A program made the translations under genes and the position numbers. From Bacteriovorax sp. (lineage in GTDB: Bacteria > Bdellovibrionota > Bacteriovoracia > Bacteriovoracales > Bacteriovoracaceae), in NCBI GenBank assembly GCA_014378525.1, contig JACMNL010000046.1, forward strand, positions 1 to 60,717: a stretch of DNA of 60,717 nucleotides, given 5' to 3'. Below are positions 1 through 60,717 of the stretch, one piece after another. Below the pieces are notes generated by a model. That model was not told the DNA's origin. It did not search any database and saw only the letters and a list, made by a program, of their open reading frames with translations. How positions within the stretch are numbered: the first letter of the stretch is position 1; the number at the start of each line of letters is the position of its first letter.

Positions 1-31
1 GATCAATTGGATTTTTTATGGAGGAAGACCA

Positions 32-544
32 ATGAGACTTACATCAAAAGGGCGTTACGCAGTTAGAGCAATGTTAGACCTTACTACTCATTCAAATGGG
101 AATCCGGTAAGACTACAAGAAATTTCAACAAGACAAAACATCAGTCTTCATTACTTAGAACAACTTTTTAGAAAGCTAAGAAATGGCCAGGCAGTTAAGT
201 CGGTTCGCGGACCAGGCGGCGGTTATGTACTAGCTCGCAACATGGACCAAATCACTATTAAAGACGTATTAGACTGTGTTGGTGAAAACATCAACCCTGC
301 TCGCGATATCGTAGGATCAGAAGCGGAAGCTGCGAATTCACTTGAATTCCACCTTTCAAAAAACTATTTCATGAACCTTGGTATCATCATGAAAGAATAC
401 TTAGCAACTACATCTCTTGGAGACCTAGTTCGCAAGTCTAAAGAAACTGAAACTGAAGCTGGTATCGGTCCTTCGGCAACTAATGATTCAGCAGGAATTA
501 TGACTTCTGCAATCAGAAATCCGATTGGAGAGATCAATCAGTAA
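32..544 (+). CDS. Rrf2/IscR-family transcriptional regulator lacking Fe-S cysteines
   Basis: 170 residues with the typical IscR opening (MRLTSKGRYAVRAMLDL), winged helix over residues 1-80 and the wing signature RGPGGGY at 59-65. E. coli IscR binds a [2Fe-2S] cluster through Cys92, Cys98, Cys104 and His107. Here the matching positions are Asp92, Ala98, Leu104 and His107, so only the histidine remains. Cys82 is the only cysteine, and it lies outside the ligand loop. The start ATG follows a strong GGAGG. It overlaps the downstream cysteine desulfurase by 20 nt, the usual iscR-iscS neighbourhood. From family knowledge it should control Fe-S biogenesis genes, but from this sequence it probably works cluster-free or senses something else. 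The family call is firm; the regulatory ligand is unknown. Confidence 0.93.
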   Translation: MRLTSKGRYAVRAMLDLTTHSNGNPVRLQEISTRQNISLHYLEQLFRKLRNGQAVKSVRGPGGGYVLARNMDQITIKDVLDCVGENINPARDIVGSEAEAANSLEFHLSKNYFMNLGIIMKEYLATTSLGDLVRKSKETETEAGIGPSATNDSAGIMTSAIRNPIGEINQ

Positions 545-1703
545 TCGTTTCTACTTTGATTACAATGCAACATCCCCGCTGTCGAAGAGAGTTATAGACT
601 TTCTCCACAGCGGGGATTTTCTTTTTGGGAATCCGGCGTCCCTGCATCAGTCGGGAAAACGTTCAAAAAAATTCATCAATGAAGCCTGTGACTTTATTTA
701 CCATTTATTCAATCTGAAACCAGAAACGCATCGTTTGATGTTTCACTCGGGTGCTTCTGAAGGAATCAATTCGGTTTTCAAAGGTCTCGCTTATAAATTT
801 TTCAAAGAAAAAAAGAAAGTGAGTTTTTTCTTTTCTACTGTTGATCACGCCTGCGTGGTTCAGTTAAAAGATGATCTGGAACTTCTCGGTCATCATGTTC
901 ATTTTTTTCCAGTGGATAAAAATGGATTGTTCAATCAGAAGAGTCTTATAAAAAGTATTCTGCATGAAACAAGTGAAGGACGTGAGTCTTTCATGAACTA
1001 CACTTTCGTGAATAACGAAACAGGTGTGGTATGGCCTCTTCAATGGGCCGAAGAAATTAAAAAAGAAACAAATGCGTTCATTCATGTGGATGCTGTTCAG
1101 GCAGCGGGAAAGATTCCCAACTGGGATATGCTGTCGGATAAAATAGATGCCTACACTTTTTCAGGCCACAAGTTTGGTGCGCTTAAAGGGATAGGGTTCT
1201 CGTTCATCAATAAAGAGGTTGAGTTTTCTCCACTCATTGTGGGCGGAACTCAGCAGGACGGGCAGCGTGCAGGGACGGAAAACGCTTTAGGTGTGCATTC
1301 ATTGAAGCTAGCTCTTCATGATATGAAAGAAAATTTTAATCCGCTTGAACTGGAAAAACTAAAAAGAGAAATTGAAGAGTCCCTTGTCGAATTTATCGGT
1401 GATAAAGGTGAAGTCGTTGCACGAGCAGCCCCTGTGAGAAATTTGAATACAATTTTTCTGGTGATGTATGGGCAGAAGGCGGAAATTTTATCGGCGAAGT
1501 TTGATTTGATGGGTGTGGATCTTTCTACGGGGTCGGCCTGTTCTTCGGGGATAATTAAAGAGAACAGAATTTTAATGAGTATGGGTTATTCATATGAATA
1601 TTCGAGATCATCTCTGCGTTTTTCATTTTCGCCATTCATGAATAAAGCAGAAGCGGCCTCTTATCTTGAGAAAATTAAATCTATTTTGAAATCTTTTATT
1701 TAA
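525..1703 (+). CDS. iscS: cysteine desulfurase (IscS/NifS class)
   Basis: 392-residue class V aminotransferase fold enzyme that takes sulfur from cysteine for Fe-S clusters and thiolation. Visible residues: His108 (VDHAC, stacks on PLP), NNETG at 163-167, Asp189 in HVDAVQ, the PLP lysine Lys216 in SGHKFGALKG, and the persulfide Cys339 in the TGSACSSG loop. That loop form suggests a group I (NifS/IscS) enzyme. The chosen start is TTG at 525, 20 nt inside the regulator gene. A GGAG lies just after it at 527-530, so the true start may be a little further in. Conserved sequence begins at FYFDYNATSPL, so little is at stake. No iscU or iscA follows within the window; the next gene is divergent in role and on the opposite strand. 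Confidence 0.93.
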   Translation: MERSISNRFYFDYNATSPLSKRVIDFLHSGDFLFGNPASLHQSGKRSKKFINEACDFIYHLFNLKPETHRLMFHSGASEGINSVFKGLAYKFFKEKKKVSFFFSTVDHACVVQLKDDLELLGHHVHFFPVDKNGLFNQKSLIKSILHETSEGRESFMNYTFVNNETGVVWPLQWAEEIKKETNAFIHVDAVQAAGKIPNWDMLSDKIDAYTFSGHKFGALKGIGFSFINKEVEFSPLIVGGTQQDGQRAGTENALGVHSLKLALHDMKENFNPLELEKLKREIEESLVEFIGDKGEVVARAAPVRNLNTIFLVMYGQKAEILSAKFDLMGVDLSTGSACSSGIIKENRILMSMGYSYEYSRSSLRFSFSPFMNKAEAASYLEKIKSILKSFI

Positions 1704-1782
1704 AGAATGATAACTTAAATTAAAACCCAATATAAAAATATGGAATTTGATCTGTTGTACTTTTCTTACAATTTTAAAGAGG

Positions 1783-2322
1783 CTAAAAGAATTCATTATG
1801 GGCCAGAAAAAAACTAAATGTAATGAGAATTGGATCAATAGGCTTCTCTAAAGAAAGTAAAAACTCCCGATAACTGGATAAAGTAAAAAATGATGTTACA
1901 TCAGTAAGTAGGGATATTCTAGTTTCAGAGTCTTGTAATGTATAATTGAACTGGAAAAATTTTTTTCTGATTAAAAAATAAGTTTGATTATTATATTTGA
2001 TCTCGGTTTTTCCCCAAAGCCAACCAGGTCGATATGCCGAAATCTTACACTGACCATCCTCATCCCAGAGTGAAATTTCATACTCATTACCAAAGAATTT
2101 ATTGGTCAAAAGTTTACGTCTGGCAATGAGATTCATTCCATTGATAATTAGAGATGGATACGTTCCTAAGTTTTTATTTTGGTTATATGGATCGCCATTC
2201 ACGGCATTTTCGCAGCTCCAAATCTTGACCGCTGGCCAGGAGATTAAACTAATTGCTCCATCATCGTCGTTGCAAATATTCGCTTGAGTAAGTGAAATGC
2301 GTTTCGCTCTATAGTTTTTCAT
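1783..2322 (-). CDS. hypothetical protein, possible LURP-one/tubby-like fold
   Basis: About 179 residues from ATG 2322 (an in-frame TTG lies two codons upstream). There is no signal peptide, and no Shine-Dalgarno sequence before the ATG. I do not recognise the family. The middle has alternating beta-like segments: a stretch around KFFGNEYEISLWDEDG, then GWLWGKTEIKYNN and YFLIRKKFFQFNYTLQD. This 'state of the molecule / DEDG / scaffold' pattern faintly resembles LURP-one/YxjI-type tubby-like proteins, which is a guess. The C-terminus is hydrophobic (about residues 150-178) and could contact membrane. It stands alone between convergent and divergent neighbours. Confidence 0.6.
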   Translation of the reverse strand: MKNYRAKRISLTQANICNDDDGAISLISWPAVKIWSCENAVNGDPYNQNKNLGTYPSLIINGMNLIARRKLLTNKFFGNEYEISLWDEDGQCKISAYRPGWLWGKTEIKYNNQTYFLIRKKFFQFNYTLQDSETRISLLTDVTSFFTLSSYREFLLSLEKPIDPILITFSFFLAHNEFF

Positions 2323-2420
2323 ATTCAATAATCGTAAACCAGATCCCTTATCGATTATTAAGGGATACTTTTTGTAGATCTAAAGTACATACTCTTCGTA
2401 AAGTAAATACTTACTTAAAA

Positions 2421-2440
2421 AAGGGGACCGTAGTCCCCTT
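2421..2440 (-). terminator. intrinsic terminator of the BAX-inhibitor-like gene
   Basis: Perfect 8-bp stem AAGGGGAC / GTCCCCTT with a 4-nt loop, followed on the minus strand by a run of six T. It lies just past the stop of the 236-residue membrane protein gene. Confidence 0.85.
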
Positions 2441-2446
2441 AATATT

Positions 2447-3157
2447 CTAGCGACGTCTGTCGCCAGTAAATCTTAAAATAATCAAGAACAAGTTAATGAA
2501 GTCTAAATAAAGTGTAAGAGCACCAAGCACAGTGTACTTCGATCTCTCTTCCGCATTTACAGCGTGCTGACCCATTAATTTAATTTTCTGTGTATCGTAA
2601 GCTGTAAGGCCTGCGAAAATCAGAAGTCCAACTAAGCTGAAAACTAATCCAGCAGCTCCACCCATCATTGCAGGAAAGAACATAGCAAGAAGTGAATAAC
2701 CGATCACTCCGAATAATCCCATTGTACAAAAAGTTCCAATCGGGCCTAAATCTTTTTTGGTAAAAAATCCAAAAGCAGAAAGACCACCGAAGCCAACAGC
2801 AGTCGTGAAGAATGCTGATTGAATACTAGCTTGTGTGTAAATTAAAAAAATTGTTGAGAACGTTACACCTGTTAAACACGAGTAAAGTAAAAATAATCCA
2901 AGCGCCATAGCTGCTGTCATTCTGTTGATCATTGCTGATAAACCGATTACAACACCGAACTGAGCAATGATTACACCCCAGAATAAACCTTTGTTAGCAG
3001 CGATCGACATTGCTAATTGTTCATTCGTTCCGATATAAGTTGAGATACCTGCGGTAAGAAGAACACCAATGGCCATCCATTGATAAACTCTCGTCATGAA
3101 TCCTGCAGTTGTTTCTGCACGATCAATATCCATACTTCCAAATTGATTTCTTTCCAT
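2447..3157 (-). CDS. BAX inhibitor-1/YccA family membrane protein
   Basis: 236 residues with about seven hydrophobic helices, beginning after a short polar head at roughly residue 22. The C-terminal part contains AGLTAYDTQKIK, typical of the BI-1/YccA/YbhL (UPF0005) family. Related proteins are pH-sensitive calcium leak channels or interact with FtsH; which applies here cannot be read from sequence. A good ribosome site (GGAAGG) precedes the ATG. The gene is monocistronic, ending at a strong terminator. Confidence 0.92.
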   Translation of the reverse strand: MERNQFGSMDIDRAETTAGFMTRVYQWMAIGVLLTAGISTYIGTNEQLAMSIAANKGLFWGVIIAQFGVVIGLSAMINRMTAAMALGLFLLYSCLTGVTFSTIFLIYTQASIQSAFFTTAVGFGGLSAFGFFTKKDLGPIGTFCTMGLFGVIGYSLLAMFFPAMMGGAAGLVFSLVGLLIFAGLTAYDTQKIKLMGQHAVNAEERSKYTVLGALTLYLDFINLFLIILRFTGDRRR

Positions 3158-3196
3158 AAAAACTACCTTCCTTAAAAGTGATAGTTCATTATACGC

Positions 3197-3349
3197 TCAA
3201 AAATTCTTGATACGAAGCTTTTTTAAGTATTCTAAGTTCTCAAGATTGGTACTACGACGCGCTTCAAGATGTGACCAGGTTTCCTTGTTGTCGCGTCTTG
3301 AAATAAAGGTAAATATTTTTGCTAGTAGATTAGTCATTGCATTTAACAT
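3197..3349 (-). CDS. small 50-residue hypothetical protein
   Basis: A short frame with an exceptionally good ribosome site, GGGAGGAATTAATG, ending in TGA. The product starts MLNAMTNLLAKIFTFISRR and ends EYLKKLRIKNF. It has an amphipathic N-terminal helix of about 18 residues, then a charged region with a Trp (KETWSHLEARR) and a basic C-terminus. Overall it is strongly basic. It fills most of the gap between the BAX-inhibitor-like gene and marC. The architecture recalls the small YjiS/DUF3563-type proteins, but I cannot claim membership. An overlapping frame on the other strand has no ribosome site. Confidence 0.65.
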   Translation of the reverse strand: MLNAMTNLLAKIFTFISRRDNKETWSHLEARRSTNLENLEYLKKLRIKNF

Positions 3350-3451
3350 TAATTCCTCCCATGGAATTGTTAGGCTTATTTATAATGGGAGTGGAGAAAG
3401 TTCGCCAGTTAGGAATTGGTTAATGTTTTGATTGGGAATTTTAAAATGAAT

Positions 3452-4105
3452 TTATAAAGTGCCTTTAAGCGCAGGTAAAATTTCTCTGATACCAAAGGCA
3501 ATCATTTCGATCGACATTGAAAGCAGAATTAAACCCATGATTCGGGTCATAACGTTTAGCCCGATCTGGCCTAGTTTTTCACCGATTTTTTCCGCGTAAC
3601 TTAAAGTGATTTTCACGATGAGGCTAATTAAAATAACAACTACGATTCCTGCGATCCAGTGAGTAGGAGTTGTAAAATTTTTTGCGTGAATGATGGAAGT
3701 TGAAATAGCACCTGGGCCTGAAAGGAGTGGAATTGCCAGTGGAATGATTCCAATTTCTCTTTCGAAGTCGATCGACTTCATTTCTTCATTGTTGATTTTT
3801 GTCGTCGACTGATGACCGGAGATCATACTGAAGGCCATGGTGAATAAAAGTAATCCACCACCGATGGTGAATGAGGCAACCGAGATTCCGAAAAAATTAA
3901 GCAGCGCTTGACCACATACAAGACTCACTAAAATGGTAATTCCAACTGCGGCCGAACAGGTGTTGGTAACATTTCTGGTATTTAAATTCTTGTGATGTTT
4001 TGTAAATCCCAAGAATACCGGAATAGCACCAAGCGGATTGATAATTGAAATCAACGTTATTGAAAACTTAAGAATGTCACTTATCGCCGGGTTCATTTCA
4101 AACAT
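3452..4105 (-). CDS. MarC family (UPF0056) integral membrane protein
   Basis: 217 residues with six predicted membrane helices and the family landmarks INPLGAIPVFL near residue 22 and IPLAIPLLSGPGAIS near residue 120. MarC proteins are multi-spanning inner-membrane proteins; amino-acid transport has been reported for some members, and the E. coli namesake is no longer considered a multidrug resistance gene. The start overlaps the murJ stop by one base (TAATG), so translation is probably coupled to murJ. Confidence 0.93.
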   Translation of the reverse strand: MFEMNPAISDILKFSITLISIINPLGAIPVFLGFTKHHKNLNTRNVTNTCSAAVGITILVSLVCGQALLNFFGISVASFTIGGGLLLFTMAFSMISGHQSTTKINNEEMKSIDFEREIGIIPLAIPLLSGPGAISTSIIHAKNFTTPTHWIAGIVVVILISLIVKITLSYAEKIGEKLGQIGLNVMTRIMGLILLSMSIEMIAFGIREILPALKGTL

Positions 4106-5721
4106 TATTTTCTTCCGAGTTTTGATCTGATTTTATTTATGATTCCCTGAGACTCTTCAATTTGAATAACATATGTAAGAGCAAAATAAAGTACACCAAA
4201 AACTCCCAGAACGATGGTTGCTCTTGGAATCGGATGAGTTAAAAAACCTTTGAGCACAAACCATTTGATGGCAAGGCCCGCGGCCGCAGAGATAAGAGCA
4301 CATCCCCAAAGTTTAGACTGGTAACGCCAGTTCACTCCTGTTTTTCCGATGATTGAATTTAATTTATTTTTTAGCAGCATGAATTCAATCCATCCGGAAA
4401 GCCCTGCTGAAGACGTTAATCCTGCAGTAGCATAGGCCGGGTCAGTGCTGATCATTGGGGCAAATTTAAAGGCGAAAAGGTAACCAAGAATTGTCGTGAA
4501 GAAAATTCTTACCACAGCAAAATTGAGTGTTGTTCTCGTGTCTTTTAATGAGAAAAAAGTAGATGAATAAAGACGGCCGATAGTAGAGGCGAGAAGACCA
4601 ACGCTTGAGCCGATAAGAACAATCCATACAACGTGTGTATCCTTATCGGTAAATTTTCCGGTCTGGAATAAAGCTGCAACAACAACATCTCCCAGAATTA
4701 AAAATGCACAGATTGATGGCACGATAAAAAAACTGATTTTTTGAATTCCTCTTTGCAGACGCTCGCGAAGTTTCGCATAAATTTCCTGAGGAGATCCGAC
4801 GATTGAACTCATCTCCGGCAGTTCACTGGCAGAGATACTCATACCAAAAAGAGAAATAGGGAGAGTGTAGAGAAGTTGAGCGTAAGATAAATTTGATACG
4901 GCACCTGACTGAAGTAAACTCGCCAGAACGTTATCGATGTATGAACTTACCTGAACAACACCACGTGAAATAATACTTGGAACAAAGTTCTTAAGAATAA
5001 TTTTTACGTGAATGACTTTTGTATCCAGTCTCGGTCTGAAATATTTTAGAAGTTTAATTGTTGTTGGCAGCTGAACCGCCACCTGTAGAAAACTACCAAG
5101 AACAAGTCCCCAACCGGCAATGATAGCAAGATCGTATTGTGAAGTTCCTTTACCATACATAACCAGAACGGCCAGGATGGCGGCGTTCCAGATGATGGGA
5201 GCAGCGTAAGATAAAAAGAAACGACGATGACTGTTTAGAATTCCCAAGCACCATGCTGACATAACAACAAGGCCTGTCCCTGGAAAAAAGATCTGAACAA
5301 GTCTGATTGTCAGCTGTCTTTTTTCGCCTTCAAATCCGGGAGCAATCGTATCAATTAAAAAAGGAGTGGCGACAATTCCGCCGACTACAAGAAAAGATGT
5401 CATCAGAAACATCAGGGTTCCGATTGTCATCGCAACTTTTGAAGCTTCAAGGTGGTGTTCATGGTCAGGAGTATTGTCGTTATGCTCGCGCGCAAGAAGA
5501 CCAGCATAGACCGGAATGAATGAAGCTGAAAGAACACCTTCACCAAAAAGGTTTTGTAAAAAATTCGGAATTTTTAAAGCGGCCTTAAAAGCATCACCGG
5601 CATCAGAGTTACCGAAGTAATGGGCAAAAACCCTTTCTCTTAAAAGCCCGGCAATTCTGCTGAGGAATATTCCAAGTCCGACAAACAAGGCACCACTTTT
5701 TTTATTATCATTTTTTTTCAT
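4105..5721 (-). CDS. murJ: lipid II flippase MurJ (MviN)
   Basis: 538 residues, about 14 membrane helices, slightly longer than typical MurJ. The N-terminus has the family signature SRIAGLLRERVFAHYFG followed by GDAFKAALKIPNFLQNLFGEG, and there is an SASELPEMS segment near residue 297. MurJ moves lipid-linked peptidoglycan precursor across the inner membrane. ATG start 41 nt downstream of a methyltransferase-like gene; marC is translationally coupled downstream. Family call firm. Confidence 0.96.
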   Translation of the reverse strand: MKKNDNKKSGALFVGLGIFLSRIAGLLRERVFAHYFGNSDAGDAFKAALKIPNFLQNLFGEGVLSASFIPVYAGLLAREHNDNTPDHEHHLEASKVAMTIGTLMFLMTSFLVVGGIVATPFLIDTIAPGFEGEKRQLTIRLVQIFFPGTGLVVMSAWCLGILNSHRRFFLSYAAPIIWNAAILAVLVMYGKGTSQYDLAIIAGWGLVLGSFLQVAVQLPTTIKLLKYFRPRLDTKVIHVKIILKNFVPSIISRGVVQVSSYIDNVLASLLQSGAVSNLSYAQLLYTLPISLFGMSISASELPEMSSIVGSPQEIYAKLRERLQRGIQKISFFIVPSICAFLILGDVVVAALFQTGKFTDKDTHVVWIVLIGSSVGLLASTIGRLYSSTFFSLKDTRTTLNFAVVRIFFTTILGYLFAFKFAPMISTDPAYATAGLTSSAGLSGWIEFMLLKNKLNSIIGKTGVNWRYQSKLWGCALISAAAGLAIKWFVLKGFLTHPIPRATIVLGVFGVLYFALTYVIQIEESQGIINKIRSKLGRK

Positions 5722-5762
5722 AGTTACTTAATTAAAGATTCTCTTAGAGGAAAGATCAATGA

Positions 5763-6551
5763 CTATTTTTTGGAATTTAAGACAAAGGCAGCGACTTTCA
5801 TTTTCATGGCCATGTTTTTATCAAACTCAGGAATCGGGGCCACATTCCAGGTCCAGCTGGATAGTACTTCCGGAAAAGCAAGATGAGTGTAATTGATGTC
5901 ATTTTGCAGAATGGTCCCGATCTTATCAGTGTAAGTCGTTTCTACATCTGTAATGAGAACGACGGGGCAATGAAAGGCGTAGAGATAGAGGAGATGATTG
6001 GCCGTGACTTGTTCTAAAAAATTTTGAACCTGAGCTTCAGTAAATTTATTTTTTAATTTCTTTTTAATGTAAGAATCAAGATGCAGTGGCAGTTGTGACA
6101 TAATATTGATGGATAAAACCAGGCCCCAGTCATTATTTTGAAAGGCCACCGGTACTTTTTCAATCAATGCTTTTTCTTTTTTTAACGAACTTTCGATTTC
6201 AGAGATTTCGTGTTCAACAAATTCTATATTCGTTAAATGAGAAACACTCTCACGCGTAGATTTTAAGTGAACGATATCGACAAGAACTACTTTTTTAAAA
6301 GTGCGGGATAATACATCGATAGGAATTTCATGCAAGGGCCCTGAACCTAAAACAAGAACGGATTCAAAGTTTACAGCTTCAGACAGGTGAGTGGTGATGA
6401 ATTCTATGCATTGGGTTCTATGAGAAAGCCAGGCCTTCTTGCAGCGCTTTTCACGGGCGATAAGAGAGATACTTTCTGAAAGATGCCCGAAGCTTTTTGC
6501 TTCTGCGATAGAAGGTTTTTCAGAAAAATAAGTAAGAATTTCTCGTATCAA
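5763..6551 (-). CDS. Rossmann-fold, methyltransferase-like hypothetical protein
   Basis: 262 residues. A class I SAM-methyltransferase-like core can be read: motif I SVLVLGSGPLHE around residue 64, an acidic strand end VVLVDIVH around residue 88, and a motif-IV-like WGLVLSINIMSQLP around residue 140. Motif I lacks the classical GxGxG spacing, so catalysis is uncertain. The start is a TTG with a weak ribosome site; no better start exists nearby. It lies 41 nt upstream of murJ on the same strand and may be co-transcribed with it. Substrate unknown. Confidence 0.75.
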   Translation of the reverse strand: MIREILTYFSEKPSIAEAKSFGHLSESISLIAREKRCKKAWLSHRTQCIEFITTHLSEAVNFESVLVLGSGPLHEIPIDVLSRTFKKVVLVDIVHLKSTRESVSHLTNIEFVEHEISEIESSLKKEKALIEKVPVAFQNNDWGLVLSINIMSQLPLHLDSYIKKKLKNKFTEAQVQNFLEQVTANHLLYLYAFHCPVVLITDVETTYTDKIGTILQNDINYTHLAFPEVLSSWTWNVAPIPEFDKNMAMKMKVAAFVLNSKK

Positions 6552-6595
6552 AAATATTACCCGTAAGGATGATTAGATTGATACGAGTATAAATC

Positions 6596-6850
6596 CTAAG
6601 CGGCCTTTTTACCAGTCGTCTTATAGTTTATATAATTCACGTAAGAAGGAATTCTCGATTGCAGAAGATCCCAAATCACTTTTTCTTCAAGTCCATCGAC
6701 TTTGGCAGCACGAAGAAGTTGTTCAACTTTTCCGTCCAGCATTTCATAGTCGATAGTAGAGCGGTATACAAGCTCTGATTCAACCAGAAGTTCTTCAATT
6801 TCTTCTTTGTACTGTGCTACGAGAGTGGAAATAAAACTGTCGCGATCCAT
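6596..6850 (-). CDS. small conserved-type hypothetical protein (84 aa)
   Basis: 84 residues, acidic N-terminal two-thirds that look entirely helical, then a basic tail (YKTTGKKAA). A good ribosome site (AGGGG, 5 nt from ATG) supports it. It sits between motB and the methyltransferase-like gene on the same strand, so it may be read through from the motAB operon. No cysteines, no signal peptide, no recognised family. Confidence 0.75.
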   Translation of the reverse strand: MDRDSFISTLVAQYKEEIEELLVESELVYRSTIDYEMLDGKVEQLLRAAKVDGLEEKVIWDLLQSRIPSYVNYINYKTTGKKAA

Positions 6851-6930
6851 TTATGCCCCTTAGTTCCAGTCCTCTTAGAAGAACTGATAAGTGCTTGTCG
6901 GGATGTTGATCGAAATACTTTAGTAATGGT

Positions 6931-7695
6931 TTAAAAATTCTTATGTCTTAGAATAAATTCAACCCTTCGGTTGATATTAATCCCTTTTTCTTCCTCATCC
7001 GTAGACTGAGTCTCGCTCGATTGAGCAACTGGAATAAGTTTATCGCCCCGGACACCAAAATCTTTTATTAAAGAAGTCCTGATCGCCATGGCACGCTTGA
7101 AAGAGAGATCCCAGTTGGCCTGGTCAGTGGCGCCTTCACCTTTTTCTGTGTGGCCAACGATAGAAACAGTTCCTTCATAGTCTTTAAATACATCAGACAG
7201 TTTCTTTAAATAATTTTTTCCTTCGTAAGAAATTTCCGTCGAGCCAAACTGGAAAACAATATTCCCAGGAATCGCAAATTTTAAATACTCGGAATTGTAG
7301 TCTGCAGAAAAAGCATTTCCGTCAAAAAGTTCATCAACAAGTTTTGATAAAACTTTATGCTCCTGTAAATAAACAGGGCGGGGTCTTGCCGGTTCTGTAA
7401 CATCTTTTTGATCGAAGGCCCCTTCTCCACCGTTTAAAACAGAGGTTGCAGAGTTGGGAGTTGATCCCACTTTTCCAAGGGAGTCAGATCCGCCGTGAAA
7501 AATTGTTGCAGTCGTAAAATAATCGGCGATAGCAGCTTTCGTTTCTTCATCTGCACCCATCAGCCACATAACGAGAAAAAAACACATCATCGCAGTCATG
7601 AAGTCGGCGAAAGCAACTTTCCAGGCACCACCGTGAGCACCGGCGTGGGCTTTGTTAATTTTCTTGATGATTATGGGTGCTTTTTCATCTGCCAT
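6931..7695 (-). CDS. motB: flagellar stator protein MotB
   Basis: 254 residues. After a basic cytoplasmic head there is one membrane helix carrying the proton-binding aspartate: VAFADFMTAMMCFFLVMWLM, Asp31. The plug region follows, then an OmpA-type peptidoglycan-binding domain over about residues 140-250 with VGHTEKGEG and NINRRVEFIL. With MotA it forms the stator unit that couples ion flow to rotation. It lies 30 nt downstream of motA. The helix chemistry looks proton-type rather than sodium-type, which is inference. Confidence 0.96.
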   Translation of the reverse strand: MADEKAPIIIKKINKAHAGAHGGAWKVAFADFMTAMMCFFLVMWLMGADEETKAAIADYFTTATIFHGGSDSLGKVGSTPNSATSVLNGGEGAFDQKDVTEPARPRPVYLQEHKVLSKLVDELFDGNAFSADYNSEYLKFAIPGNIVFQFGSTEISYEGKNYLKKLSDVFKDYEGTVSIVGHTEKGEGATDQANWDLSFKRAMAIRTSLIKDFGVRGDKLIPVAQSSETQSTDEEEKGININRRVEFILRHKNF

Positions 7696-7725
7696 GATGA
7701 ACTATTCCTTTAATTAAAAACTAAA

Positions 7726-8583
7726 CTATTTCTTACCAGCGTTTGCAGTCGCTTCATCGACTTCTTTAAAGTTCGGACGGAATTCCAGAGGAATTGAACG
7801 TCTTCCAAACTCAGCACAAACTTTTGCGTTAACTCCTTTAGCATAAGCTAGAAGGCAGATTTTTGCAGTGTTAACAAATTTTGCCTCTTCACCCATGATC
7901 GTTTCAATCTTCGCAACCATTGGCTGAATATAACCGTAGGCAATTAAGATCCCGAGTAGCGTACCAACCAGAGCGGAACCAACAGAGTGACCAATGACTT
8001 CCTTACCCTGAGTCAGCTTACCCATGGTGATAACAACCCCAAGAACCGCAGCAACGATCCCCAGACCCGGGAACGCATCACCGGTTCTGTTCATTGTCGC
8101 TACAAGGTGGTGGTCAGCTTCGTGAGCAACATCTAAATCCGAGTTCATTAAATCTTCAAGGTCGTATGGAGATAGAGAAGAAGCAATCTGAACTTTTAAT
8201 GTGTCACAGATAAATTCTATCGCATGGTGATTGTGTAAAACGGCCGGGTATCTTTTAAAGATCTCTGAGCCCTCCGGATTTTCAACGTGAGGTTCGATTG
8301 AAATCGGGTTAGCTGATGCCATCTTGATAAGTTCGAACATACACTGAAGTAATTCGATGTAAGCAGCTTTGTTAACTCCTGATCCTTTAAGAATCTGAAG
8401 TACACGTCTGATCATTTCTTTAAACATATATGGGCTGGCACAAATGATAAGTGTACCAAGTGCAGATCCCCCAATGATGAGTAGCTCGAGTGGTTGGATT
8501 AGAGCGGGAAGGTGTCCACCTTCAAGAATGAATGCTCCGACCACGCAACCAAGAATAAATATTCCACCGACAATTGCCATCAT
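7726..8583 (-). CDS. motA: flagellar stator protein MotA
   Basis: 285 residues with four membrane helices. The N-terminal pair lies at about residues 2-20 and 30-50, the second pair around DAFPGLGIVAAVLGVVITMG and GSALVGTLLGILIAYG. A large cytoplasmic loop between the pairs would contact FliG. A GGAGGA ribosome site precedes the ATG and a sigma-28 type promoter lies just upstream. It is followed by motB, as in most flagellated proteobacteria. Confidence 0.96.
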   Translation of the reverse strand: MMAIVGGIFILGCVVGAFILEGGHLPALIQPLELLIIGGSALGTLIICASPYMFKEMIRRVLQILKGSGVNKAAYIELLQCMFELIKMASANPISIEPHVENPEGSEIFKRYPAVLHNHHAIEFICDTLKVQIASSLSPYDLEDLMNSDLDVAHEADHHLVATMNRTGDAFPGLGIVAAVLGVVITMGKLTQGKEVIGHSVGSALVGTLLGILIAYGYIQPMVAKIETIMGEEAKFVNTAKICLLAYAKGVNAKVCAEFGRRSIPLEFRPNFKEVDEATANAGKK

Positions 8584-8609
8584 AAAAAAATCCTCCAGTA
8601 TTTAACTGC

Positions 8610-8636
8610 TTATCGTCTTTCATTTCAAAACCTTTA
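8610..8636 (-). promoter_or_regulatory. sigma-28 (FliA) type promoter for motAB
   Basis: Read on the minus strand: TAAA (8636-8633), exactly 15 nt, then GACGATAA (8617-8610). The known FliA consensus is TAAA-N15-GCCGATAA, so this is a 7/8 match at the -10 with perfect spacing. It lies 27 nt upstream of motA, and flagellar stator genes are classical FliA targets. Confidence 0.8.
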
Positions 8637-8739
8637 AGAATGAAGAACTTAAATGTTAGGCAACTAAAATGCTCTGGCAAAATGTGACGTAAAACTCATT
8701 AGTGGACAACACTTGAAATTTTGTTTCAAATAAAACTCA

Positions 8740-9510
8740 ATGGAAAAAAAGATTTTTTTTAGTGTGGTTCACAAATACCCTTTAGTAGTGGCGGTGATCA
8801 CTCAACTTTTTGTACTTTTCACGTTGAGAAATGTTCTTCTTCTCATTTTACAATTGAGTGTCAGTATATGGACTTTCGTTTTTTTGCAGGGACTGATCTG
8901 TGCAATGATTTGTTATTTTTTTCTCAAACTACCCAAGTGGTTTATCGTTATTTCTTTTTTATTTCCCATCTTCTTCAGTGTTGCGTGGAACTACCTGCAT
9001 ATCTCTGCAGGAATTTACGGATTAATTTTTATTTTGTTGGCACTTACTTTTTCACATACATTAAAAGAAAGAGTACCTCTTTATTTAAGCAACAGCACAA
9101 CAGTCGATGGATTGAAAAAAATTATTGATGAACAAAAAGCTAAAAAAGTAATCGATCTTGGATCGGGTACTGGTGGAGTCGTCAGAGGACTTTCTTCTGA
9201 AACAATTATTTCTCATGGAGTTGAAAGCGCTCCGATGTTGTGGATTTTTTCCGCACTTTGCTCATGGCTATCACGCAAAGGCTCTATCTATAGAAAAAAT
9301 ATCTGGGATACAAATTTTAGTGACTACGATGTCGTGTATGCTTTTTTATCTCCGGCCATCATGGAAAAACTATTTCAAAAAATAAAAAATGAAATGAAAC
9401 CTGGAACTGTTTTCATTTCTAACAGCTTTCAAGTTCCCAACACAAAGGCATCTGAAGTCCGCACACTCGATGACGGGCGCAAGACTAAACTCTTTATTTA
9501 CCGCCGCTAA
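8740..9510 (+). CDS. membrane-anchored SAM-dependent methyltransferase
   Basis: 256 residues. Residues 1-105 are strongly hydrophobic (four or more membrane segments). The C-terminal half is a class I methyltransferase core: KVIDLGSGTGGVVRGL (motif I) near residue 136, an acidic residue in VESAPM, and YDVVYAFLSPAIMEKL as the motif IV strand. The layout recalls the FAM173/ATPSCKMT lysine methyltransferases, which are membrane-anchored. Substrate unknown. No clear Shine-Dalgarno before the ATG. Divergent from motA. Confidence 0.82.
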   Translation: MEKKIFFSVVHKYPLVVAVITQLFVLFTLRNVLLLILQLSVSIWTFVFLQGLICAMICYFFLKLPKWFIVISFLFPIFFSVAWNYLHISAGIYGLIFILLALTFSHTLKERVPLYLSNSTTVDGLKKIIDEQKAKKVIDLGSGTGGVVRGLSSETIISHGVESAPMLWIFSALCSWLSRKGSIYRKNIWDTNFSDYDVVYAFLSPAIMEKLFQKIKNEMKPGTVFISNSFQVPNTKASEVRTLDDGRKTKLFIYRR

Positions 9511-9515
9511 ATTCA

Positions 9516-9535
9516 GGGGTTACCCTATATAACCC
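9516..9535. repeat. short inverted repeat between genes
   Basis: GGGGTTA and TAACCC arms around a CCCTA-rich centre directly after the methyltransferase stop. There is no T-run on either side, so it is not a standard terminator; it might be an operator or a processing hairpin. Confidence 0.35.
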
Positions 9536-9546
9536 AATATCATTCA

Positions 9547-9574
9547 AGTTTTGTCGGATATTCGCCGATTAAGT
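9547..9574 (+). promoter_or_regulatory. possible sigma-28-like promoter upstream of the repeat protein
   Basis: TCAAGTTT, 12 nt, then GCCGATTA. Compared with TAAAGTTT-N11-GCCGATAA this is 7/8 at the -35 box and 7/8 at the -10 box, but the spacer is one base too long. It lies about 20 nt upstream of the start codon at 9592. Weak but worth testing. Confidence 0.4.
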
Positions 9575-9591
9575 AATTGGAGTACCATATT

Positions 9592-11886
9592 ATGAAAACA
9601 TCACTTTTGATTTTTGCTCTAATCATTAACTCAAGTCTTCCAGTACTAATGGCGGCGGATATATCCAAAGTAAATCTTAGTACATCGATGGATGTCTTCA
9701 AATCTAAATGGAGTTTTACTCCTTTATTAATAAAGACTGAAGGTGAGAGTAAAGTGCACACCAAGATGTTTAAACGTCAGATGTGGATTGAATCAACTCC
9801 GGTTGATATTGCAGATACAACATTTGTATATCTGGAAAATCCAAAAAAAGATGAAGATCCAAAAAAGAATGAACTTTCATATATTGCTCAGGCAATGAAA
9901 AAAAGTTTTGGAAAAGATATGAAAGTCACGGGATCGGGATCTGATTATAACGTAGAAGGAAAATTTGAAAAGATTAACCGTTATATAAAAGTGAACCTGG
10001 TTAAAAAAGATAATTACGTTTTAATTATTACCACATTTGCACGTCTTGGACTTTATAATAAACTTCAAAGTGAAATCGAAGAGCTTCATGAAACTCTTGC
10101 AACTTATAATGGAAAGCTTTCTACTCCACCAAAAACTTCATGGTATAAATCGCTGTTCGTCAGCGATGCACAGGCGGCCGGTCTCGATTTATCGAGTATC
10201 TTCGGCGGGTCGAATACTAATACAGGTTCTGGTCTTGGTGGCCTTAGTTATAATCTAACAGGAAATTTTACTGATCTTACCAACAGTGTAAACGGACTGA
10301 ATAATAACGTAACAAAATTTAATACAAGTCTGGATAACACCAACATGCAAATGGGAACGGCCAATACAAACTGGGCCGGAACAAACACACAGCTAGGTGG
10401 TTTCAACACTAACTGGGCCGGAACAAATGCACAGATCGGTGCTGCAAATACAAACTGGGCCAACACAAATGTGCAACTAGGAAATGCCAACACCAATTGG
10501 GCCGCATCAAATGCACAGGCCGATAAACTCAACACTAACCTGGCCGTTTCTAATCAGAACTGGGCAGATACAAATGCTGAAGCAGCAAAAGCAAACGCGA
10601 CTGCAGCTAAATTTGCTGACGAAGCAAAAGGTATGAACACGAACTGGGCAGAATCAAATAAAATTTTAGCGCAGGCGATGGACCCGAATCATATGGCAAA
10701 AGTTGCTTTTTATACTGCAGCTGGAGCAGCTCTCGGTGGTGTGGCCGTGAATCTTGCGATACAAGGGGTGAGTGAAGGGATCGGTTTTTTAGTTGAGATG
10801 TTTACTGGTGCTAAAAAGAAAAAATTAGAGTGGGACGATTTTGAAAAAGCAATGAATGCCTGGGACAACCAGCTTAACGACCTCGTTAAAATGGAACAGG
10901 CCGTAGATAATTATCTGGCAGCGTTTGATTTCTTCGAAGGAAAAAATCTTGGTAACGATTACGTAAAACAACTTCAAGTTGCAACACGCGATATGAGATT
11001 CGACCGGGATATGTTCATGGAAAAATTCAAAAACCAGAATATGGATGTATCGTGTAGAAAAGTTTATTACGATGCTGCTGATGAGCTCGACCAGAAAGTA
11101 AAAGAATACGATAAAATTATTATGTTTGCGACTAACAATAATATGTCGATCAAAAATCAGGGTGCAAACTATTTTTGTAGTCAGTTAAAGGAACTTCAAA
11201 GAAAAATCCTAGGTGCTGAAACACAAATGCAGGACCTGCGTTTAAAAATTCTGGTCGCAGAAAACCAGTATTATGGAAAACAATCTGACGAGCTTGATAA
11301 GCGCGATAAAGATATCGATAAAGTTAACGATCGTATTAAAGACACTCTTGCAGAAAAAAAATTATACGATGATAAAGTTATGGAGAGAGTAAAAGAAGCG
11401 CACAAACAAACGAAAAACGACTGGCTTTCAGCTTGTATGGATGGAAAAAATGAGCAAGGTCTGGCGATTAAAGAAGAACTTTCAAAAACATTTGCACTGA
11501 TTGCTTACTTTAAAAAGAAAAGCAGATGTTCGGATGCTTTTGCCGGAGTTGAAGAGACTCTGAAAAAACGTGATGAAGATGCAGTAAGAAGAATTGCATC
11601 TGAAGATGAACTAAGAAAAACGTTAGTGGTAAAATCAAACAACACTGTTGAAATGAAACTTTCAGAAGAGCAGATGAGTTGGATGTCGAGAGTGCACATG
11701 GATGCTTATTGTTACCAGTTCGCTCATGGCGATGCTGCGAAAATGCCGAAAAAATGTTCTGAGTTTCCTGAGCTATTATACTCGATGAGTTTATCTAAAG
11801 GGTACGAGAAGGCGAAGAGAGCGTATGATAATAAATGTGAAGACAGATATCTTTCGGGATTAAAATCTTTAGCGTCTCAGAAATAA
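9592..11886 (+). CDS. large secreted protein with 14-residue tandem repeats and long coiled coil
   Basis: 764 residues from ATG 9592, which has GGAG 9 nt upstream and gives a clean signal peptide ending near LMAAD; a TTG five codons earlier is inferior. Architecture: signal peptide, a globular N-terminal domain to about residue 190, then from about 244 six tandem 14-residue units of consensus NTNWAGTNAQLGxA decaying into an Ala-rich helix. A hydrophobic segment (about 371-407, AGAALGGVAVNLAIQG) follows, then a long charged helical region to the C-terminus with scattered cysteines. I recognise no family. A coiled coil flanking a hydrophobic hairpin is also the plan of alpha-pore-forming proteins, a loose analogy only. 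Monocistronic, ending at a strong terminator. Confidence 0.9.
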   Translation: MKTSLLIFALIINSSLPVLMAADISKVNLSTSMDVFKSKWSFTPLLIKTEGESKVHTKMFKRQMWIESTPVDIADTTFVYLENPKKDEDPKKNELSYIAQAMKKSFGKDMKVTGSGSDYNVEGKFEKINRYIKVNLVKKDNYVLIITTFARLGLYNKLQSEIEELHETLATYNGKLSTPPKTSWYKSLFVSDAQAAGLDLSSIFGGSNTNTGSGLGGLSYNLTGNFTDLTNSVNGLNNNVTKFNTSLDNTNMQMGTANTNWAGTNTQLGGFNTNWAGTNAQIGAANTNWANTNVQLGNANTNWAASNAQADKLNTNLAVSNQNWADTNAEAAKANATAAKFADEAKGMNTNWAESNKILAQAMDPNHMAKVAFYTAAGAALGGVAVNLAIQGVSEGIGFLVEMFTGAKKKKLEWDDFEKAMNAWDNQLNDLVKMEQAVDNYLAAFDFFEGKNLGNDYVKQLQVATRDMRFDRDMFMEKFKNQNMDVSCRKVYYDAADELDQKVKEYDKIIMFATNNNMSIKNQGANYFCSQLKELQRKILGAETQMQDLRLKILVAENQYYGKQSDELDKRDKDIDKVNDRIKDTLAEKKLYDDKVMERVKEAHKQTKNDWLSACMDGKNEQGLAIKEELSKTFALIAYFKKKSRCSDAFAGVEETLKKRDEDAVRRIASEDELRKTLVVKSNNTVEMKLSEEQMSWMSRVHMDAYCYQFAHGDAAKMPKKCSEFPELLYSMSLSKGYEKAKRAYDNKCEDRYLSGLKSLASQK
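10321..10572 (+). repeat. six in-frame 42-bp tandem repeats
   Basis: Degenerate 42-bp units encoding N-T-N-W-A-x-T-N-x-Q-x-G-x-x. The second to fourth units are closest to one another (AATACAAACTGGGCC-type openings); the first and sixth are diverged. They lie inside the large secreted-protein gene. Confidence 0.85.
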
Positions 11887-11900
11887 AAAACCAAAAACTA

Positions 11901-11929
11901 AAAGGCCTGCATTAAGCAGGCCTTTTTAT
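11901..11929. terminator. bidirectional intrinsic terminator
   Basis: Perfect 10-bp stem AAAGGCCTGC / GCAGGCCTTT with loop ATTAA, T-rich on the plus side and A-rich before the stem, so it can serve both convergent genes. Confidence 0.9.
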
Positions 11930-11930
11930 T

Positions 11931-12548
11931 TTAATCGTCCCACTCTATATCAGAGTTAATTGTTACTCCTGAAACCGTCTTCTCTTTTTCTTTTTTAATA
12001 AAAGGAAATGCCAGCGGAACAGTCCCTTCAAACGACTCTTCAAACGCGATTGTAATTGTTCTCGGAACAAATTCCATCAATGTTCTCAGGTAATCGCCGT
12101 TGTTGATTGTATCAATAACTGAGTTATCCGCATCGGGTTCTAAATCAATTTCCATCATTGGCTTATTTGAGGTATTCTTAACGACTAAAGCGGCCTTGAT
12201 TTTTTCGCGTGGAATTTCACTAGTCATATTCCACGACCCGAAATGAAAGTAGTCTAAGTAGAAAAATGATTTCTCGTATTTAAATTTACGCGGAATCAGA
12301 AGCTGCTGCATAAACTTTCTGGTCGATGGGTCTTTGGACTTCTTAGCGAGTTTTTCAGCTAGGTATCCATCTTCAACGCGGATGATATAGGCACCAGGGT
12401 TTCTGGTCGACTCAAACAGTAAATACTGAAAGCCCACTGAAAAAAGGGTAAAAAGTTTTTGTTGTGTGAGGTGAACGTGTACAGCGTCAGTTTCGATCAG
12501 CGTTTTTACGCCTTCGTAGAGGTCTTGTTTTGTTAGATCTCCGCTCAT
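11931..12548 (-). CDS. hypothetical cytoplasmic protein (205 aa)
   Basis: 205 residues, no signal peptide or membrane helix. N-terminal part mixes helices and strands (FQYLLFESTRNPGAYIIRVEDGYLAEKLAKK); the middle has aromatic-rich strands (KSFFYLDYFHFGSWNM); the C-terminus is acidic (SDIEWDD). Not recognised. It is a single gene, convergent with the secreted repeat protein and divergent from fusA, which lies 238 nt away. Confidence 0.75.
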   Translation of the reverse strand: MSGDLTKQDLYEGVKTLIETDAVHVHLTQQKLFTLFSVGFQYLLFESTRNPGAYIIRVEDGYLAEKLAKKSKDPSTRKFMQQLLIPRKFKYEKSFFYLDYFHFGSWNMTSEIPREKIKAALVVKNTSNKPMMEIDLEPDADNSVIDTINNGDYLRTLMEFVPRTITIAFEESFEGTVPLAFPFIKKEKEKTVSGVTINSDIEWDD

Positions 12549-12786
12549 TGTGCTTGTGCCTTATTGTGTTTTGGGTTGAGGTTATAAAAAAATAACCAGA
12601 AAAAAATTTTTAGAGATTTTTGATGACCTTGTCAATTCTTTGCTGCCTTGAGTTTAGAGATTTCTCCTCTTAATAGCAGTTATTTCATTGACTCATCTCT
12701 CTAAATTACCTATTATTCGACCTTAAATTAAAGTTAAAAAAAGTTACAAAATTTTTTAGGGTAAATAACCTTTTTGGAGATGAATT
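12549..12786. other. intergenic region upstream of fusA
   Basis: 238 nt, very AT-rich. It holds the fusA promoter (12688-12716) and a 70-nt leader with a small AGGGT/ACCT hairpin just before the ribosome site. No small gene or RNA is evident. Confidence 0.6.
12688..12716 (+). promoter_or_regulatory. sigma-70 type promoter of fusA
   Basis: TTGACT, 17-nt spacer, TATTAT: five of six and five of six consensus bases with ideal spacing, placing the start of transcription about 64 nt upstream of the fusA ATG. Confidence 0.8.
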
Positions 12787-14946
12787 ATGAAATTAATGGC
12801 GAAAACGAGAAACATCGGGATCTCTGCCCACATCGACTCTGGTAAGACAACTCTTACTGAGCGTATCCTTTTCTACTGCGACAAGATCCACAAGATCGAA
12901 GACGTTCGTGGTGGTGGTGCTGGTGCGACTATGGACCACATGGAACTTGAAAAAGAAAAAGGGATCACAATTACTTCAGCTGCAACAACTGTTCACTGGA
13001 AAGGGATTGATGAAAAAGGAATTACATTTGCTGACGGTATCGATAAGGACTGTCGTATTAATATCATCGATACTCCGGGCCACGTTGACTTCACTGTTGA
13101 AGTTGAGCGTTCACTTCGCGTTCTAGACGGAGCTATTCTAGTTCTTTGTTCAGTTGCTGGTGTTCAATCTCAGTCAATCACTGTTGATAGACAGATGAAG
13201 CGTTACTCTGTTCCTCGTATGGCCTTCTTAAACAAGATGGACCGTATGGGTGCTAACCCACATAAGGGTGTAGCTGCTCTAAGAGAAAAACTTTACCACA
13301 ATGCCGTTTTAATGCAGTTACCAATCGGTGCTGAAGAAAACTTCAATGGTGTTGTAGATCTTATTACGAGAGAAGCTTACTACTTTGATGGAGAAAACGG
13401 AGAGAAAGTTAGAGTTGCAGAAATTCCAGCTGACATGGTTAAAGACGTTGAAGACTTCAGAGAAAAACTTCTTGATGCAGCTTCAAACTTTGATGATGCA
13501 ATGGTTGAAAAAATTCTTGAAGGACACGATATTTCTATCGCTGAAATTCACAACGCAATTAAGATTGGAACTCAGTCTTTAAAGTTAACTCCAGTATTCA
13601 TGGGTTCAGCTTTCAAAAACAAAGGTGTTCAACTTCTTCTTAACGCTGTTTCAAGATACCTTCCGTCTCCACTTGTTTGTAAGAGACCGATCGCTATCGA
13701 TAACGACACGAAAGAAAAAATCGAACTGGTTCCTGATGCTTCAAAGCCACTTGTCTGTATGGCGTTCAAGATTACTGACGAGCAATTCGGACAGTTAACT
13801 TACACTCGTATTTACCAAGGGACTTTAAATAAAGGTGACACGATCACTAACACACGTACTAAGAAAAGAGTGCGCGTAGGACGTTTAGTTCGTATGAACG
13901 CGAACGACAGAGAGAACATTGAAACTGTAGGTCCAGGGGACATTATCGCTATCATCGGTATCGATTGTGCTTCAGGGGATACATTCGTAGGGACAGATGA
14001 CCTAGACCATATTTCATGTGAAGGGATGCACATTGCTGCAGCAGTTATCGAGTTATCGATTTCAGTTAAAGATAAAGATCAACAAACTCGTCTTTCAAAA
14101 GGTCTACAAAGATTCATGAAAGAAGATCCAACTTTCCACGTTTACACAGATGAAGAATCTGCTGAAACACGTATCGCTGGAATGGGAGAGCTTCACTTAG
14201 AAATTTACGTAGAAAGATTAAAACGTGAATACAACTGTGATGTTCAAGTTGGTGCACCTCAAGTAAACTACCGTGAAACTATCAGACAAGAAGCTAAGTT
14301 TGACTATCTTCATAAGAAGCAAACGGGTGGATCTGGTCAATTCGGTCAGGTTGTTGGGATGATTAAACCTCTTAAAGAAGAGAAAAAAGAAAACGATGAA
14401 CAAGTATTCAAGTTCTACAATGAAATCAAAGGGGGATCTATCCCGAACGAATTCATTGCATCTTGTGAAAAAGGATTCAACGACGTTATGGATAAGGGAC
14501 CTCTTGCAGCGTTCCCTCTAATCAACGTTGAAGTTTACTTACAAGACGGTCGTTACCACGACGTCGATTCATCTGACTTAGCATTTAGAATTGCTTCTCG
14601 TATGGCGATGAGACAAGCTGTAAAAGCTGCTTCACCGGTTATCCTTGAGCCAATCATGAAAGTAGAAGTTGAAACTCCAGATGAATACCAAGGGGGCGTT
14701 ATTGGTGACCTTTCTTCAAGAAGAGGGATCATTCAAGCGTCTGAGTCTAACGATACAGGTGAAGTAACAATCAACGCTCTGATCCCGTTATCAGAAATGT
14801 TCGGTTACTCTACAGTTCTTCGTTCAATGTCAGCAGGTAAGGCTTCGTACACTATGGAATTCGCGAAATACGGTGAATGTCCAAACAACGTTGCTGAGAA
14901 AGTTATCGCTGAAAGAAAAGACAAGCTAGCTGCTCAGGCCGAGTAA
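12787..14946 (+). CDS. fusA: elongation factor G, mitochondrial/spd-type EF-G1
   Basis: 719-residue five-domain translocase GTPase. G1 is AHIDSGKT (14-21), G3 DTPGH (95-99), G4 NKMD (149-152). The G1 loop has Ser rather than the usual bacterial Ala (AHIDAGKT). The stretches [37 protein letters not shown] and [19 protein letters not shown] resemble mitochondrial EF-G1 and the spd-type EF-G1 of spirochaetes, planctomycetes and some deltaproteobacteria more than canonical FusA. It stands alone rather than in a str operon (no rpsL, rpsG or tuf beside it). The ATG has GGAGAT upstream. Whether another canonical fusA exists elsewhere cannot be told. The translocase call is firm, the subfamily call strong. 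Confidence 0.95.
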
Positions 14947-14974
14947 TTAGTTTTCAAAATTTACTTTATAAAGA

Positions 14975-15003
14975 GGGCCGCTTTTATAGCGGCCCTTTTT
15001 TAT
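14975..15003 (+). terminator. intrinsic terminator of fusA
   Basis: 7-bp stem GGGCCGC / GCGGCCC with loop TTTTATA, followed by a run of seven T. Confidence 0.9.
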
Positions 15004-15072
15004 CTATAAAAACTTCATGCTGTCATATTGATCATTGCCAGAATCCAATCTTTTTATTTTAATACGCCTATT

Positions 15073-15978
15073 ATGATAGAAACATCTCAACTCCAGACAT
15101 TAGTGGCCGTGACCCGCGCTAAGAGCTTTTCAAAAGCTGCTGAAGTCCTTGGCGTCACTCAATCAGCGATCAGCCAGTCGATTAAGAACCTGGAATCAAA
15201 ACTCGAAATTAAGATCTTTAAGCGCTCAGGAAAGACGGTTGTCTTAACTACTGAAGGCGAAAAACTATACGCACTTGGAACTCAGTTTCTTCAGACAATG
15301 GAAGATACCTTAGAAGAAATCCAGGGTGATAAAAATACAATGCAGGGTAAGGTTCGTATTGGAACATTAACTGGAATCGGGAAGACATGGCTTGCTAAAG
15401 AAGTTGTCTGGCACGCGAAAGAAAACCCGGATCTTCAGTTATCTGTTCGCATGGGACACCAGGAAGACCTTCTGGCCGATTTCGAAAATAATAAATTAGA
15501 TATTCTCATCATGCCTGAAGATGATCTTCCAGTTCACGGTGAACGTGAATTTTTTATGGAAGAAAAAACAACTCTGGTTATTCCGGCGCAGATGAAAGAT
15601 ATGTTTTTTAATAAAAAGCTGACGCTTGAAATGCTGGAAACAATTCCGGTGATTTTATTTGAACAAAATGATCACTTATTCATGAAGTGGTGTCGTACAA
15701 AATTTAAGGCCGTGCCTAAAAAACTTAACGTGCGCTTTTCTGTGAACTCACACGGGCATATGTTACAGGCCGTGAGTGAAGGTCTTGGCGTTGCCGTAGT
15801 TCCAGGCCATGTTTTAAACCGTTCTTACTTCAAAGATAAAGTTTTAACGCTTGGAGAGGAATTTGTTGTCTCTAACGGTAAACTTTTCATCGCTTATCAT
15901 AAAGAGTCCGAAAATTTAGTAAGAATCAAAAATACTCTTGATAGACTCCTGTCACATCGTGATACATTTAAGATATGA
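15073..15978 (+). CDS. LysR-family transcriptional regulator
   Basis: 301 residues from ATG 15073; an in-frame TTG 45 nt upstream would add a tail unlike the family. The N-terminal winged helix is typical (LQTLVAVTRAKSFSKAAE, then VTQSAISQSIKNLE), followed by the linker and a periplasmic-binding-like effector domain (VRIGTLTGIGKTWLA onwards). It overlaps the cca gene by 4 nt (ATGA), so it is the first gene of a tight cluster rather than divergent from its target. Effector unknown. Confidence 0.92.
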   Translation: MIETSQLQTLVAVTRAKSFSKAAEVLGVTQSAISQSIKNLESKLEIKIFKRSGKTVVLTTEGEKLYALGTQFLQTMEDTLEEIQGDKNTMQGKVRIGTLTGIGKTWLAKEVVWHAKENPDLQLSVRMGHQEDLLADFENNKLDILIMPEDDLPVHGEREFFMEEKTTLVIPAQMKDMFFNKKLTLEMLETIPVILFEQNDHLFMKWCRTKFKAVPKKLNVRFSVNSHGHMLQAVSEGLGVAVVPGHVLNRSYFKDKVLTLGEEFVVSNGKLFIAYHKESENLVRIKNTLDRLLSHRDTFKI

Positions 15979-17123
15979 CGATTGCCTCCCTATTCAGCAC
16001 TGAACTTATAGCACTTCTTCAAAAGATTGAAGAGCTGGGTTTTCAATTGTGTCTGGTTGGAGGGGCGCCGAGAGATTATCTTCTCGATAGAACTTTTTTA
16101 AGCCAGGATCTGGATTTTGAACTTCGCGGTAAATGGATCAGCGAGCTTAAGGATTTTCTAAAAAATCAAAAAATTAATTTTACAGAACTCCCTTACGAAA
16201 TCATCCGTGTTGATTTTGAAGGGTATGATCTGGAATTTTCAACTCCGAGAACTGAAGTCACGATTCCCGGAAATGCATCTCACCATCATTTCAGAGCGGA
16301 GCTCGATCCATCGCTTACATATGCAGGGTCATTCAAGAGACGCGACTTTACGATGAATGCAGTCGGGATTGAACTTAACTTAAAAAATAAAACTGAAACG
16401 ATTGTTGATCCTTACGAAGGTGTGAAAGCTCTGATGAGTAAAACACTTAAAGAAGTGAGTCCGGATTTTTTCCTGGATTCAGTGAGATTTCTAAGACTGA
16501 TTCGCTTCATGATTAAATATAATTTTGAAATGTCCGGATCGATTGAAGCTAAGCTTGGAACATTTGATTTAAGCGAGCTTTCAGTGCATCACTTTACTGA
16601 AGAGATGATGAAGTCGAAGAAACCCGGAATTTTTATTAATGCCTTTAATAATCTGGTTGGGGCCTACGGTCTGAATGTTCCTTTGAATTTTAATTTCTGG
16701 AGAACTCTTAAGTTTCTTCCTGATATTGAAAACAAAGATGACTTGCTTGTGGATTCTTTTTTACAGAACGAAAGTGCAGGCCACGAAGTTGCAAAGTTTT
16801 TTTCAATGCCTGAAAGCAGATTGAAAAATTTAAAATCATTTCATGAGTCTATAAACAATATAAAAAAAGTTAGTCGTGATGAACTGATTGAAATGTCCAA
16901 GATACCCCTTGAAAAAATTCCAGATATCAGTGTTCTAAAAGATTTGAAAAACCTGGAAGAAAAAAAAGAGTGGAGAGTTTACTCTAACGATGCACTCTTG
17001 GTTTCATGGAGTGATTGGGAAAATATTAAAGTGGACGCCAGTGAAATTGAAGCGACACCGGTGGAACTCCGTTCTTATATCCGTTACCATAAAGCGCTCA
17101 AAAAAGTGTTTGGCAATGCTTGA
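15975..17123 (+). CDS. CCA-adding enzyme / poly(A) polymerase family nucleotidyltransferase
   Basis: 382 residues, class II tRNA nucleotidyltransferase fold. The head domain shows the GG motif (LVGGAPRD, Gly29-Gly30), the metal-binding pair Asp45 and Asp47 in SQDLDFEL, the third acidic residue in the GYDLEFSTPRTE strand, and KRRDFTMNAVGIEL near 121-134. The neck (DPYEGVKAL, then DSVRFLRLIRFM) is also present. The C-terminal body is diverged. It could be a CCA-adding enzyme, a CC- or A-adding partner, or PAP; the sequence alone does not decide. ATGA overlap with lysR and 8-nt overlap with the next gene. Confidence 0.85.
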   Translation: MTIASLFSTELIALLQKIEELGFQLCLVGGAPRDYLLDRTFLSQDLDFELRGKWISELKDFLKNQKINFTELPYEIIRVDFEGYDLEFSTPRTEVTIPGNASHHHFRAELDPSLTYAGSFKRRDFTMNAVGIELNLKNKTETIVDPYEGVKALMSKTLKEVSPDFFLDSVRFLRLIRFMIKYNFEMSGSIEAKLGTFDLSELSVHHFTEEMMKSKKPGIFINAFNNLVGAYGLNVPLNFNFWRTLKFLPDIENKDDLLVDSFLQNESAGHEVAKFFSMPESRLKNLKSFHESINNIKKVSRDELIEMSKIPLEKIPDISVLKDLKNLEEKKEWRVYSNDALLVSWSDWENIKVDASEIEATPVELRSYIRYHKALKKVFGNA

Positions 17124-17652
17124 AATAAAAAAGTTATCAGATTTAAGTCTATCGCAAAAAGAAATTATACTTCCACAAGTTGAAGATATCTTTTTTACTT
17201 CTTCATCGCTAAAAAGTTTTTCATCGCCCGAAAGAAAGGCCGCTTTTTATAAGCGCTGGTGTGCTGATTACCAGACACTTTACCCGCAGGAATTTTTTAT
17301 TGCATTGGAAGGCGAGAAAGTTTTAGGGTATCTGAGCGGTTGCTCCGATTCAATCACTGCGGCAGAAATTGTCGAAGTTCCCGGCTTTAAAGTTTTTCAA
17401 GACCTGTTCAAAAGATTCCCTGCACACTTACATATTAACTTTCATCTCGACGCCAGAGGGCAAGGACTTGGAAGTATACTGGTGGAGCATTATAAAAAAT
17501 TTCTTTGTGATAACGATATCGTGGGAGTTCATCTCGTCACTTCCCCTGGTGTTCAAAACGTCAGCTTCTATGAGCGTTTACATTTTTCATTCAACGAGAC
17601 CCGCACATTTAATGGAATGGACCTCTACTTTATGGGGGCAATTCTTGAGTAG
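17116..17652 (+). CDS. GNAT-family N-acetyltransferase
   Basis: 178 residues from ATG 17116, overlapping the end of the nucleotidyltransferase gene by 8 nt. Motif A is clear: INFHLDARGQGLGSILVEHYKK, the RGQGLG loop binding acetyl-CoA. Motif B follows as VSFYERLHFSF. Longer upstream extensions run wholly inside the previous gene and are not credible. Substrate unknown; the overlap suggests co-translation with lysR and cca. Confidence 0.85.
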   Translation: MLEIKKLSDLSLSQKEIILPQVEDIFFTSSSLKSFSSPERKAAFYKRWCADYQTLYPQEFFIALEGEKVLGYLSGCSDSITAAEIVEVPGFKVFQDLFKRFPAHLHINFHLDARGQGLGSILVEHYKKFLCDNDIVGVHLVTSPGVQNVSFYERLHFSFNETRTFNGMDLYFMGAILE

Positions 17653-17761
17653 TTCGGACGGGTAACTTGCTAGATGTTTTCCATTTAGTATTTTTATGAT
17701 ATACTTTTCTAAGTAGACTTTTACTTGCGAAGGATCGCAAACAAGACTGCAGGAAAAAATC

Positions 17762-18190
17762 ATGGTCGATATACATTCAATTTTGGCCGAGCATCGTGGA
17801 AAACCCAAGCATGATGACACTCAGGAAATGGGTGCCAGAAGTCAGGACCACGGGCCTTCAACATCTGAAATACCTGACATATTCTTTGATAAAATCATTG
17901 TCGATTTTAAATTGAGCCGTATTGAAATTCTGGTTCTAATGTATATCTACCGCCGTGTCTGGTGCTTTCCCAACATGCACAGGACTCACGGGATCTCACA
18001 GATGATGTCTCATACAGAGATGGCCAAGAACCTCGGTGTGGCCATAGAAGATGTCTATTCGTCACTAAGAAAGCTGGAAGAATACGATTTCATACGTACT
18101 ATAAGAGCTGGACAATATTTTTCGCGCCGCTTTTTTTCAAAAGAATTAGACGATAGCTTCGAGCAAACATACGACGATTTCGAAATTTAG
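17762..18190 (+). CDS. winged-helix DNA-binding protein
   Basis: 142 residues. An N-terminal polar, probably disordered stretch (1-40) is followed by a winged-helix region: LSRIEILVLMYIYRRVW, then SHTEMAKNLGVAIEDVYSSLRKLEEYDFI, which reads as a helix-turn-helix with recognition helix and wing. Similar small winged-helix proteins occur widely in Bdellovibrio-like genomes, but I cannot name a family. Sits alone with its own 109-nt upstream gap. DNA target unknown. Confidence 0.75.
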   Translation: MVDIHSILAEHRGKPKHDDTQEMGARSQDHGPSTSEIPDIFFDKIIVDFKLSRIEILVLMYIYRRVWCFPNMHRTHGISQMMSHTEMAKNLGVAIEDVYSSLRKLEEYDFIRTIRAGQYFSRRFFSKELDDSFEQTYDDFEI

Positions 18191-18228
18191 TGGTATGACT
18201 TCCTTATAAATCTTTATAGGGAAATGTC

Positions 18229-18987
18229 ATGAATTCCATTATGAATCACGCCGATTTAATCTCACATCACGAGCATTTAAAAAACCATTCTTTATATAAA
18301 AAAATCCAGACTCAATCAGATCTACAAATTTTTATGGAGACCCATGTTTTTGCAGTGTGGGATTTCATGTCACTTTTAAAGCGCCTGCAAAAAGATATTA
18401 CGTGTGTGGAAATTCCGTGGAACCCGAGTTTATATCCAAAAAATGTTGTCCGTTTAATAAATGAGATTGTTCTCGGTGAAGAAAGTGACAAGGATCTTGA
18501 AGGGCGCGCATGTGATCACTTCACACTTTATATTCGTTCGATGGAAGACTTAAAAGCAAACCCGGAAAGACTTTTAAAATTTTCTAAAAATTTAGATTAC
18601 AGTGTTTGTACTCCTGCCGAAAAAAACTTTGTAAAATTTAATCTCGAACTCGGGATGAAAGGAAAAATTCATGAAGTAGCAGCTGCATTTTTCTTCGGTC
18701 GCGAGAAATTAATTCCCGACATGTTTACTTCTATACTGGGGGGCTTTACTCAAAATTTTGACAGTCGTTCAGAAATTAATTTTCCAAATCTTAGATATTA
18801 TCTTCAACGTCACATTGATATCGATGGTGGTGAACATTCTCATCAGGCAGAAGATTGTTTGAAATCTCTCTGCGGAAATGACGAAAAAAAATGGGATGAA
18901 GCACGCATCGCCGGCGTTCAATCACTCAAATTACGAAGCGCACTATGGGATGAAGTTGAAGCTAAGCTTGATCGAACTCAATATTAA
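18229..18987 (+). CDS. DUF3050 family, haem-oxygenase-like fold protein
   Basis: 252 residues. Features fit DUF3050: LIHSHEHL-like opening (HADLISHHEHLKNH), FMETHVFAVWDFMSLLKRLQ, IPWNPSLYP, INEIVLGEESD, and RHIDIDGGEHS with GEHSHQAED near the C-terminus. The conserved Glu and His residues suggest a di-iron or haem-oxygenase-like helical bundle. Some related folds are multinuclear non-haem iron oxidative enzymes; activity here is unknown. It lies 38 nt after the winged-helix gene. Confidence 0.82.
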   Translation: MNSIMNHADLISHHEHLKNHSLYKKIQTQSDLQIFMETHVFAVWDFMSLLKRLQKDITCVEIPWNPSLYPKNVVRLINEIVLGEESDKDLEGRACDHFTLYIRSMEDLKANPERLLKFSKNLDYSVCTPAEKNFVKFNLELGMKGKIHEVAAAFFFGREKLIPDMFTSILGGFTQNFDSRSEINFPNLRYYLQRHIDIDGGEHSHQAEDCLKSLCGNDEKKWDEARIAGVQSLKLRSALWDEVEAKLDRTQY

Positions 18988-18993
18988 CAAAGT

Positions 18994-19016
18994 GAAATGC
19001 TCTACCGGAGCATTTC
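18994..19016. repeat. hairpin AAATGCTC/GAGCATTT, copy 1
   Basis: 9-bp perfect stem GAAATGCTC / GAGCATTTC with loop TACCG right after the DUF3050 gene. A nearly identical hairpin occurs at 33581-33603. It lacks a T-run here, so termination would be weak. Confidence 0.6.
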
Positions 19017-19133
19017 TCGATCAAGTGTCAAAATAATCTCACTTTAAATTATATTTTCTTACATTCGATTCTTTTCTCAAATTCCGATTAACATTGATTT
19101 TAGTTACACGACGTTTTTCAATTTGGAGGAAAA

Positions 19134-20384
19134 ATGAAATCAATCTCACTTACAGTGGGGCTACTGTGTGTGCTTCTTCTTAGCACAACTCAAGCTTTCG
19201 CAAAATCAGCAGACGCATTTAATAAACGTTTTCAAGTTATAAGATCTGAAGATGGAAAACTAATCGGGATAAGAGACAGAACTCTTCCTGTGAAGTTTGA
19301 AGTCGCTCCGTACATTGCAATGGTAAAATCGCAACTTGTACAAGAGCAGTCATTACAGGCAAAAACTCTGGCGAGCGGTGAGTACGAATCGCAAGTTAGA
19401 GCTGTCCTTGATGAAGACCGTGAAATGCTTCTTGCAAATGGATACACGCAAGCTGATTACGATAATTACGTTCAGTCTGTTGTTGATTCATTAAAGCAAC
19501 TTGCTGTTGTTAATGTTGAAGGAGTTTTCACAAACCCTGCATTCAATGAAGTTGTTTCTAAATATGAAGGAAAGTTAACAGACGCAATCCTTATGTTAGA
19601 TCCAACGATACTTGCAAACGTTCAGGACCCGACTTTCTTTTACAAAAGAAACGTAACTTACAAAGCTGTAAGCTGGGCGCTTGATTTCGCAAGAAAGAGA
19701 TTAAGCAATATTCCAATTCTGAACACTGTAAGCTACATCGTGGTACAGGTTGAAAAACTAATTACTGAAAGAAGAAACTTCCACCAGAATATGCTTCTTC
19801 ATTACCTTGAAAACTTCGATGAGAAAGAACTTGGTTTAACTCACGATGAAGTAAATATGGTTTGGTCTTCAATCTATGAATCACGTATTCCTTGGTATGC
19901 ATTCTGGGAATCATCAGCAGCGAAAGGAAACTGGATGAAGTACGGAGTGGATAACTTCTACGGAAACTTCAGAGCAGCTACAACAAGCTTAACAAAAGCA
20001 GGAACACTTTATACAAGTGTTGATGAAAGAATGAACTTCGCTTTCAACAAAGTTACTTTTAACAATGAAAAAGTTGTTGTTAATCTTTTCGATAAAGAGT
20101 CTATGCTTCAAAACCGTCCGGCAGTTGCTTTTAACTACGACCGCCCGACACAAATCGCAAGAAAGCGTGTTATGTTAACACTTGCTCAACTTGGATTAAG
20201 TTTTGTTCCAATGAGCGCATCGATTAAGGATACTGTTGGAAACTTCATCAAGTCTTACTACGCTAATCAAAAAATTACTGAAGGAGCTCTTTATGGGTAC
20301 TTCGAATCAATGGGCGAAGGCGATGGTATGAGACAATTAAAAGTTCAGTACATGAACCCATTCGATGGATTAACGTTACAATAA
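19134..20384 (+). CDS. secreted hypothetical protein (416 aa)
   Basis: 416 residues with a textbook signal peptide (MKSISLTVGLLCVLLLSTTQAFA) and GGAGG before the ATG. The mature part is mostly helical with an aromatic-rich centre (ESRIPWYAFWESSAAKG, around residue 250) and no cysteine after the signal peptide. Not recognised. It has its own terminator and is read like an abundantly expressed gene (regular codon choice, strong ribosome site), which is an impression rather than a computation. Possibly specific to Bacteriovorax-like predators. Confidence 0.85.
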   Translation: MKSISLTVGLLCVLLLSTTQAFAKSADAFNKRFQVIRSEDGKLIGIRDRTLPVKFEVAPYIAMVKSQLVQEQSLQAKTLASGEYESQVRAVLDEDREMLLANGYTQADYDNYVQSVVDSLKQLAVVNVEGVFTNPAFNEVVSKYEGKLTDAILMLDPTILANVQDPTFFYKRNVTYKAVSWALDFARKRLSNIPILNTVSYIVVQVEKLITERRNFHQNMLLHYLENFDEKELGLTHDEVNMVWSSIYESRIPWYAFWESSAAKGNWMKYGVDNFYGNFRAATTSLTKAGTLYTSVDERMNFAFNKVTFNNEKVVVNLFDKESMLQNRPAVAFNYDRPTQIARKRVMLTLAQLGLSFVPMSASIKDTVGNFIKSYYANQKITEGALYGYFESMGEGDGMRQLKVQYMNPFDGLTLQ

Positions 20385-20412
20385 AGAATTCTATACCCTG
20401 GGTTTTTTAGTA

Positions 20413-20438
20413 CGGCATCCTTTATGGGTGCCGTTTTT
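20413..20438 (+). terminator. intrinsic terminator
   Basis: 8-bp stem CGGCATCC / GGGTGCCG (one G-T pair) with loop TTTAT and five T, after the 416-residue secreted protein gene. Confidence 0.85.
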
Positions 20439-20497
20439 ATTTGTCATGTCTGGGTTTTTTTATCATCATAGATTAATGTTCTATGGAGGGACTCTAA

Positions 20498-21364
20498 ATG
20501 AAAATTTTAACAGGCTGTTTGTTACTAGCACTTTCTATTTCTTCTTTTTCATCATTCGCGACAGAAAAAGTCGTTTACGGTGATGATGACAGAAGAGATA
20601 TTTACGATTCACCTAATCCACTTTATAAGGCCCTTGCAGGTTCAACTGCCGCGATGATTTCGAATTCGCAGGTAGAAGCTCAGGCCGACGGCTCTTCAAA
20701 TATTACCGGCGGAACTCTTGCTGATGACGGTGTTTGCTCTGATGCACGTTTTGCAAAACAAATGGTCGCTGCAAACTGTTCAGGATTTTTAGTGGCAGAT
20801 AATCTTCTTGTAACTGCCGGACACTGTATCCAGACAATGAATGACTGTGGGTCATATAAATGGGTTTTTGGTTTCTCGAATGATGCCGGCGAAAAATCTT
20901 CATATAATATTCCAGCAAAAGACATTTATACATGTACAAAAATTATTTCGCGCACACTTGATAGAACAACATTGAATGACTACGCACTTGTGCAACTTGA
21001 TCGTCAGGTTGAAGGACGTCTTCCGTTAAAAGTCAGATCATCTGGAAAAATCAGCGACACTTCAGGAATCGTCGTTATCGGCCATCCGTCAGGACTACCG
21101 ACAAAAATTTCTGATGGTGCCAACGTTCGTGATAACAAAAATAAATACTTTTTTCAGGGGAACCTGGACACTTTTGGCGGTAACTCCGGCTCGGCAGTTT
21201 TTGATACAAAAACAGGCATCGTTGAAGGGATCTTAGTACGCGGAGAAAGAGACTACGAAGGGGACCCGACTCAGAACTGTACTCGTCCTAAAGTGTGTAA
21301 GATGAATGAATGTCGTGGGGAAGACGTAACGAGAATCACGAACATCAAGGAATTGAAGCACTAA
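20498..21364 (+). CDS. secreted trypsin-like serine protease, paralogue 1
   Basis: 288 residues with signal peptide (cleavage near SFA-TEK). The chymotrypsin-fold catalytic triad can be read: His109 in LLVTAGHC, Asp161 in LNDYALVQL, Ser230 in GGNSGSAVF. Cysteines (80, 94, 110, 117, 146 and a C-terminal cluster) suggest disulfides and hence periplasmic or extracellular location. The first 70 residues before the protease core may be a propeptide. GGAGGG precedes the ATG. The next gene is a paralogue with the same layout. Substrate unknown; prey-protein degradation is a plausible guess in a predator. Confidence 0.9.
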   Translation: MKILTGCLLLALSISSFSSFATEKVVYGDDDRRDIYDSPNPLYKALAGSTAAMISNSQVEAQADGSSNITGGTLADDGVCSDARFAKQMVAANCSGFLVADNLLVTAGHCIQTMNDCGSYKWVFGFSNDAGEKSSYNIPAKDIYTCTKIISRTLDRTTLNDYALVQLDRQVEGRLPLKVRSSGKISDTSGIVVIGHPSGLPTKISDGANVRDNKNKYFFQGNLDTFGGNSGSAVFDTKTGIVEGILVRGERDYEGDPTQNCTRPKVCKMNECRGEDVTRITNIKELKH

Positions 21365-21457
21365 CCGGATAAATATTTCATAGAATACTGCTAACATAGC
21401 TTAGAAAATGGCGTTTAATGATAGGATCTGGTCTCGCAAACCCCAAGGGAGTTTTAC

Positions 21458-22339
21458 GTGCGCCAGATCCTTTTTTTATGCCTTTTTAGTTCTACTTTTT
21501 TGACTTCATTTGTTGAAGCAAAACTGCCTGTTCTAAATCCCGGTATAGATGCCATATACGGGGCCGATGACCGCGAACTCATCACATCAGGATCAAATCA
21601 TCAAATAAAAAAACTTGCTGACTCCGTGGCCTTGATTGTTTCAATCGACGTTCTCGACATTGGATTTTTGAGAACTATTATTAAAGCTGCAACTTTGAAA
21701 GAAAATGTGAATATGTGTGTGACTGAAAACTTTGTCACAAGACCTTCAGTCAGCGGTTGTACGGGATTTTTAGTTTCTCCTGATGTCATAGCGACAGCAG
21801 GACACTGTTTCCAGAATGAAGAAGACTGCGCCACTAAAAAAATAATTTTTGATGTGGACTCTCATAACCAGACCAGAAACGGATATGTAGTATTGTCTCA
21901 CAATGTTTACAGCTGCAAAGAAGTACTAAAATCTGAAAGTAATGATGACCATGATTATGCTTTAATCAGAATGGAGCGTGCATCAAAGCGTCTTCCATTA
22001 AAATTAAACAAATCCGGATTGAAGATTTCTGATGATGCCAGCGTGTTTATGATCGGGCATCCATTAGGACTTCCATTAATGCTTTCAAAGTCTGCTCCTG
22101 TTAGTGACAACCGCGGTGTTTCAATTTTTAAGACGGCCCTCGATTCTTTCGAAGGCAATTCAGGTTCTCCGGTCTTCAACGCCAATACATTTGAAGTAGA
22201 AGGAATTCTTGTCAATGGACAGGAAGATTTTGTTCTAGATTCAAATGGAGAGTGTTATCGTAATAAAAGATACGATGATGGAGTTGCCGGCGGAGAAGGT
22301 GTTACCAGAATCAGCGACCCGCTTCCATTCATCAAATAA
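21458..22339 (+). CDS. secreted trypsin-like serine protease, paralogue 2
   Basis: 293 residues from GTG 21458 (AAGGGAG upstream), signal peptide ending near VEA-KLP. Triad: His116 in IATAGHC, Asp166 in DHDYALIRM, Ser235 in EGNSGSPVF. It shares with the preceding gene the YGADDR/YGDDDR segment after the signal peptide, the FLV...AGHC core, MIGHPLGLP/VIGHPSGLP, and the closing GEGVTRI/GEDVTRI motif, so the pair arose by tandem duplication. Divergence elsewhere is high, so the duplication is old. Confidence 0.9.
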   Translation: MRQILFLCLFSSTFLTSFVEAKLPVLNPGIDAIYGADDRELITSGSNHQIKKLADSVALIVSIDVLDIGFLRTIIKAATLKENVNMCVTENFVTRPSVSGCTGFLVSPDVIATAGHCFQNEEDCATKKIIFDVDSHNQTRNGYVVLSHNVYSCKEVLKSESNDDHDYALIRMERASKRLPLKLNKSGLKISDDASVFMIGHPLGLPLMLSKSAPVSDNRGVSIFKTALDSFEGNSGSPVFNANTFEVEGILVNGQEDFVLDSNGECYRNKRYDDGVAGGEGVTRISDPLPFIK

Positions 22340-22357
22340 AACATTCAAAAAGGTATC

Positions 22358-23629
22358 GTGAAAATGGGACAAGTGGGATTTGGATCTTACCGTGTGAGTA
22401 TTAAGTCAGCTGAGCATAAGGCAGCTCTTATTGAGGCGCTTAAAGCAGGTTGTTCGTTAATTGATACATCTTCAAATTATACCAATGGTGATTCAGAAGA
22501 ATTAATCGGTGCAGTGTTAAGCGAGCACCCGGAGTTTAAACCTTTAATCGTCACGAAGGCCGGATATATTCAGGGAAAAAATTTAAAGACACTGGAAGAA
22601 CTGAATGCAGATGGTTTTGCACTCGAAGACCTGGTTGATCTCGGTGATACTTTAAAGCACTCAATTCATCCGGATTTTTTAAAGAGTCAGCTGGATCAAA
22701 GTTTGAAAAGAATGAAGCTTGAATCGGTGGATTATTTTCTTCTCCACAATCCAGAATACTATTTTCAAATTGAAGGTGCTTCAAAAGATGAATATTATGC
22801 GCGATTAAAAAAGGCCTTTATTTACTGTGAAGAAGAAGTAGCTGCCGGCCGCATTAAAGCTTATGGAGTGAGTTCGAATAATTTTGTTTTACCCATTGAT
22901 GACCCGCAGGTGACAGACTTAAATGTGATCATCGGAATTTTAACTGACATCAAAGCTAAAAATTTTAAAATGGTTCAATTCCCGTTTAACCTGATTGAAA
23001 TCGGGGCACTTGAAAAACTCGGTGAGTACGGTGACGAAAGCCTGCTTGAGTTATGCATGAGACATGGATTTATAAGCGTGATCAACAGACCACTGAATGC
23101 TTTCACTCATAATAAACTTGTCCGTTTTGCGACTTATGAAAATGTGTATGCAAATCTGGACGAGAAAAAAGCTGAAGAAAAATATACCGAGTGCATGAAT
23201 ATACTTCGAACTAAGTGGACTGAGTCCAGTGATGAAACAACGACTGCAGATGATTTTGACGACGTAGAGGTCATTTCCCAGTTCAAGACATTGTGGAACT
23301 CACTTCCAACTCCGGACGCTGTAGAGCAGGTTTATTTCAATCATATCTTTCCTTTCGTTGCCCGCATCTGGGGAAAGAGTTTAACCGCCCTCGAGTCAAA
23401 ACCATTTTATGAATTGATGGAGTACTCACAGGTTTATTCCCGAAGAAACTTGTCAACTAAAGCGATTGAATTCAAAAATCAGGCGCTTCAAGTGGGATTA
23501 CTTCCAGAGCAGGAGGATAAACCATTTGCTGTCATGGCCGTTGAAACCTATCTAGATTATGGTTTTGATTACGTTCTCGTGGGAATGAAGAAACCCGAGT
23601 ATGTTGCTCAGATGAAACATCTCTTTTAG
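22358..23629 (+). CDS. aldo/keto reductase family protein
   Basis: 423 residues, longer than the usual ~300. The N-terminal half follows the AKR barrel: FGSYRV, DTSSNYTNGDSEELIG (the Asp and Tyr of the catalytic tetrad), VTKAGY (Lys), then LESVDYFLLHNPEYYF in place of the usual DL(Y/F)xxHxP strand. The C-terminal part contains an acidic insertion and a later barrel-like end (YVLVGMKKPEYV). The start is GTG 22358 or ATG two codons later. It begins 18 nt after the protease gene and may be co-transcribed. Substrate unknown. Confidence 0.82.
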   Translation: MKMGQVGFGSYRVSIKSAEHKAALIEALKAGCSLIDTSSNYTNGDSEELIGAVLSEHPEFKPLIVTKAGYIQGKNLKTLEELNADGFALEDLVDLGDTLKHSIHPDFLKSQLDQSLKRMKLESVDYFLLHNPEYYFQIEGASKDEYYARLKKAFIYCEEEVAAGRIKAYGVSSNNFVLPIDDPQVTDLNVIIGILTDIKAKNFKMVQFPFNLIEIGALEKLGEYGDESLLELCMRHGFISVINRPLNAFTHNKLVRFATYENVYANLDEKKAEEKYTECMNILRTKWTESSDETTTADDFDDVEVISQFKTLWNSLPTPDAVEQVYFNHIFPFVARIWGKSLTALESKPFYELMEYSQVYSRRNLSTKAIEFKNQALQVGLLPEQEDKPFAVMAVETYLDYGFDYVLVGMKKPEYVAQMKHLF

Positions 23630-23682
23630 AAACAGGAATTATTTGCCGATGAAGTCCTCGTACCAAACATACGGGGGACTTC

Positions 23683-24201
23683 ATGCAATTAACAAAAGCG
23701 TTACCGCTCGCTCTATCTATTTTCGCATTTTCAACTTTTATTAATGCTTCTCAAGCGACAGAAAAACTTCTGTGTGTGGTGACGAGCGATCTTGATTCAG
23801 ACACAGCAAAACTTACTTATGAGATGGATGAAGACGGAAGAAAGATTACTCATCTTTGGAGTGAAAAATGGGTCAACAATAAACTCGTTGAACGTGCTGA
23901 AATGAAGATGGATGATTTGCTGGGTGACGGAGTCATTCTGAATAAAAAAGATAAGTACGTGACAGTAAGACTTTATAGTCACAACTTTGATGAAGAGCGC
24001 GGTGGAGTTCTTTACCTTGATACACTTTACAATGCTGTAAACGGAACTAGAAAAGAGTATACGATAGAAGTTTCAAAAAATACTAACAATGAAATTGAAA
24101 TGGCCAATAACAAAGTCACATTTAATAAAATGAAATTCATTGCTAAAAAATCGCCAATTCTTGGGCCAATCGGAATCGAAAAAGTAACTTTCTCTAAATA
24201 A
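23683..24201 (+). CDS. secreted hypothetical protein (172 aa)
   Basis: 172 residues with signal peptide (ending near NASQA-TEK). The mature part is beta-rich with charged turns and a single cysteine just after the N-terminus (KLLCVVTSD). No recognised family; comparable small periplasmic proteins of unknown role are frequent in this lineage. It is the last gene before a bidirectional terminator. Confidence 0.8.
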   Translation: MQLTKALPLALSIFAFSTFINASQATEKLLCVVTSDLDSDTAKLTYEMDEDGRKITHLWSEKWVNNKLVERAEMKMDDLLGDGVILNKKDKYVTVRLYSHNFDEERGGVLYLDTLYNAVNGTRKEYTIEVSKNTNNEIEMANNKVTFNKMKFIAKKSPILGPIGIEKVTFSK

Positions 24202-24212
24202 CTTTATGTAAA

Positions 24213-24247
24213 GAAGCTGGGCCTATGCAGGCTCAGCTTCTTTTTTT
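24213..24247. terminator. bidirectional intrinsic terminator
   Basis: 11-bp stem GAAGCTGGGCC / GGCTCAGCTTC with a 6-nt loop and seven T on the plus side. It overlaps the stop codon of ccsA on the minus strand, where an A-rich flank gives the reciprocal T-run. Confidence 0.88.
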
Positions 24248-25770
24248 GTTTCAATCGAATAATCTTTTGTCGCAATTAAAATAGAGATTTGTACCAGGAA
24301 GAAGCATCCTAAGAATACCGCACCACCTTCACTGAATCCATAAGAGTGAAGTCCTGAAGCTAAAATATAATTAACTCCAAACCACGCCATCATAACACTC
24401 ATAAATGCAGCAGCAGTTACTGTCGAGAAACGTCCTTGCTGGATCCATGAAGTGTATCGGCCGTGAAGAATAGCTGTGTATAAAGTTAATACTATAAGTG
24501 ACCACGTCTCTTTCGGGTCCCATCCCCAGAATCTTCCCCACGAATAATCGGCCCATACACCACCGAGAATAATTCCGGCAGCAAGCATTGTCGTTCCCCA
24601 TTTAAGAGTCGTGTAGATAATCTCTTCGTGTTGAGCGACTTCTTTTCTGTCCATTTTACCAAGCTTGCGTTTGATTAGAACTGTGTTGGCAAGAATCCAG
24701 CTGAGTGCCAAAGCACCATATGAAAGAATGATTGTCGTTACGTGAGTTGATAACCAGAAGTTGTCGCGAAGAACCGGAACAAGAGGAGAGATTGTTGCTG
24801 TCAGCATTCCGTTGGCGAAATTTAACATCATCAGCGTACAAACGTTGTAAGCAAGACCCATGTAGACAAAAAGTTTTTCCTGTTTGAAGTGTCCGAGTAA
24901 TAGTCCAAGCAGTAAAGCCCCGGCACCTGAGAATAAAACCGTTTCGTACATGTTCGTAATAGGAGCGCGTCCTGATACGATAACTCTTAAAGTGATTAAT
25001 GAAATTTGAATCACAATTGAAAGAGTTGCAAAACTTAGAGCGATCTTAAAGTTTTTGAAAAGCACCAGACACATTAAAGCAACGAGAGATACCAGAAGGG
25101 CAATACTCGCGAGACCTGCTTTTGCGTAATAGTATTCAACAATATATTTTGTTCCAAAGGCAGAGTCGTAATCAGCTTTTGATTTTAAAAGAACTGGAAG
25201 GAAGGGGTCCATCGGAGTCAGCGTTTTTTGTGCGACAACTTTTTCTTCAGTTAAGTAAGTTGTAAGCGGAACCCATGTCAGTTCTTTTCCCTGGATATTT
25301 GCAAACAGCCAGTTGTTTCCGGCCTTGATTTCTTTATAAAGAAAGATGTTGTCAAAAAGTTTGCTCATCGCTTTTTTGTACGACTCTGTCCCTTTTGAAC
25401 TTCTGGCTTCATTTCTTACGTCATCTTCTCTTGTCAGAAGTGTTTCGTATGGAATGTTATGCTCATCTTTTGGAAGATTAAAAAATTTCATGGCATCAAC
25501 ATGTTCAATCTTTGCTTCAAGATTTACTGCGCTCGGAAGTCCCATGCCGTTTAATGAGAGTAGACAGAATGCTTCGACAGCTGAAAGATCTCCAACAGAA
25601 GATTTTCCAGTCAATGCTTTGATCGCTTCAGAAGCATGAACGTAAAGAGGTTTTACGCGCCCACCTTGTTGAGTCGGCATTGTTTCCAGGTCTTTTTTAC
25701 AAAAATATGTTTCTGCACCTTGTGCGCTAAAACCAAATGTAACAAGTGCAATGAGAATTAAAGCTTTCAT
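24223..25770 (-). CDS. ccsA: cytochrome c biogenesis protein CcsA/ResC (system II)
   Basis: 515 residues: signal/anchor, a periplasmic region of about 190 residues, then seven or eight membrane helices. The haem-handling WWD-type motif is visible as WGRFWGWDPKETWSLI near residue 420, and conserved His residues occur in THVTTIILSYG and LHSYGF. With ResB it exports haem and ligates it to apocytochrome c. The start codon is separated by one nucleotide from the resB stop, so the two are coupled. The long N-terminal extension is a feature of several deltaproteobacterial and epsilonproteobacterial proteins. Confidence 0.92.
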   Translation of the reverse strand: MKALILIALVTFGFSAQGAETYFCKKDLETMPTQQGGRVKPLYVHASEAIKALTGKSSVGDLSAVEAFCLLSLNGMGLPSAVNLEAKIEHVDAMKFFNLPKDEHNIPYETLLTREDDVRNEARSSKGTESYKKAMSKLFDNIFLYKEIKAGNNWLFANIQGKELTWVPLTTYLTEEKVVAQKTLTPMDPFLPVLLKSKADYDSAFGTKYIVEYYYAKAGLASIALLVSLVALMCLVLFKNFKIALSFATLSIVIQISLITLRVIVSGRAPITNMYETVLFSGAGALLLGLLLGHFKQEKLFVYMGLAYNVCTLMMLNFANGMLTATISPLVPVLRDNFWLSTHVTTIILSYGALALSWILANTVLIKRKLGKMDRKEVAQHEEIIYTTLKWGTTMLAAGIILGGVWADYSWGRFWGWDPKETWSLIVLTLYTAILHGRYTSWIQQGRFSTVTAAAFMSVMMAWFGVNYILASGLHSYGFSEGGAVFLGCFFLVQISILIATKDYSIETKKEAEPA

Positions 25771-25771
25771 G

Positions 25772-27400
25772 TTAGGCCACCGTTTCCTTTTTCTTCTTTT
25801 TCTTATTTAAATTGTAGTGCCAGATTCCGCCGAAAACGAGCATCAAAGAACCTAGATATTTTAATGGTCTTCCCTGATCTACGTTCACCGCTAAAGTTGT
25901 ATTATAATTTCCACCGCTATCCTGTGAGTAGGACGCCTGATAGAATGTGAACCCTGAGTGTTTCATCGGGTTGTTCATATAAACGTGATGGTCAGTCATC
26001 TTTCCATCATCAAATAATTTTACGAAGGATTCATATGAAGCAGGGTTGTTAGTCCCTGGATCTTTATCCATCTTGAAATTAGAAAGTGCGATTTCAAATG
26101 GCAGTGTTAAATTTTCTTTCGTCACTTCGATGATGACTTTTTTTCCGCCGATTAAAAGACTTAATGGAGAGTAGTTGGTTGCCCAGTATTCTTTCCCCAT
26201 GATCTCCAGTCTCAATGCACGGATATCACCTTTAATGATGGCACCATTTTTCTGGATGGGAATCGTTGCGACAGGAAGATGGAATGGAACCATATTTTCC
26301 TGATGCTCTAATAAAGAGATCTCTGCGCCCATCCATGGAAGGGCGACACTTTTACCTTTCAGCTCAATATTCTGAACGATCCATTTTTTATCTTCTTTAG
26401 AGTAGAACGCCAGTTTTTTTCCGAATAAAAATAAATTCGGTTTCTGTTCAAAAATTCTTTTTGAAAAAGTTCTGATGATCGATTTCTGGTCAGTCTGAAA
26501 ACTTGAATCAACCGGGTAGGGAGAAAAGTCCGGGAAAAATGTTAAAAGTTTATCTTTTAAAGGAAAAACCAGGAAACGATTTTTTGCGCTGGTTTCTTTT
26601 ACAGGAAATCCTTTTTCCTCCGGTACAAAACACTCACCGTTGTCAGAGTTCCAGATAATAATTCCTGAAGCAGATGGTTTTTCAAAACAGTCTGAAAGTT
26701 TCTCTGGCATATAATTAAAAGTCAGCGGGCCCATGTTCATCGTCGACTGGAATTCACCGCTTGATTCCGGGTGAAGAGTCAGGAGAATTTCTTCTTCAGC
26801 AAACGGGTTCTTGAAAAAATATTTTGATGAGTGAATCGGGGCTTCCGGCGGATACTTATTGATCGACGGAGTCCACACAAACTTTCCTTCAGCAAACGGA
26901 AGGTATTCCATGACATTGATGCCCTGATATTCATCACCGATCTTTGTTGTGAAAGCAGTATAGGGAAGATCACTTGTAACTTGTTTTCCTTCTTCAGGGT
27001 AAGTGATTTTTAAAACATCCTTATTAAGGATAACCTGACGGCTAGGTTCATTCGGAGCAAGTGTTATGCTTCCATCAACTCCTGCAATGTAAGTGATCAT
27101 CGATCCCACACCGACAATAATAAGTCCTGCGTGAATCGTATAAAATCCGTAAAGTCTTTTTTTCGGAGGCAGTCTTAAAAACGCAGCGAAGATAATCGAC
27201 ATCAGCATCCCAAACTGGATCAGCATGAAGGCCGTGGTTTTATAAACCGTGCGGTTGGCGAAATCAGTTCCGTAGTATGATTCTAAAAAAGTTCCGATGA
27301 TCATGGCCGTGGCAAAACAAAGAATGATGACGACAGCAAATTTTAAACTGCCAAGAAAGCGCTCGACTTTATTCCAGTCGATATTAGATAGTTTTTTCAC
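25772..27400 (-). CDS. resB: cytochrome c biogenesis protein ResB/Ccs1 (system II)
   Basis: 542 residues. Three N-terminal membrane helices (SLKFAVVIILCFATAMIIGT, a second near residue 55 and a third ending at GSMITYIAGVDG), a large periplasmic domain, and a last helix at about 518-532. It ends in a Lys-rich cytoplasmic tail. The pattern matches the ResB half of the haem export and ligation complex. It is the first gene of the resB-ccsA pair. The cytochrome c gene at 31934 is a likely client in this window. Confidence 0.9.
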   Translation of the reverse strand: MKKLSNIDWNKVERFLGSLKFAVVIILCFATAMIIGTFLESYYGTDFANRTVYKTTAFMLIQFGMLMSIIFAAFLRLPPKKRLYGFYTIHAGLIIVGVGSMITYIAGVDGSITLAPNEPSRQVILNKDVLKITYPEEGKQVTSDLPYTAFTTKIGDEYQGINVMEYLPFAEGKFVWTPSINKYPPEAPIHSSKYFFKNPFAEEEILLTLHPESSGEFQSTMNMGPLTFNYMPEKLSDCFEKPSASGIIIWNSDNGECFVPEEKGFPVKETSAKNRFLVFPLKDKLLTFFPDFSPYPVDSSFQTDQKSIIRTFSKRIFEQKPNLFLFGKKLAFYSKEDKKWIVQNIELKGKSVALPWMGAEISLLEHQENMVPFHLPVATIPIQKNGAIIKGDIRALRLEIMGKEYWATNYSPLSLLIGGKKVIIEVTKENLTLPFEIALSNFKMDKDPGTNNPASYESFVKLFDDGKMTDHHVYMNNPMKHSGFTFYQASYSQDSGGNYNTTLAVNVDQGRPLKYLGSLMLVFGGIWHYNLNKKKKKKETVA

Positions 27401-27452
27401 TCGAAAAATTCCTGCTTAAGTAGAAGCTCATTTATATCACAAGGCCCATGAG

Positions 27453-28154
27453 CTAGGAACGGATAATCTTCATAACCAGCATTAGACAACCAAAGAGAAT
27501 TGGCTGGTGAATAAGATAAATAAAAAGCGAATGTCTTCCCAAATAGTTCAGAGATTTAATCAGTCGGTTATTAGGAAAATCCAGTCGATGAATTCCTTTG
27601 TGCGCGGCAAATATCCCTATAAGACTCGCACCTACCCATGGAAATGGTGAAATATAATCCCACGACTCATGAGGAAGCTGCAGCCATGGCAAATTGTAAT
27701 CCCAGACGATGGAAGGAATAAATAAACACAGACCAACTGCAAGTGCCTCTTTCGGGCGTTTTAAAAATGGCAGTGACATCAATGAGCAGACAACAATCGA
27801 GTGCAGAGTGCCAAAATAAATCCAGTTCTCAGGGAAAAATTTAAAAGTTACGAGACTGATGACAGCGGCCCAGAAAACTAGAAGCAATATTCGTTTCCAG
27901 AATGGCCTCCACTTAATTCCATTTTTGTGAGCGAGAGTTAAGGCCACACCAACCGCAAATAAGAATAAAAAAACAATTAATCGCGGGAAAAAATACCAGA
28001 AGGGTGCATGGATCACATCAAAGGAGACAATCCCAAAGTGATCGAGATCGAAAGAAAAATGAAAGATGATCATCAAAACGACAGTGAAACCACGAAGGGC
28101 ATCGAGAAATAGCGAGCGGTCTGATGGTGATGAATTCTGTTTAATTTCTTTCAT
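27453..28154 (-). CDS. DUF1624 membrane acyltransferase-like protein
   Basis: 233 residues, about seven membrane helices. The N-terminus FLDALRGFTVVLMIIFHFSFDL matches the family signature (D-x-x-RG and the conserved His) of DUF1624/heparan-alpha-glucosaminide N-acetyltransferase-like proteins. Later landmarks are YFGTLHSIVV, PFPWVGASLIGI and GRHSLFIYLIHQP. Predicted to acetylate a cell-surface glycan or similar; the substrate cannot be read. It lies between resB and the divergent penicillin acylase gene. Confidence 0.85.
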   Translation of the reverse strand: MKEIKQNSSPSDRSLFLDALRGFTVVLMIIFHFSFDLDHFGIVSFDVIHAPFWYFFPRLIVFLFLFAVGVALTLAHKNGIKWRPFWKRILLLVFWAAVISLVTFKFFPENWIYFGTLHSIVVCSLMSLPFLKRPKEALAVGLCLFIPSIVWDYNLPWLQLPHESWDYISPFPWVGASLIGIFAAHKGIHRLDFPNNRLIKSLNYLGRHSLFIYLIHQPILFGCLMLVMKIIRS

Positions 28155-28175
28155 AGTTATGTTTAGATTATTCCT

Positions 28176-30566
28176 ATGAAAACATCATCCGGCAAGAAGC
28201 GATCATTAAAAATTGGTCTATTCATTTTTTCACTTTTAATTCTTTTAACGCTGGTATCAGGGTACGAATATCTTAAATCGCGCGTTCCTCAAATGAGTGG
28301 TTCCGTCTCGATTAAGGGATTATCTGCTCCTGTTGAAGTACTGCGCGATCAAAATGGTATCCCACATATTACTGCAAAAAATAATCTCGATGCTTTTCGT
28401 ACACTAGGTTACGTTATGGCCTCGGAAAGACTTTTCCAGATGGAAGTCAGCAGAAGGCTTGCTGAAGGTGAACTGGCCGAACTCTTTGGAGAAAAAGCTC
28501 TTCCTTCGGATAAACTTTTTAGAAATTTAGGACTTAAATCCGAGTCGCAGAAAACAATTGAAAGAAAATTAAAAGAGAATTCTTTTGACCCGGAAATGCT
28601 GGCCGAAATGACGGCCTATTATGATGGTGTAAATCAGTTTATTGCAACTGGACCTATGCCAGTAGAATTTAAAATTTTAGGAATAACTCCAAAACCTTTT
28701 TCGATGGTGGACGGACAAAGTTTTGTCGGATTAATGGCGTTTAGTTTTGGTATTGCCATTATGACAGAGCCACTTTTAACCAAGCTGGTGACGAGAATCG
28801 GCGGCGATCTTACGGACGATTTACGTAATGAAAAAATTCCTGAAAAACAAACAATTGTAACGACGAATGAAAAATTTAACATTGATACGACTGTCGTTAA
28901 TATTTTAAAAAATCTCGAGAATGGTTTTCCACTATTTGAAGGATCAAACGGCTGGTTGATTGCGGCCAGCAGATCAAAGTCTGGTTATCCTATTCTCGCC
29001 AATGACCCGCACATCTCTTACGCACATCCTGGAATATGGTTTGAAGCGCATATTAAAACTCCGACCTTCGAAACTTACGGTCATTTTTTATCATTGATTC
29101 CTTTTCCTGTTCTTTCTCACAATCGTGAAAGGGCGTGGGGATTAACAATGAGTCTGACTGACGATATGGATCTTTACCGCGAATCTATAGATCCGAAAAA
29201 AGAGACCTATAAATTTAAGGGAAAAGATCTTCCAATGACGAAAGTGGAAGAGATTATCAAGGTAAGAAAATCTCCTGACGTTAAACTTACCGTGTATAAA
29301 ACTCATCACGGTCCGATTCTTGATTATGCTTTTGGTGATGCCAATTCCAATGAAAAATCTCTGGCACTTCAATGGCCTTTTTACAGTCCTGAGAACGATC
29401 CGATGACCAGTGTATATAAAATGGGCCGCGCTACAAATATGAATGAATTTAAGGCCGCAGTTGCCACTGGCAAAGCTCCCGGACTTAATATTCTTTATGC
29501 AGACAAAAAAAATATAGGATGGTGGATTTTCGGTGAGATCTGGAAAAAACGCCCCGGAATCAAGACAGATTTTATTTTAAACGGTGAAAGTGGCGGCGAT
29601 GAAATTTTAGGAACACTAACAGAAGCAGAAAAACCTCATTCGGAAAATCCCGCCATTGGTGTGATTGTATCAGCTAATTCACGTCCTGCCGGGTACCCGA
29701 AAGAAACGCGCGGAGACTGGCAGCCTGATGACCGCTACAAAACAATTGAAACGGTTTTATCACACAATGAACTGTGGTCACCTGAGCAGACAATGGAGCT
29801 GCAATCGCTCAATATGAATTTTGAAAATAAAGCGATCCTTGAAACTCTTTTACAAGAGACGCATTTTAATTCGCAGGAAGATGTCGCAAAATATCTTCCT
29901 CCAATGGAAATACTAAAGAACTGGAACCTTACGTCTGACGTAGATTCGGCCGGTGCCGCGATTTTTTACACGTGGACCAGAGAAATCCAGAAAATGCTTC
30001 TGAAAGATTTAACCAAAGATGAGCAGGAAATTTACGCAAAAGTTCCCAATGGTCACATCTTCTTTAAAAGAGTCTTGAGTAATCGCGATTCAGTCTGGTG
30101 GAAAAAATTTGATAGAGGAGATCTCTTTAGGAATTCATTCATCAATTCTATCGCTATTTTAAAAAAGAGACTGGGCAATGATGAAAACAGCTGGCAGTGG
30201 GGGAAAATCCATACCTTGGAATTCGTTCATCCTATTGGCAGAATGAAGCCGTTTAATTATCTATTTAACCTTGGCCCATACCCGGTTCCAGGGGCCACTC
30301 AGGAAGTGAATAATCAAAAGGTCACAAGTTTCGAAGGAGATTTTTTAGTTAAGGCGGGGCCTTCGACTAGAAGAATTATCGATTTCGCACACCCGGAAAT
30401 CTCATGGGGGATTTTACCTGCCGGAAACTCAGGGCATATCATGTCGCCTTTTTACAGCAATCAGGTAAAAATGTTTCTGGAAGGAAAGTACAGACAACAG
30501 TTTCTCGATTTAAACGCAGACTCCAAAGAAGTGCGCTTTAAAATGACTTTTGTACCTCTTCGTTAG
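28176..30566 (+). CDS. penicillin acylase family Ntn hydrolase
   Basis: 796 residues. An N-terminal signal anchor (about 12-29) is followed by the small alpha part with EVLRDQNGIPHI and MASERLFQMEVSRRLAEG. Self-cleavage would expose Ser257 in FEGSNGWLIAASRSKSG, after which ILANDPHI continues the beta part. The family includes penicillin G acylases and quorum-quenching acyl-homoserine lactone acylases; the actual amide substrate is unknown. Located in the periplasm or outer face by its anchor. Its stop overlaps the convergent thiamine pyrophosphokinase-like gene by 4 nt. Confidence 0.92.
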   Translation: MKTSSGKKRSLKIGLFIFSLLILLTLVSGYEYLKSRVPQMSGSVSIKGLSAPVEVLRDQNGIPHITAKNNLDAFRTLGYVMASERLFQMEVSRRLAEGELAELFGEKALPSDKLFRNLGLKSESQKTIERKLKENSFDPEMLAEMTAYYDGVNQFIATGPMPVEFKILGITPKPFSMVDGQSFVGLMAFSFGIAIMTEPLLTKLVTRIGGDLTDDLRNEKIPEKQTIVTTNEKFNIDTTVVNILKNLENGFPLFEGSNGWLIAASRSKSGYPILANDPHISYAHPGIWFEAHIKTPTFETYGHFLSLIPFPVLSHNRERAWGLTMSLTDDMDLYRESIDPKKETYKFKGKDLPMTKVEEIIKVRKSPDVKLTVYKTHHGPILDYAFGDANSNEKSLALQWPFYSPENDPMTSVYKMGRATNMNEFKAAVATGKAPGLNILYADKKNIGWWIFGEIWKKRPGIKTDFILNGESGGDEILGTLTEAEKPHSENPAIGVIVSANSRPAGYPKETRGDWQPDDRYKTIETVLSHNELWSPEQTMELQSLNMNFENKAILETLLQETHFNSQEDVAKYLPPMEILKNWNLTSDVDSAGAAIFYTWTREIQKMLLKDLTKDEQEIYAKVPNGHIFFKRVLSNRDSVWWKKFDRGDLFRNSFINSIAILKKRLGNDENSWQWGKIHTLEFVHPIGRMKPFNYLFNLGPYPVPGATQEVNNQKVTSFEGDFLVKAGPSTRRIIDFAHPEISWGILPAGNSGHIMSPFYSNQVKMFLEGKYRQQFLDLNADSKEVRFKMTFVPLR

Positions 30567-31213
30567 TCTCTGATAATGGCCAGTGGTTTTTTCGTCTCTA
30601 TTGTAATTTCACCAAAACCAACATTGCTCACCCCTCTAGAACTGAGAGGGGGAAGTGACAGCCAATTTTTTGACTGGTATTCACATTCACCCGATAGCTT
30701 TATCTGATTGGGCTCAAAACTTGCGAGACTGAAGACGCCGTGAAAGTTTGCCTTATGTGTTCCGGTTCCAACGAAAACAATTTTATCATCGAGCTGGATA
30801 AGTGGTGCGCTGTTGCGTGGGAAATTTTTCAAATAAAGTGCGATCTCACCCATATTAAATATCTGGTGATCAATTCTTCCGCCTAAAAAACCTGCAAAGA
30901 GAGCAATCTCAGGGGCCATTTTTCCTTTTAATTTTGACAGAGCGAACGCCAGGTCAGAAATATTCTGTGAGGACTTCTTAATGGTCATGGGCATTTTGCT
31001 GCTGTCACCGTCGCCAATGACCATGGCATTCTTCATTAAGTACGGAGTTCTTATTTTGAATTTATCAGCGTGAACTGTGCCTCCGTCTATAAAGATAAGG
31101 CGCACATCAGGCACACTCAGAAACTTTTTAAGCACCTTCCAGGGAAATTTCATCGGGCCGATTATAATGAGTATCACAGGCATTTTTTCAGGATGTTTTT
31201 GTTTTTTTGTCAT
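30563..31213 (-). CDS. thiamine pyrophosphokinase-like protein with altered active site
   Basis: 216 residues. Landmarks of thiamine pyrophosphokinase: IDGGTVHA, VIGDGDS (canonical GDFDS), and GFLGGRIDHQIFNM (canonical GxxGGRxDHxLxN). The catalytic segment usually written K-D-x-T-D appears as SSQNISDLAFAL, with the first Asp replaced by Asn. It may therefore be slow, or act on another substrate. No thiamine biosynthesis gene is nearby. ATG start; divergent from the 202-residue hypothetical gene. Confidence 0.75.
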   Translation of the reverse strand: MTKKQKHPEKMPVILIIIGPMKFPWKVLKKFLSVPDVRLIFIDGGTVHADKFKIRTPYLMKNAMVIGDGDSSKMPMTIKKSSQNISDLAFALSKLKGKMAPEIALFAGFLGGRIDHQIFNMGEIALYLKNFPRNSAPLIQLDDKIVFVGTGTHKANFHGVFSLASFEPNQIKLSGECEYQSKNWLSLPPLSSRGVSNVGFGEITIETKKPLAIIRD

Positions 31214-31260
31214 GTTATGGTGTCCTCTACAGTGTTCACTATAAAGAAGGCAAACTCATC

Positions 31261-31866
31261 TTGAAAGTAAATTTGGATAAAATTTCGATTCGCGCGAAAG
31301 GATTTCTTGAAAGTCCGCAGTATTTAAAAGCTGATTTATTGGAAGATTTCGAGGTGGAATTAGATTCAAGTGACAAGATTTTGACAGTATTTCACAAGCT
31401 GAATTCCGACACTATCGAACTTATTTTTAGCGAAGCACTGGCAATTTTTTCTCGTAACAGAACCGAAAACGAGCTCTGGAAAATAAATTTTCGCGAATTC
31501 GAAAATTTTTTACGCGACGAAAATCACCTGCCGGCCTTTGAAGAATCAAGTGAACTTCTGGAAGAGAAACTCATTAAAATTAAAATTTCTCTAATCGCCT
31601 GTCTGATTAAAAAGCGCATGAAGGCAGATTTTGCGAAATTAGAGGAAGGCATTTCTCATTGGGGAAATCTTAATTTAACGTCAAGAAATATCTGGGCGAA
31701 GGATTTTCTTTCGGTCCTCGGATGGGAATTAATTTTCTGTAACGAAGACTCATTGACGGTGACTAAAGCTCCTCCGGGACTCGCAAATGAAAGTCTGGAA
31801 TTCTTATTTCAGAAGATATTCAGACAAGGTGTACAGGGCATTCCAATGAAAGTGGTTGCCGTCTAA
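31261..31866 (+). CDS. hypothetical protein (about 201 aa)
   Basis: About 201 residues from TTG 31261, which has AAGAAGG 10 nt upstream; an earlier TTG would run into the divergent gene's start. Mixed alpha/beta, acidic, no signal peptide or membrane helix. Two cysteines (SLIACLIKK, ELIFCNEDS). Not recognised. Its divergent neighbour is the thiamine pyrophosphokinase-like gene and it is followed by cytochrome c. Confidence 0.65.
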   Translation: MKVNLDKISIRAKGFLESPQYLKADLLEDFEVELDSSDKILTVFHKLNSDTIELIFSEALAIFSRNRTENELWKINFREFENFLRDENHLPAFEESSELLEEKLIKIKISLIACLIKKRMKADFAKLEEGISHWGNLNLTSRNIWAKDFLSVLGWELIFCNEDSLTVTKAPPGLANESLEFLFQKIFRQGVQGIPMKVVAV

Positions 31867-31933
31867 TAAGATTTTAGAGTAAAATTCATAAAGTTTAAGA
31901 TTATTTTACTTATATCTTCTTAATGAGGTTCTG

Positions 31934-32242
31934 ATGAAAAGCGCTCTTTCTTTAATTTCTGTTCTGTTACTTGCTTCTGTTTTTTCTTCTTCGAGCTTTG
32001 CTCAAGACGCTGCTAAAGGAAAAGCACTCTTTGCAGTTTGTATCCAGTGCCATGGTGCCGACGCTAACGGTATCGTAGAAAAAAAGGCCCCGCGCCTGTC
32101 TGGCCAGCACGACTGGTACCTTCTTAAACAACTTACAGAAATCAAATCAGGAGTCAGAAAGAACCCTGAGATGCTTCCATACATTGCCAAACTGACTGAG
32201 CAGGACTTCAAAGATCTTGCAGCATACATCACGACACTATAA
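31934..32242 (+). CDS. class I cytochrome c (c553-like)
   Basis: 102 residues with signal peptide (cleavage near SFA-QDA). The haem-binding site is CIQCH (Cys36, Cys39, His40) and the axial methionine is Met80 in NPEMLPYI. The mature protein of about 79 residues is a small monohaem electron carrier of the periplasm, similar to c553/c4 half-domains. It is expected to be matured by the ResB/CcsA system encoded 4 kb away. Single gene. Confidence 0.93.
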   Translation: MKSALSLISVLLLASVFSSSSFAQDAAKGKALFAVCIQCHGADANGIVEKKAPRLSGQHDWYLLKQLTEIKSGVRKNPEMLPYIAKLTEQDFKDLAAYITTL

Positions 32243-32282
32243 TTTTTAGACTCTCTATATATATAACCGGCAAAGGATTGCT

Positions 32283-32726
32283 ATGAAGTTAACTTTTAAA
32301 AAGGCCAAGACCGAAAAAGATATCAAGTCGATTCACGACTACAACATCGATGCATTCTCAGATTCTCCAGACTTCAAATGGACATTCGAAGAAATCAAAG
32401 GTGAAGTGGCCGACGGTTGGGAGCTATACTCGCTTATAAGCGATGCAGAGGTCGTTGCAGCGGTCTTCTTTAAAGTAGAGAGTGATTCACTCCTTACGAA
32501 GAACACGGCCATCAAGATCGATCACCAGGGTGCAGGACTGTCTCATTCTATAAAGGAATTCTTCGAGAAAGTGGCCCGCGAAAACAAACTTAAGAAGATT
32601 TATCACTACTGTCGTATCGACAATTTTAGAATGTATTCTTTGAATGAATCTCATCAATATAAGAAAACTCCGAGGAAACTTGGGCCTGAAGGACTGGTCG
32701 TTGAGTGGGTAAAAACTCTTAAATAA
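32283..32726 (+). CDS. GNAT-like N-acetyltransferase
   Basis: 147 residues. The central strand and pyrophosphate loop look like a diverged GNAT motif A: AIKIDHQGAGLSHSIKEFFEKVARE, followed by RIDNFRMYSLNESHQYKK as motif B (N-x-x-M-x-x-L-N-x-x-x-x-Y). The loop H-Q-G-A-G-L replaces the usual R-G-x-G-x-G. ATG start with a weak AAAGG ribosome site, 40 nt after the cytochrome gene. Substrate unknown. Confidence 0.72.
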   Translation: MKLTFKKAKTEKDIKSIHDYNIDAFSDSPDFKWTFEEIKGEVADGWELYSLISDAEVVAAVFFKVESDSLLTKNTAIKIDHQGAGLSHSIKEFFEKVARENKLKKIYHYCRIDNFRMYSLNESHQYKKTPRKLGPEGLVVEWVKTLK

Positions 32727-32733
32727 GAGGTTT

Positions 32734-32938
32734 CCCCAGCGAAAAAAGAGATGAATTCGACATCTCCCTAGGGAAAAAGTTAAAAAAAAAGAAAAAAAAA
32801 CGTTTTTTACTATAGACATGATGAAAATTTTCGAGCAATAATTTATCTATAGAAGAATTTCTCGAGGGAAAAATAAAAAATTCCCAGCGAAAAAAAGAAA
32901 ATGAATTAGAAAAAGTTACGGTTTCTATTACTATAAAC
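32734..32938 (+). repeat. duplicated promoter-like element upstream of the histone-like gene
   Basis: Two direct, imperfect copies. Copy A (32734-32817) and copy B (32883-32938) share in order CCCAGCGAAAAAA, ATGAATT, GAAAAAGTT, CG-TTT and TACTATAxACA. Each ends in a TACTATA box that could be a -10 element. The surrounding sequence is extremely A-rich (poly-A tracts up to nine). The more distal copy has an A-rich insertion. Together with the strong GGAGG before the gene this suggests tandem promoters driving high expression. Confidence 0.55.
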
Positions 32939-32985
32939 AACTTTAGACAATCAACAACATGTCTAATTTAACGGAGGATCCTCGA

Positions 32986-33447
32986 ATGGCAGTTAAGAAA
33001 AAAGCAGCTACAAAAAAAGTAGCAACTAAGAAAGCAGCTCCAAAAGCTACAAAAAAAGCAGCTACTAAAAAAGCAGCTCCAAAAGCTACTAAAAAAGCAG
33101 CAGCTCCAAAAGCAACTAAAAAAGTTGCAGCAAAAGCTACAACTAAAAAAGCAGCAGCAGCTCCAAAAGCAAAAAAAGCTCCAAAAGTTAAAACTGCTCG
33201 TAAACCAAACGCAGCTTTCATGAAAGCTCTTACTCCTTCAGCTATCCTTGCTGAAATCGTAGGAAACAAGCCACTTCCACGTACACAAGTTGTTTCTAAA
33301 ATTTGGGACTACATTAAGAAGCACAACCTTCAAAACCCAAAAAACAAAAGAAACATCATTGCAGACGACAAACTAGCTAAACTTTTTGGAAAAAAAGAAG
33401 TAACTATGTTCGAACTTGCAGGGATCGTTGGAAAACACCTTTCTTAA
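32986..33447 (+). CDS. histone H1-like Lys/Ala-rich tail fused to a SWIB/MDM2 domain
   Basis: 153 residues from ATG 32986, with GGAGG 8 nt upstream; an ATG at 32959 precedes that ribosome site and is rejected. Residues 1-75 are almost pure Lys-Ala-Thr-Pro with repeated KKAAPKATKKAA, like bacterial H1/Hc1-type nucleoid proteins. Residues about 78-150 form a SWIB domain (PSAILAEIVGNKPLPRTQVVSKIWDYIKKHNLQ, then IIADDKLAKLFGKKE). Comparable fusions are known in Chlamydia and some other bacteria. Predicted to bind and condense DNA. Strong ribosome site, tandem promoter-like elements and terminator suggest an abundant protein. Confidence 0.92.
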   Translation: MAVKKKAATKKVATKKAAPKATKKAATKKAAPKATKKAAAPKATKKVAAKATTKKAAAAPKAKKAPKVKTARKPNAAFMKALTPSAILAEIVGNKPLPRTQVVSKIWDYIKKHNLQNPKNKRNIIADDKLAKLFGKKEVTMFELAGIVGKHLS

Positions 33448-33475
33448 TTTTTAATTAAGCTAAAGTTCCATAAAG

Positions 33476-33502
33476 AAAGCCACCTTCGGGTGGCTTTTTT
33501 TT
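33476..33502 (+). terminator. intrinsic terminator of the histone-like gene
   Basis: 9-bp stem AAAGCCACC / GGTGGCTTT with a TTCG tetraloop and a run of more than eight T. Confidence 0.92.
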
Positions 33503-33580
33503 TTGTCATTCAAGCACAAGCGGTTGGTAGCTTGAACTCTAATACGAAGTTAAATTTTTTGATTGTTTCATTGCGGAGTA

Positions 33581-33603
33581 AAAATGCTCCACTGGAGCAT
33601 TTT
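33581..33603. terminator. hairpin AAATGCTCC/GGAGCATTT, copy 2, terminator for the minus-strand gene
   Basis: 10-bp stem AAAATGCTCC / GGAGCATTTT. Read on the minus strand it is followed by TTTTTACTC, so it can end the 403-residue gene. Its stem is almost identical to the hairpin at 18994-19016. Confidence 0.7.
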
Positions 33604-33609
33604 TTCAAG

Positions 33610-34821
33610 CTACTTCTTCAGAGCAGAATACTTCGTATCAACCGAATCAGAAACCCATTCAGTATTATCACTCTTTTTAACCGCTCTGGCAGTCCTTAAA
33701 AACTCATTACACTGAACACTTGAAGCAATATTCCCAGAACTCTCACTCTTGTTCTCAAGGTAATTTACACAGCTCTCGCCGTAAAAATTAAGATACTCGG
33801 GAAAATTCTTGGCAAATAGATTAATGATGGCCTTATTTCTCGGCAAACTTGCGTCTGTAAAAACCTTATCCGGAATTAACGGAAGTTTTTTTATCTCATT
33901 CAGGAGTTTTTGTCTTTTAGCGTACTGCGAACTCAGGTCTTCAACCTTTTTCCACGCAATATTCATTTTATCACCCACAACCGGCCCATCGAGCAGAAAG
34001 AGAATCGCATACAGATCCTCTTCTTCTTTTGATAAAAGACCTTTCGAAGACAATAGATTCATCGCCATTTCTTTTTCCAGTCCATTGGTAATGGTCGATT
34101 GAAGAGCAAGTCTTAAAGGCGCCACAACTTTCACAAAACATTTTTCCGGAATAAAGCGTTTTATGAGATTTTTATAATTCCCGTCGAAATCTTTATCAAA
34201 ACTTTCCTGAGTCAGTTTATTGATAATTGCCCTTTGAATATCAGGTTTTTCACAATATAGAGGTGAGATAGGATCATTCACCGCTGTCTGATAAAATGGC
34301 CAGGTCTTCACAGAACTTGGATAGAGTTCAACAATTTTTGCCAGATCAAGCCCGATATCCGGGTCTTTTTTAGAAAAATACCAGAAAGAATTTAATTCAC
34401 CATCACAGGTTTTAAATCCTTCACCTTTATCTTTTGAAGTGAGAGTCGAGGCCTGTTTATAACATTCACCATAAAACTTCTTGGCGTACATCGATCTTTT
34501 TAACTGGAAAAATTCATCATCAGTCATGGCACTTGAACGTGCAATGGACTCAATATGCTTGTAAGTTTTCATGCTGAAGTCTTTTGTCTTCAGTTTGTAA
34601 TCCACCATTTCCAGGGCCATAGACTGGTACATGTCTTTCCACAATTTTAGTCTTTCACTGGGACGGATGTCATTGACGTGAGTCAGAAATTCTTCGAAGT
34701 TCTTTTCGCGCTCTAAAACACTCAAATCTTTAAGCGTGTACAAAGGTGCCACTTGAGAAAAAGCAGGCGAGTTGAAGCCTGTGGTTTGGAGTAATAAAAA
34801 TGCGCTCAGAGATAATAGCAT
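33610..34821 (-). CDS. secreted hypothetical protein (403 aa)
   Basis: 403 residues with a signal peptide (MLLSLSAFLLLQTTGFNSPAFS). The mature part is helical and charged and contains about six cysteines (YGECYKQ, KTCDGE, LYCEKP, EKCFVK, ESCVNY, VQCNEF), spaced as if forming disulfides. No recognised domain; the helical repeat-like character would fit a TPR-like or alpha-solenoid fold, but no consensus is visible. No Shine-Dalgarno before the ATG. Single gene, divergent from putA. Confidence 0.8.
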   Translation of the reverse strand: MLLSLSAFLLLQTTGFNSPAFSQVAPLYTLKDLSVLEREKNFEEFLTHVNDIRPSERLKLWKDMYQSMALEMVDYKLKTKDFSMKTYKHIESIARSSAMTDDEFFQLKRSMYAKKFYGECYKQASTLTSKDKGEGFKTCDGELNSFWYFSKKDPDIGLDLAKIVELYPSSVKTWPFYQTAVNDPISPLYCEKPDIQRAIINKLTQESFDKDFDGNYKNLIKRFIPEKCFVKVVAPLRLALQSTITNGLEKEMAMNLLSSKGLLSKEEEDLYAILFLLDGPVVGDKMNIAWKKVEDLSSQYAKRQKLLNEIKKLPLIPDKVFTDASLPRNKAIINLFAKNFPEYLNFYGESCVNYLENKSESSGNIASSVQCNEFLRTARAVKKSDNTEWVSDSVDTKYSALKK

Positions 34822-34946
34822 AACTAAATTTTAGGGAGAGAAATGCTATTAGTCAAACTCCAAAAACTATTGGTGAAACCATGCGTTTTAAGTTAACTTT
34901 GTGAACACTTATTTTTTAAATTTCATCCCTTTACGGAGCCTTATCT

Positions 34947-37900
34947 ATGCCACTAGTGCCAGAGGATTTTCTAAAAACAATTCTTAAAGTCGACCACCAG
35001 GATTGGAAATTAATTTTTTATCAAGAGTTCAGCGATATTTTCATGGAAAAAGAAACGTTGAATGCTGATGTGATCGAAACGATCACTCCTTACCTGAATA
35101 GTTTAAATCAGAATTTCAGGATTCAACTCGTTTTCCGTGCAACTCCATTTCTAGTTGGTTTTTATTTTGACCGCAAAGAAGTACGCTTCTATACACCAAA
35201 ACTTTCTCAGGAACTTTTTGTTCTTCAGCAAAGTGAGATTCTCGATTTAAATCTTCCACAGATAAAAGAGATGAGAGTGCATGCCGAGCTTGCAGCTTCT
35301 CTTCAGGTTAAAAATTTCCCGACTGTGATTGAAAATTTAATCAAGGTTGATGGACTTCCGGATTTATTAAAGGATCCGAAGTATCAGGAGATCGAAGCGC
35401 GCTCTGCTGAGATCGTTAAAAAACTTTTAGGCTTTTTAAATGAATACCGTCCGACTCTCTTTGAAGATGTATCGGATTTCGGTCTTGGATTAACTGCGCA
35501 GTATGCGCTTCTTCGCATTCACTTGTTAAAGTTCCTTGCGATTCTTCCTTCGTTAGATCACGATAAAAAAGGAACTGAAGTAAAAAGAATTCTGATTGAG
35601 GCCCTTTCACGATTCTTAAAAGACAATTCAAAAGCAAGAAAAGCACGCAAAAAAGGTCAGGAGAGATCTCTTCCTGCAACTTATACTTTAGGTATCAAAG
35701 CATTTTATTATCTGGCACGCCTGACTCCTGCATGGCCATTGTCTTCGATTGTACGTTACGCAGTTAAAGTTATGGCGAAACGTTTTATCGCTGGTGAGAG
35801 CATTGAAAAGGCCGACAAATCGCTTCGCGCACTAAGCGAGACAGGTCGTGATGTAACTCTCGATCAATTGGGAGAACTGGTTGTTTCTGAAAAAGAAGCT
35901 GACCATTATAAAGAAGAAGTTTTAAAACTTGTTCGCGGATTTTCACTACACGTAAAAAAAGGTGAGATGAACGTAGCAGGTATTAACCGTGCTCACGTTT
36001 CAATTAAAGTTTCTGCTCTATGCTCTGACTTTAAACCCCAGGCCTTCGACTATACTTATAATTTAGTAGGTCCAAGACTGAAGGAAATTCTATTAACAGC
36101 AAAAGAAGAAGATGTTTTTATCAATATCGATGCTGAACATTACCATTACCGCGATGTGGTTTTCAAAATCTACAAACGTGTTCTTTTGGAAACAGCAGAA
36201 TTAAAAAATTACAAATCAACAGGGATTGTTATACAGGCCTATCTTCGCGATGGTCACCAGCATCTTCAGGATATCATCGCACTTGCAGCGGAAAGAAATC
36301 TTCCAATGCCGGTTCGTCTGGTAAAAGGGGCCTACTGGGATGCTGAAACAGTTGAAGGTGATGCTCATAGTTTTAATGCTCCTCAATTTTTAAACAAAGA
36401 AGAAACTGATATTCACTTTAGACAATTAATTCTGAAAATTTTAGAATCTCATCCGCACTTGAAGCTTGCACTAGCTTCACACAACTTTTCTGATCACGGC
36501 TTTGCAGAAGCTGCGAAAGAGCTTTTATATCCGCAAGTCGGAGAGATTGAGCATCAGTGTCTGCATATGACTTACGAAGCTCTTTCAACTGCTCTTGCAA
36601 AAATGGGTTGGGCGACTAGAAATTACGTTCCGGTAGGAAGTTTGCTTGTAGGTATGGCCTACCTAGTTCGTCGTATTATGGAAAACTCTTCGCAGGTCGG
36701 AGTATTAACCATCATGCGTTCTCATAAAAAACATTTAACTCTTCAATCACCATACGCAATTCATGAACAAAAAAAGAAAGAAGGAAAAATTGTCCGCGAT
36801 GTTTCTATTTCAAAGCTGGAAGATGAATTCTTTAACGTCTCTCCACTTCGCCTTTATATCGACAGCGAAAGAATGTGGATAGAAAAAGCTCTTCTTGTAT
36901 TTAAACAAAGAGGTCTTGGAAGAGATTATCACAACGAATTTAATCTTAAGGGTGAGTGGATGGAAATCCATGCCAGCTCTAATCCGGACACTCTGGTTGG
37001 ACGTATTCGTTTTGCCAACATGGAAGACGCAAGCCTTGCTCTCGATACAATTGATAAGAGTTACATGGAAGGTTCATGGGCGAATTCTAAATGGCCTTTC
37101 AGAACAGCGACACTGGTAAAAGCAGCGAGCTTGATGCTGGCAAAAAGAAATGAGCTTTCAGCTCTGATCGTTTATGAAGCTGGAAAATCTGTTGCTGAAG
37201 CACTTGCCGATGTTGATGAAGCAATCGACTTTTTAAATTTTTATGCACGTACAGAAGCTTATCTTCAAAGAAATTTAACAGATCTTACAAGCCGCGGACC
37301 AAGTGTTGTTATTTCGCCTTGGAACTTTCCGATAGCTATCCCTTGCGGAATGGTGGCAAGTTCACTTGTTTGCGGTAACACAGTTATACTAAAATCTGCA
37401 GAGCAGACACCTCTGATTACTCAGCTACTGGTTGATATTCTGCACGCATCCGGTGTTCCAAAAGATGTATTGATTCACCTTCCTGGAGTTGGAGAGACAG
37501 TAGGTGATTATTTAGTAAAAGACCCGCGTACATCGACAATTATTTTTACCGGATCAAAAGCAGTTGGAACTTATATTGGTTCAATCGCAAGAAAGAGACT
37601 GTATAAAAATAAACTTACCGGAAAAACTTTTCCAGTTAAGGCCATCACTGAAATGGGTGGAAAAAATGCTGTTATCGTTACTCAAAATGCTGAGCTCGAT
37701 GAAACAGTTTCAGGGATTTTATTTTCGGCCTTTGGCCACGCTGGACAAAAATGTTCTGCATGTTCAAGAGTTATTGTTCACAATTCACTAAAAGATAAAT
37801 TGATTGAAAGACTTCGTGCGGCCTCTTCTGATTTAAAAGTTGGTGAGTCTTACAGGTTCGATACGACAGTCAACCCTGTCATTACTGGTGAAGATCAAAA

Positions 37901-39110
37901 ACGTTTGAGACAAGCGGTGAGAGAAGCAAGTAATGAAGCTGCCAATTACGGTGGATCAGTTGTCATCGACAGATCGAATGATGACCTTCCAGGTTTTTGT
38001 GTTGGCCCTGCAATCATCGAACTTCCATTTGACCGTGCACTTAATAAAGACAGTTTTGCACAAAAAGAATTATTCGGACCCGTCGTTCACATTGTAGGTT
38101 TTGATACTCTTGATGATGCTGCTGTCATGTTTAACAGCACTGACTACGCGCTTACCGGCGGGATTTTCAGCCAGTCACAAAACGACATCGATTATCTTCT
38201 GACTAAAATAGAAAGTGGAAATATTTATATCAACCGTACAATCACTGGTGCCCGTGTCGCCATTGAACCATTCGGTGGATTTAAACTTTCAGGCACCGGC
38301 CCTAAAGCTGGTGGACGTCACTATGTTCTTGCCCTACACCAGACAGGTGAAGCAAGTACAACAAGCACAAGTGATTCACGTCCTGCTGTTGAAGAAGGTC
38401 ATGATTCTCCAATAGAATTAAAGCGTCCTTCTAAACTTACCAGTCAATCGCGACTTGACCGTATGGAAAAATTTCTGGAGCATTTTATCTCTAGTTTTGA
38501 AACCCACTATCAGGGGATTTATAGAAACTATAAAGATCCTCTTCGCGATTATAAAAAATGGTTATCAAAAAACTTTATCAGCTTCATTGAACGTGAACAT
38601 AAAAACCGAGTGATCCCGGGACAGTTGAGTTACAACGACTACCGACTATCAACTGAACATGCTCTGGTTGTTGCTGTGACAGATAAGCCTGAATTAAAAA
38701 CACTGATTCAGATTTTTTCTGCCATCGCTGCCGGCACAGGACTTACAATTGCCTGCCGAAACAAGTCTTCTTTCCAGTGGTGGATGATTTTGCGTGATTC
38801 ATTATTTCAAGCAGGTTTTTCAAAAGAAAATATTGAAGTGTATTTTGCAAAATCTCATGAATTACAAAAGGCCATTAACAATCCGAAATTGTCTGTGATC
38901 ATTTACGACGGTAACCTTGAGGACTTCGGTGCTCACGTAGGTCATTTCCTTGATGATGCCCGCAGTGACCAGCGAATGAAATTAATGCTTACAACCGGCG
39001 ACCATTTAAAAGCGAATGATTTTTACCACCAGACACTAAATTATATCTGGGTAAGATCTCTGGCCGTAAACACAATGAGACATGGTGCTCCTCTTGATCT
39101 AGAGATTTAA
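34947..39110 (+). CDS. putA: bifunctional proline dehydrogenase / glutamate-semialdehyde dehydrogenase (PutA), long form
   Basis: 1387 residues. No N-terminal ribbon-helix-helix domain, so no autoregulation of the E. coli kind. An alpha domain is followed by the FAD-dependent proline dehydrogenase barrel (about 330-640; NIDAEHYHYRD, VRLVKGAYWDAE, LASHNFSDH). The aldehyde dehydrogenase domain (about 680-1150) shows ISPWNFPIAIPCG, IFTGSKAVG, TEMGGKNAV and the catalytic Cys936 in GQKCSAC. The last ~230 residues, ending in NTMRHGAPLDLEI, match the extra C-terminal ALDH-superfamily-like domain of type B PutAs. It converts proline to glutamate at the membrane with channelled intermediates. proC follows after 2 nt. 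Confidence 0.95.
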   Translation: MPLVPEDFLKTILKVDHQDWKLIFYQEFSDIFMEKETLNADVIETITPYLNSLNQNFRIQLVFRATPFLVGFYFDRKEVRFYTPKLSQELFVLQQSEILDLNLPQIKEMRVHAELAASLQVKNFPTVIENLIKVDGLPDLLKDPKYQEIEARSAEIVKKLLGFLNEYRPTLFEDVSDFGLGLTAQYALLRIHLLKFLAILPSLDHDKKGTEVKRILIEALSRFLKDNSKARKARKKGQERSLPATYTLGIKAFYYLARLTPAWPLSSIVRYAVKVMAKRFIAGESIEKADKSLRALSETGRDVTLDQLGELVVSEKEADHYKEEVLKLVRGFSLHVKKGEMNVAGINRAHVSIKVSALCSDFKPQAFDYTYNLVGPRLKEILLTAKEEDVFINIDAEHYHYRDVVFKIYKRVLLETAELKNYKSTGIVIQAYLRDGHQHLQDIIALAAERNLPMPVRLVKGAYWDAETVEGDAHSFNAPQFLNKEETDIHFRQLILKILESHPHLKLALASHNFSDHGFAEAAKELLYPQVGEIEHQCLHMTYEALSTALAKMGWATRNYVPVGSLLVGMAYLVRRIMENSSQVGVLTIMRSHKKHLTLQSPYAIHEQKKKEGKIVRDVSISKLEDEFFNVSPLRLYIDSERMWIEKALLVFKQRGLGRDYHNEFNLKGEWMEIHASSNPDTLVGRIRFANMEDASLALDTIDKSYMEGSWANSKWPFRTATLVKAASLMLAKRNELSALIVYEAGKSVAEALADVDEAIDFLNFYARTEAYLQRNLTDLTSRGPSVVISPWNFPIAIPCGMVASSLVCGNTVILKSAEQTPLITQLLVDILHASGVPKDVLIHLPGVGETVGDYLVKDPRTSTIIFTGSKAVGTYIGSIARKRLYKNKLTGKTFPVKAITEMGGKNAVIVTQNAELDETVSGILFSAFGHAGQKCSACSRVIVHNSLKDKLIERLRAASSDLKVGESYRFDTTVNPVITGEDQKRLRQAVREASNEAANYGGSVVIDRSNDDLPGFCVGPAIIELPFDRALNKDSFAQKELFGPVVHIVGFDTLDDAAVMFNSTDYALTGGIFSQSQNDIDYLLTKIESGNIYINRTITGARVAIEPFGGFKLSGTGPKAGGRHYVLALHQTGEASTTSTSDSRPAVEEGHDSPIELKRPSKLTSQSRLDRMEKFLEHFISSFETHYQGIYRNYKDPLRDYKKWLSKNFISFIEREHKNRVIPGQLSYNDYRLSTEHALVVAVTDKPELKTLIQIFSAIAAGTGLTIACRNKSSFQWWMILRDSLFQAGFSKENIEVYFAKSHELQKAINNPKLSVIIYDGNLEDFGAHVGHFLDDARSDQRMKLMLTTGDHLKANDFYHQTLNYIWVRSLAVNTMRHGAPLDLEI

Positions 39111-39112
39111 TT

Positions 39113-39907
39113 ATGAAGATTGGTTTTTTTGGCTGCGGAAATATGGGGACTGCTATTGCAGAAGGATTTAAGAAAAACTACCCAGAAAATTCTGGACTAG
39201 AACTGTATTTTTTTACACCCTCAAAAACGAAAGCAAAGGATCTTGCCGACAGACTTGGCGGACACTTTGTAAGTTTCGCAGTGGATATGCCGAAGGACCT
39301 GGACTGGTATATCCTGGCCTTCAAGCCTCAATCTCTCATGGATTTTAATTTTGCTTTCAACAGCAATGCAAAAGTCTTATCTGTACTTGCAGGAACCGGA
39401 ATTGAAGCTCTGGAAAAAAAATTCCAGATTAATCATGTGGCCCGTTTAATGCCCAACACGCCATCGAGCATCGGTTTCGGGGCAAATCTTTTTTACGCCA
39501 ATTTTGATTCTGAAGATATGAAAAAACTACTTGCTGCACTTGGAAAATTATTCACGATGAAATCTGAAAAGGAAATGGATATCATCACGAGCTTCAGTGG
39601 ATCCGGCCCGGCCTTGGTATTTGAATACGCCAGACTTTTTGAAAAACACTTAATTGCATTAAATGCAGGAGCGAGTAACGACGCCCGCGAAATTATCGCC
39701 CAAACTTTTTTAGGAAGTGCTAAACTTATGGAAAAGGCCGTGCAGGAAAATATTTCGTTTGAAACTCTTCGTGAACAGGTCACATCGAAAAAAGGTGTAA
39801 CGTTCGAAGCACTGCAGATCATGGAAAAAAACGGACTGGATCACATTATGGGTGGAGCTTTTACGGCCGCTTATAAACGAACTCTGGAAATCAAAAAAGG
39901 AATTTAA
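39113..39907 (+). CDS. proC: pyrroline-5-carboxylate reductase
   Basis: 264 residues. N-terminal NADP-binding fold with GFFGCGNMGTAIAEG (Gly-rich loop), LMPNTPSSIGFGA in the centre, and the C-terminal dimerisation helices with SFSGSGPALVFEYA and TSKKGVTFEALQIM (canonical SPGGTT replaced by SKKGVT). Makes proline from P5C. Only 2 nt separate it from putA, which runs the reverse direction, an unusual pairing. ATG start with weak ribosome site, so probably translationally coupled. Confidence 0.92.
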   Translation: MKIGFFGCGNMGTAIAEGFKKNYPENSGLELYFFTPSKTKAKDLADRLGGHFVSFAVDMPKDLDWYILAFKPQSLMDFNFAFNSNAKVLSVLAGTGIEALEKKFQINHVARLMPNTPSSIGFGANLFYANFDSEDMKKLLAALGKLFTMKSEKEMDIITSFSGSGPALVFEYARLFEKHLIALNAGASNDAREIIAQTFLGSAKLMEKAVQENISFETLREQVTSKKGVTFEALQIMEKNGLDHIMGGAFTAAYKRTLEIKKGI

Positions 39908-39908
39908 G

Positions 39909-40409
39909 ATGATTGAAGATATACTTAGAAAAAATGTTCTCAAAAAATATCAGGACACAATGTTTGTCAGACTTTTTGGTTTCATGAAAGTCCCTCTCAT
40001 CTTTTGGGTTTCTCCAAGTGTTGTGACAATGAATGACCAGGAATGTGTCATTAAAATTCCTCTCAATAGAAGAACAAAAAATCACCTGAACTCTATGTAC
40101 TTTGGTGTTTTATGCACAGGTGCTGATATCGCTGGTGGTTTAGTGGCCATGAATGAAATTACTTCTTCTGGAAAAAAAGTCGCGTTATCATTCAAGGATT
40201 TTAAGGCAGATTTTTTAAAACGCGCTGAAGGCGATGTTCACTTTAAAGTGACTCAAATACCTGAGATCAAAAAATTTGTCGCTGAAGTAATCAAGAGCGG
40301 GGAGAGAATGAATTTTCCTGTGGAAATAAAAGCAGTGGTTCCAAGCATCAGTCCAACTGAAGAAGTCGCGACTTTTATCTTAACTTTGTCCCTTAAAGTA
40401 AAAGTTTAA
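39909..40409 (+). CDS. hotdog-fold DUF4442 thioesterase-like protein
   Basis: 166 residues from ATG 39909, with AAGGA upstream inside the end of proC. The features fit DUF4442/PaaI-like hotdog proteins: VVTMNDQECVIKIPLNRRTKNHLNSMYFGVLCTGADIAGGLVAM, where the helix after NSMYFG is the hotdog helix. The usual catalytic Asp/Glu of thioesterases is not obvious. Likely part of the putA-proC transcript. Substrate unknown. Confidence 0.75.
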   Translation: MIEDILRKNVLKKYQDTMFVRLFGFMKVPLIFWVSPSVVTMNDQECVIKIPLNRRTKNHLNSMYFGVLCTGADIAGGLVAMNEITSSGKKVALSFKDFKADFLKRAEGDVHFKVTQIPEIKKFVAEVIKSGERMNFPVEIKAVVPSISPTEEVATFILTLSLKVKV

Positions 40410-41170
40410 GCAGGATTTTCTGAATCCATGTAAGTGCATTCCAGAGCTGGAAAAGTCATTTGTACTTTTTTCATTAAGGCCATAATCCCGAATTTTTCCG
40501 TCGCATGATGTCCGCCTGCAAACATGTGTATGCCCGACTCACGTGATTCGTGATAATCATGTTCGCTCATTTCACCGGTGATATAGGCATCCAGACCAAG
40601 TTTTGCGGCCTCACGCCATTCGGAGTTTGCTCCACCTGTAATGATTCCGATTTTTTTAATCGTTTTACCTTCGGGGGGATTTGAATAATTTACTAGATGC
40701 TGAAGTTTATTTTCTAAAAGTTTTTTAAGTTCAAGTCCCGACATCGGGTTTTTTAATACACCCATAGTTCCGGTGAATGCACCTTTATGATTTCCAAAAG
40801 GCTGCAGCTCATCCATTTCAATAAGGCCTGCAATGCTGACGGCATTTCCCACTTCTGTGTGAGCATCTAATGGAAGATGATAACCAAAAAGATTGATATC
40901 GTTTTTTAACAGCGGTGCAACTCTTTTATAAAATGGCCCTGTAAGAGTTCTGGTTCCGTGAAATTTCCAGAATAAACCGTGGTGAACTATAAGTGCATCT
41001 GCTTTTATTTTTACGGCGAATTCGGCCGATTCCCGGGTAGACGATAAAGCAAAAAGAATTTTTTTGATTTCTGATTTTCCTTCAACTTGAAGGCCGTTAG
41101 GACAATAATCATCAAAGAGCTCGGGTTTTAAAAGTGTTTTTAAAAACTGATCGAGCTCTGATGTATTCAT
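40406..41170 (-). CDS. Nif3-like dinuclear metal centre protein (YbgI family)
   Basis: 254 residues. Metal ligands of the family can be seen: IVHHGLFW (His-His), GYHLPLDAH, ITGEMSEHDYHESRE and GGHHATEKFG. The opening LFDDYCPNGLQVEG is also typical. Nif3/YbgI forms hexameric toroids with a two-metal site; the E. coli homologue has been linked to GTP cyclohydrolase-like or nucleic-acid functions, unresolved. Its stop overlaps the convergent hotdog gene by 4 nt. It is 12 nt downstream of the TPR gene. Confidence 0.9.
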   Translation of the reverse strand: MNTSELDQFLKTLLKPELFDDYCPNGLQVEGKSEIKKILFALSSTRESAEFAVKIKADALIVHHGLFWKFHGTRTLTGPFYKRVAPLLKNDINLFGYHLPLDAHTEVGNAVSIAGLIEMDELQPFGNHKGAFTGTMGVLKNPMSGLELKKLLENKLQHLVNYSNPPEGKTIKKIGIITGGANSEWREAAKLGLDAYITGEMSEHDYHESRESGIHMFAGGHHATEKFGIMALMKKVQMTFPALECTYMDSENPA

Positions 41171-41182
41171 TTTAGTGTCCGT

Positions 41183-42265
41183 TTATGAATTGAGTGGTGC
41201 AGGACCTCGGGTCTCTGTAGCTTTAGTTGTAGTTGTAAACTGAGGCTGTGCTTTTTCCAGGCTGATTTTAAGTTTTGCCACAGTTTCATGAAGTTCATGA
41301 TGATGAGGAGCAATTGTTAATGCCAGAGAAAATTCAGTCAATGCCTGGTCAAAATCTTTTAAAAGAACATAAGCTCTTCCTGCATTAATGTATGGGTACT
41401 CGCGGTTCTGGTAATTGTGAGCGCGTTTTGCGAGCTCAAACCATCTGAGACTTTCCTGAACCTGGCCTTCAGCAAGGATATAATTTCCAAAATCGTTATA
41501 AGCAGGCCCGTATTGAGAATCGATTTGCACAGCTCTTAAACAATATGATTTTGCCTGCGCTTTTTCACCAAGAAGTGAATAAGACCATGCAAGAAGAGTT
41601 AGTACTTCTGCGGTTTCTTTATAGTTTCTTGCGCGGTAAAAATTAGTTTTTGCTTCTTCATAATTTTTCTGAGCAATGAAGTAGTGTCCTTTGTGAAGAT
41701 AAAATTCGTATTTTTCTTCACGCTTCATTTCTAAAAAAACCAGTGGTGAATTTTTTGTCGTTTTATCGTCTCCGTAATTCTGTAGTTTTTTTTCATCAAG
41801 GAAAAAAAGCGGCGCGCGTGTCGCTTCTTCGGCCATGGTAATAGTAGGAATATTTTCTTCCTGTATAAGTCCAAGACGCGGGTATTGAATTTCAAGATTT
41901 GTTGATTCCAGAACAAAATTATGGATCTCAAAACTGTTGCGGTAGATAAGATTGATATAATTCACGACCATCGTTTCTTTTTTGCCGCTTTTAAAAGGGG
42001 CCTTTATAAAAGATTCAATAACCGTGTGATATGTTTTTAATTGTGATTTAAACTGTGACCATTCTGATTGAGTCGCTTCAAGTTCAAAGTCTGCAAATTC
42101 TTCACAGAAGAATTTAGAGCAGTCATTAAGTAATTTTTGAATCTGATTTTTTCCACGTGGCCCGTAATGAAGTCTTTCCATTTCAGTAAAAGCAAAGAGC
42201 AAACGATCCAGGTACCCTGTAGCAGTAAAAAATTCAGCAAGCAGTAGAGTGTTCGTTGTTTCCAT
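41183..42265 (-). CDS. TPR-repeat protein
   Basis: 360 residues from ATG 42265, preceded by AAGGAAG at good spacing; a longer frame from 42331 lacks a ribosome site. No signal peptide. The N-terminal half (1-180) is helical without a known domain. The C-terminal half holds about four tetratricopeptide-like repeats, for example YLHKGHYFIAQKNYEEAKTN, LLAWSYSLLGEKAQAKSY and YINAGRAYVLLKDFDQALTE. Likely a protein-interaction scaffold. Co-oriented with nif3 12 nt downstream. Confidence 0.85.
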   Translation of the reverse strand: METTNTLLLAEFFTATGYLDRLLFAFTEMERLHYGPRGKNQIQKLLNDCSKFFCEEFADFELEATQSEWSQFKSQLKTYHTVIESFIKAPFKSGKKETMVVNYINLIYRNSFEIHNFVLESTNLEIQYPRLGLIQEENIPTITMAEEATRAPLFFLDEKKLQNYGDDKTTKNSPLVFLEMKREEKYEFYLHKGHYFIAQKNYEEAKTNFYRARNYKETAEVLTLLAWSYSLLGEKAQAKSYCLRAVQIDSQYGPAYNDFGNYILAEGQVQESLRWFELAKRAHNYQNREYPYINAGRAYVLLKDFDQALTEFSLALTIAPHHHELHETVAKLKISLEKAQPQFTTTTKATETRGPAPLNS

Positions 42266-42392
42266 GCAATCTTCCTTGATAGCTGTGGTTGGCGAGTATA
42301 AAGAAACGTTCATCTTGAACAGATCTTTCATCTATTATTCTAAGACATTCGTATTTTCTTTTACAATGATTTTCTGTGATTTGAGAGAAGTT

Positions 42393-42415
42393 GCCCTATA
42401 AAAAGTTTATAGGGC
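42393..42415. repeat. perfect 10-bp hairpin
   Basis: GCCCTATAAA / TTTATAGGGC with a 3-nt loop between the secreted-protein gene (42453) and the TPR gene. There is no T-run on the minus strand after it, so it may be a weak terminator, an operator or an RNA-processing site. Confidence 0.55.
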
Positions 42416-42452
42416 CAGAATGATTCAAATATTATCTTACAAAGACGTGGAT

Positions 42453-44234
42453 TTATTTTGCTAATTCGTATTCTAGTAGGCGTTTATCTGCATTTACACT
42501 TGTATAACGCTTAGAAATCATATCAAAAAGATTGTCTCCCTTTGAGCCAACTTTCTGTGAGGCGATATCACGGAAATTCAATACACCGTCACCTTTAGGA
42601 TTATCTTTTCCGAAAAGCTTACCAAATGGATTGCCTTCATCTTTACCGTCTGCTTTTTTCTTATTAAGTCCGCTTCCACCCATAACAGAGAATCCGCCAC
42701 CACCATAAGTAGGAGTCTTACCCTGAATAGCAGCTGCTACACCACCTGTTGCTGCAGCAGGAGGTGCACCACCGCCTCCTGCGAGTCCACCACCGGCACC
42801 ACCGCCTGATCCACCACCGCCACCACCCGAAGAACCTGTTCCACCTGCTGTTACTTTAGCAGCATCGGATTTCTCCATTGTGTTGTCTTGATTGGCGGCC
42901 GCAATAATACTTCCCACTGGTGTTACTGCAGTACGAGCTGAAGAATCAGTAATTCCACCAGCGACTGTTGTTCCATCAGGTGAACCAGAATTTCCATATT
43001 GAGTTCCGGTTGCACCGTTACCAAATGTAATGACGTTGTCATTCATTGTATCAAAAGTTCTATCAAGACCTGCAGTCAAACACTGAGGAAGACCCGGGTT
43101 CGCTTTACATAAAGTAGACTGTGCATCTGCTTCAGTTGTTGTAAACGGATCGACTGGTTTAAACGCATCGATTTTTGCAATGGCATTGTCTACATCAGAA
43201 GCTCTCTTTCCTAGTAAATTTGAAAGCAGGGCATTGGCACCTGCAGATGTGGCGATACCGATAAGTTTTGATTTCATCGCTTCAGTTTGTTGTTGATTCA
43301 TCAGGATCTGGAATCCACCTGAAGTGCCAACAGCTTCCTCACAAACTTCTTTATCAATTTTTCCGAATGGTAAAACAGATTTTGATGTAAGATTACCGCA
43401 TTTCTTTTTAACTTCATCGGTTGATGGCATTTCATTATAAATTGAATAAAGGTATGCAAGTTTTGTGGCATCAACAGCAGTTCTTTGTTCATACATGTCT
43501 TGCTGTTGTTTTAAAGATTCACCAGTTGCTTTTAAAGCACCAGTTGCTGTGTTTTGTTCAGTTGCATATTTTGCCTGAGCATCCATCGCCTTATCTTTAT
43601 AAACTAATTCTTGAGTTGCATATCCTACGGCCTGAACACCTTCGATCAAATCAAGTTGAACCTGAAATTTTTTACAAGTTTCATAGTCAACAGTTTCGAT
43701 ACCTGCTGATTTACATTTTATTGATGATGCTGAAGCAATTGAGGCAACTGTTGCACCTGCTGCTGCTTTTGGTGCTGCTGCCGCTGCTGCTGCACTTGAA
43801 GTATCTGTTGCACGAACTTGATCTCCATCTTCCCAGTTTCTTCCGTATGTGTTTAGTACGTATGCAACTGATTCACAGGCCATAGCTTTTTTCGTTTGCG
43901 TGTCTACGCATTTTTCATCTTTACCATCACAACATGCATATTTTATGTATAGATCCCAGTCAAAATTACTTCTGTTCGCAGTTCCGCTGTAAAGTTTTCT
44001 CATATGACCGCGTGCTAGTGTGTCACATTCTTTTAATTCATCTGAACCAGGGAATGATAAATTTTTAGTTTTAGCATTATAGGGTTTAGCAGCTTTTTCC
44101 ATTTCTTTACATGAGTCTGAGCCGCTAGTCGTTCCATTTCTATTTTGTTGCTGAGGAGCTGGAGCAGCAGATTCATCAGCTGCAAGAAGATTAAAGCTCA
44201 TTATCATCAGTGGAATTAATAAAAGTTTTTTCAT
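42453..44234 (-). CDS. secreted low-complexity, cysteine-containing protein (593 aa)
   Basis: 593 residues with a signal peptide ending near LLA-ADE. The N-terminal 130 residues hold an eight-cysteine block (C42, C69, the YACCDGKDEKC cluster, MACES) that looks disulfide-bonded. An Ala-rich linker and a helical middle with GFQILMNQQQTEAMKSKLIG follow, then a Gly/Ser-rich stretch around 470-500. The C-terminus reads DNLFDMISKRY...RLLEYELAK and is shared in form with the protein at 44872-46128. Its -10-like TATAAT is at 44272-44267. I recognise no family. Probably extracellular or periplasmic. Confidence 0.85.
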   Translation of the reverse strand: MKKLLLIPLMIMSFNLLAADESAAPAPQQQNRNGTTSGSDSCKEMEKAAKPYNAKTKNLSFPGSDELKECDTLARGHMRKLYSGTANRSNFDWDLYIKYACCDGKDEKCVDTQTKKAMACESVAYVLNTYGRNWEDGDQVRATDTSSAAAAAAAPKAAAGATVASIASASSIKCKSAGIETVDYETCKKFQVQLDLIEGVQAVGYATQELVYKDKAMDAQAKYATEQNTATGALKATGESLKQQQDMYEQRTAVDATKLAYLYSIYNEMPSTDEVKKKCGNLTSKSVLPFGKIDKEVCEEAVGTSGGFQILMNQQQTEAMKSKLIGIATSAGANALLSNLLGKRASDVDNAIAKIDAFKPVDPFTTTEADAQSTLCKANPGLPQCLTAGLDRTFDTMNDNVITFGNGATGTQYGNSGSPDGTTVAGGITDSSARTAVTPVGSIIAAANQDNTMEKSDAAKVTAGGTGSSGGGGGGSGGGAGGGLAGGGGAPPAAATGGVAAAIQGKTPTYGGGGFSVMGGSGLNKKKADGKDEGNPFGKLFGKDNPKGDGVLNFRDIASQKVGSKGDNLFDMISKRYTSVNADKRLLEYELAK

Positions 44235-44434
44235 AGTCTCATCCCAATTTTTTAGGTCTCTAGAGAATTATACGTCTACTCATCGGTCAACCCGTGTAGT
44301 TTCTTGAGTTTATTGATCAACTAGCTAGAAACTCAAAATAAGCCCTTGGAATGTGAATAAGAATCTATTAAAGTAAGGCCTTAAGAACACCAATGAAATG
44401 CCCTCATTTTGTGGCATTAAATAAATGGAATTTT

Positions 44435-44863
44435 ATGGCCAATCCTATCTACGAATACGAGCTACAAATCCTGGAACACCACCTTGATACTTTCGGACAT
44501 GTAAACAACGCCGAATACCTGGCACTATACGAAGAAGCACGTTGGGACTTCATTACTAAAAACAATCTTGGGCTGAAAGAAATTCTTTCAACTCAAATCG
44601 GCCCGGTATTACTCGATCTGCAAGTAACTTTTAAAGCAGAATTAAAACTTCGTGAAAGAATCAAAATCGTTTCTCAGGCCCGACCTGAAATGCGAAATAA
44701 ATTTGTCATGCAGCTAGATCAAAAGATGATTAAGGAAGACGGCAAAGTCGCTTCTATGATTACGATCTCAATAGGAATGATGGACTTAAAAGCAAGAAAA
44801 CTTATTGCACCCACAGCAGAGTGGATGAAAGCTTTAGGTCTTGAAGAATTTGTTGAAGAGTAA
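44435..44863 (+). CDS. acyl-CoA thioesterase, 4HBT hotdog family
   Basis: 142 residues from ATG 44435; an upstream in-frame ATG at 44393 has no better ribosome site. The hotdog signature is clear: LEHHLDTFGHVNNAEYLALYEEARWDFI, with the catalytic Asp in LDTFGHVNN as in 4-hydroxybenzoyl-CoA thioesterase/YbgC relatives. Expected to hydrolyse short or medium acyl-CoA. It stands alone on the plus strand between genes for secreted proteins. Confidence 0.88.
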   Translation: MANPIYEYELQILEHHLDTFGHVNNAEYLALYEEARWDFITKNNLGLKEILSTQIGPVLLDLQVTFKAELKLRERIKIVSQARPEMRNKFVMQLDQKMIKEDGKVASMITISIGMMDLKARKLIAPTAEWMKALGLEEFVEE

Positions 44864-44871
44864 TGAGATTT

Positions 44872-46128
44872 TTATTTCGTTTCATCATCGAACAATCTTC
44901 TTAATCCAGACTGAACATAACGATTTGAGATAATCTCAAAGATCGAAGCTTTATTATCTGTCACGATGTCGCTGTTTTTAAATTTATAATTTTTCTCCGG
45001 TGCGAAATTATCCAGCACCTGGCCTGTACTTGTATTTCCACCACCATCAAAATTTAAATTGAGATCTGCCGATTTTTTACTTGCACCTTTTGTTCCTAAT
45101 CCTTTACCGCTTCCGGTAAAATCAAGTGCATTTTTTGCTTTTACTTCATCAAGAATTTTCTGACTTTTTGGATCCATTGAAGCGGAAGCAGATGCGTATG
45201 AACCTAATGGTTTTGAATTAGCAATCGTCGCGGCCATTGCTTTTTCACCAAAGATTTTTTTAGTAAGTGCATTTACGTTGTTTTGGTTAGCAAAAACCGG
45301 AGGATTTTTACCAAGTTTACTACCTAAAGAAGAAAGCATTGCCTTTGTTAAACGGTCACTAGAAATAGCTTTCGCTCCTAATACTCCAGTTGATAATGCT
45401 CCAAGATTTGGATTTCCATTAGCAGCATTAACTGCAGTCTTCATTACTTCTTTTAAGCCGGTACTTGTTCCAATTGCAGTGGACATTCCAGCAGGCAAAC
45501 TGATTGAAGTAGATTTTAAGCAGGCATTTTGTCCTTTTGCATTTACAAGTTTTTTACATTTACAGGCATCATCAAATTGACCGTCTAGGGCCACACATCC
45601 GGCGGGATCATCCACAAATTGTGCAATATTATAGTTTGCTGCTGAACCATCTAACTTGTATTTATTTTTATTCCATAAGTCTGTACAAGTTTGCGAGTTA
45701 GAACGTGCTACATTTTGTTTTCCATCGGCCGTATAACAATAACAAGAAGGCTCTTCTAATTTATCTCTGCCATTGGGACAGAATGCACTCCATGAGTCTG
45801 AATATGATTTAATAATTTTATCAATTTTTGCAATATTCGCCTGAGATTCTTTTTCTTGCTCAGCTGCTCCATTATATAAAACTGTAGAGTAGACTGTAGA
45901 AATTCCTGCCATTACGACAATCCCTTGAGGGCTATCAAAATATTTTCCAATACTATCTGTGAATCCAGGTGATGCCTTTTCGACTGCTGCCTGACTGGCC
46001 GCTGTCGAGGCATAACCGGTAGCAGTTCCTGTTGCTGTATTACTTAAAACTTCGCCGGTAGCTCCCGCAAACAATGTATTAATTAGGAAAGTATTAATAA
46101 TTAAAAATAATAAAAATTTAATGATCAC
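44872..46128 (-). CDS. secreted cysteine-containing protein with C-terminal FEIISNRY motif (418 aa)
   Basis: 418 residues from GTG 46128, preceded by AAGGGAG and overlapping the upstream stop as GTGA, so translation is coupled; longer frames add a tail before the signal peptide. Signal peptide ends near LFA-GAT. A hydrophobic stretch (about 65-85) and about nine cysteines in CPNG...CYCYTADG...CTDLW...CVALDG...CKCKK...CLK follow, then a Gly/Ser/Ala/Asn-rich second half. The C-terminus SIFEIISNRYVQSGLRRLFDDETK parallels that of the 42453 protein. Family not recognised. Confidence 0.85.
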   Translation of the reverse strand: MIIKFLLFLIINTFLINTLFAGATGEVLSNTATGTATGYASTAASQAAVEKASPGFTDSIGKYFDSPQGIVVMAGISTVYSTVLYNGAAEQEKESQANIAKIDKIIKSYSDSWSAFCPNGRDKLEEPSCYCYTADGKQNVARSNSQTCTDLWNKNKYKLDGSAANYNIAQFVDDPAGCVALDGQFDDACKCKKLVNAKGQNACLKSTSISLPAGMSTAIGTSTGLKEVMKTAVNAANGNPNLGALSTGVLGAKAISSDRLTKAMLSSLGSKLGKNPPVFANQNNVNALTKKIFGEKAMAATIANSKPLGSYASASASMDPKSQKILDEVKAKNALDFTGSGKGLGTKGASKKSADLNLNFDGGGNTSTGQVLDNFAPEKNYKFKNSDIVTDNKASIFEIISNRYVQSGLRRLFDDETK

Positions 46129-47333
46129 GAGGCGCTCCCTTTTAAAGAAATAGAGGAGCAACGATAAATAATTTGCGTAATCAATTCGGATTGATTTCTA
46201 TGCAGATATGCATGTGAATTATCATAAAATAATTGTTTTCGATTATCATCTAAATCGGTGCGTTTAAGGCCATTTTTCTTTAGCATTTCCTGGGCCCTTT
46301 CATACACTTTCGGGTCATAACTTCCTTTATTACTTTCATTACTAAACCTATAATTTGGATCAGCGGCCGGAGCTGCAGTGACTGGAGCGGCAGCGACTGG
46401 AGCAGCAGTGACTGGAGCAGCAGTGACTGGAGCAGCAGCGACCGGAGCAGCAGCGACCGGAGCAGCAGCGACCGGAGCAGCTGCCTGAGCTGCAGGTACA
46501 GTTGGTGGAGCACAATTTCCGGCCTTCACACACTGATCAGGTGTAGCATCTAAACAACCTTGACCGTCAGTACACTTATTTGTTGCTTGTGAATCTTTTG
46601 CTGCATCTTTTTCTTTTACATAACACTGCTCATTCAATTCAGGTGCGGCCCATTCATAAATCGCCATCGCCGTAGCTGCACCATAACCCGCAATCAAAAG
46701 CATGTTTCTCTTTTTTTCAGCACTCGCAATATCTAGAACTGTTTGTTGTTCTTCTTTTAAATATTGAAGTGCACGGACTTGTGCTTCATAAGGAGAATTG
46801 GCAGCATCCAGTTTATACTTATCGTTTAATTCTTTCATTTTTTTTCTGGCCCTGATCTTTAGCCAAATATCAGTGGCAGTTCCAGCAAGCGCCGTGTAGC
46901 CGTATATTTTTTTTGAAGTACATAGACTTTCTTTTTTTGAAGACCCAAGACTGTTAATCATTCCGAGAAGTGCATAGGCCGAACCAACACCGTTCATGAT
47001 TGCTGACTTTCCAAGATTTCCCTGATTTAGTGAATTGGGATCGCCAGATAGGCCTGTACTTTTTTCGGCAATATTTAGCTGACATTTTTCTCGTGAAGAA
47101 ATATCAGTAAGAGCATTACAAGCTATAGCTTCATTTCTCGCATTAACCGCCGCCTGCTTACCGATACAACGATTTAGTTTCGAACTCCATACCATCGCCG
47201 TATTTTTATCACAGGCCGTTCTTTGTGCTGACATGTTGGCATCAACCGCTCCACTGATAGAATCAGATTGAGCAAAGGTAGCCTGTATCGTCGCTATTGA
47301 TAATATGAATAGTAAGCATTTAAGTTTATGCAT
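46125..47333 (-). CDS. secreted cysteine-containing protein with PVAAA repeat linker (402 aa)
   Basis: 402 residues from ATG 47333, signal peptide ending near TFA-QSD; a longer frame from 47366 places 11 charged residues before it. The middle contains two hydrophobic segments around SAYALLGMINSLGS and MLLIAGYGAATAMAIYEWA, a cysteine-rich patch (QCYVKE, KCTDGQGCLDATPDQCVKAGNCAPP), then a Pro-Val-Ala repeat linker (about 290-330). TATAAT lies only 6 nt before the ATG, so the transcript may be leaderless. It is coupled to the 44872 gene by GTGA. Not recognised. Confidence 0.83.
   Translation of the reverse strand: MHKLKCLLFILSIATIQATFAQSDSISGAVDANMSAQRTACDKNTAMVWSSKLNRCIGKQAAVNARNEAIACNALTDISSREKCQLNIAEKSTGLSGDPNSLNQGNLGKSAIMNGVGSAYALLGMINSLGSSKKESLCTSKKIYGYTALAGTATDIWLKIRARKKMKELNDKYKLDAANSPYEAQVRALQYLKEEQQTVLDIASAEKKRNMLLIAGYGAATAMAIYEWAAPELNEQCYVKEKDAAKDSQATNKCTDGQGCLDATPDQCVKAGNCAPPTVPAAQAAAPVAAAPVAAAPVAAAPVTAAPVTAAPVAAAPVTAAPAADPNYRFSNESNKGSYDPKVYERAQEMLKKNGLKRTDLDDNRKQLFYDNSHAYLHRNQSELITQIIYRCSSISLKGSAS
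46364..46482 (-). repeat. 15-bp tandem repeats encoding P-V-A/T-A-A
   Basis: About eight units of 15 bp (plus strand form GCAGCGACCGGAGCA, with GTGACT variants) within the linker of the 402-residue secreted protein. Such arrays change length easily by slippage, always in frame. Confidence 0.85.
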
Positions 47334-47487
47334 AAATCTATTATAGTTCCCTAATTTTTCCACCACTTATATTTTCGGTATTATCTTCTCCGGGCCTTAA
47401 ATTTTAATAAGATAAAATAATAAATTAAAGGGGATACCCGACATAAAAAGTGGGCAATGATAGGGCCTTTGTGTTAGGGTGCCCCCT

Positions 47488-48114
47488 ATGAAAACACTAT
47501 TTTTAAGCTTTGTTATGGCCTTTGCTGGAAGCACTTTTGCTTTAACTTTGTCTGACCTTCATGGCGGCGATGTTATGGCCATTTCATTTAACTGCTATGA
47601 GTGCCGTATGATTGAATCGGAAACTGATTCGGCGTTCTCTCACTCCGGTGTTGTCGTTATTGATAAAGATGGAAATACAAAAATTGGACAGTCTCTTGGC
47701 AGACTCGATCTTTTCTCATTTGCAGATTTTTCTAAGACCATGACTCCGGGTACGAAAGTTTCTGTTTTTCGCCCGAAAGAATTTAAAAATTTATCTACAC
47801 AAAAAAGAGCAGAGCTGGAAAAAAACATGCTCGATGTCTTCAATGAAAAATACAAAAACGCACCTTTTGATACTAAATACCTATGGAACAATTTTAATTC
47901 AAACGGAGTTGAGCTTCTTTACTGCTCGGAGTTCATTGCAAAATTTCTAGATAATTTTTTAACAGAAAAAACTGTTCCACTTCCCATCAGCTACAAAAAA
48001 AATTATGACTACTGGGTGACTTACTTTAGAGGAATTGTTCCTGATGGTGAACTCGGAAATTCACCGGCTTCTTTTTCAAGGGATTCACGTTTTGAATTCA
48101 TTGGAACACTTTAA
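47488..48114 (+). CDS. YiiX/YebB-like permuted papain-fold cysteine peptidase
   Basis: 208 residues from ATG 47488, signal peptide ending near TFA-LTL. The permuted NlpC/P60 (YiiX) pattern is present: His52 in AFSHSGVVVID and the nucleophile Cys146 in ELLYCSEFIAKFL, plus the GDVMAISFN strand. Family members are predicted amidases or lipid-linked hydrolases; the substrate here may be peptidoglycan or lipid. The downstream methyltransferase overlaps it by 23 nt. Confidence 0.88.
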   Translation: MKTLFLSFVMAFAGSTFALTLSDLHGGDVMAISFNCYECRMIESETDSAFSHSGVVVIDKDGNTKIGQSLGRLDLFSFADFSKTMTPGTKVSVFRPKEFKNLSTQKRAELEKNMLDVFNEKYKNAPFDTKYLWNNFNSNGVELLYCSEFIAKFLDNFLTEKTVPLPISYKKNYDYWVTYFRGIVPDGELGNSPASFSRDSRFEFIGTL

Positions 48115-48691
48115 TCACTATTTTCAGACGGCCAGTGGAGATCAATCAAACGCAAGTCTGATTGAGTTTTACCGTAGTGTTGTTTTTGAAAGATTACTCA
48201 AATCAGAACCTGAAATTCTCGATTTAGGTTGTGGTACAAGATCTATTTTTGAAGACCTTAATGTAGTTAAAGAAAAAGTAATCGCTGTTGATTTTTCCAA
48301 TGTGGCCATTGAGAAGACGCCATCTCATACAACAATAAATTACCTAGTGGTTGATCTCACGACTCCCAATGCTTTTGGTAAATCAAAGTTTGATCTGATC
48401 TTTGATTCTCATTGTCTTCATTGCATTGAAGGTTACAGCGAGAGAGAAGTGGCCTTCAAAAATATCTATAATGCTCTTGGGGAGGACGGTCTATTTTGTG
48501 CAGAAATGATGATTCAAAAATCCTATAAATATGTCCATTTGCCTTTCAAGCATGTGCCTACTGCACTTGAATTGGAACGCGAAATTCTGGAGTCAGGCCT
48601 TAAAATAATTTATTTTTTGATTAGTCCAGGAATGGTATTTCACAATGAAAATGGTGAGTGCGATTTACTAAGAGTGGTCTGCAGAAAATAA
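48092..48691 (+). CDS. SAM-dependent methyltransferase (class I)
   Basis: 199 residues from TTG 48092, with AAGGGA 8 nt upstream, inside the end of the peptidase gene. Motif I EILDLGCGTRSIFEDL, motif II VIAVDFSN, motif IV FDLIFDSHCLHCIEG (post-I strand with HCLHCI) and a C-terminal region PGMVFHNENGECDLLRVVCRK. Belongs with small-molecule methyltransferases of the UbiE/COQ5-like group; the substrate cannot be read. Starting further upstream would add codons within the other gene only. Confidence 0.83.
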   Translation: MNSLEHFNHYFQTASGDQSNASLIEFYRSVVFERLLKSEPEILDLGCGTRSIFEDLNVVKEKVIAVDFSNVAIEKTPSHTTINYLVVDLTTPNAFGKSKFDLIFDSHCLHCIEGYSEREVAFKNIYNALGEDGLFCAEMMIQKSYKYVHLPFKHVPTALELEREILESGLKIIYFLISPGMVFHNENGECDLLRVVCRK

Positions 48692-48694
48692 AAA

Positions 48695-48710
48695 GCCCGC
48701 TTTCGCGGGC
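48695..48710 (-). terminator. intrinsic terminator for the minus-strand 96-aa gene
   Basis: GCCCGC / GCGGGC stem with GAAA loop; on the minus strand TTTTTATTTT follows. On the plus strand there is no T-run, so it serves the minus gene and only weakly the methyltransferase. Confidence 0.78.
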
Positions 48711-48769
48711 CCTTCACACAACAACAAACACTATCCTTTCGGAGGATTTTAGGATTGGCGTCCTAAAAA

Positions 48770-49060
48770 TTAATTATAATCATTCGGATTCGGTCTTTTC
48801 TCAGTTAATCTAGCTTTTGTCAATTTGCTCACTACTAGCTCTGAAACTTCTTCAGGGTAGATGATTTCATCGCGAAGTTCGATGTTCTCATCAGCTTCCA
48901 ATGATTTTAGCACCTTAGTGCTTTCTTGCAAGCTCAAATTTTTAATAGTTTTTCCCGAGTGCGTCTTAAGTGCGATAACGTCCTGTGCCTTAAGTCCTTC
49001 TGATGCCTGTGCTCCAAGTGATAGAAAAGATAACGCTGCAAAAAGAATGAGTCCCTTCAT
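48770..49060 (-). CDS. small secreted hypothetical protein (96 aa)
   Basis: 96 residues from ATG 49060, preceded by AGGAGGT at good spacing; longer frames add a basic tail ahead of the signal peptide. Signal peptide ends near AQA-SEG. The mature ~77 residues are charged (KTHSGKTIKNLSLQES, EELVV-like helices) and lack cysteine. Not recognised. Single gene with its own terminator. Confidence 0.8.
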   Translation of the reverse strand: MKGLILFAALSFLSLGAQASEGLKAQDVIALKTHSGKTIKNLSLQESTKVLKSLEADENIELRDEIIYPEEVSELVVSKLTKARLTEKRPNPNDYN

Positions 49061-49247
49061 AAATGACCTCCTGATTATTCCAATCATCCATGACCGGTAG
49101 TTCTTGGAAGTTAGTAATACAGGTTTCGTGCCAACTAATTTGCTCGGGAATAAGGCAATATCCGACTCTTTTGGTGTCAAAAGGTAGTTTTGGATTGAAT
49201 CGAAGTAGGGCCATTATTTAAAGCAGGCCAGTTTGATACCAAAAGAA

Positions 49248-50174
49248 TTATGAAATGACAGAAAGGCAGACATCTTCATCTTTTACCAAACCTGCAATTT
49301 CGTTTTGAGTGAAACTACTTATCACGCGGGCAATCTCATCAAAGAGTGATGAGTCTGAATGATGAAAGCGATCGAGGGTCGTTTTAACCTTGAAGATCTC
49401 ACAAAAACGCAGCCAGAATTTTTCTTCGACAGCAGCGAGGGCCACATATTTGGCGTCCTTTGTCTGATAAAGCGAATAACAGGGATAAATTCCGTTATGT
49501 AAGAATTTTTTTCTGCCTGAATCACGATCGGCCTTCGGCCAGAAAATCCCCAGTAACTCTTCAGTCGCTTCATCCATATAAGTTTTTACGAACTGGACTT
49601 CATTAGTTCTCGATGACTTTATAAACGCCGCCAGAAGATCTGTCGCCGCTTTATGGCCGAAGTTAATACCGGCAATAGGAAGAAAAGGCGGATCAATAAT
49701 TTTATCCGTTCTGCCCGCTACATAAAGCGAGAGAAGACCGGTCATCGCCATGGCGTTTAAATCGTGCATGGATTTTTTTTCACGACGACTGGCCAGCAGT
49801 TCAATTGCCACGAATGGTTTTTTTAAATTGAAATCTTTATCTGTAATTTTTAATTTCTCGCGAGTCTTTTCCGGAAGCCCCATAATCACAGCATCAGCAT
49901 CTAAAACCAGCTTCCTGATTTTTTCCTGATCAGCTTCAGAGTTAAAATCAAACCGGGTAATCACTTTGCCGTTATTTAAATTTTCATACCACGAAATAAA
50001 ACTCGAATCGAACTGGGCAAAGAGCCCTGATAAAAACGGGTCCTGAAATTTATGGTCTTCAATTTTTGTAACAGTCGCTCCAAGTCCGGTTAAAACCTGT
50101 CCGCATAAAGGACCTGGTAACCTGTGACTTAGATCAATGATTTTCATTCCCGAAAGTGGTTTGAAGTCTGTCAT
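49248..50174 (-). CDS. CaiB/BaiF family (type III) CoA transferase or racemase-like protein
   Basis: 308 residues. The N-terminal signature is clear: LSGMKIIDLSHRLPGPLCGQVLTGLGATVTKIE, then DADAVIMGLPEKTREKL. The segment SMHDLNAMAMTGLLSLY parallels the HDINYxALSG region of alpha-methylacyl-CoA racemases. The usual C-terminal part is shortened (typical members are 350-400 residues). Could be a CoA transferase or a racemase; activity unknown. ATG start, 3 nt from the upstream DUF255 gene, so operonic. Confidence 0.85.
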   Translation of the reverse strand: MTDFKPLSGMKIIDLSHRLPGPLCGQVLTGLGATVTKIEDHKFQDPFLSGLFAQFDSSFISWYENLNNGKVITRFDFNSEADQEKIRKLVLDADAVIMGLPEKTREKLKITDKDFNLKKPFVAIELLASRREKKSMHDLNAMAMTGLLSLYVAGRTDKIIDPPFLPIAGINFGHKAATDLLAAFIKSSRTNEVQFVKTYMDEATEELLGIFWPKADRDSGRKKFLHNGIYPCYSLYQTKDAKYVALAAVEEKFWLRFCEIFKVKTTLDRFHHSDSSLFDEIARVISSFTQNEIAGLVKDEDVCLSVIS

Positions 50175-50177
50175 TTT

Positions 50178-52247
50178 TTATTCCTGTGCCGGCGTTAGAA
50201 TTCGTGTGAACTCTTCAAAGCCATTGCCTTTCATTTCACACGCATTCATCGTGCAGATTTCAAACGGCTCATTCGTGTCCGCGATATCGTGATAATCTAA
50301 AACAAAACGTGGAAGGAAATAAGGAATGAACTTAATAAAGTCATCTCTCTGCGCCCATGCTCTTGGAAGTTTCATTACACGAAATGCTTCTGCCGGGTAA
50401 GTAAGCGCCCTTAAACTTTCACCAGCACTAACCGGATTCACTTTTAAAACAGTATTTGTCACAGTGTCTTTTAACCCAAGGATCGTATCTAAATAATCCC
50501 TGTCACCAAATAAAACGGCCGCTCTTCTCATCAACTGAATATATGTTGCTACCGGTGATTTGAAAGAAGCATCAAATAGGTTGTACTCCTGATTAGGGTA
50601 CATCTCGAAATGCTCGGCGAGTTTTGCTCTTGTTAACATTTTATCTTTATCCAGAAATTCTTTTGAAACAAACAGTAGGGCATCTTTAAAGTTCTGTTTG
50701 AATACATCATTGGCAGAAATTTCAAAAAGTCTCAGTTGAGATTCAGCGAAGAAAACAAAATCTTCCAGATAAGGATGAGAGAATTCTACGGTCGTTGTAT
50801 GTCTCATCTTCATGCCGGTTTCAGCATTCGTTAAGAATGTCTTAAAAATTCCTTCTATTGTCGTATTAATTAAGTTAGATGCCATTCTTTTGATGACATC
50901 AATTTGTGAGTATTGAACAACATCCACCAGCGCTGAAATCAACATGAAGTTCCAGCTCGCCACACCTTTGTTGTCTGTCACAGGTGGCATACGTTCCTTT
51001 CTTTCGTTTAGAATGGCACGTCTGACTTTTCTCACCATGTCCCAGTTTTCCTGCTGGTAAAATTCTTCCTTCAAATCAGGATTCATCGAAATTACATTAA
51101 GGTTGTGTTCGAAGTTTCCCTTTTCAGTAATCTGAAACCACTTCTTGATTTTATCCATATTTTTGCCGAGAGTTTCCTGGTCATCATCATTGCTGTTGAT
51201 AAGGTCTTCAAACTCTGCTTCAGAAAAAGTAAAATACAATCCTTCAACACCTTCACTGTCAGCATCCTGAGCAGAGAAAAAATGTCTCATTCCGTCTTTG
51301 TCATCAGAAAGCATTTCGTTTTCCAGGTAATCAAGAGTGTTGATCATGCTGTCGAATACCAGCGGGCTTGGATAGACGAGACTTAATTTCGTCATCGTTC
51401 TTAAAAATCCGGCCTGGTCATAAAGCATTTTTTCAAAGTGAGGTACTAACCATTTTTCATCAGTAGAGTATCTATGCATTCCTCCGCGGGCGTGATCGTT
51501 GATCGCTCCCATCAGCATGCGCTCACATGAATTAATAATAAATTCCCCGTGCTCTTTTGTAATCATCCCTTCAAGCATTTGCTCAATGGCCCATTCGTAA
51601 AAAGCGAAAGTTGGAAATTTCGGAGACGTTCCATATCCACCCCAGGTTTTGTCAGAAAATTCTTTTACAGCTTCTAAAATTCCATTCGGGTGAGGGAAGT
51701 GTCCTTCGAACTGAACTTCTCCCGGAGGAGTCGATCCATTTTTTATTGCTTCTGTAACCTGAACCGCATTTTTTTCTACCTGTTCTTTTTCGTTATCATA
51801 CGCACGTCTAAGTTCACGGATCAGATCCGGAAAATTAGGAGCATTATCTTTTGATGTTAATGGAAAATAAGTGCCGACATAAAACGGTCTGGTGTCCGGA
51901 AGTAAAAATGCAGACAGCGGCCATCCTCCATTACTTCCAAAAAGTTGTGCGGCCTTCTGGTAATAATTATCGATATCAGGAAATTCTTCACGATCCACTT
52001 TGATCGCTACAAAATGATCATTTAAAAAAGTCGCAACATCGCGGTCGACGAAAGATTCATGTGCCATCACATGGCACCAGTGGCATGAAGAATATCCAAT
52101 CGATAAAAAGATAGGTTTATTATTTGCTCTCGCGTACTCCAGAGCTTCCGGACCGTAATTCCACCAGTGAATAGGATTGTCCTGATGTTGTCGCAAATAG
52201 AGTGATTTTGAATTTTTCAAACGATTAAAGTTTAGCGATGAACTCAT
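50178..52247 (-). CDS. DUF255 thioredoxin-fold protein (YyaL/SPATA20 family)
   Basis: 689 residues. The N-terminal thioredoxin-like domain opens with QHQDNPIHWWNYGPEALE and carries the redox motif Cys55-His-Trp-Cys58 (GYSSCHWCHVMAHESF), then VDREEFPDID. The rest is a large (alpha/alpha)6-barrel-like domain with MHRYSTDEKWLVPHFEKMLYDQA. Members occur in all domains of life (human SPATA20); the biochemical role is undefined. ATG start; the CoA-transferase gene follows after 3 nt. Confidence 0.92.
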   Translation of the reverse strand: MSSSLNFNRLKNSKSLYLRQHQDNPIHWWNYGPEALEYARANNKPIFLSIGYSSCHWCHVMAHESFVDRDVATFLNDHFVAIKVDREEFPDIDNYYQKAAQLFGSNGGWPLSAFLLPDTRPFYVGTYFPLTSKDNAPNFPDLIRELRRAYDNEKEQVEKNAVQVTEAIKNGSTPPGEVQFEGHFPHPNGILEAVKEFSDKTWGGYGTSPKFPTFAFYEWAIEQMLEGMITKEHGEFIINSCERMLMGAINDHARGGMHRYSTDEKWLVPHFEKMLYDQAGFLRTMTKLSLVYPSPLVFDSMINTLDYLENEMLSDDKDGMRHFFSAQDADSEGVEGLYFTFSEAEFEDLINSNDDDQETLGKNMDKIKKWFQITEKGNFEHNLNVISMNPDLKEEFYQQENWDMVRKVRRAILNERKERMPPVTDNKGVASWNFMLISALVDVVQYSQIDVIKRMASNLINTTIEGIFKTFLTNAETGMKMRHTTTVEFSHPYLEDFVFFAESQLRLFEISANDVFKQNFKDALLFVSKEFLDKDKMLTRAKLAEHFEMYPNQEYNLFDASFKSPVATYIQLMRRAAVLFGDRDYLDTILGLKDTVTNTVLKVNPVSAGESLRALTYPAEAFRVMKLPRAWAQRDDFIKFIPYFLPRFVLDYHDIADTNEPFEICTMNACEMKGNGFEEFTRILTPAQE

Positions 52248-52411
52248 ATGTTGGCCTTTGTGATAAAAATATAAGACCTCAATTATACGCTCACGTTATT
52301 GGTAAAGGGAAGGAATTATTGACAACGTAGAGGTAAAGAATTTCATGAAAAAAGTTTACGATGACAGCTAATGTCTAGACTTGAGTCCCTCTATCTGGAT
52401 AAGGATAGTTT
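52248..52411. other. intergenic region between divergent genes
   Basis: 164 nt. Contains an isolated TTGACA (52319-52324 region) without a good -10 at 17 nt, and no hairpin or small gene that I can support. Confidence 0.4.
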
Positions 52412-53251
52412 ATGAAATTTGTAAGCGGACTATGTTTGACTATTATTTTGGGATGCCTCTGGCTTGTAGCAGGAGTGATCTCAACAAATCGTCTTAAGAC
52501 ATTGGAGCTGGCAGGAATTCTTCCATATGGGCCATTGCCCGCGGTTGAATCAAACTACTACTCTTACGAAGGGCTTCATCAGGCCTTCGATTCAAGTGTG
52601 CCACTAAAGCGCGCGAGTGAATTCTCAAAAGTAGAATTCGAAACCATGCTCATGACTTCACTGTCTCCAAAAGAGCAGGGTGAATTAAAACCTTATCTCA
52701 ATTCCATTTTAGATTTTTCTGTTGAATACCAGGTCGATCCATTCTGGATTACATCAATTGTTATGGTAGAAAGTAATTTTAATTTAACAGCTTTGAGCCC
52801 GAAAAATGCCCGCGGTTTAATGCAGATTAAACCTGATACCGCTCAACATCTTTATCAATTAATGCAAAAAACTTTAACTGATGATCAGGTTTCAGAAAAT
52901 CTTTATCGGCCAAAAGAAAATATTGAAGTCGGTGTTTTTTATTTAAAAAAATTATTGCAAAACTTTCGCATGAACTATCGATTTGCGACAGTCGCATATA
53001 ACATCGGGCCTTCAAAACTGAGAAACCGTTTGGTTGAAAAAAGCCTGGACGTGAATAACTTTTCATATCTGGTAAAAGTAAAAGACCGTTATTTTAAACT
53101 GACTCAAACATTTGCTCAGGTGACAAAATTCAAAGCAATGCCATATGAGGCAACATACGTGTATTCTGAACAAGGTTTAAAACTCGAACTTAAGATCGTA
53201 GATCTATTCCCAATGGCAACTGGTTCAGAGAATCTGACAGCTAAATTCTAA
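52412..53251 (+). CDS. lytic transglycosylase, SLT family
   Basis: 279 residues with an N-terminal membrane anchor or signal peptide (about 5-25). The SLT/goose-lysozyme-like domain (about 98-240) shows the catalytic Glu120 in IVMVESNFN, LSPKNARGLMQIKPDTA, then NIEVGVFYLKKLL and ATVAYNIGPSK. It cleaves the glycan strand of peptidoglycan with anhydro-muramyl product. In a predator such enzymes also act on prey or bdelloplast wall, which is inference. ATG start without a strong ribosome site. Confidence 0.92.
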   Translation: MKFVSGLCLTIILGCLWLVAGVISTNRLKTLELAGILPYGPLPAVESNYYSYEGLHQAFDSSVPLKRASEFSKVEFETMLMTSLSPKEQGELKPYLNSILDFSVEYQVDPFWITSIVMVESNFNLTALSPKNARGLMQIKPDTAQHLYQLMQKTLTDDQVSENLYRPKENIEVGVFYLKKLLQNFRMNYRFATVAYNIGPSKLRNRLVEKSLDVNNFSYLVKVKDRYFKLTQTFAQVTKFKAMPYEATYVYSEQGLKLELKIVDLFPMATGSENLTAKF

Positions 53252-53351
53252 AAATAGCTTTTAATTCCTTACATCTCATTCACAGCGTCTTTTTTTATCA
53301 TTCCAAACTGCTAGATTGGTATATTGAATTTTTCCATGGATGATTTACCCA

Positions 53352-54080
53352 ATGTCTCAAAACACAAAAGACCCGTCTGAGTTCGCTCAGGTTATAGCAA
53401 TCGATGGCCCATCCGGATCGGGCAAGTCGACTGTCGCTCGCGAGCTTGCAACTGCACTTCATGTTCTTTACATCGATACAGGGGCCATGTTCAGAGCTCT
53501 CGGCTTTTTTGCCGACCAACAGAAAATAGACTTGGTTGAAGGTGAAAAATTAACCAGCTTTCTAAATTCGATAAAAATGGATTACGGAGTTTCTTCAAAA
53601 TGTTTAATCCGCATTAATGATCTGGACCTGACAGAAAAAATCCGCGAGCACAACGTTTCAAAATTAGCTTCAATTATTTCCCAGCTGCCATCAGTCAGAA
53701 AATACTTACTTGATTTCCAGCGCGCACTTGCTCTTAACAAAGTTTGTGTGATGGAAGGAAGAGATATTGGTACAGTTGTTTTCCCTAACTCATTCTGCAA
53801 ATTTTTTATTACTGCCTCTGTTGATATCAGAGCTGAACGAAGATTAAAGCAATTGAAAGAGGGCGGAGATCACACGATTACCCTTGAGCAGATTAAAGAC
53901 GACGTCAGAAAGCGTGATGAAACAGATATGAACCGTGTTGTGGCCCCTTTAAAAAAAGCAGACGACGCTACACTTCTCGATACCACTGAACTTGGCCTTG
54001 ACGATATTATTAAAATCCTTTCAAACGAAGTGAAATTCAGGGCGGCCCATCTCGGCTTCGTCCTCGGTCCGAATGTATGA
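53352..54080 (+). CDS. cmk: cytidylate kinase
   Basis: 242 residues from ATG 53352 (an in-frame ATG at 53340 is possible; neither has a strong ribosome site). Walker A GPSGSGKST near residue 20, DTGAMFRAL, KVCVMEGRDIGTVVFP, and ASVDIRAERRLKQL with KRDETDMNR as the CMP-binding and lid elements. Phosphorylates CMP/dCMP. The gene after it overlaps by 4 nt (ATGA). Cmk is commonly placed before ribosomal protein S1; here it heads an LPS-core cluster instead. Confidence 0.93.
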   Translation: MSQNTKDPSEFAQVIAIDGPSGSGKSTVARELATALHVLYIDTGAMFRALGFFADQQKIDLVEGEKLTSFLNSIKMDYGVSSKCLIRINDLDLTEKIREHNVSKLASIISQLPSVRKYLLDFQRALALNKVCVMEGRDIGTVVFPNSFCKFFITASVDIRAERRLKQLKEGGDHTITLEQIKDDVRKRDETDMNRVVAPLKKADDATLLDTTELGLDDIIKILSNEVKFRAAHLGFVLGPNV

Positions 54081-55171
54081 GAGTATTGATCAATAGATCA
54101 GATGCCATTGGAGATTCAATTCTCACATCATCGATGGCAAAAATGATTAAGGATAAATTTCCGGATGCGAAAATTACCTTTTTAATTGCCGCTAAATCAT
54201 ACGATGTTTTCAAAGACCACCCTTATATCGACGAAGTAAAAATTTATCACCGCAATAGACGTTTTTACACCAAGATCAATGAAGTCATCAGCATCTTCAG
54301 GGAATTTAAACCGACACATTATTTTTATGTGGGCGGAGGATTCATGCCGAACTTTGTTTCTTGGCTATTTAGAATTCCTTTTCGTGGAGGCCTTAAGTCC
54401 AGATGGCATACTTATTTATTTTTAAATAAAGGCATCAGACAAAAACGCTCGATGGTGGACATGCACGAGATGGAGTACAACCTCAATCTGCTCGAGCCAA
54501 TGGGTATTGAATACAACTATCTGGACAAAAATAAATACTCACCGGAAATTTCTCTTACACAGACTGAAATTGATGAAGGCATGAAAGTCTTCAATCACGA
54601 TTTAGTAGAAGCAGGAATTGAGACCGGAAAAAAAATGATTTTCATCCATCCGGGAATGACAGGTCACACTCTTAACTGGTCGCCAAGAAACTACGGACGC
54701 CTGGTTTATAAGCTGGAACAAAAATTCCCTGAGCAATTTATTTTCGTTATTTCTTATACGCCAAGTGACCATGTTTATCTTTCCGGCATTAAAGAAATTC
54801 TTGAGAAAAAAGAAAACGAATATTTAAAAAACAGAATTTATTATTTCAACGGAATCAAACACGGACTTCGTCAGTACATGTCTGTTCTAAGCCAGGCTTC
54901 ATTATTTGTTGGTCCCAGCACTGGAACAACTCATATTGCAGCTGTTCTGGGGGTTCCTGTTGTCGGCCTTTATTCTCCGATAAAAATTCAGTCGGCCCTG
55001 CGCTGGGGACCTCTTTCAAAAAATACTGAAAAAACAAAACTGTTGGTTCCCGATGTTATCTGCGGGGAAGTAAAAAAATGTGCTGAAAGAGCATGTCCGT
55101 ATTATGAATGCATGGGAAAAATTGAAGTTGAAGATGTGGTTAAGCAGGCCATCTCTGTCATGGAATTATAA
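54077..55171 (+). CDS. glycosyltransferase family 9 (ADP-heptose:LPS heptosyltransferase type)
   Basis: 364 residues. GT9 landmarks: INRSDAIGDSILTSSMAKMIKDKFP at the N-terminus, IHPGMTGHTLNWSPRNYGRLV in the centre, and VGPSTGTTHIAAVLGVPVVGLYSP near the C-terminus (the nucleotide-sugar site). Adds heptose to the LPS inner core. ATGA overlap with cmk and 2 nt from the heptose kinase gene, so an LPS-core operon. Which core position it modifies is not deducible. Confidence 0.92.
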   Translation: MRVLINRSDAIGDSILTSSMAKMIKDKFPDAKITFLIAAKSYDVFKDHPYIDEVKIYHRNRRFYTKINEVISIFREFKPTHYFYVGGGFMPNFVSWLFRIPFRGGLKSRWHTYLFLNKGIRQKRSMVDMHEMEYNLNLLEPMGIEYNYLDKNKYSPEISLTQTEIDEGMKVFNHDLVEAGIETGKKMIFIHPGMTGHTLNWSPRNYGRLVYKLEQKFPEQFIFVISYTPSDHVYLSGIKEILEKKENEYLKNRIYYFNGIKHGLRQYMSVLSQASLFVGPSTGTTHIAAVLGVPVVGLYSPIKIQSALRWGPLSKNTEKTKLLVPDVICGEVKKCAERACPYYECMGKIEVEDVVKQAISVMEL

Positions 55172-55173
55172 AA

Positions 55174-56196
55174 ATGAAAAATCTTATTACACTTGAACGC
55201 TTTACAGAACTTACAAAAAAATTCGCTACTCTTACTCCAATCGTAGTTGTCGGAGATGTGGGAATTGATAAATACACTTTTGGTGAAGTTAAAAGAATTT
55301 CTCCCGAAGCTCCGGTTCCTGTTTTAGAGGTTACCAAAGAATGGCTGAAGCTTGGACTTGCTGCCAACATCTCACACAATTTAAAAACTCTCGGAGTTGA
55401 ATCAACATTATGTGGTGTCGTAGGTGAAGACAACAACGCCAACGTCTTTGACACATTATTGGAAGACGAAAAACTAAACACGTGGGGAATCGTCAGAGCA
55501 CCGGGACGTCCGACAATCTTTAAAGAAAGAGTGACCACTAACACTCAACAAATCTGTCGTATCGATTACGAATCTTCGGAAGATATCGATGCTGCTACAG
55601 AAAATAAATTAATCTCACGCTTCGATGAGTTTGCAAAAACTCACGGTGCTGTGATTATCGAAGATTATGCAAAAGGTTCATTAACAAAAAATGTTATTGC
55701 AAATCTCATTTCAAAATTTATGGCCGCTGGAAAACTTGTAGCAGTCGACCCAGGACGATCAACTCCGCCTCTTTTTTACAAAGGTGCCACTCTTCTAAAA
55801 CCAAATTTAGCAGAAGCACGCGCGATGGTTGAGAGCTTAGGCTACAAAGAAAAGAAACTTGAAAACATGGCAAAGATCCTGGTTGAAAAACTTGATCTTC
55901 AAATGCTGGTCATCACTTTAGGTGCTGAAGGTATGGCCTTATTAGACGTTAAAAAGAATTCAGAACTCACAATTATCCCGACTGTCGCCAACGAAGTCTT
56001 CGATGTTTCCGGAGCAGGTGATACCGCTATCAGCGCACTCACATCATCTTTACTTGCCGGAGCAACTCTCGAAGAAGCTGCCTGGATTTCCAACTGCGCC
56101 TCTGGTGTTGTCGTTGCTAAAAAAGGCACGGCCACTGTGGATCTTGCAGAACTTCACCAGTTCTACAATCAGCTCGTCACAAAAATGAAGCATTAG
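55174..56196 (+). CDS. D-glycero-beta-D-manno-heptose-7-phosphate kinase (HldE kinase domain)
   Basis: 340 residues, PfkB fold. VVVGDVGIDKYTFGEVKRISPEAPVPVLEV is the RfaE/HldE domain I hallmark; the ATP-anion hole is VSGAGDTAISAL with catalytic Asp283. The C-terminal cytidylyltransferase-like (adenylyl) domain of bifunctional HldE is absent, so a separate HldC-type partner must be encoded elsewhere. Makes heptose-1,7-bisphosphate for ADP-heptose. Directly follows the heptosyltransferase gene. Followed at once by the promoter of the structured RNA. Confidence 0.93.
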   Translation: MKNLITLERFTELTKKFATLTPIVVVGDVGIDKYTFGEVKRISPEAPVPVLEVTKEWLKLGLAANISHNLKTLGVESTLCGVVGEDNNANVFDTLLEDEKLNTWGIVRAPGRPTIFKERVTTNTQQICRIDYESSEDIDAATENKLISRFDEFAKTHGAVIIEDYAKGSLTKNVIANLISKFMAAGKLVAVDPGRSTPPLFYKGATLLKPNLAEARAMVESLGYKEKKLENMAKILVEKLDLQMLVITLGAEGMALLDVKKNSELTIIPTVANEVFDVSGAGDTAISALTSSLLAGATLEEAAWISNCASGVVVAKKGTATVDLAELHQFYNQLVTKMKH

Positions 56197-56216
56197 AAAT
56201 AGTGTGAAAAAATTAC

Positions 56217-56245
56217 TTGACATTTTTGGTGCGTTGCGCTAAATT
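56217..56245 (+). promoter_or_regulatory. strong sigma-70 promoter of the structured RNA
   Basis: TTGACA, exactly 17 nt, TAAATT. The -35 is a perfect consensus and the -10 matches four of six. The spacer ends in TTGCGC. Transcription should begin near 56252. It is the best promoter I see in the window except possibly that of the rRNA operon. Confidence 0.88.
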
Positions 56246-56251
56246 TGACCT

Positions 56252-56686
56252 GTCTCTCGGCTTCACAGCTTGGAGATAAACCCGTGGAAAAGGGCGATGA
56301 TTTTCGAAAGGGGATCAGAGCAAAGCTTAAGACCTAAGGGACGCTTCAAGGTGTTCTATCGGTTTATTAGGTTGCCGAAACGGTAAAGGACCACTTTCTT
56401 CGTTAGACGAACGGGTCGGGAATCATGTGGCGAGCATGCTTTCTGGAAGAAGGGTAGAGTTCTTGGGAGGAGTTTTTGGATCCGTAACGTAGCTCTACGA
56501 TTTCAGATTTTGCACCGACATTCATTTAGAAGAATTGTGCAGACACCTCGGGAGGACTTGTACATAAAGCAGAGGCCTAGTGACCTGCCTTAAAGGGAAC
56601 ACATTAAAATTGATTCATTCAAATTTAGAATTTAAGAAAATTTAAATATAGCGAAAAGGTCGGATGTGTAATCCGACCTTTTTTTT
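56252..56686 (+). ncRNA. standalone structured RNA, merRNA-like with a class I c-di-GMP aptamer-like domain
   Basis: About 430 nt with no credible open frame, delimited by a near-consensus promoter and an intrinsic terminator (56658-56686). An internal segment reads like the GEMM-I (cyclic-di-GMP-I) aptamer. Stem GATTTTC/GGGGATC is closed by a GAAA tetraloop (56306-56309). The strand AGAGCAAAGC follows, then CCTAAG (56333-56338) facing TATCGG (56357-56362), which resembles the 11-nt GAAA receptor. AGGTTGCCGA (56369-56378) matches the aptamer's 3' strand. The remaining ~300 nt contain several more hairpins (GTAGAG/CTCTAC, TTGCAC/GTGCAG). Bdellovibrio merRNA is a massively expressed attack-phase RNA with a c-di-GMP riboswitch-like domain; homology is inferred. 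It does not match RNase P RNA, tmRNA or SRP RNA signatures. Family confidence is moderate, RNA-gene confidence high. Confidence 0.7.
56658..56686 (+). terminator. intrinsic terminator of the structured RNA
   Basis: Perfect 8-bp stem GGTCGGAT / ATCCGACC, loop GTGTA, then eight T. It separates the RNA from pheS, which starts 92 nt further on. Confidence 0.93.
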
Positions 56687-56730
56687 GTATTTTTTAGTCC
56701 CACATCGCCTTGCCAAATTCACGGCGTCAT

Positions 56731-56764
56731 GAAAATATTTTGAACTTAAAAATCCAATATTTTC
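56731..56764. repeat. perfect 9-bp inverted repeat upstream of pheS
   Basis: GAAAATATT and AATATTTTC separated by 16 nt, ending 13 nt before the pheS ATG. It may be an operator or a hairpin that covers the ribosome site; a candidate promoter (TTGCCA, 18 nt, AATATT) overlaps the left arm. Confidence 0.55.
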
Positions 56765-56777
56765 AAAGGCCCCACGA

Positions 56778-57845
56778 ATGAGTCACGATCTAGAAAAAGT
56801 AAAACAAGAATTTCTTGTTAAACTTAACAGCTTAAATAAAGAAGCCGATATTTTAAATCTCAAATCAGAATACGTTGGTAAAACCGGCGTCGTCTCTGAA
56901 ATGCTGAAGTCTTTAAAAGACATGAACCCCGACGAGAGAAAAGCTTTCGGTCCGAAAGCAAACGAGCTCAAAGATTTCATCAACGAGCAATCAGGCCTTC
57001 AACTTTCAAAAATCGAAGTCGAAGAAATCAATAAAAAATTAGCTCAAGACAGAATCGATATCAGTCTTACTGAAAACATTCAGGTAAAAACAATTAAGAG
57101 CGGCGGCTTCCACCCTCGCACAATTATCCAGCAGGAAATTGAAGATATTTTTCTTTCAATGGGTTTCGATGTTTTAGATGGCCCGCATATCGAAGACGAA
57201 TTCCACAACTTCGAAGCACTAAACATTCCAGCTGATCACCCTGCAAGAGACATGCAGGATACTTTCTGGTTCCACGATCCGCAAAACACTCCTGCAGATA
57301 CAAAAAAATATTTATTAAGAACACACACAAGTAATATTCAGGTACGAGGAATGCTCTCTCGTAAACCTCCTTTCAGATTCATCGCTCCAGGAGTTGTATT
57401 CCGCTCAGAAAGAACAGACGCTTCTCACGAAATGGTTTTCACTCAGCTTGAAGGTATGATGGTTGGAAAAGATATTTCAGTCGCCAACCTGATCTACTTC
57501 ATGAAAACAATCCTGAAAGAAATTTTTAAACGCGACGTTGAAGTTCGCTTACGCCCGGGATTTTTCCCGTTCGTAGAGCCTGGCTTCGAGTTAGATATCA
57601 GATGCCTTATCTGCGACGGTAAAGGCTGCTCAGTTTGTAAACAAGTCGGATGGGTAGAACTCCTTCCATGCGGAATGATTCATCCAAACGTTCTGAAAGC
57701 TGGCGGCATTGATCCGACAGAATATAACGGTTTCGCTTTCGGCCTCGGCCTTGATCGTCTCGTTATGATGAGATACGGAATCGACGATATCCGCCACCTG
57801 CAAAGTGGTGACCTTCGTTTCAACTCACAATTCAAATTGTTTTAA
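56778..57845 (+). CDS. pheS: phenylalanyl-tRNA synthetase alpha subunit
   Basis: 355 residues. N-terminal coiled coil (1-90), then the class II catalytic core: GGFHPRTIIQQEIEDIFLSMGFDV, LLRTHTSNIQVRGM, FRSERTDASHEMVFTQLEGMMV (motif 2), and GFAFGLGLDRLVMMRYGIDDIRHL (motif 3). Charges tRNA-Phe as an alpha2beta2 enzyme with PheT. ATG start after AAAGGCC; pheT starts 21 nt downstream. Confidence 0.97.
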   Translation: MSHDLEKVKQEFLVKLNSLNKEADILNLKSEYVGKTGVVSEMLKSLKDMNPDERKAFGPKANELKDFINEQSGLQLSKIEVEEINKKLAQDRIDISLTENIQVKTIKSGGFHPRTIIQQEIEDIFLSMGFDVLDGPHIEDEFHNFEALNIPADHPARDMQDTFWFHDPQNTPADTKKYLLRTHTSNIQVRGMLSRKPPFRFIAPGVVFRSERTDASHEMVFTQLEGMMVGKDISVANLIYFMKTILKEIFKRDVEVRLRPGFFPFVEPGFELDIRCLICDGKGCSVCKQVGWVELLPCGMIHPNVLKAGGIDPTEYNGFAFGLGLDRLVMMRYGIDDIRHLQSGDLRFNSQFKLF

Positions 57846-57866
57846 TTTTTTAGGAAAAATCAATAT

Positions 57867-60284
57867 ATGTTAATTTCAATCGACTGGATCCGCGACTTCA
57901 CCGACGTCCCAAATCTTCCCGCAAAAGATTTATACACACGCTTTACGCTCGCAACTGCAGAAGTTGAAGACGTAAAAACCGTAGGCGAGCATTTAGAAAA
58001 AATCGTTATCGCCGAAATTCTCTCTTTCGAAAAACACCCTGAAGCCGACAAGCTAAACCTCGTCACTTTTACAATCGGAAACAACGATACAAGAAAAGTT
58101 GTCTGTGGTGCCGCTAACGTAAAAGTAGGAATCAGAATTCCATACGCATCTGTGGGAGTGAAACTTCCAAACGGTTTATTATTAGAACCAAAAAAAATCC
58201 GCGGAGTTTTATCTGAAGGAATGCTTTGCTCTGAAGAAGAATTAGGTTTCAAAGATTCGTCAGAAGGAATCATGGAGCTTCCACTGGACGCCCCATTAGG
58301 CATGAACATGCTTGATTACTTCAAACTAAAAAAAGACACGATCTTTGATATCGATAATAAGTCTCTGACTCACAGACCAGACCTTTGGGGCCACTACGGA
58401 ATGGCACGCGAATTCTCGGCCATCTTCGAATCCCCATTAAAAAACCGCTTCGATAAAGTATGGTCAGATGGATTAATAAAACATTTCACAGCTGATAAAT
58501 CACCAATCGGAGTTCGTTTCGACGGCGACTCAGCAGGTCTTTCATACTTCGGTCTTTCAATGAAGAACGTCACAGTAGGAGAGTCACCAGAGTGGATTAA
58601 AACCCGCTTAAAAGCATGCGGGCTTCGCTCAATTAACAACATCGTCGATGTTTCAAACTACGTAATGCTCGAATTGGGAATGCCTCTGCATATCTTCGAC
58701 CGCGATTTAATCGCGGGAAGCGAAGTCATTATCAAAAAACTGTCTGCAGATACAACTTTCAAAACATTGGATGAAGTCGACAGAAAACTAATAGCTGGCG
58801 ACACAGTTATTGCCGATTCAAACGGCCCTTTAGTTCTGGCCGGAATCATGGGCGGACTAAACTCAGGCGTAAGCGAAAAAACTAAAAACATTTTCATCGA
58901 AGTTGCAAACTGGAAAGCGGCCATGGTTCGCCGTACCTCAACTCGTTTAGGACTTCGTTCAGACTCATCTCAACGTTTCGAGAAAACTCTGGACTCAAAC
59001 CTCACAGAAAGAACGCTTCTAAGAACGCTGGAGCTCATTCTGGAGCTTTGCCCGGGGGCAACCGTTGTCGGTAAACCTGAATACGCTGGAACTGATTTAA
59101 GCAAGACTCCAGTGCTTGTTATTGAAACATCACTTAAAAAAATAAAAACAGTCTTAGGCTTCGACTTAACTGAAGAACGCCTGCTTTCAATTTTCAAATC
59201 TCTCGATTTCAAAACAGAAAAAAATGGCGACGGTTTCAAAGTAACAGTACCAAGCTACCGTTCAACGAAAGATGTTGAGCAGGAAGCAGACTTAATTGAA
59301 GAAATTGGAAGAATCATTGGCTATGACAATATCATTCCAACGAGCCCGTTAGACGGAATCAAACCCGTTAAACTAACTGAACTACAAAAAGTTCAGCGCA
59401 GAGTTCGCGACTTCATGACTCTACAAGGGAAATCATTCGAAACAATGTCATACCCATTGATCGGCGACTCTCTTTTAAAGCGCGTCTCATGGCCAAAATC
59501 AACGTCTCTAAAATTAATTAACTCTCTCTCACAAGACCACGATCTGATGAGACAGAGTTTGATTCCAAGTCTATTAGAAGGCTGTGAAGTAAACGCAAAA
59601 AACTTCGAACGTTTCCGTTTCTTCGAGCTAGGCCGCGCTTACACAGAAAACGCAAAATCATTCGCAACAGAAGCTCTTCACCTTGGTGCAGTCTTTGCTG
59701 ATAAAGATAAAAATCCCTATGTAGAGATGATCAATACAATCACAAATCTATTAGCAGGATTAAACTTATCTCCAGAGTTCGTAGAGAGAAATGCAAAATT
59801 CGAAAACCCACTGGTACCTACAGAATGGATTGGTAATCACCCTTTCGAATTTCAAAACATCAGAGTGATGGGAAAATTTGTTGGTGTAGTAATGTCAGTG
59901 CATCCATTGGTTTTAAAGAACTTAAAGATCAAAGGACACGTTACAATTGCACTTTTTGATCTCTCAATTTTCGAAAATTTCTCTGCCAAAGATAAAACTA
60001 AATACAAACCTCTTAATAAATTCCCGATTTCTACGTTTGATTGGACCGTAATCGGCGCAGTTGAAACTCTTGCTTCAGAGGTTCTGAATGCATGCAGAAA
60101 AGTTAAATTAAAAGAGCTAAAAGATGTCCAGATTTTAGACATTTTCACCAATGAAAATAAGAAATTTATTACAGTTCGCGCGACACTTGCCGATGAAGCA
60201 CAAACTTTAACGTCAGAGTTCCTAAAACAGGCAGAAATAGCGTTAATTGACGCGACAACAAGGGCAGGTTTTAATTTAAAATAA
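57867..60284 (+). CDS. pheT: phenylalanyl-tRNA synthetase beta subunit
   Basis: 805 residues, normal length. Domains in order: an N-terminal EMAP-like tRNA-binding OB fold (KIVIAEILSFEKHPEADKLNLV, about 40-150), the B3/B4 editing domain with GLRSINNIVDVSNYVMLELGMPLHIFD, the B5 domain (about 400-475), the class II-like pseudo-catalytic domain, and a C-terminal FDX-ACB anticodon-binding domain (about 715-805, NKFPISTFDWTV). Start ATG; operon with pheS. Confidence 0.97.
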   Translation: MLISIDWIRDFTDVPNLPAKDLYTRFTLATAEVEDVKTVGEHLEKIVIAEILSFEKHPEADKLNLVTFTIGNNDTRKVVCGAANVKVGIRIPYASVGVKLPNGLLLEPKKIRGVLSEGMLCSEEELGFKDSSEGIMELPLDAPLGMNMLDYFKLKKDTIFDIDNKSLTHRPDLWGHYGMAREFSAIFESPLKNRFDKVWSDGLIKHFTADKSPIGVRFDGDSAGLSYFGLSMKNVTVGESPEWIKTRLKACGLRSINNIVDVSNYVMLELGMPLHIFDRDLIAGSEVIIKKLSADTTFKTLDEVDRKLIAGDTVIADSNGPLVLAGIMGGLNSGVSEKTKNIFIEVANWKAAMVRRTSTRLGLRSDSSQRFEKTLDSNLTERTLLRTLELILELCPGATVVGKPEYAGTDLSKTPVLVIETSLKKIKTVLGFDLTEERLLSIFKSLDFKTEKNGDGFKVTVPSYRSTKDVEQEADLIEEIGRIIGYDNIIPTSPLDGIKPVKLTELQKVQRRVRDFMTLQGKSFETMSYPLIGDSLLKRVSWPKSTSLKLINSLSQDHDLMRQSLIPSLLEGCEVNAKNFERFRFFELGRAYTENAKSFATEALHLGAVFADKDKNPYVEMINTITNLLAGLNLSPEFVERNAKFENPLVPTEWIGNHPFEFQNIRVMGKFVGVVMSVHPLVLKNLKIKGHVTIALFDLSIFENFSAKDKTKYKPLNKFPISTFDWTVIGAVETLASEVLNACRKVKLKELKDVQILDIFTNENKKFITVRATLADEAQTLTSEFLKQAEIALIDATTRAGFNLK

Positions 60285-60313
60285 TTTTTTTTCGAGAAAT
60301 AAGAAAAAAGTTA

Positions 60314-60342
60314 TTGACGGGTTAATTAGGGTTCTATATTAT
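60314..60342 (+). promoter_or_regulatory. sigma-70 promoter of the rRNA operon
   Basis: TTGACG, 17 nt, TATTAT (an overlapping TATATT would give 15 nt). Located about 300 nt upstream of 16S and preceded by an A-tract, typical of an rrn P1-like promoter. Confidence 0.78.
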
Positions 60343-60403
60343 CGCCTCTCACCAGCCAAGCAAAATGAGCTTCTTAAACGACTTCAAAATCGTTGCTGGA
60401 TTT

Positions 60404-60415
60404 TGTTCTTTAAAA
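60404..60415 (+). promoter_or_regulatory. boxA antitermination element
   Basis: TGTTCTTTAAAA, compared with the E. coli rrn boxA TGCTCTTTAACA (two mismatches), located in the rRNA leader. It would recruit NusB/S10. Confidence 0.75.
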
Positions 60416-60644
60416 TTCTAATAGAGATAAAAGATTTACAGCCGCAAGGTTGTGATTCAAGATGAGAAAGTTTCCAAACAAAAATATCTGACGTAACATT
60501 TCAGTCACACCTCAATTCGTTGAGGTCACAGTTCAAAAAGTTAGTGATAAAAGTCGGAGTTGAAACACGTGAGTGTCTTCAATCAAATGAAATGAACAAT
60601 CCGTATAGTAATTCGTAAATTAATTTTGAAAAATTTTATATTGA

Positions 60645-60717
<73 letters not shown>

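Follow-up and report, generated by a model that had tools for sequence, protein, structure and literature searches.

The gap between a kinase gene and pheS in a Bacteriovorax sp. contig (JACMNL010000046.1; the analyzed stretch of 60,717 nt is called the window below) holds a predicted RNA gene that is real on comparative evidence. Its RNA begins with a divergent class I c-di-GMP (GEMM-I) aptamer, continues with a covarying hairpin domain, and carries a conserved Shine-Dalgarno (SD) sequence followed by an open reading frame (ORF) of exactly three sense codons. Our best reading of the whole, which we hold with moderate confidence, is that of a merRNA-like RNA that would bind c-di-GMP and would also load a ribosome on the three-codon ORF. 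Free-standing GEMM-I RNAs as a kind are already known from merRNA; the predicted layout with the aptamer at the 5′ end, together with the three-codon ORF, is new.

An RNA gene with its own promoter and terminator

The RNA gene lies between the kinase gene (positions 55174 to 56196), which we, like the preliminary description, take to be rfaE-like, and pheS (56778 to 57845). The window comes from a genus of Bacteriovoracaceae; the nearest named loci of its pheS protein are in metagenome-assembled genomes of that family (95 and 91% identity). The consensus promoter and the terminator that the preliminary description had reported are both present as it described them (Table 1), and in an alignment the intergenic regions of the genus also show a TTGAC- −35 element and a TATTCT-like −10 element. 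Together, promoter and terminator frame ~430 structured nt in the window, with the transcription start placed from promoter spacing alone. The gap had further been described as having no reading frame. This holds insofar as no ORF of at least 60 amino acids was found in it, but the SD and the three-codon ORF at 56465 to 56487 had been missed. A search for tRNA and tmRNA found neither. In the window and across the genus, the RNA is intergenic, has promoter and terminator sequences of its own, and has no classical gene downstream within the predicted transcript. From these sequences, we infer that the window RNA is independently transcribed.

Table 1. Features of the RNA gene and its surroundings (window coordinates)
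Feature	Position	Strand	Basis or remark
Sigma-70-like promoter TTGACA-N17-TAAATT	56217..56245	+	10/12 consensus positions
5′ hairpin directly after the inferred transcription start	56252..56277	+	Fold; sequence differs across the genus
Divergent class I c-di-GMP (GEMM-I) aptamer	56277..56386	+	RF01051 core 56283-56379
P1, 5′ strand CCGU	56282..56285	+	Also complementary to ACGGGU further 3′
Equivalents of G20, A47, C92	56293, 56322, 56375	+	R1 alignment
GAAA tetraloop of the aptamer	56306-56309	+	Aptamer alignment
P1, 3′ strand ACGG	56380..56383	+	98.1% of cells paired, nearly invariant
Long hairpin domain (helices 5-8), with ACGGGU and a GUG-UGGCGAG-CAU/CAC-like hairpin	56385..56464	+	15/30 pairs changed on both sides
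SD-like GGGAGGA	56465..56471	+	Conserved in homologues
Micro-ORF TTG GAT CCG TAA (putative fMet-Asp-Pro-stop)	56476..56487	+	34/46 homologues three-codon
Hairpin holding a second GGGAGGA (UGUGCAG...CCUCGGGAGG...CUUGUACA)	56536..56564	+	Helix 9: 5/10 pairs changed on both sides
Intrinsic terminator, 13-bp stem and T run	56653..56683	+	Helix 11: 4/9 pairs changed on both sides
Promoter-like element TTGCCA...GAAAAWATTTTG, 3′ of the terminator, conserved	56707..56745	+	Genus alignment; presumably of pheS (function inferred)

BLASTN against the genus's 13 other genomes gave matches to the RNA in 12 (70 to 93% identity); the one without a match (G010) is 84% complete. At all 12 loci, the RNA is located downstream of the kinase gene, ~600 nt away in two of them (G007 and G011) and close in the rest; pheS comes next in 10, and the contig end is reached first in 2. 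Across the 47 loci recovered with the covariance model described below, a kinase gene upstream and pheS downstream were found at 32, the kinase gene only at 10, neither at 4, and another arrangement at 1. Seven of the 10 kinase-only loci, which have no pheS match, offer more than 1.3 kb of downstream sequence, and the other 3 are at contig ends.

This conserved proximity is what an ordinary cis-acting riboswitch controlling pheS would show, and one locus fits such a riboswitch particularly well: in G095, a member of another genus, pheS starts 187 nt past the aptamer, too close for the complete RNA plus its terminator to fit in between. We nevertheless consider control of pheS very improbable. 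In the genus, a covarying terminator closes the RNA ahead of pheS, and a conserved promoter-like element stands 3′ of that terminator, so that, on this sequence evidence, no downstream gene shares the transcript. Because the promoter-like TTGCCA follows the terminator and seven relatives keep the RNA without a pheS match despite their >1.3 kb of downstream sequence, the window RNA does not look like a pheS leader, G095 being the exception. The same two results sustain the earlier proposal that this is a free-standing aptamer RNA.

Two other Rfam sRNA models matched the AT-rich 3′ part of the RNA with higher scores than the aptamer model but below their own cut-offs, and we rejected both as apparent matches to composition or to a terminator. 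MicC scored 43.9 bits (cut-off, 90) over this part, the terminator, and sequence beyond it, and AaHKsRNA41 scored 25.5 bits (cut-off, 97) over the same part on the other strand. Elsewhere in the window, the last 73 bases (60645 to 60717) are the start of a 16S rRNA gene.

A divergent GEMM-I aptamer at the 5′ end

The landmarks of a class I c-di-GMP aptamer are located where the preliminary description had put them, and the Rfam model RF01051 aligns end to end with positions 56283 to 56379. The window's score of 24.1 bits is below the curated cut-off of 35, which only 1 of the 14 genomes of the genus passes (G007). However, four homologues exceed it (G007, 38.5 bits; G019, 36.5 bits; G309, 51.9 bits; G310, 49.9 bits); G063, another genome with window-type loci, is below it. 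We therefore used a family-specific covariance model, R1, trained on 27 sequences. In 368 genomes of the phylum, R1 matched 51 genomes with E up to 0.01; at E < 1e−8 it retained 46 genomes (44 of the window's family plus G309 and G310 of another family) with 47 loci, of which 27 had served as training and 20, including those of G309 and G310, were new. All four relatives that pass RF01051 were recovered by R1. Because G309, G310, and G019 pass RF01051, the window family grades continuously into canonical GEMM-I, and the window aptamer is almost certainly a GEMM-I homologue.

With canonical RF01051 aptamers, the window aptamer shares the three helices, the GAAA tetraloop, the GCAAAG strand, the UUGCCGAA 3′ strand, and the equivalents of G20, A47, and C92. 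It differs in having GGC-GAU and GA-GC junctions in place of GGC-AAA and GAC-GC, in its score below the cut-off, in a receptor strand that varies among relatives, and in that no regulated gene was found for it. The Vc2 contact numbering was placed onto model positions on our own assumption. None of the 47 aligned homologues has a substitution at the equivalents of G20, A47, or C92, in an alignment that is fitted to R1, a model that itself favors loci carrying these bases. In Vc2, the three bases are ligand contacts (PMC9049102). The pair adjacent to the pocket changes in a compensatory manner (CG in 28, UA in 15, and UG in 4 of the 47 loci). The GAAA tetraloop is also kept, its first base being G and its third base A in 46 of 47 loci each.

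Substitution of A for G20 is a hallmark of cGAMP-binding GEMM-Ib aptamers, and the G kept at this position therefore favors c-di-GMP over cGAMP. GEMM-Ib aptamers have been described, without mention of this base in the accessible text (PMC6456294). The window's genome contains two GGDEF matches, which makes c-di-GMP plausible in this organism. The window aptamer probably binds c-di-GMP.

In the aptamer, two-sided changes affect 4 pairs of helix 2, 2 of helix 3, and 2 of helix 4; P1 says nothing about covariation because it is nearly invariant. Two differences from the canonical aptamer that had been pointed out earlier fared less well in the comparison. The extra C in the receptor occurs in some sequences but is not general, as several relatives read CUAAG...UAUGG. 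Conservation is lacking for the additional CCC...GGG hairpin placed 5′ of the GAAA stem, since 8 of 13 genus sequences have UGG or AGG for GGG; a more plausible pairing for its 5′ strand is P1, in which CCGU faces ACGG.

Covarying structure beyond the aptamer

The consensus structure was derived with RNAalifold from a 13-sequence genus alignment, with P1 added and doubtful helices removed by hand. It comprises 83 pairs in 11 helices that span the aptamer, the 300-nt domain, and the terminator; 94.9% of the cells pair, and 36 of the 83 pairs are changed on both sides, a covariation that none of 500 shuffles equaled. When partners were slid by 1 to 3 columns, pairing fell to 36 to 50%, a control that flatters the structure because the structure was derived from the same alignment. 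Folded as a single sequence, the window RNA stands out from shuffled sequences only to a moderate degree (z = −2.3), and 2 of 100 of these fold as well. The ~300 nt past the aptamer, which had been described as a further structured domain, are thus conserved and contain covarying helices, and the covarying pairs that the preliminary description had looked to homologues for do exist.

The 3′ domain contains a second GGGAGGA in a hairpin that covaries in the genus, after which no consistent ORF was found. A CsrA-type sponge, prompted by the GGA motifs, is offered here as an idea only.

We do not claim a long-range switch pairing between ACCCGU and ACGGGU. The two are complementary in most RNAs (score of 668 versus at most 601.5 in 300 shuffles), but 283 of 500 partner swaps score as well, and there is no significant covariation; with the 17 variants alone, 133 of 2,000 swaps were as good, and a wider first version of the test was also negative.

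A conserved ORF of three codons

About 80 nt past the aptamer, downstream of the covarying hairpin domain, the window reads GGGAGGA GTTT TTG GAT CCG TAA. In 34 of 46 RNAs, the reading frame that opens behind an SD-like site has exactly three sense codons, the third being proline in 29; one RNA whose contig ends 54 nt past the aptamer (G075) was excluded from the counts. The commonest form is Met-Gly/Asp-Pro-stop, with Met-Asp-Pro in the window and mostly Met-Gly-Pro in other genera. The per-RNA count tried up to three SD-like sites in each RNA, and the control one each; counted per SD-like site, 34 of 53 are followed by three codons, as are 26 of 44 when the first site alone is considered. As a control, 384 SD-like sites at other positions of these loci were scored on both strands, a large share of them in coding sequence; 7 were followed by three codons, never with proline (0/384). 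When the 30 nt behind the SD were shuffled with dinucleotides preserved, three-codon rates were 0 to 0.055. By genus, the three-codon ORF is present in 15 of 22 in the window's family (binomial P ~ 1e−14 with three tries allowed, a value that is optimistic because it ignores shared ancestry; with the second G063 locus taken separately, the count is 16 of 23).

Starts are TTG in 30 and ATG in 4 RNAs, UUG being a weak start codon. Codon 2 is GGN, GAT, GAC, or GAA; codon 3 is CCG, CCA, CCC, or CCT in the 29 RNAs with proline and otherwise ATT, AAT, or AAG; and stops are TAA in 20, TAG in 13, and TGA in 1. At the third position of codon 2 and likewise of codon 3, every base occurs among the 21 distinct 12-mers, and the versions encoding LGI, MGN, and LGK have lost CC and kept the frame. 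Among the 12 of 46 RNAs without a three-codon ORF, two have two codons (G310 and G104) and one has a start followed by a stop (G034); other or no frames are found in G086, G029, G031, G091, G092, G106, G150, G095, and G309, with G091 and G092, which have no SD-like site in the searched stretch, scored as misses.

The site might conceivably be incidental or structural, in an RNA that acts in trans as a free-standing c-di-GMP sensor through base pairing or protein binding. Within the micro-ORF, GG...CC could form pairs with the SD (in the RNAalifold structure, GGA is joined to UCC), and a conserved and covarying 300-nt domain would suit such a sensor. Yet the LGI, MGN, and LGK variants, which lack CC, still keep start and stop, and exchanges of TTG and ATG, of TAA, TAG, and TGA, and of third-position bases fit an ORF; action in trans with a meaningless ORF is therefore improbable. 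The SD spacing, the start, the few codons, the stop, and conservation beyond chance are those of a translated minigene, and we consider it likely that ribosomes use the micro-ORF.

Known bacterial minigenes, among them also lambda bar, are situated in leaders of real genes or are toxic, whereas the window ORF lies in a free-standing aptamer RNA and belongs to a type ending in Gly/Asp-Pro-stop. It shares with the mini-ORFs of the LEE1, LEE4, and axe-txe leaders the arrangement of an SD and then a few codons (PMC8708949).

merRNA carries a short ORF in a different layout

Across the phylum, RF01051 exceeds its cut-off in 135 of 368 genomes. In G154, which we take to be Bdellovibrio bacteriovorus HD100, the match is at 1073868-1073951 (minus strand; 60.8 bits). 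It falls at nt 235 to 318 of the published merRNA, a 445-nt RNA at 1,073,741-1,074,185 (minus strand) that was published as noncoding (PMC3627812). The same 2013 study reported by far the highest attack-phase expression for merRNA among the eight sRNAs tabulated, proposed that it serves as a c-di-GMP reservoir, and saw no conservation beyond the Bdellovibrio lineage at that time; according to its accessible text, an ORF was looked for downstream of the riboswitch (Karunker et al., PMC3627812).

Upstream of the aptamer, at nt 65 to 103 of HD100 merRNA (locus L142), AAGGAGG ACACGG ATG opens MRTHEHHDDELK-stop, an ORF of 12 codons located 170 to 132 nt before the aptamer. Relatives (loci L143-L274) have merRNA-type ORF peptides such as MKNRIHDHHDEPPK, VRKRIFSHNDKSPK, and ..WRLDPPPK. 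Hits outside the window's family and family f24 came from 130 genomes; we drew on 112 of them for merRNA ORFs and left out of the count G260 (22 nt upstream) and 24 genomes of f8, f12, and f26-f29. An upstream ORF with the C-terminal motif was found in 55 of 87 genomes from six families (f6, 38/57; f11, 10/14; f19, 7/8; f17, 0/5; f22, 0/2; f18, 0/1), under a motif filter picked after inspecting the data. A relaxed search added like peptides ending in Pro-Lys or Pro-Glu in G158, G181, G190, G200, G208, and G255, the SD being unclear in G158 and G200.

Because the motif filter was chosen post hoc, a comparison of synonymous and nonsynonymous changes is the less biased coding evidence. Among 17 genomes of the genus Bdellovibrio with 14-codon ORFs (16 distinct), picked by regular expression and compared at codons 2 to 9 alone, we counted 291 synonymous versus 178 nonsynonymous pairwise differences; the other frames gave 30/441 and 33/410. 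The merRNA of the B. bacteriovorus type, too, carries a conserved predicted short ORF, in which change is mostly synonymous. No report of an ORF in merRNA was found in the accessible text of the open-license PMC literature.

The window RNA had been likened to merRNA, and the likeness holds in kind: both are free-standing, intergenic RNAs of similar length with one class I aptamer, a short ORF, and no classical gene after the aptamer. The layout differs. The aptamer occupies nt 235 to 318 in merRNA and the 5′ end in the window RNA; the ORF has 12 codons upstream of the aptamer in the former and 3 codons downstream of it in the latter; and the aptamer scores are 60.8 and 24.1 bits, respectively. 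The merRNA order of short ORF, aptamer, and 3′ part is therefore not that of the window RNA.

In Bdellovibrio-type and other loci, GGAGG also occurs close to the aptamer, in the 70 nt upstream of it, in 78 of 111 loci. In HD100, this is AAGGAGGU, which has no start codon near it and is close to a CU-rich stretch overlapping the 5′ end of the aptamer.

Proposed working of the RNA

We propose that the RNA would bind c-di-GMP through its 5′ divergent class I aptamer and would load a ribosome at the SD downstream of the covarying hairpin domain. The ribosome would make the tripeptide Met-Asp-Pro (Met-Gly-Pro mostly in other genera) and, because the last codon is proline, would probably terminate slowly at Pro-stop and be held there briefly. 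The holding of ribosomes, or else the stability of the RNA itself, could thereby be coupled to c-di-GMP status, and the RNA would be other than a passive aptamer.

Published data bear on slow termination from both sides. In its favor, a survey of C termini found DP-stop and GP-stop to be depleted among bacterial proteins and ssrA tagging to be induced most strongly by DP and PP; against it, the survey also found an enrichment of C-terminal proline in 12 phyla, and DP caused no loss of expression in its reporter library (PMC7246954). Transcripts can be stabilized by mini-ORFs with strong SDs, which in excess can inhibit translation (PMC8708949).

That c-di-GMP controls ribosome use of the micro-ORF is a tentative idea. 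Simple folding gives no sign of ligand gating, because forcing P1 leaves accessibility of the SD unchanged (mean unpaired fraction of 0.307 with P1 forced, 0.311 free, and 0.322 blocked, in 44 of 47 RNAs). More doubtful still is a further proposal, that these are c-di-GMP-controlled ribosome traps: abundant free-standing RNAs that would hold ribosomes in the predator's nongrowing phase, with c-di-GMP deciding between hold and release. The trapping ORFs would be the minimal ORF with its Gly/Asp-Pro-stop, or the merRNA ORFs of 9 to 18 codons, which usually end in Pro-Lys/Glu-stop.

The preliminary description had considered a plain aptamer serving as a c-di-GMP sink. One possible form of this explanation, which we regard as rather unlikely, is a sink or reservoir as proposed for merRNA in which a ribosome on the micro-ORF merely protects the RNA from nucleases and so keeps it abundant. 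It draws on the top attack-phase expression of HD100 merRNA among the tabulated sRNAs (PMC3627812), on a six-codon mini-ORF with a strong SD that shields an Escherichia coli transcript from RNase E (PMC8708949), and on the aptamer core that is intact in 47 of 47 homologues. By itself, however, it leaves unexplained why conservation extends past the SD to an ORF length of exactly three codons and to the Gly/Asp-Pro-stop ending, and it does not account for the covarying 3′ domain. The conserved micro-ORF and the covarying 3′ domain, which a mere sink would not be expected to have, both speak against a plain aptamer without an ORF. These observations suggest that RNAs of this type are more than passive sponges for c-di-GMP.

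Across the phylum, GEMM-I RNAs that look free-standing thus occur in no fewer than two layouts, each of the two studied having a conserved, putatively translated tiny reading frame. The function of merRNA becomes testable through the question of whether c-di-GMP alters how ribosomes occupy these ORFs. A positive answer would mean that a riboswitch aptamer acts on the ribosome pool or on the fate of its own RNA and not on a gene behind it; a negative one would leave the micro-ORF as a conserved ORF of unusual shortness within a structured RNA.

Other aptamer loci

In families f8, f12, f26, and f27 (L112-L114, L133, L155, L174, and L175), 7 of 10 loci inspected have a G-rich/C-rich hairpin of the AAAGGGGGGUCCC...GGACCCCCUC type behind the aptamer, and a gene that we take to be queE-like lies downstream at 7 of the 10. 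Within the window's own family, G093 has a class I c-di-GMP aptamer of a different kind (L159, 1521 to 1592; 45 bits, over the RF01051 cut-off), which R1 did not find. With a terminator-like CCGGCUUUUUUU and then a gene immediately 3′ of it, this aptamer looks like an ordinary cis riboswitch.
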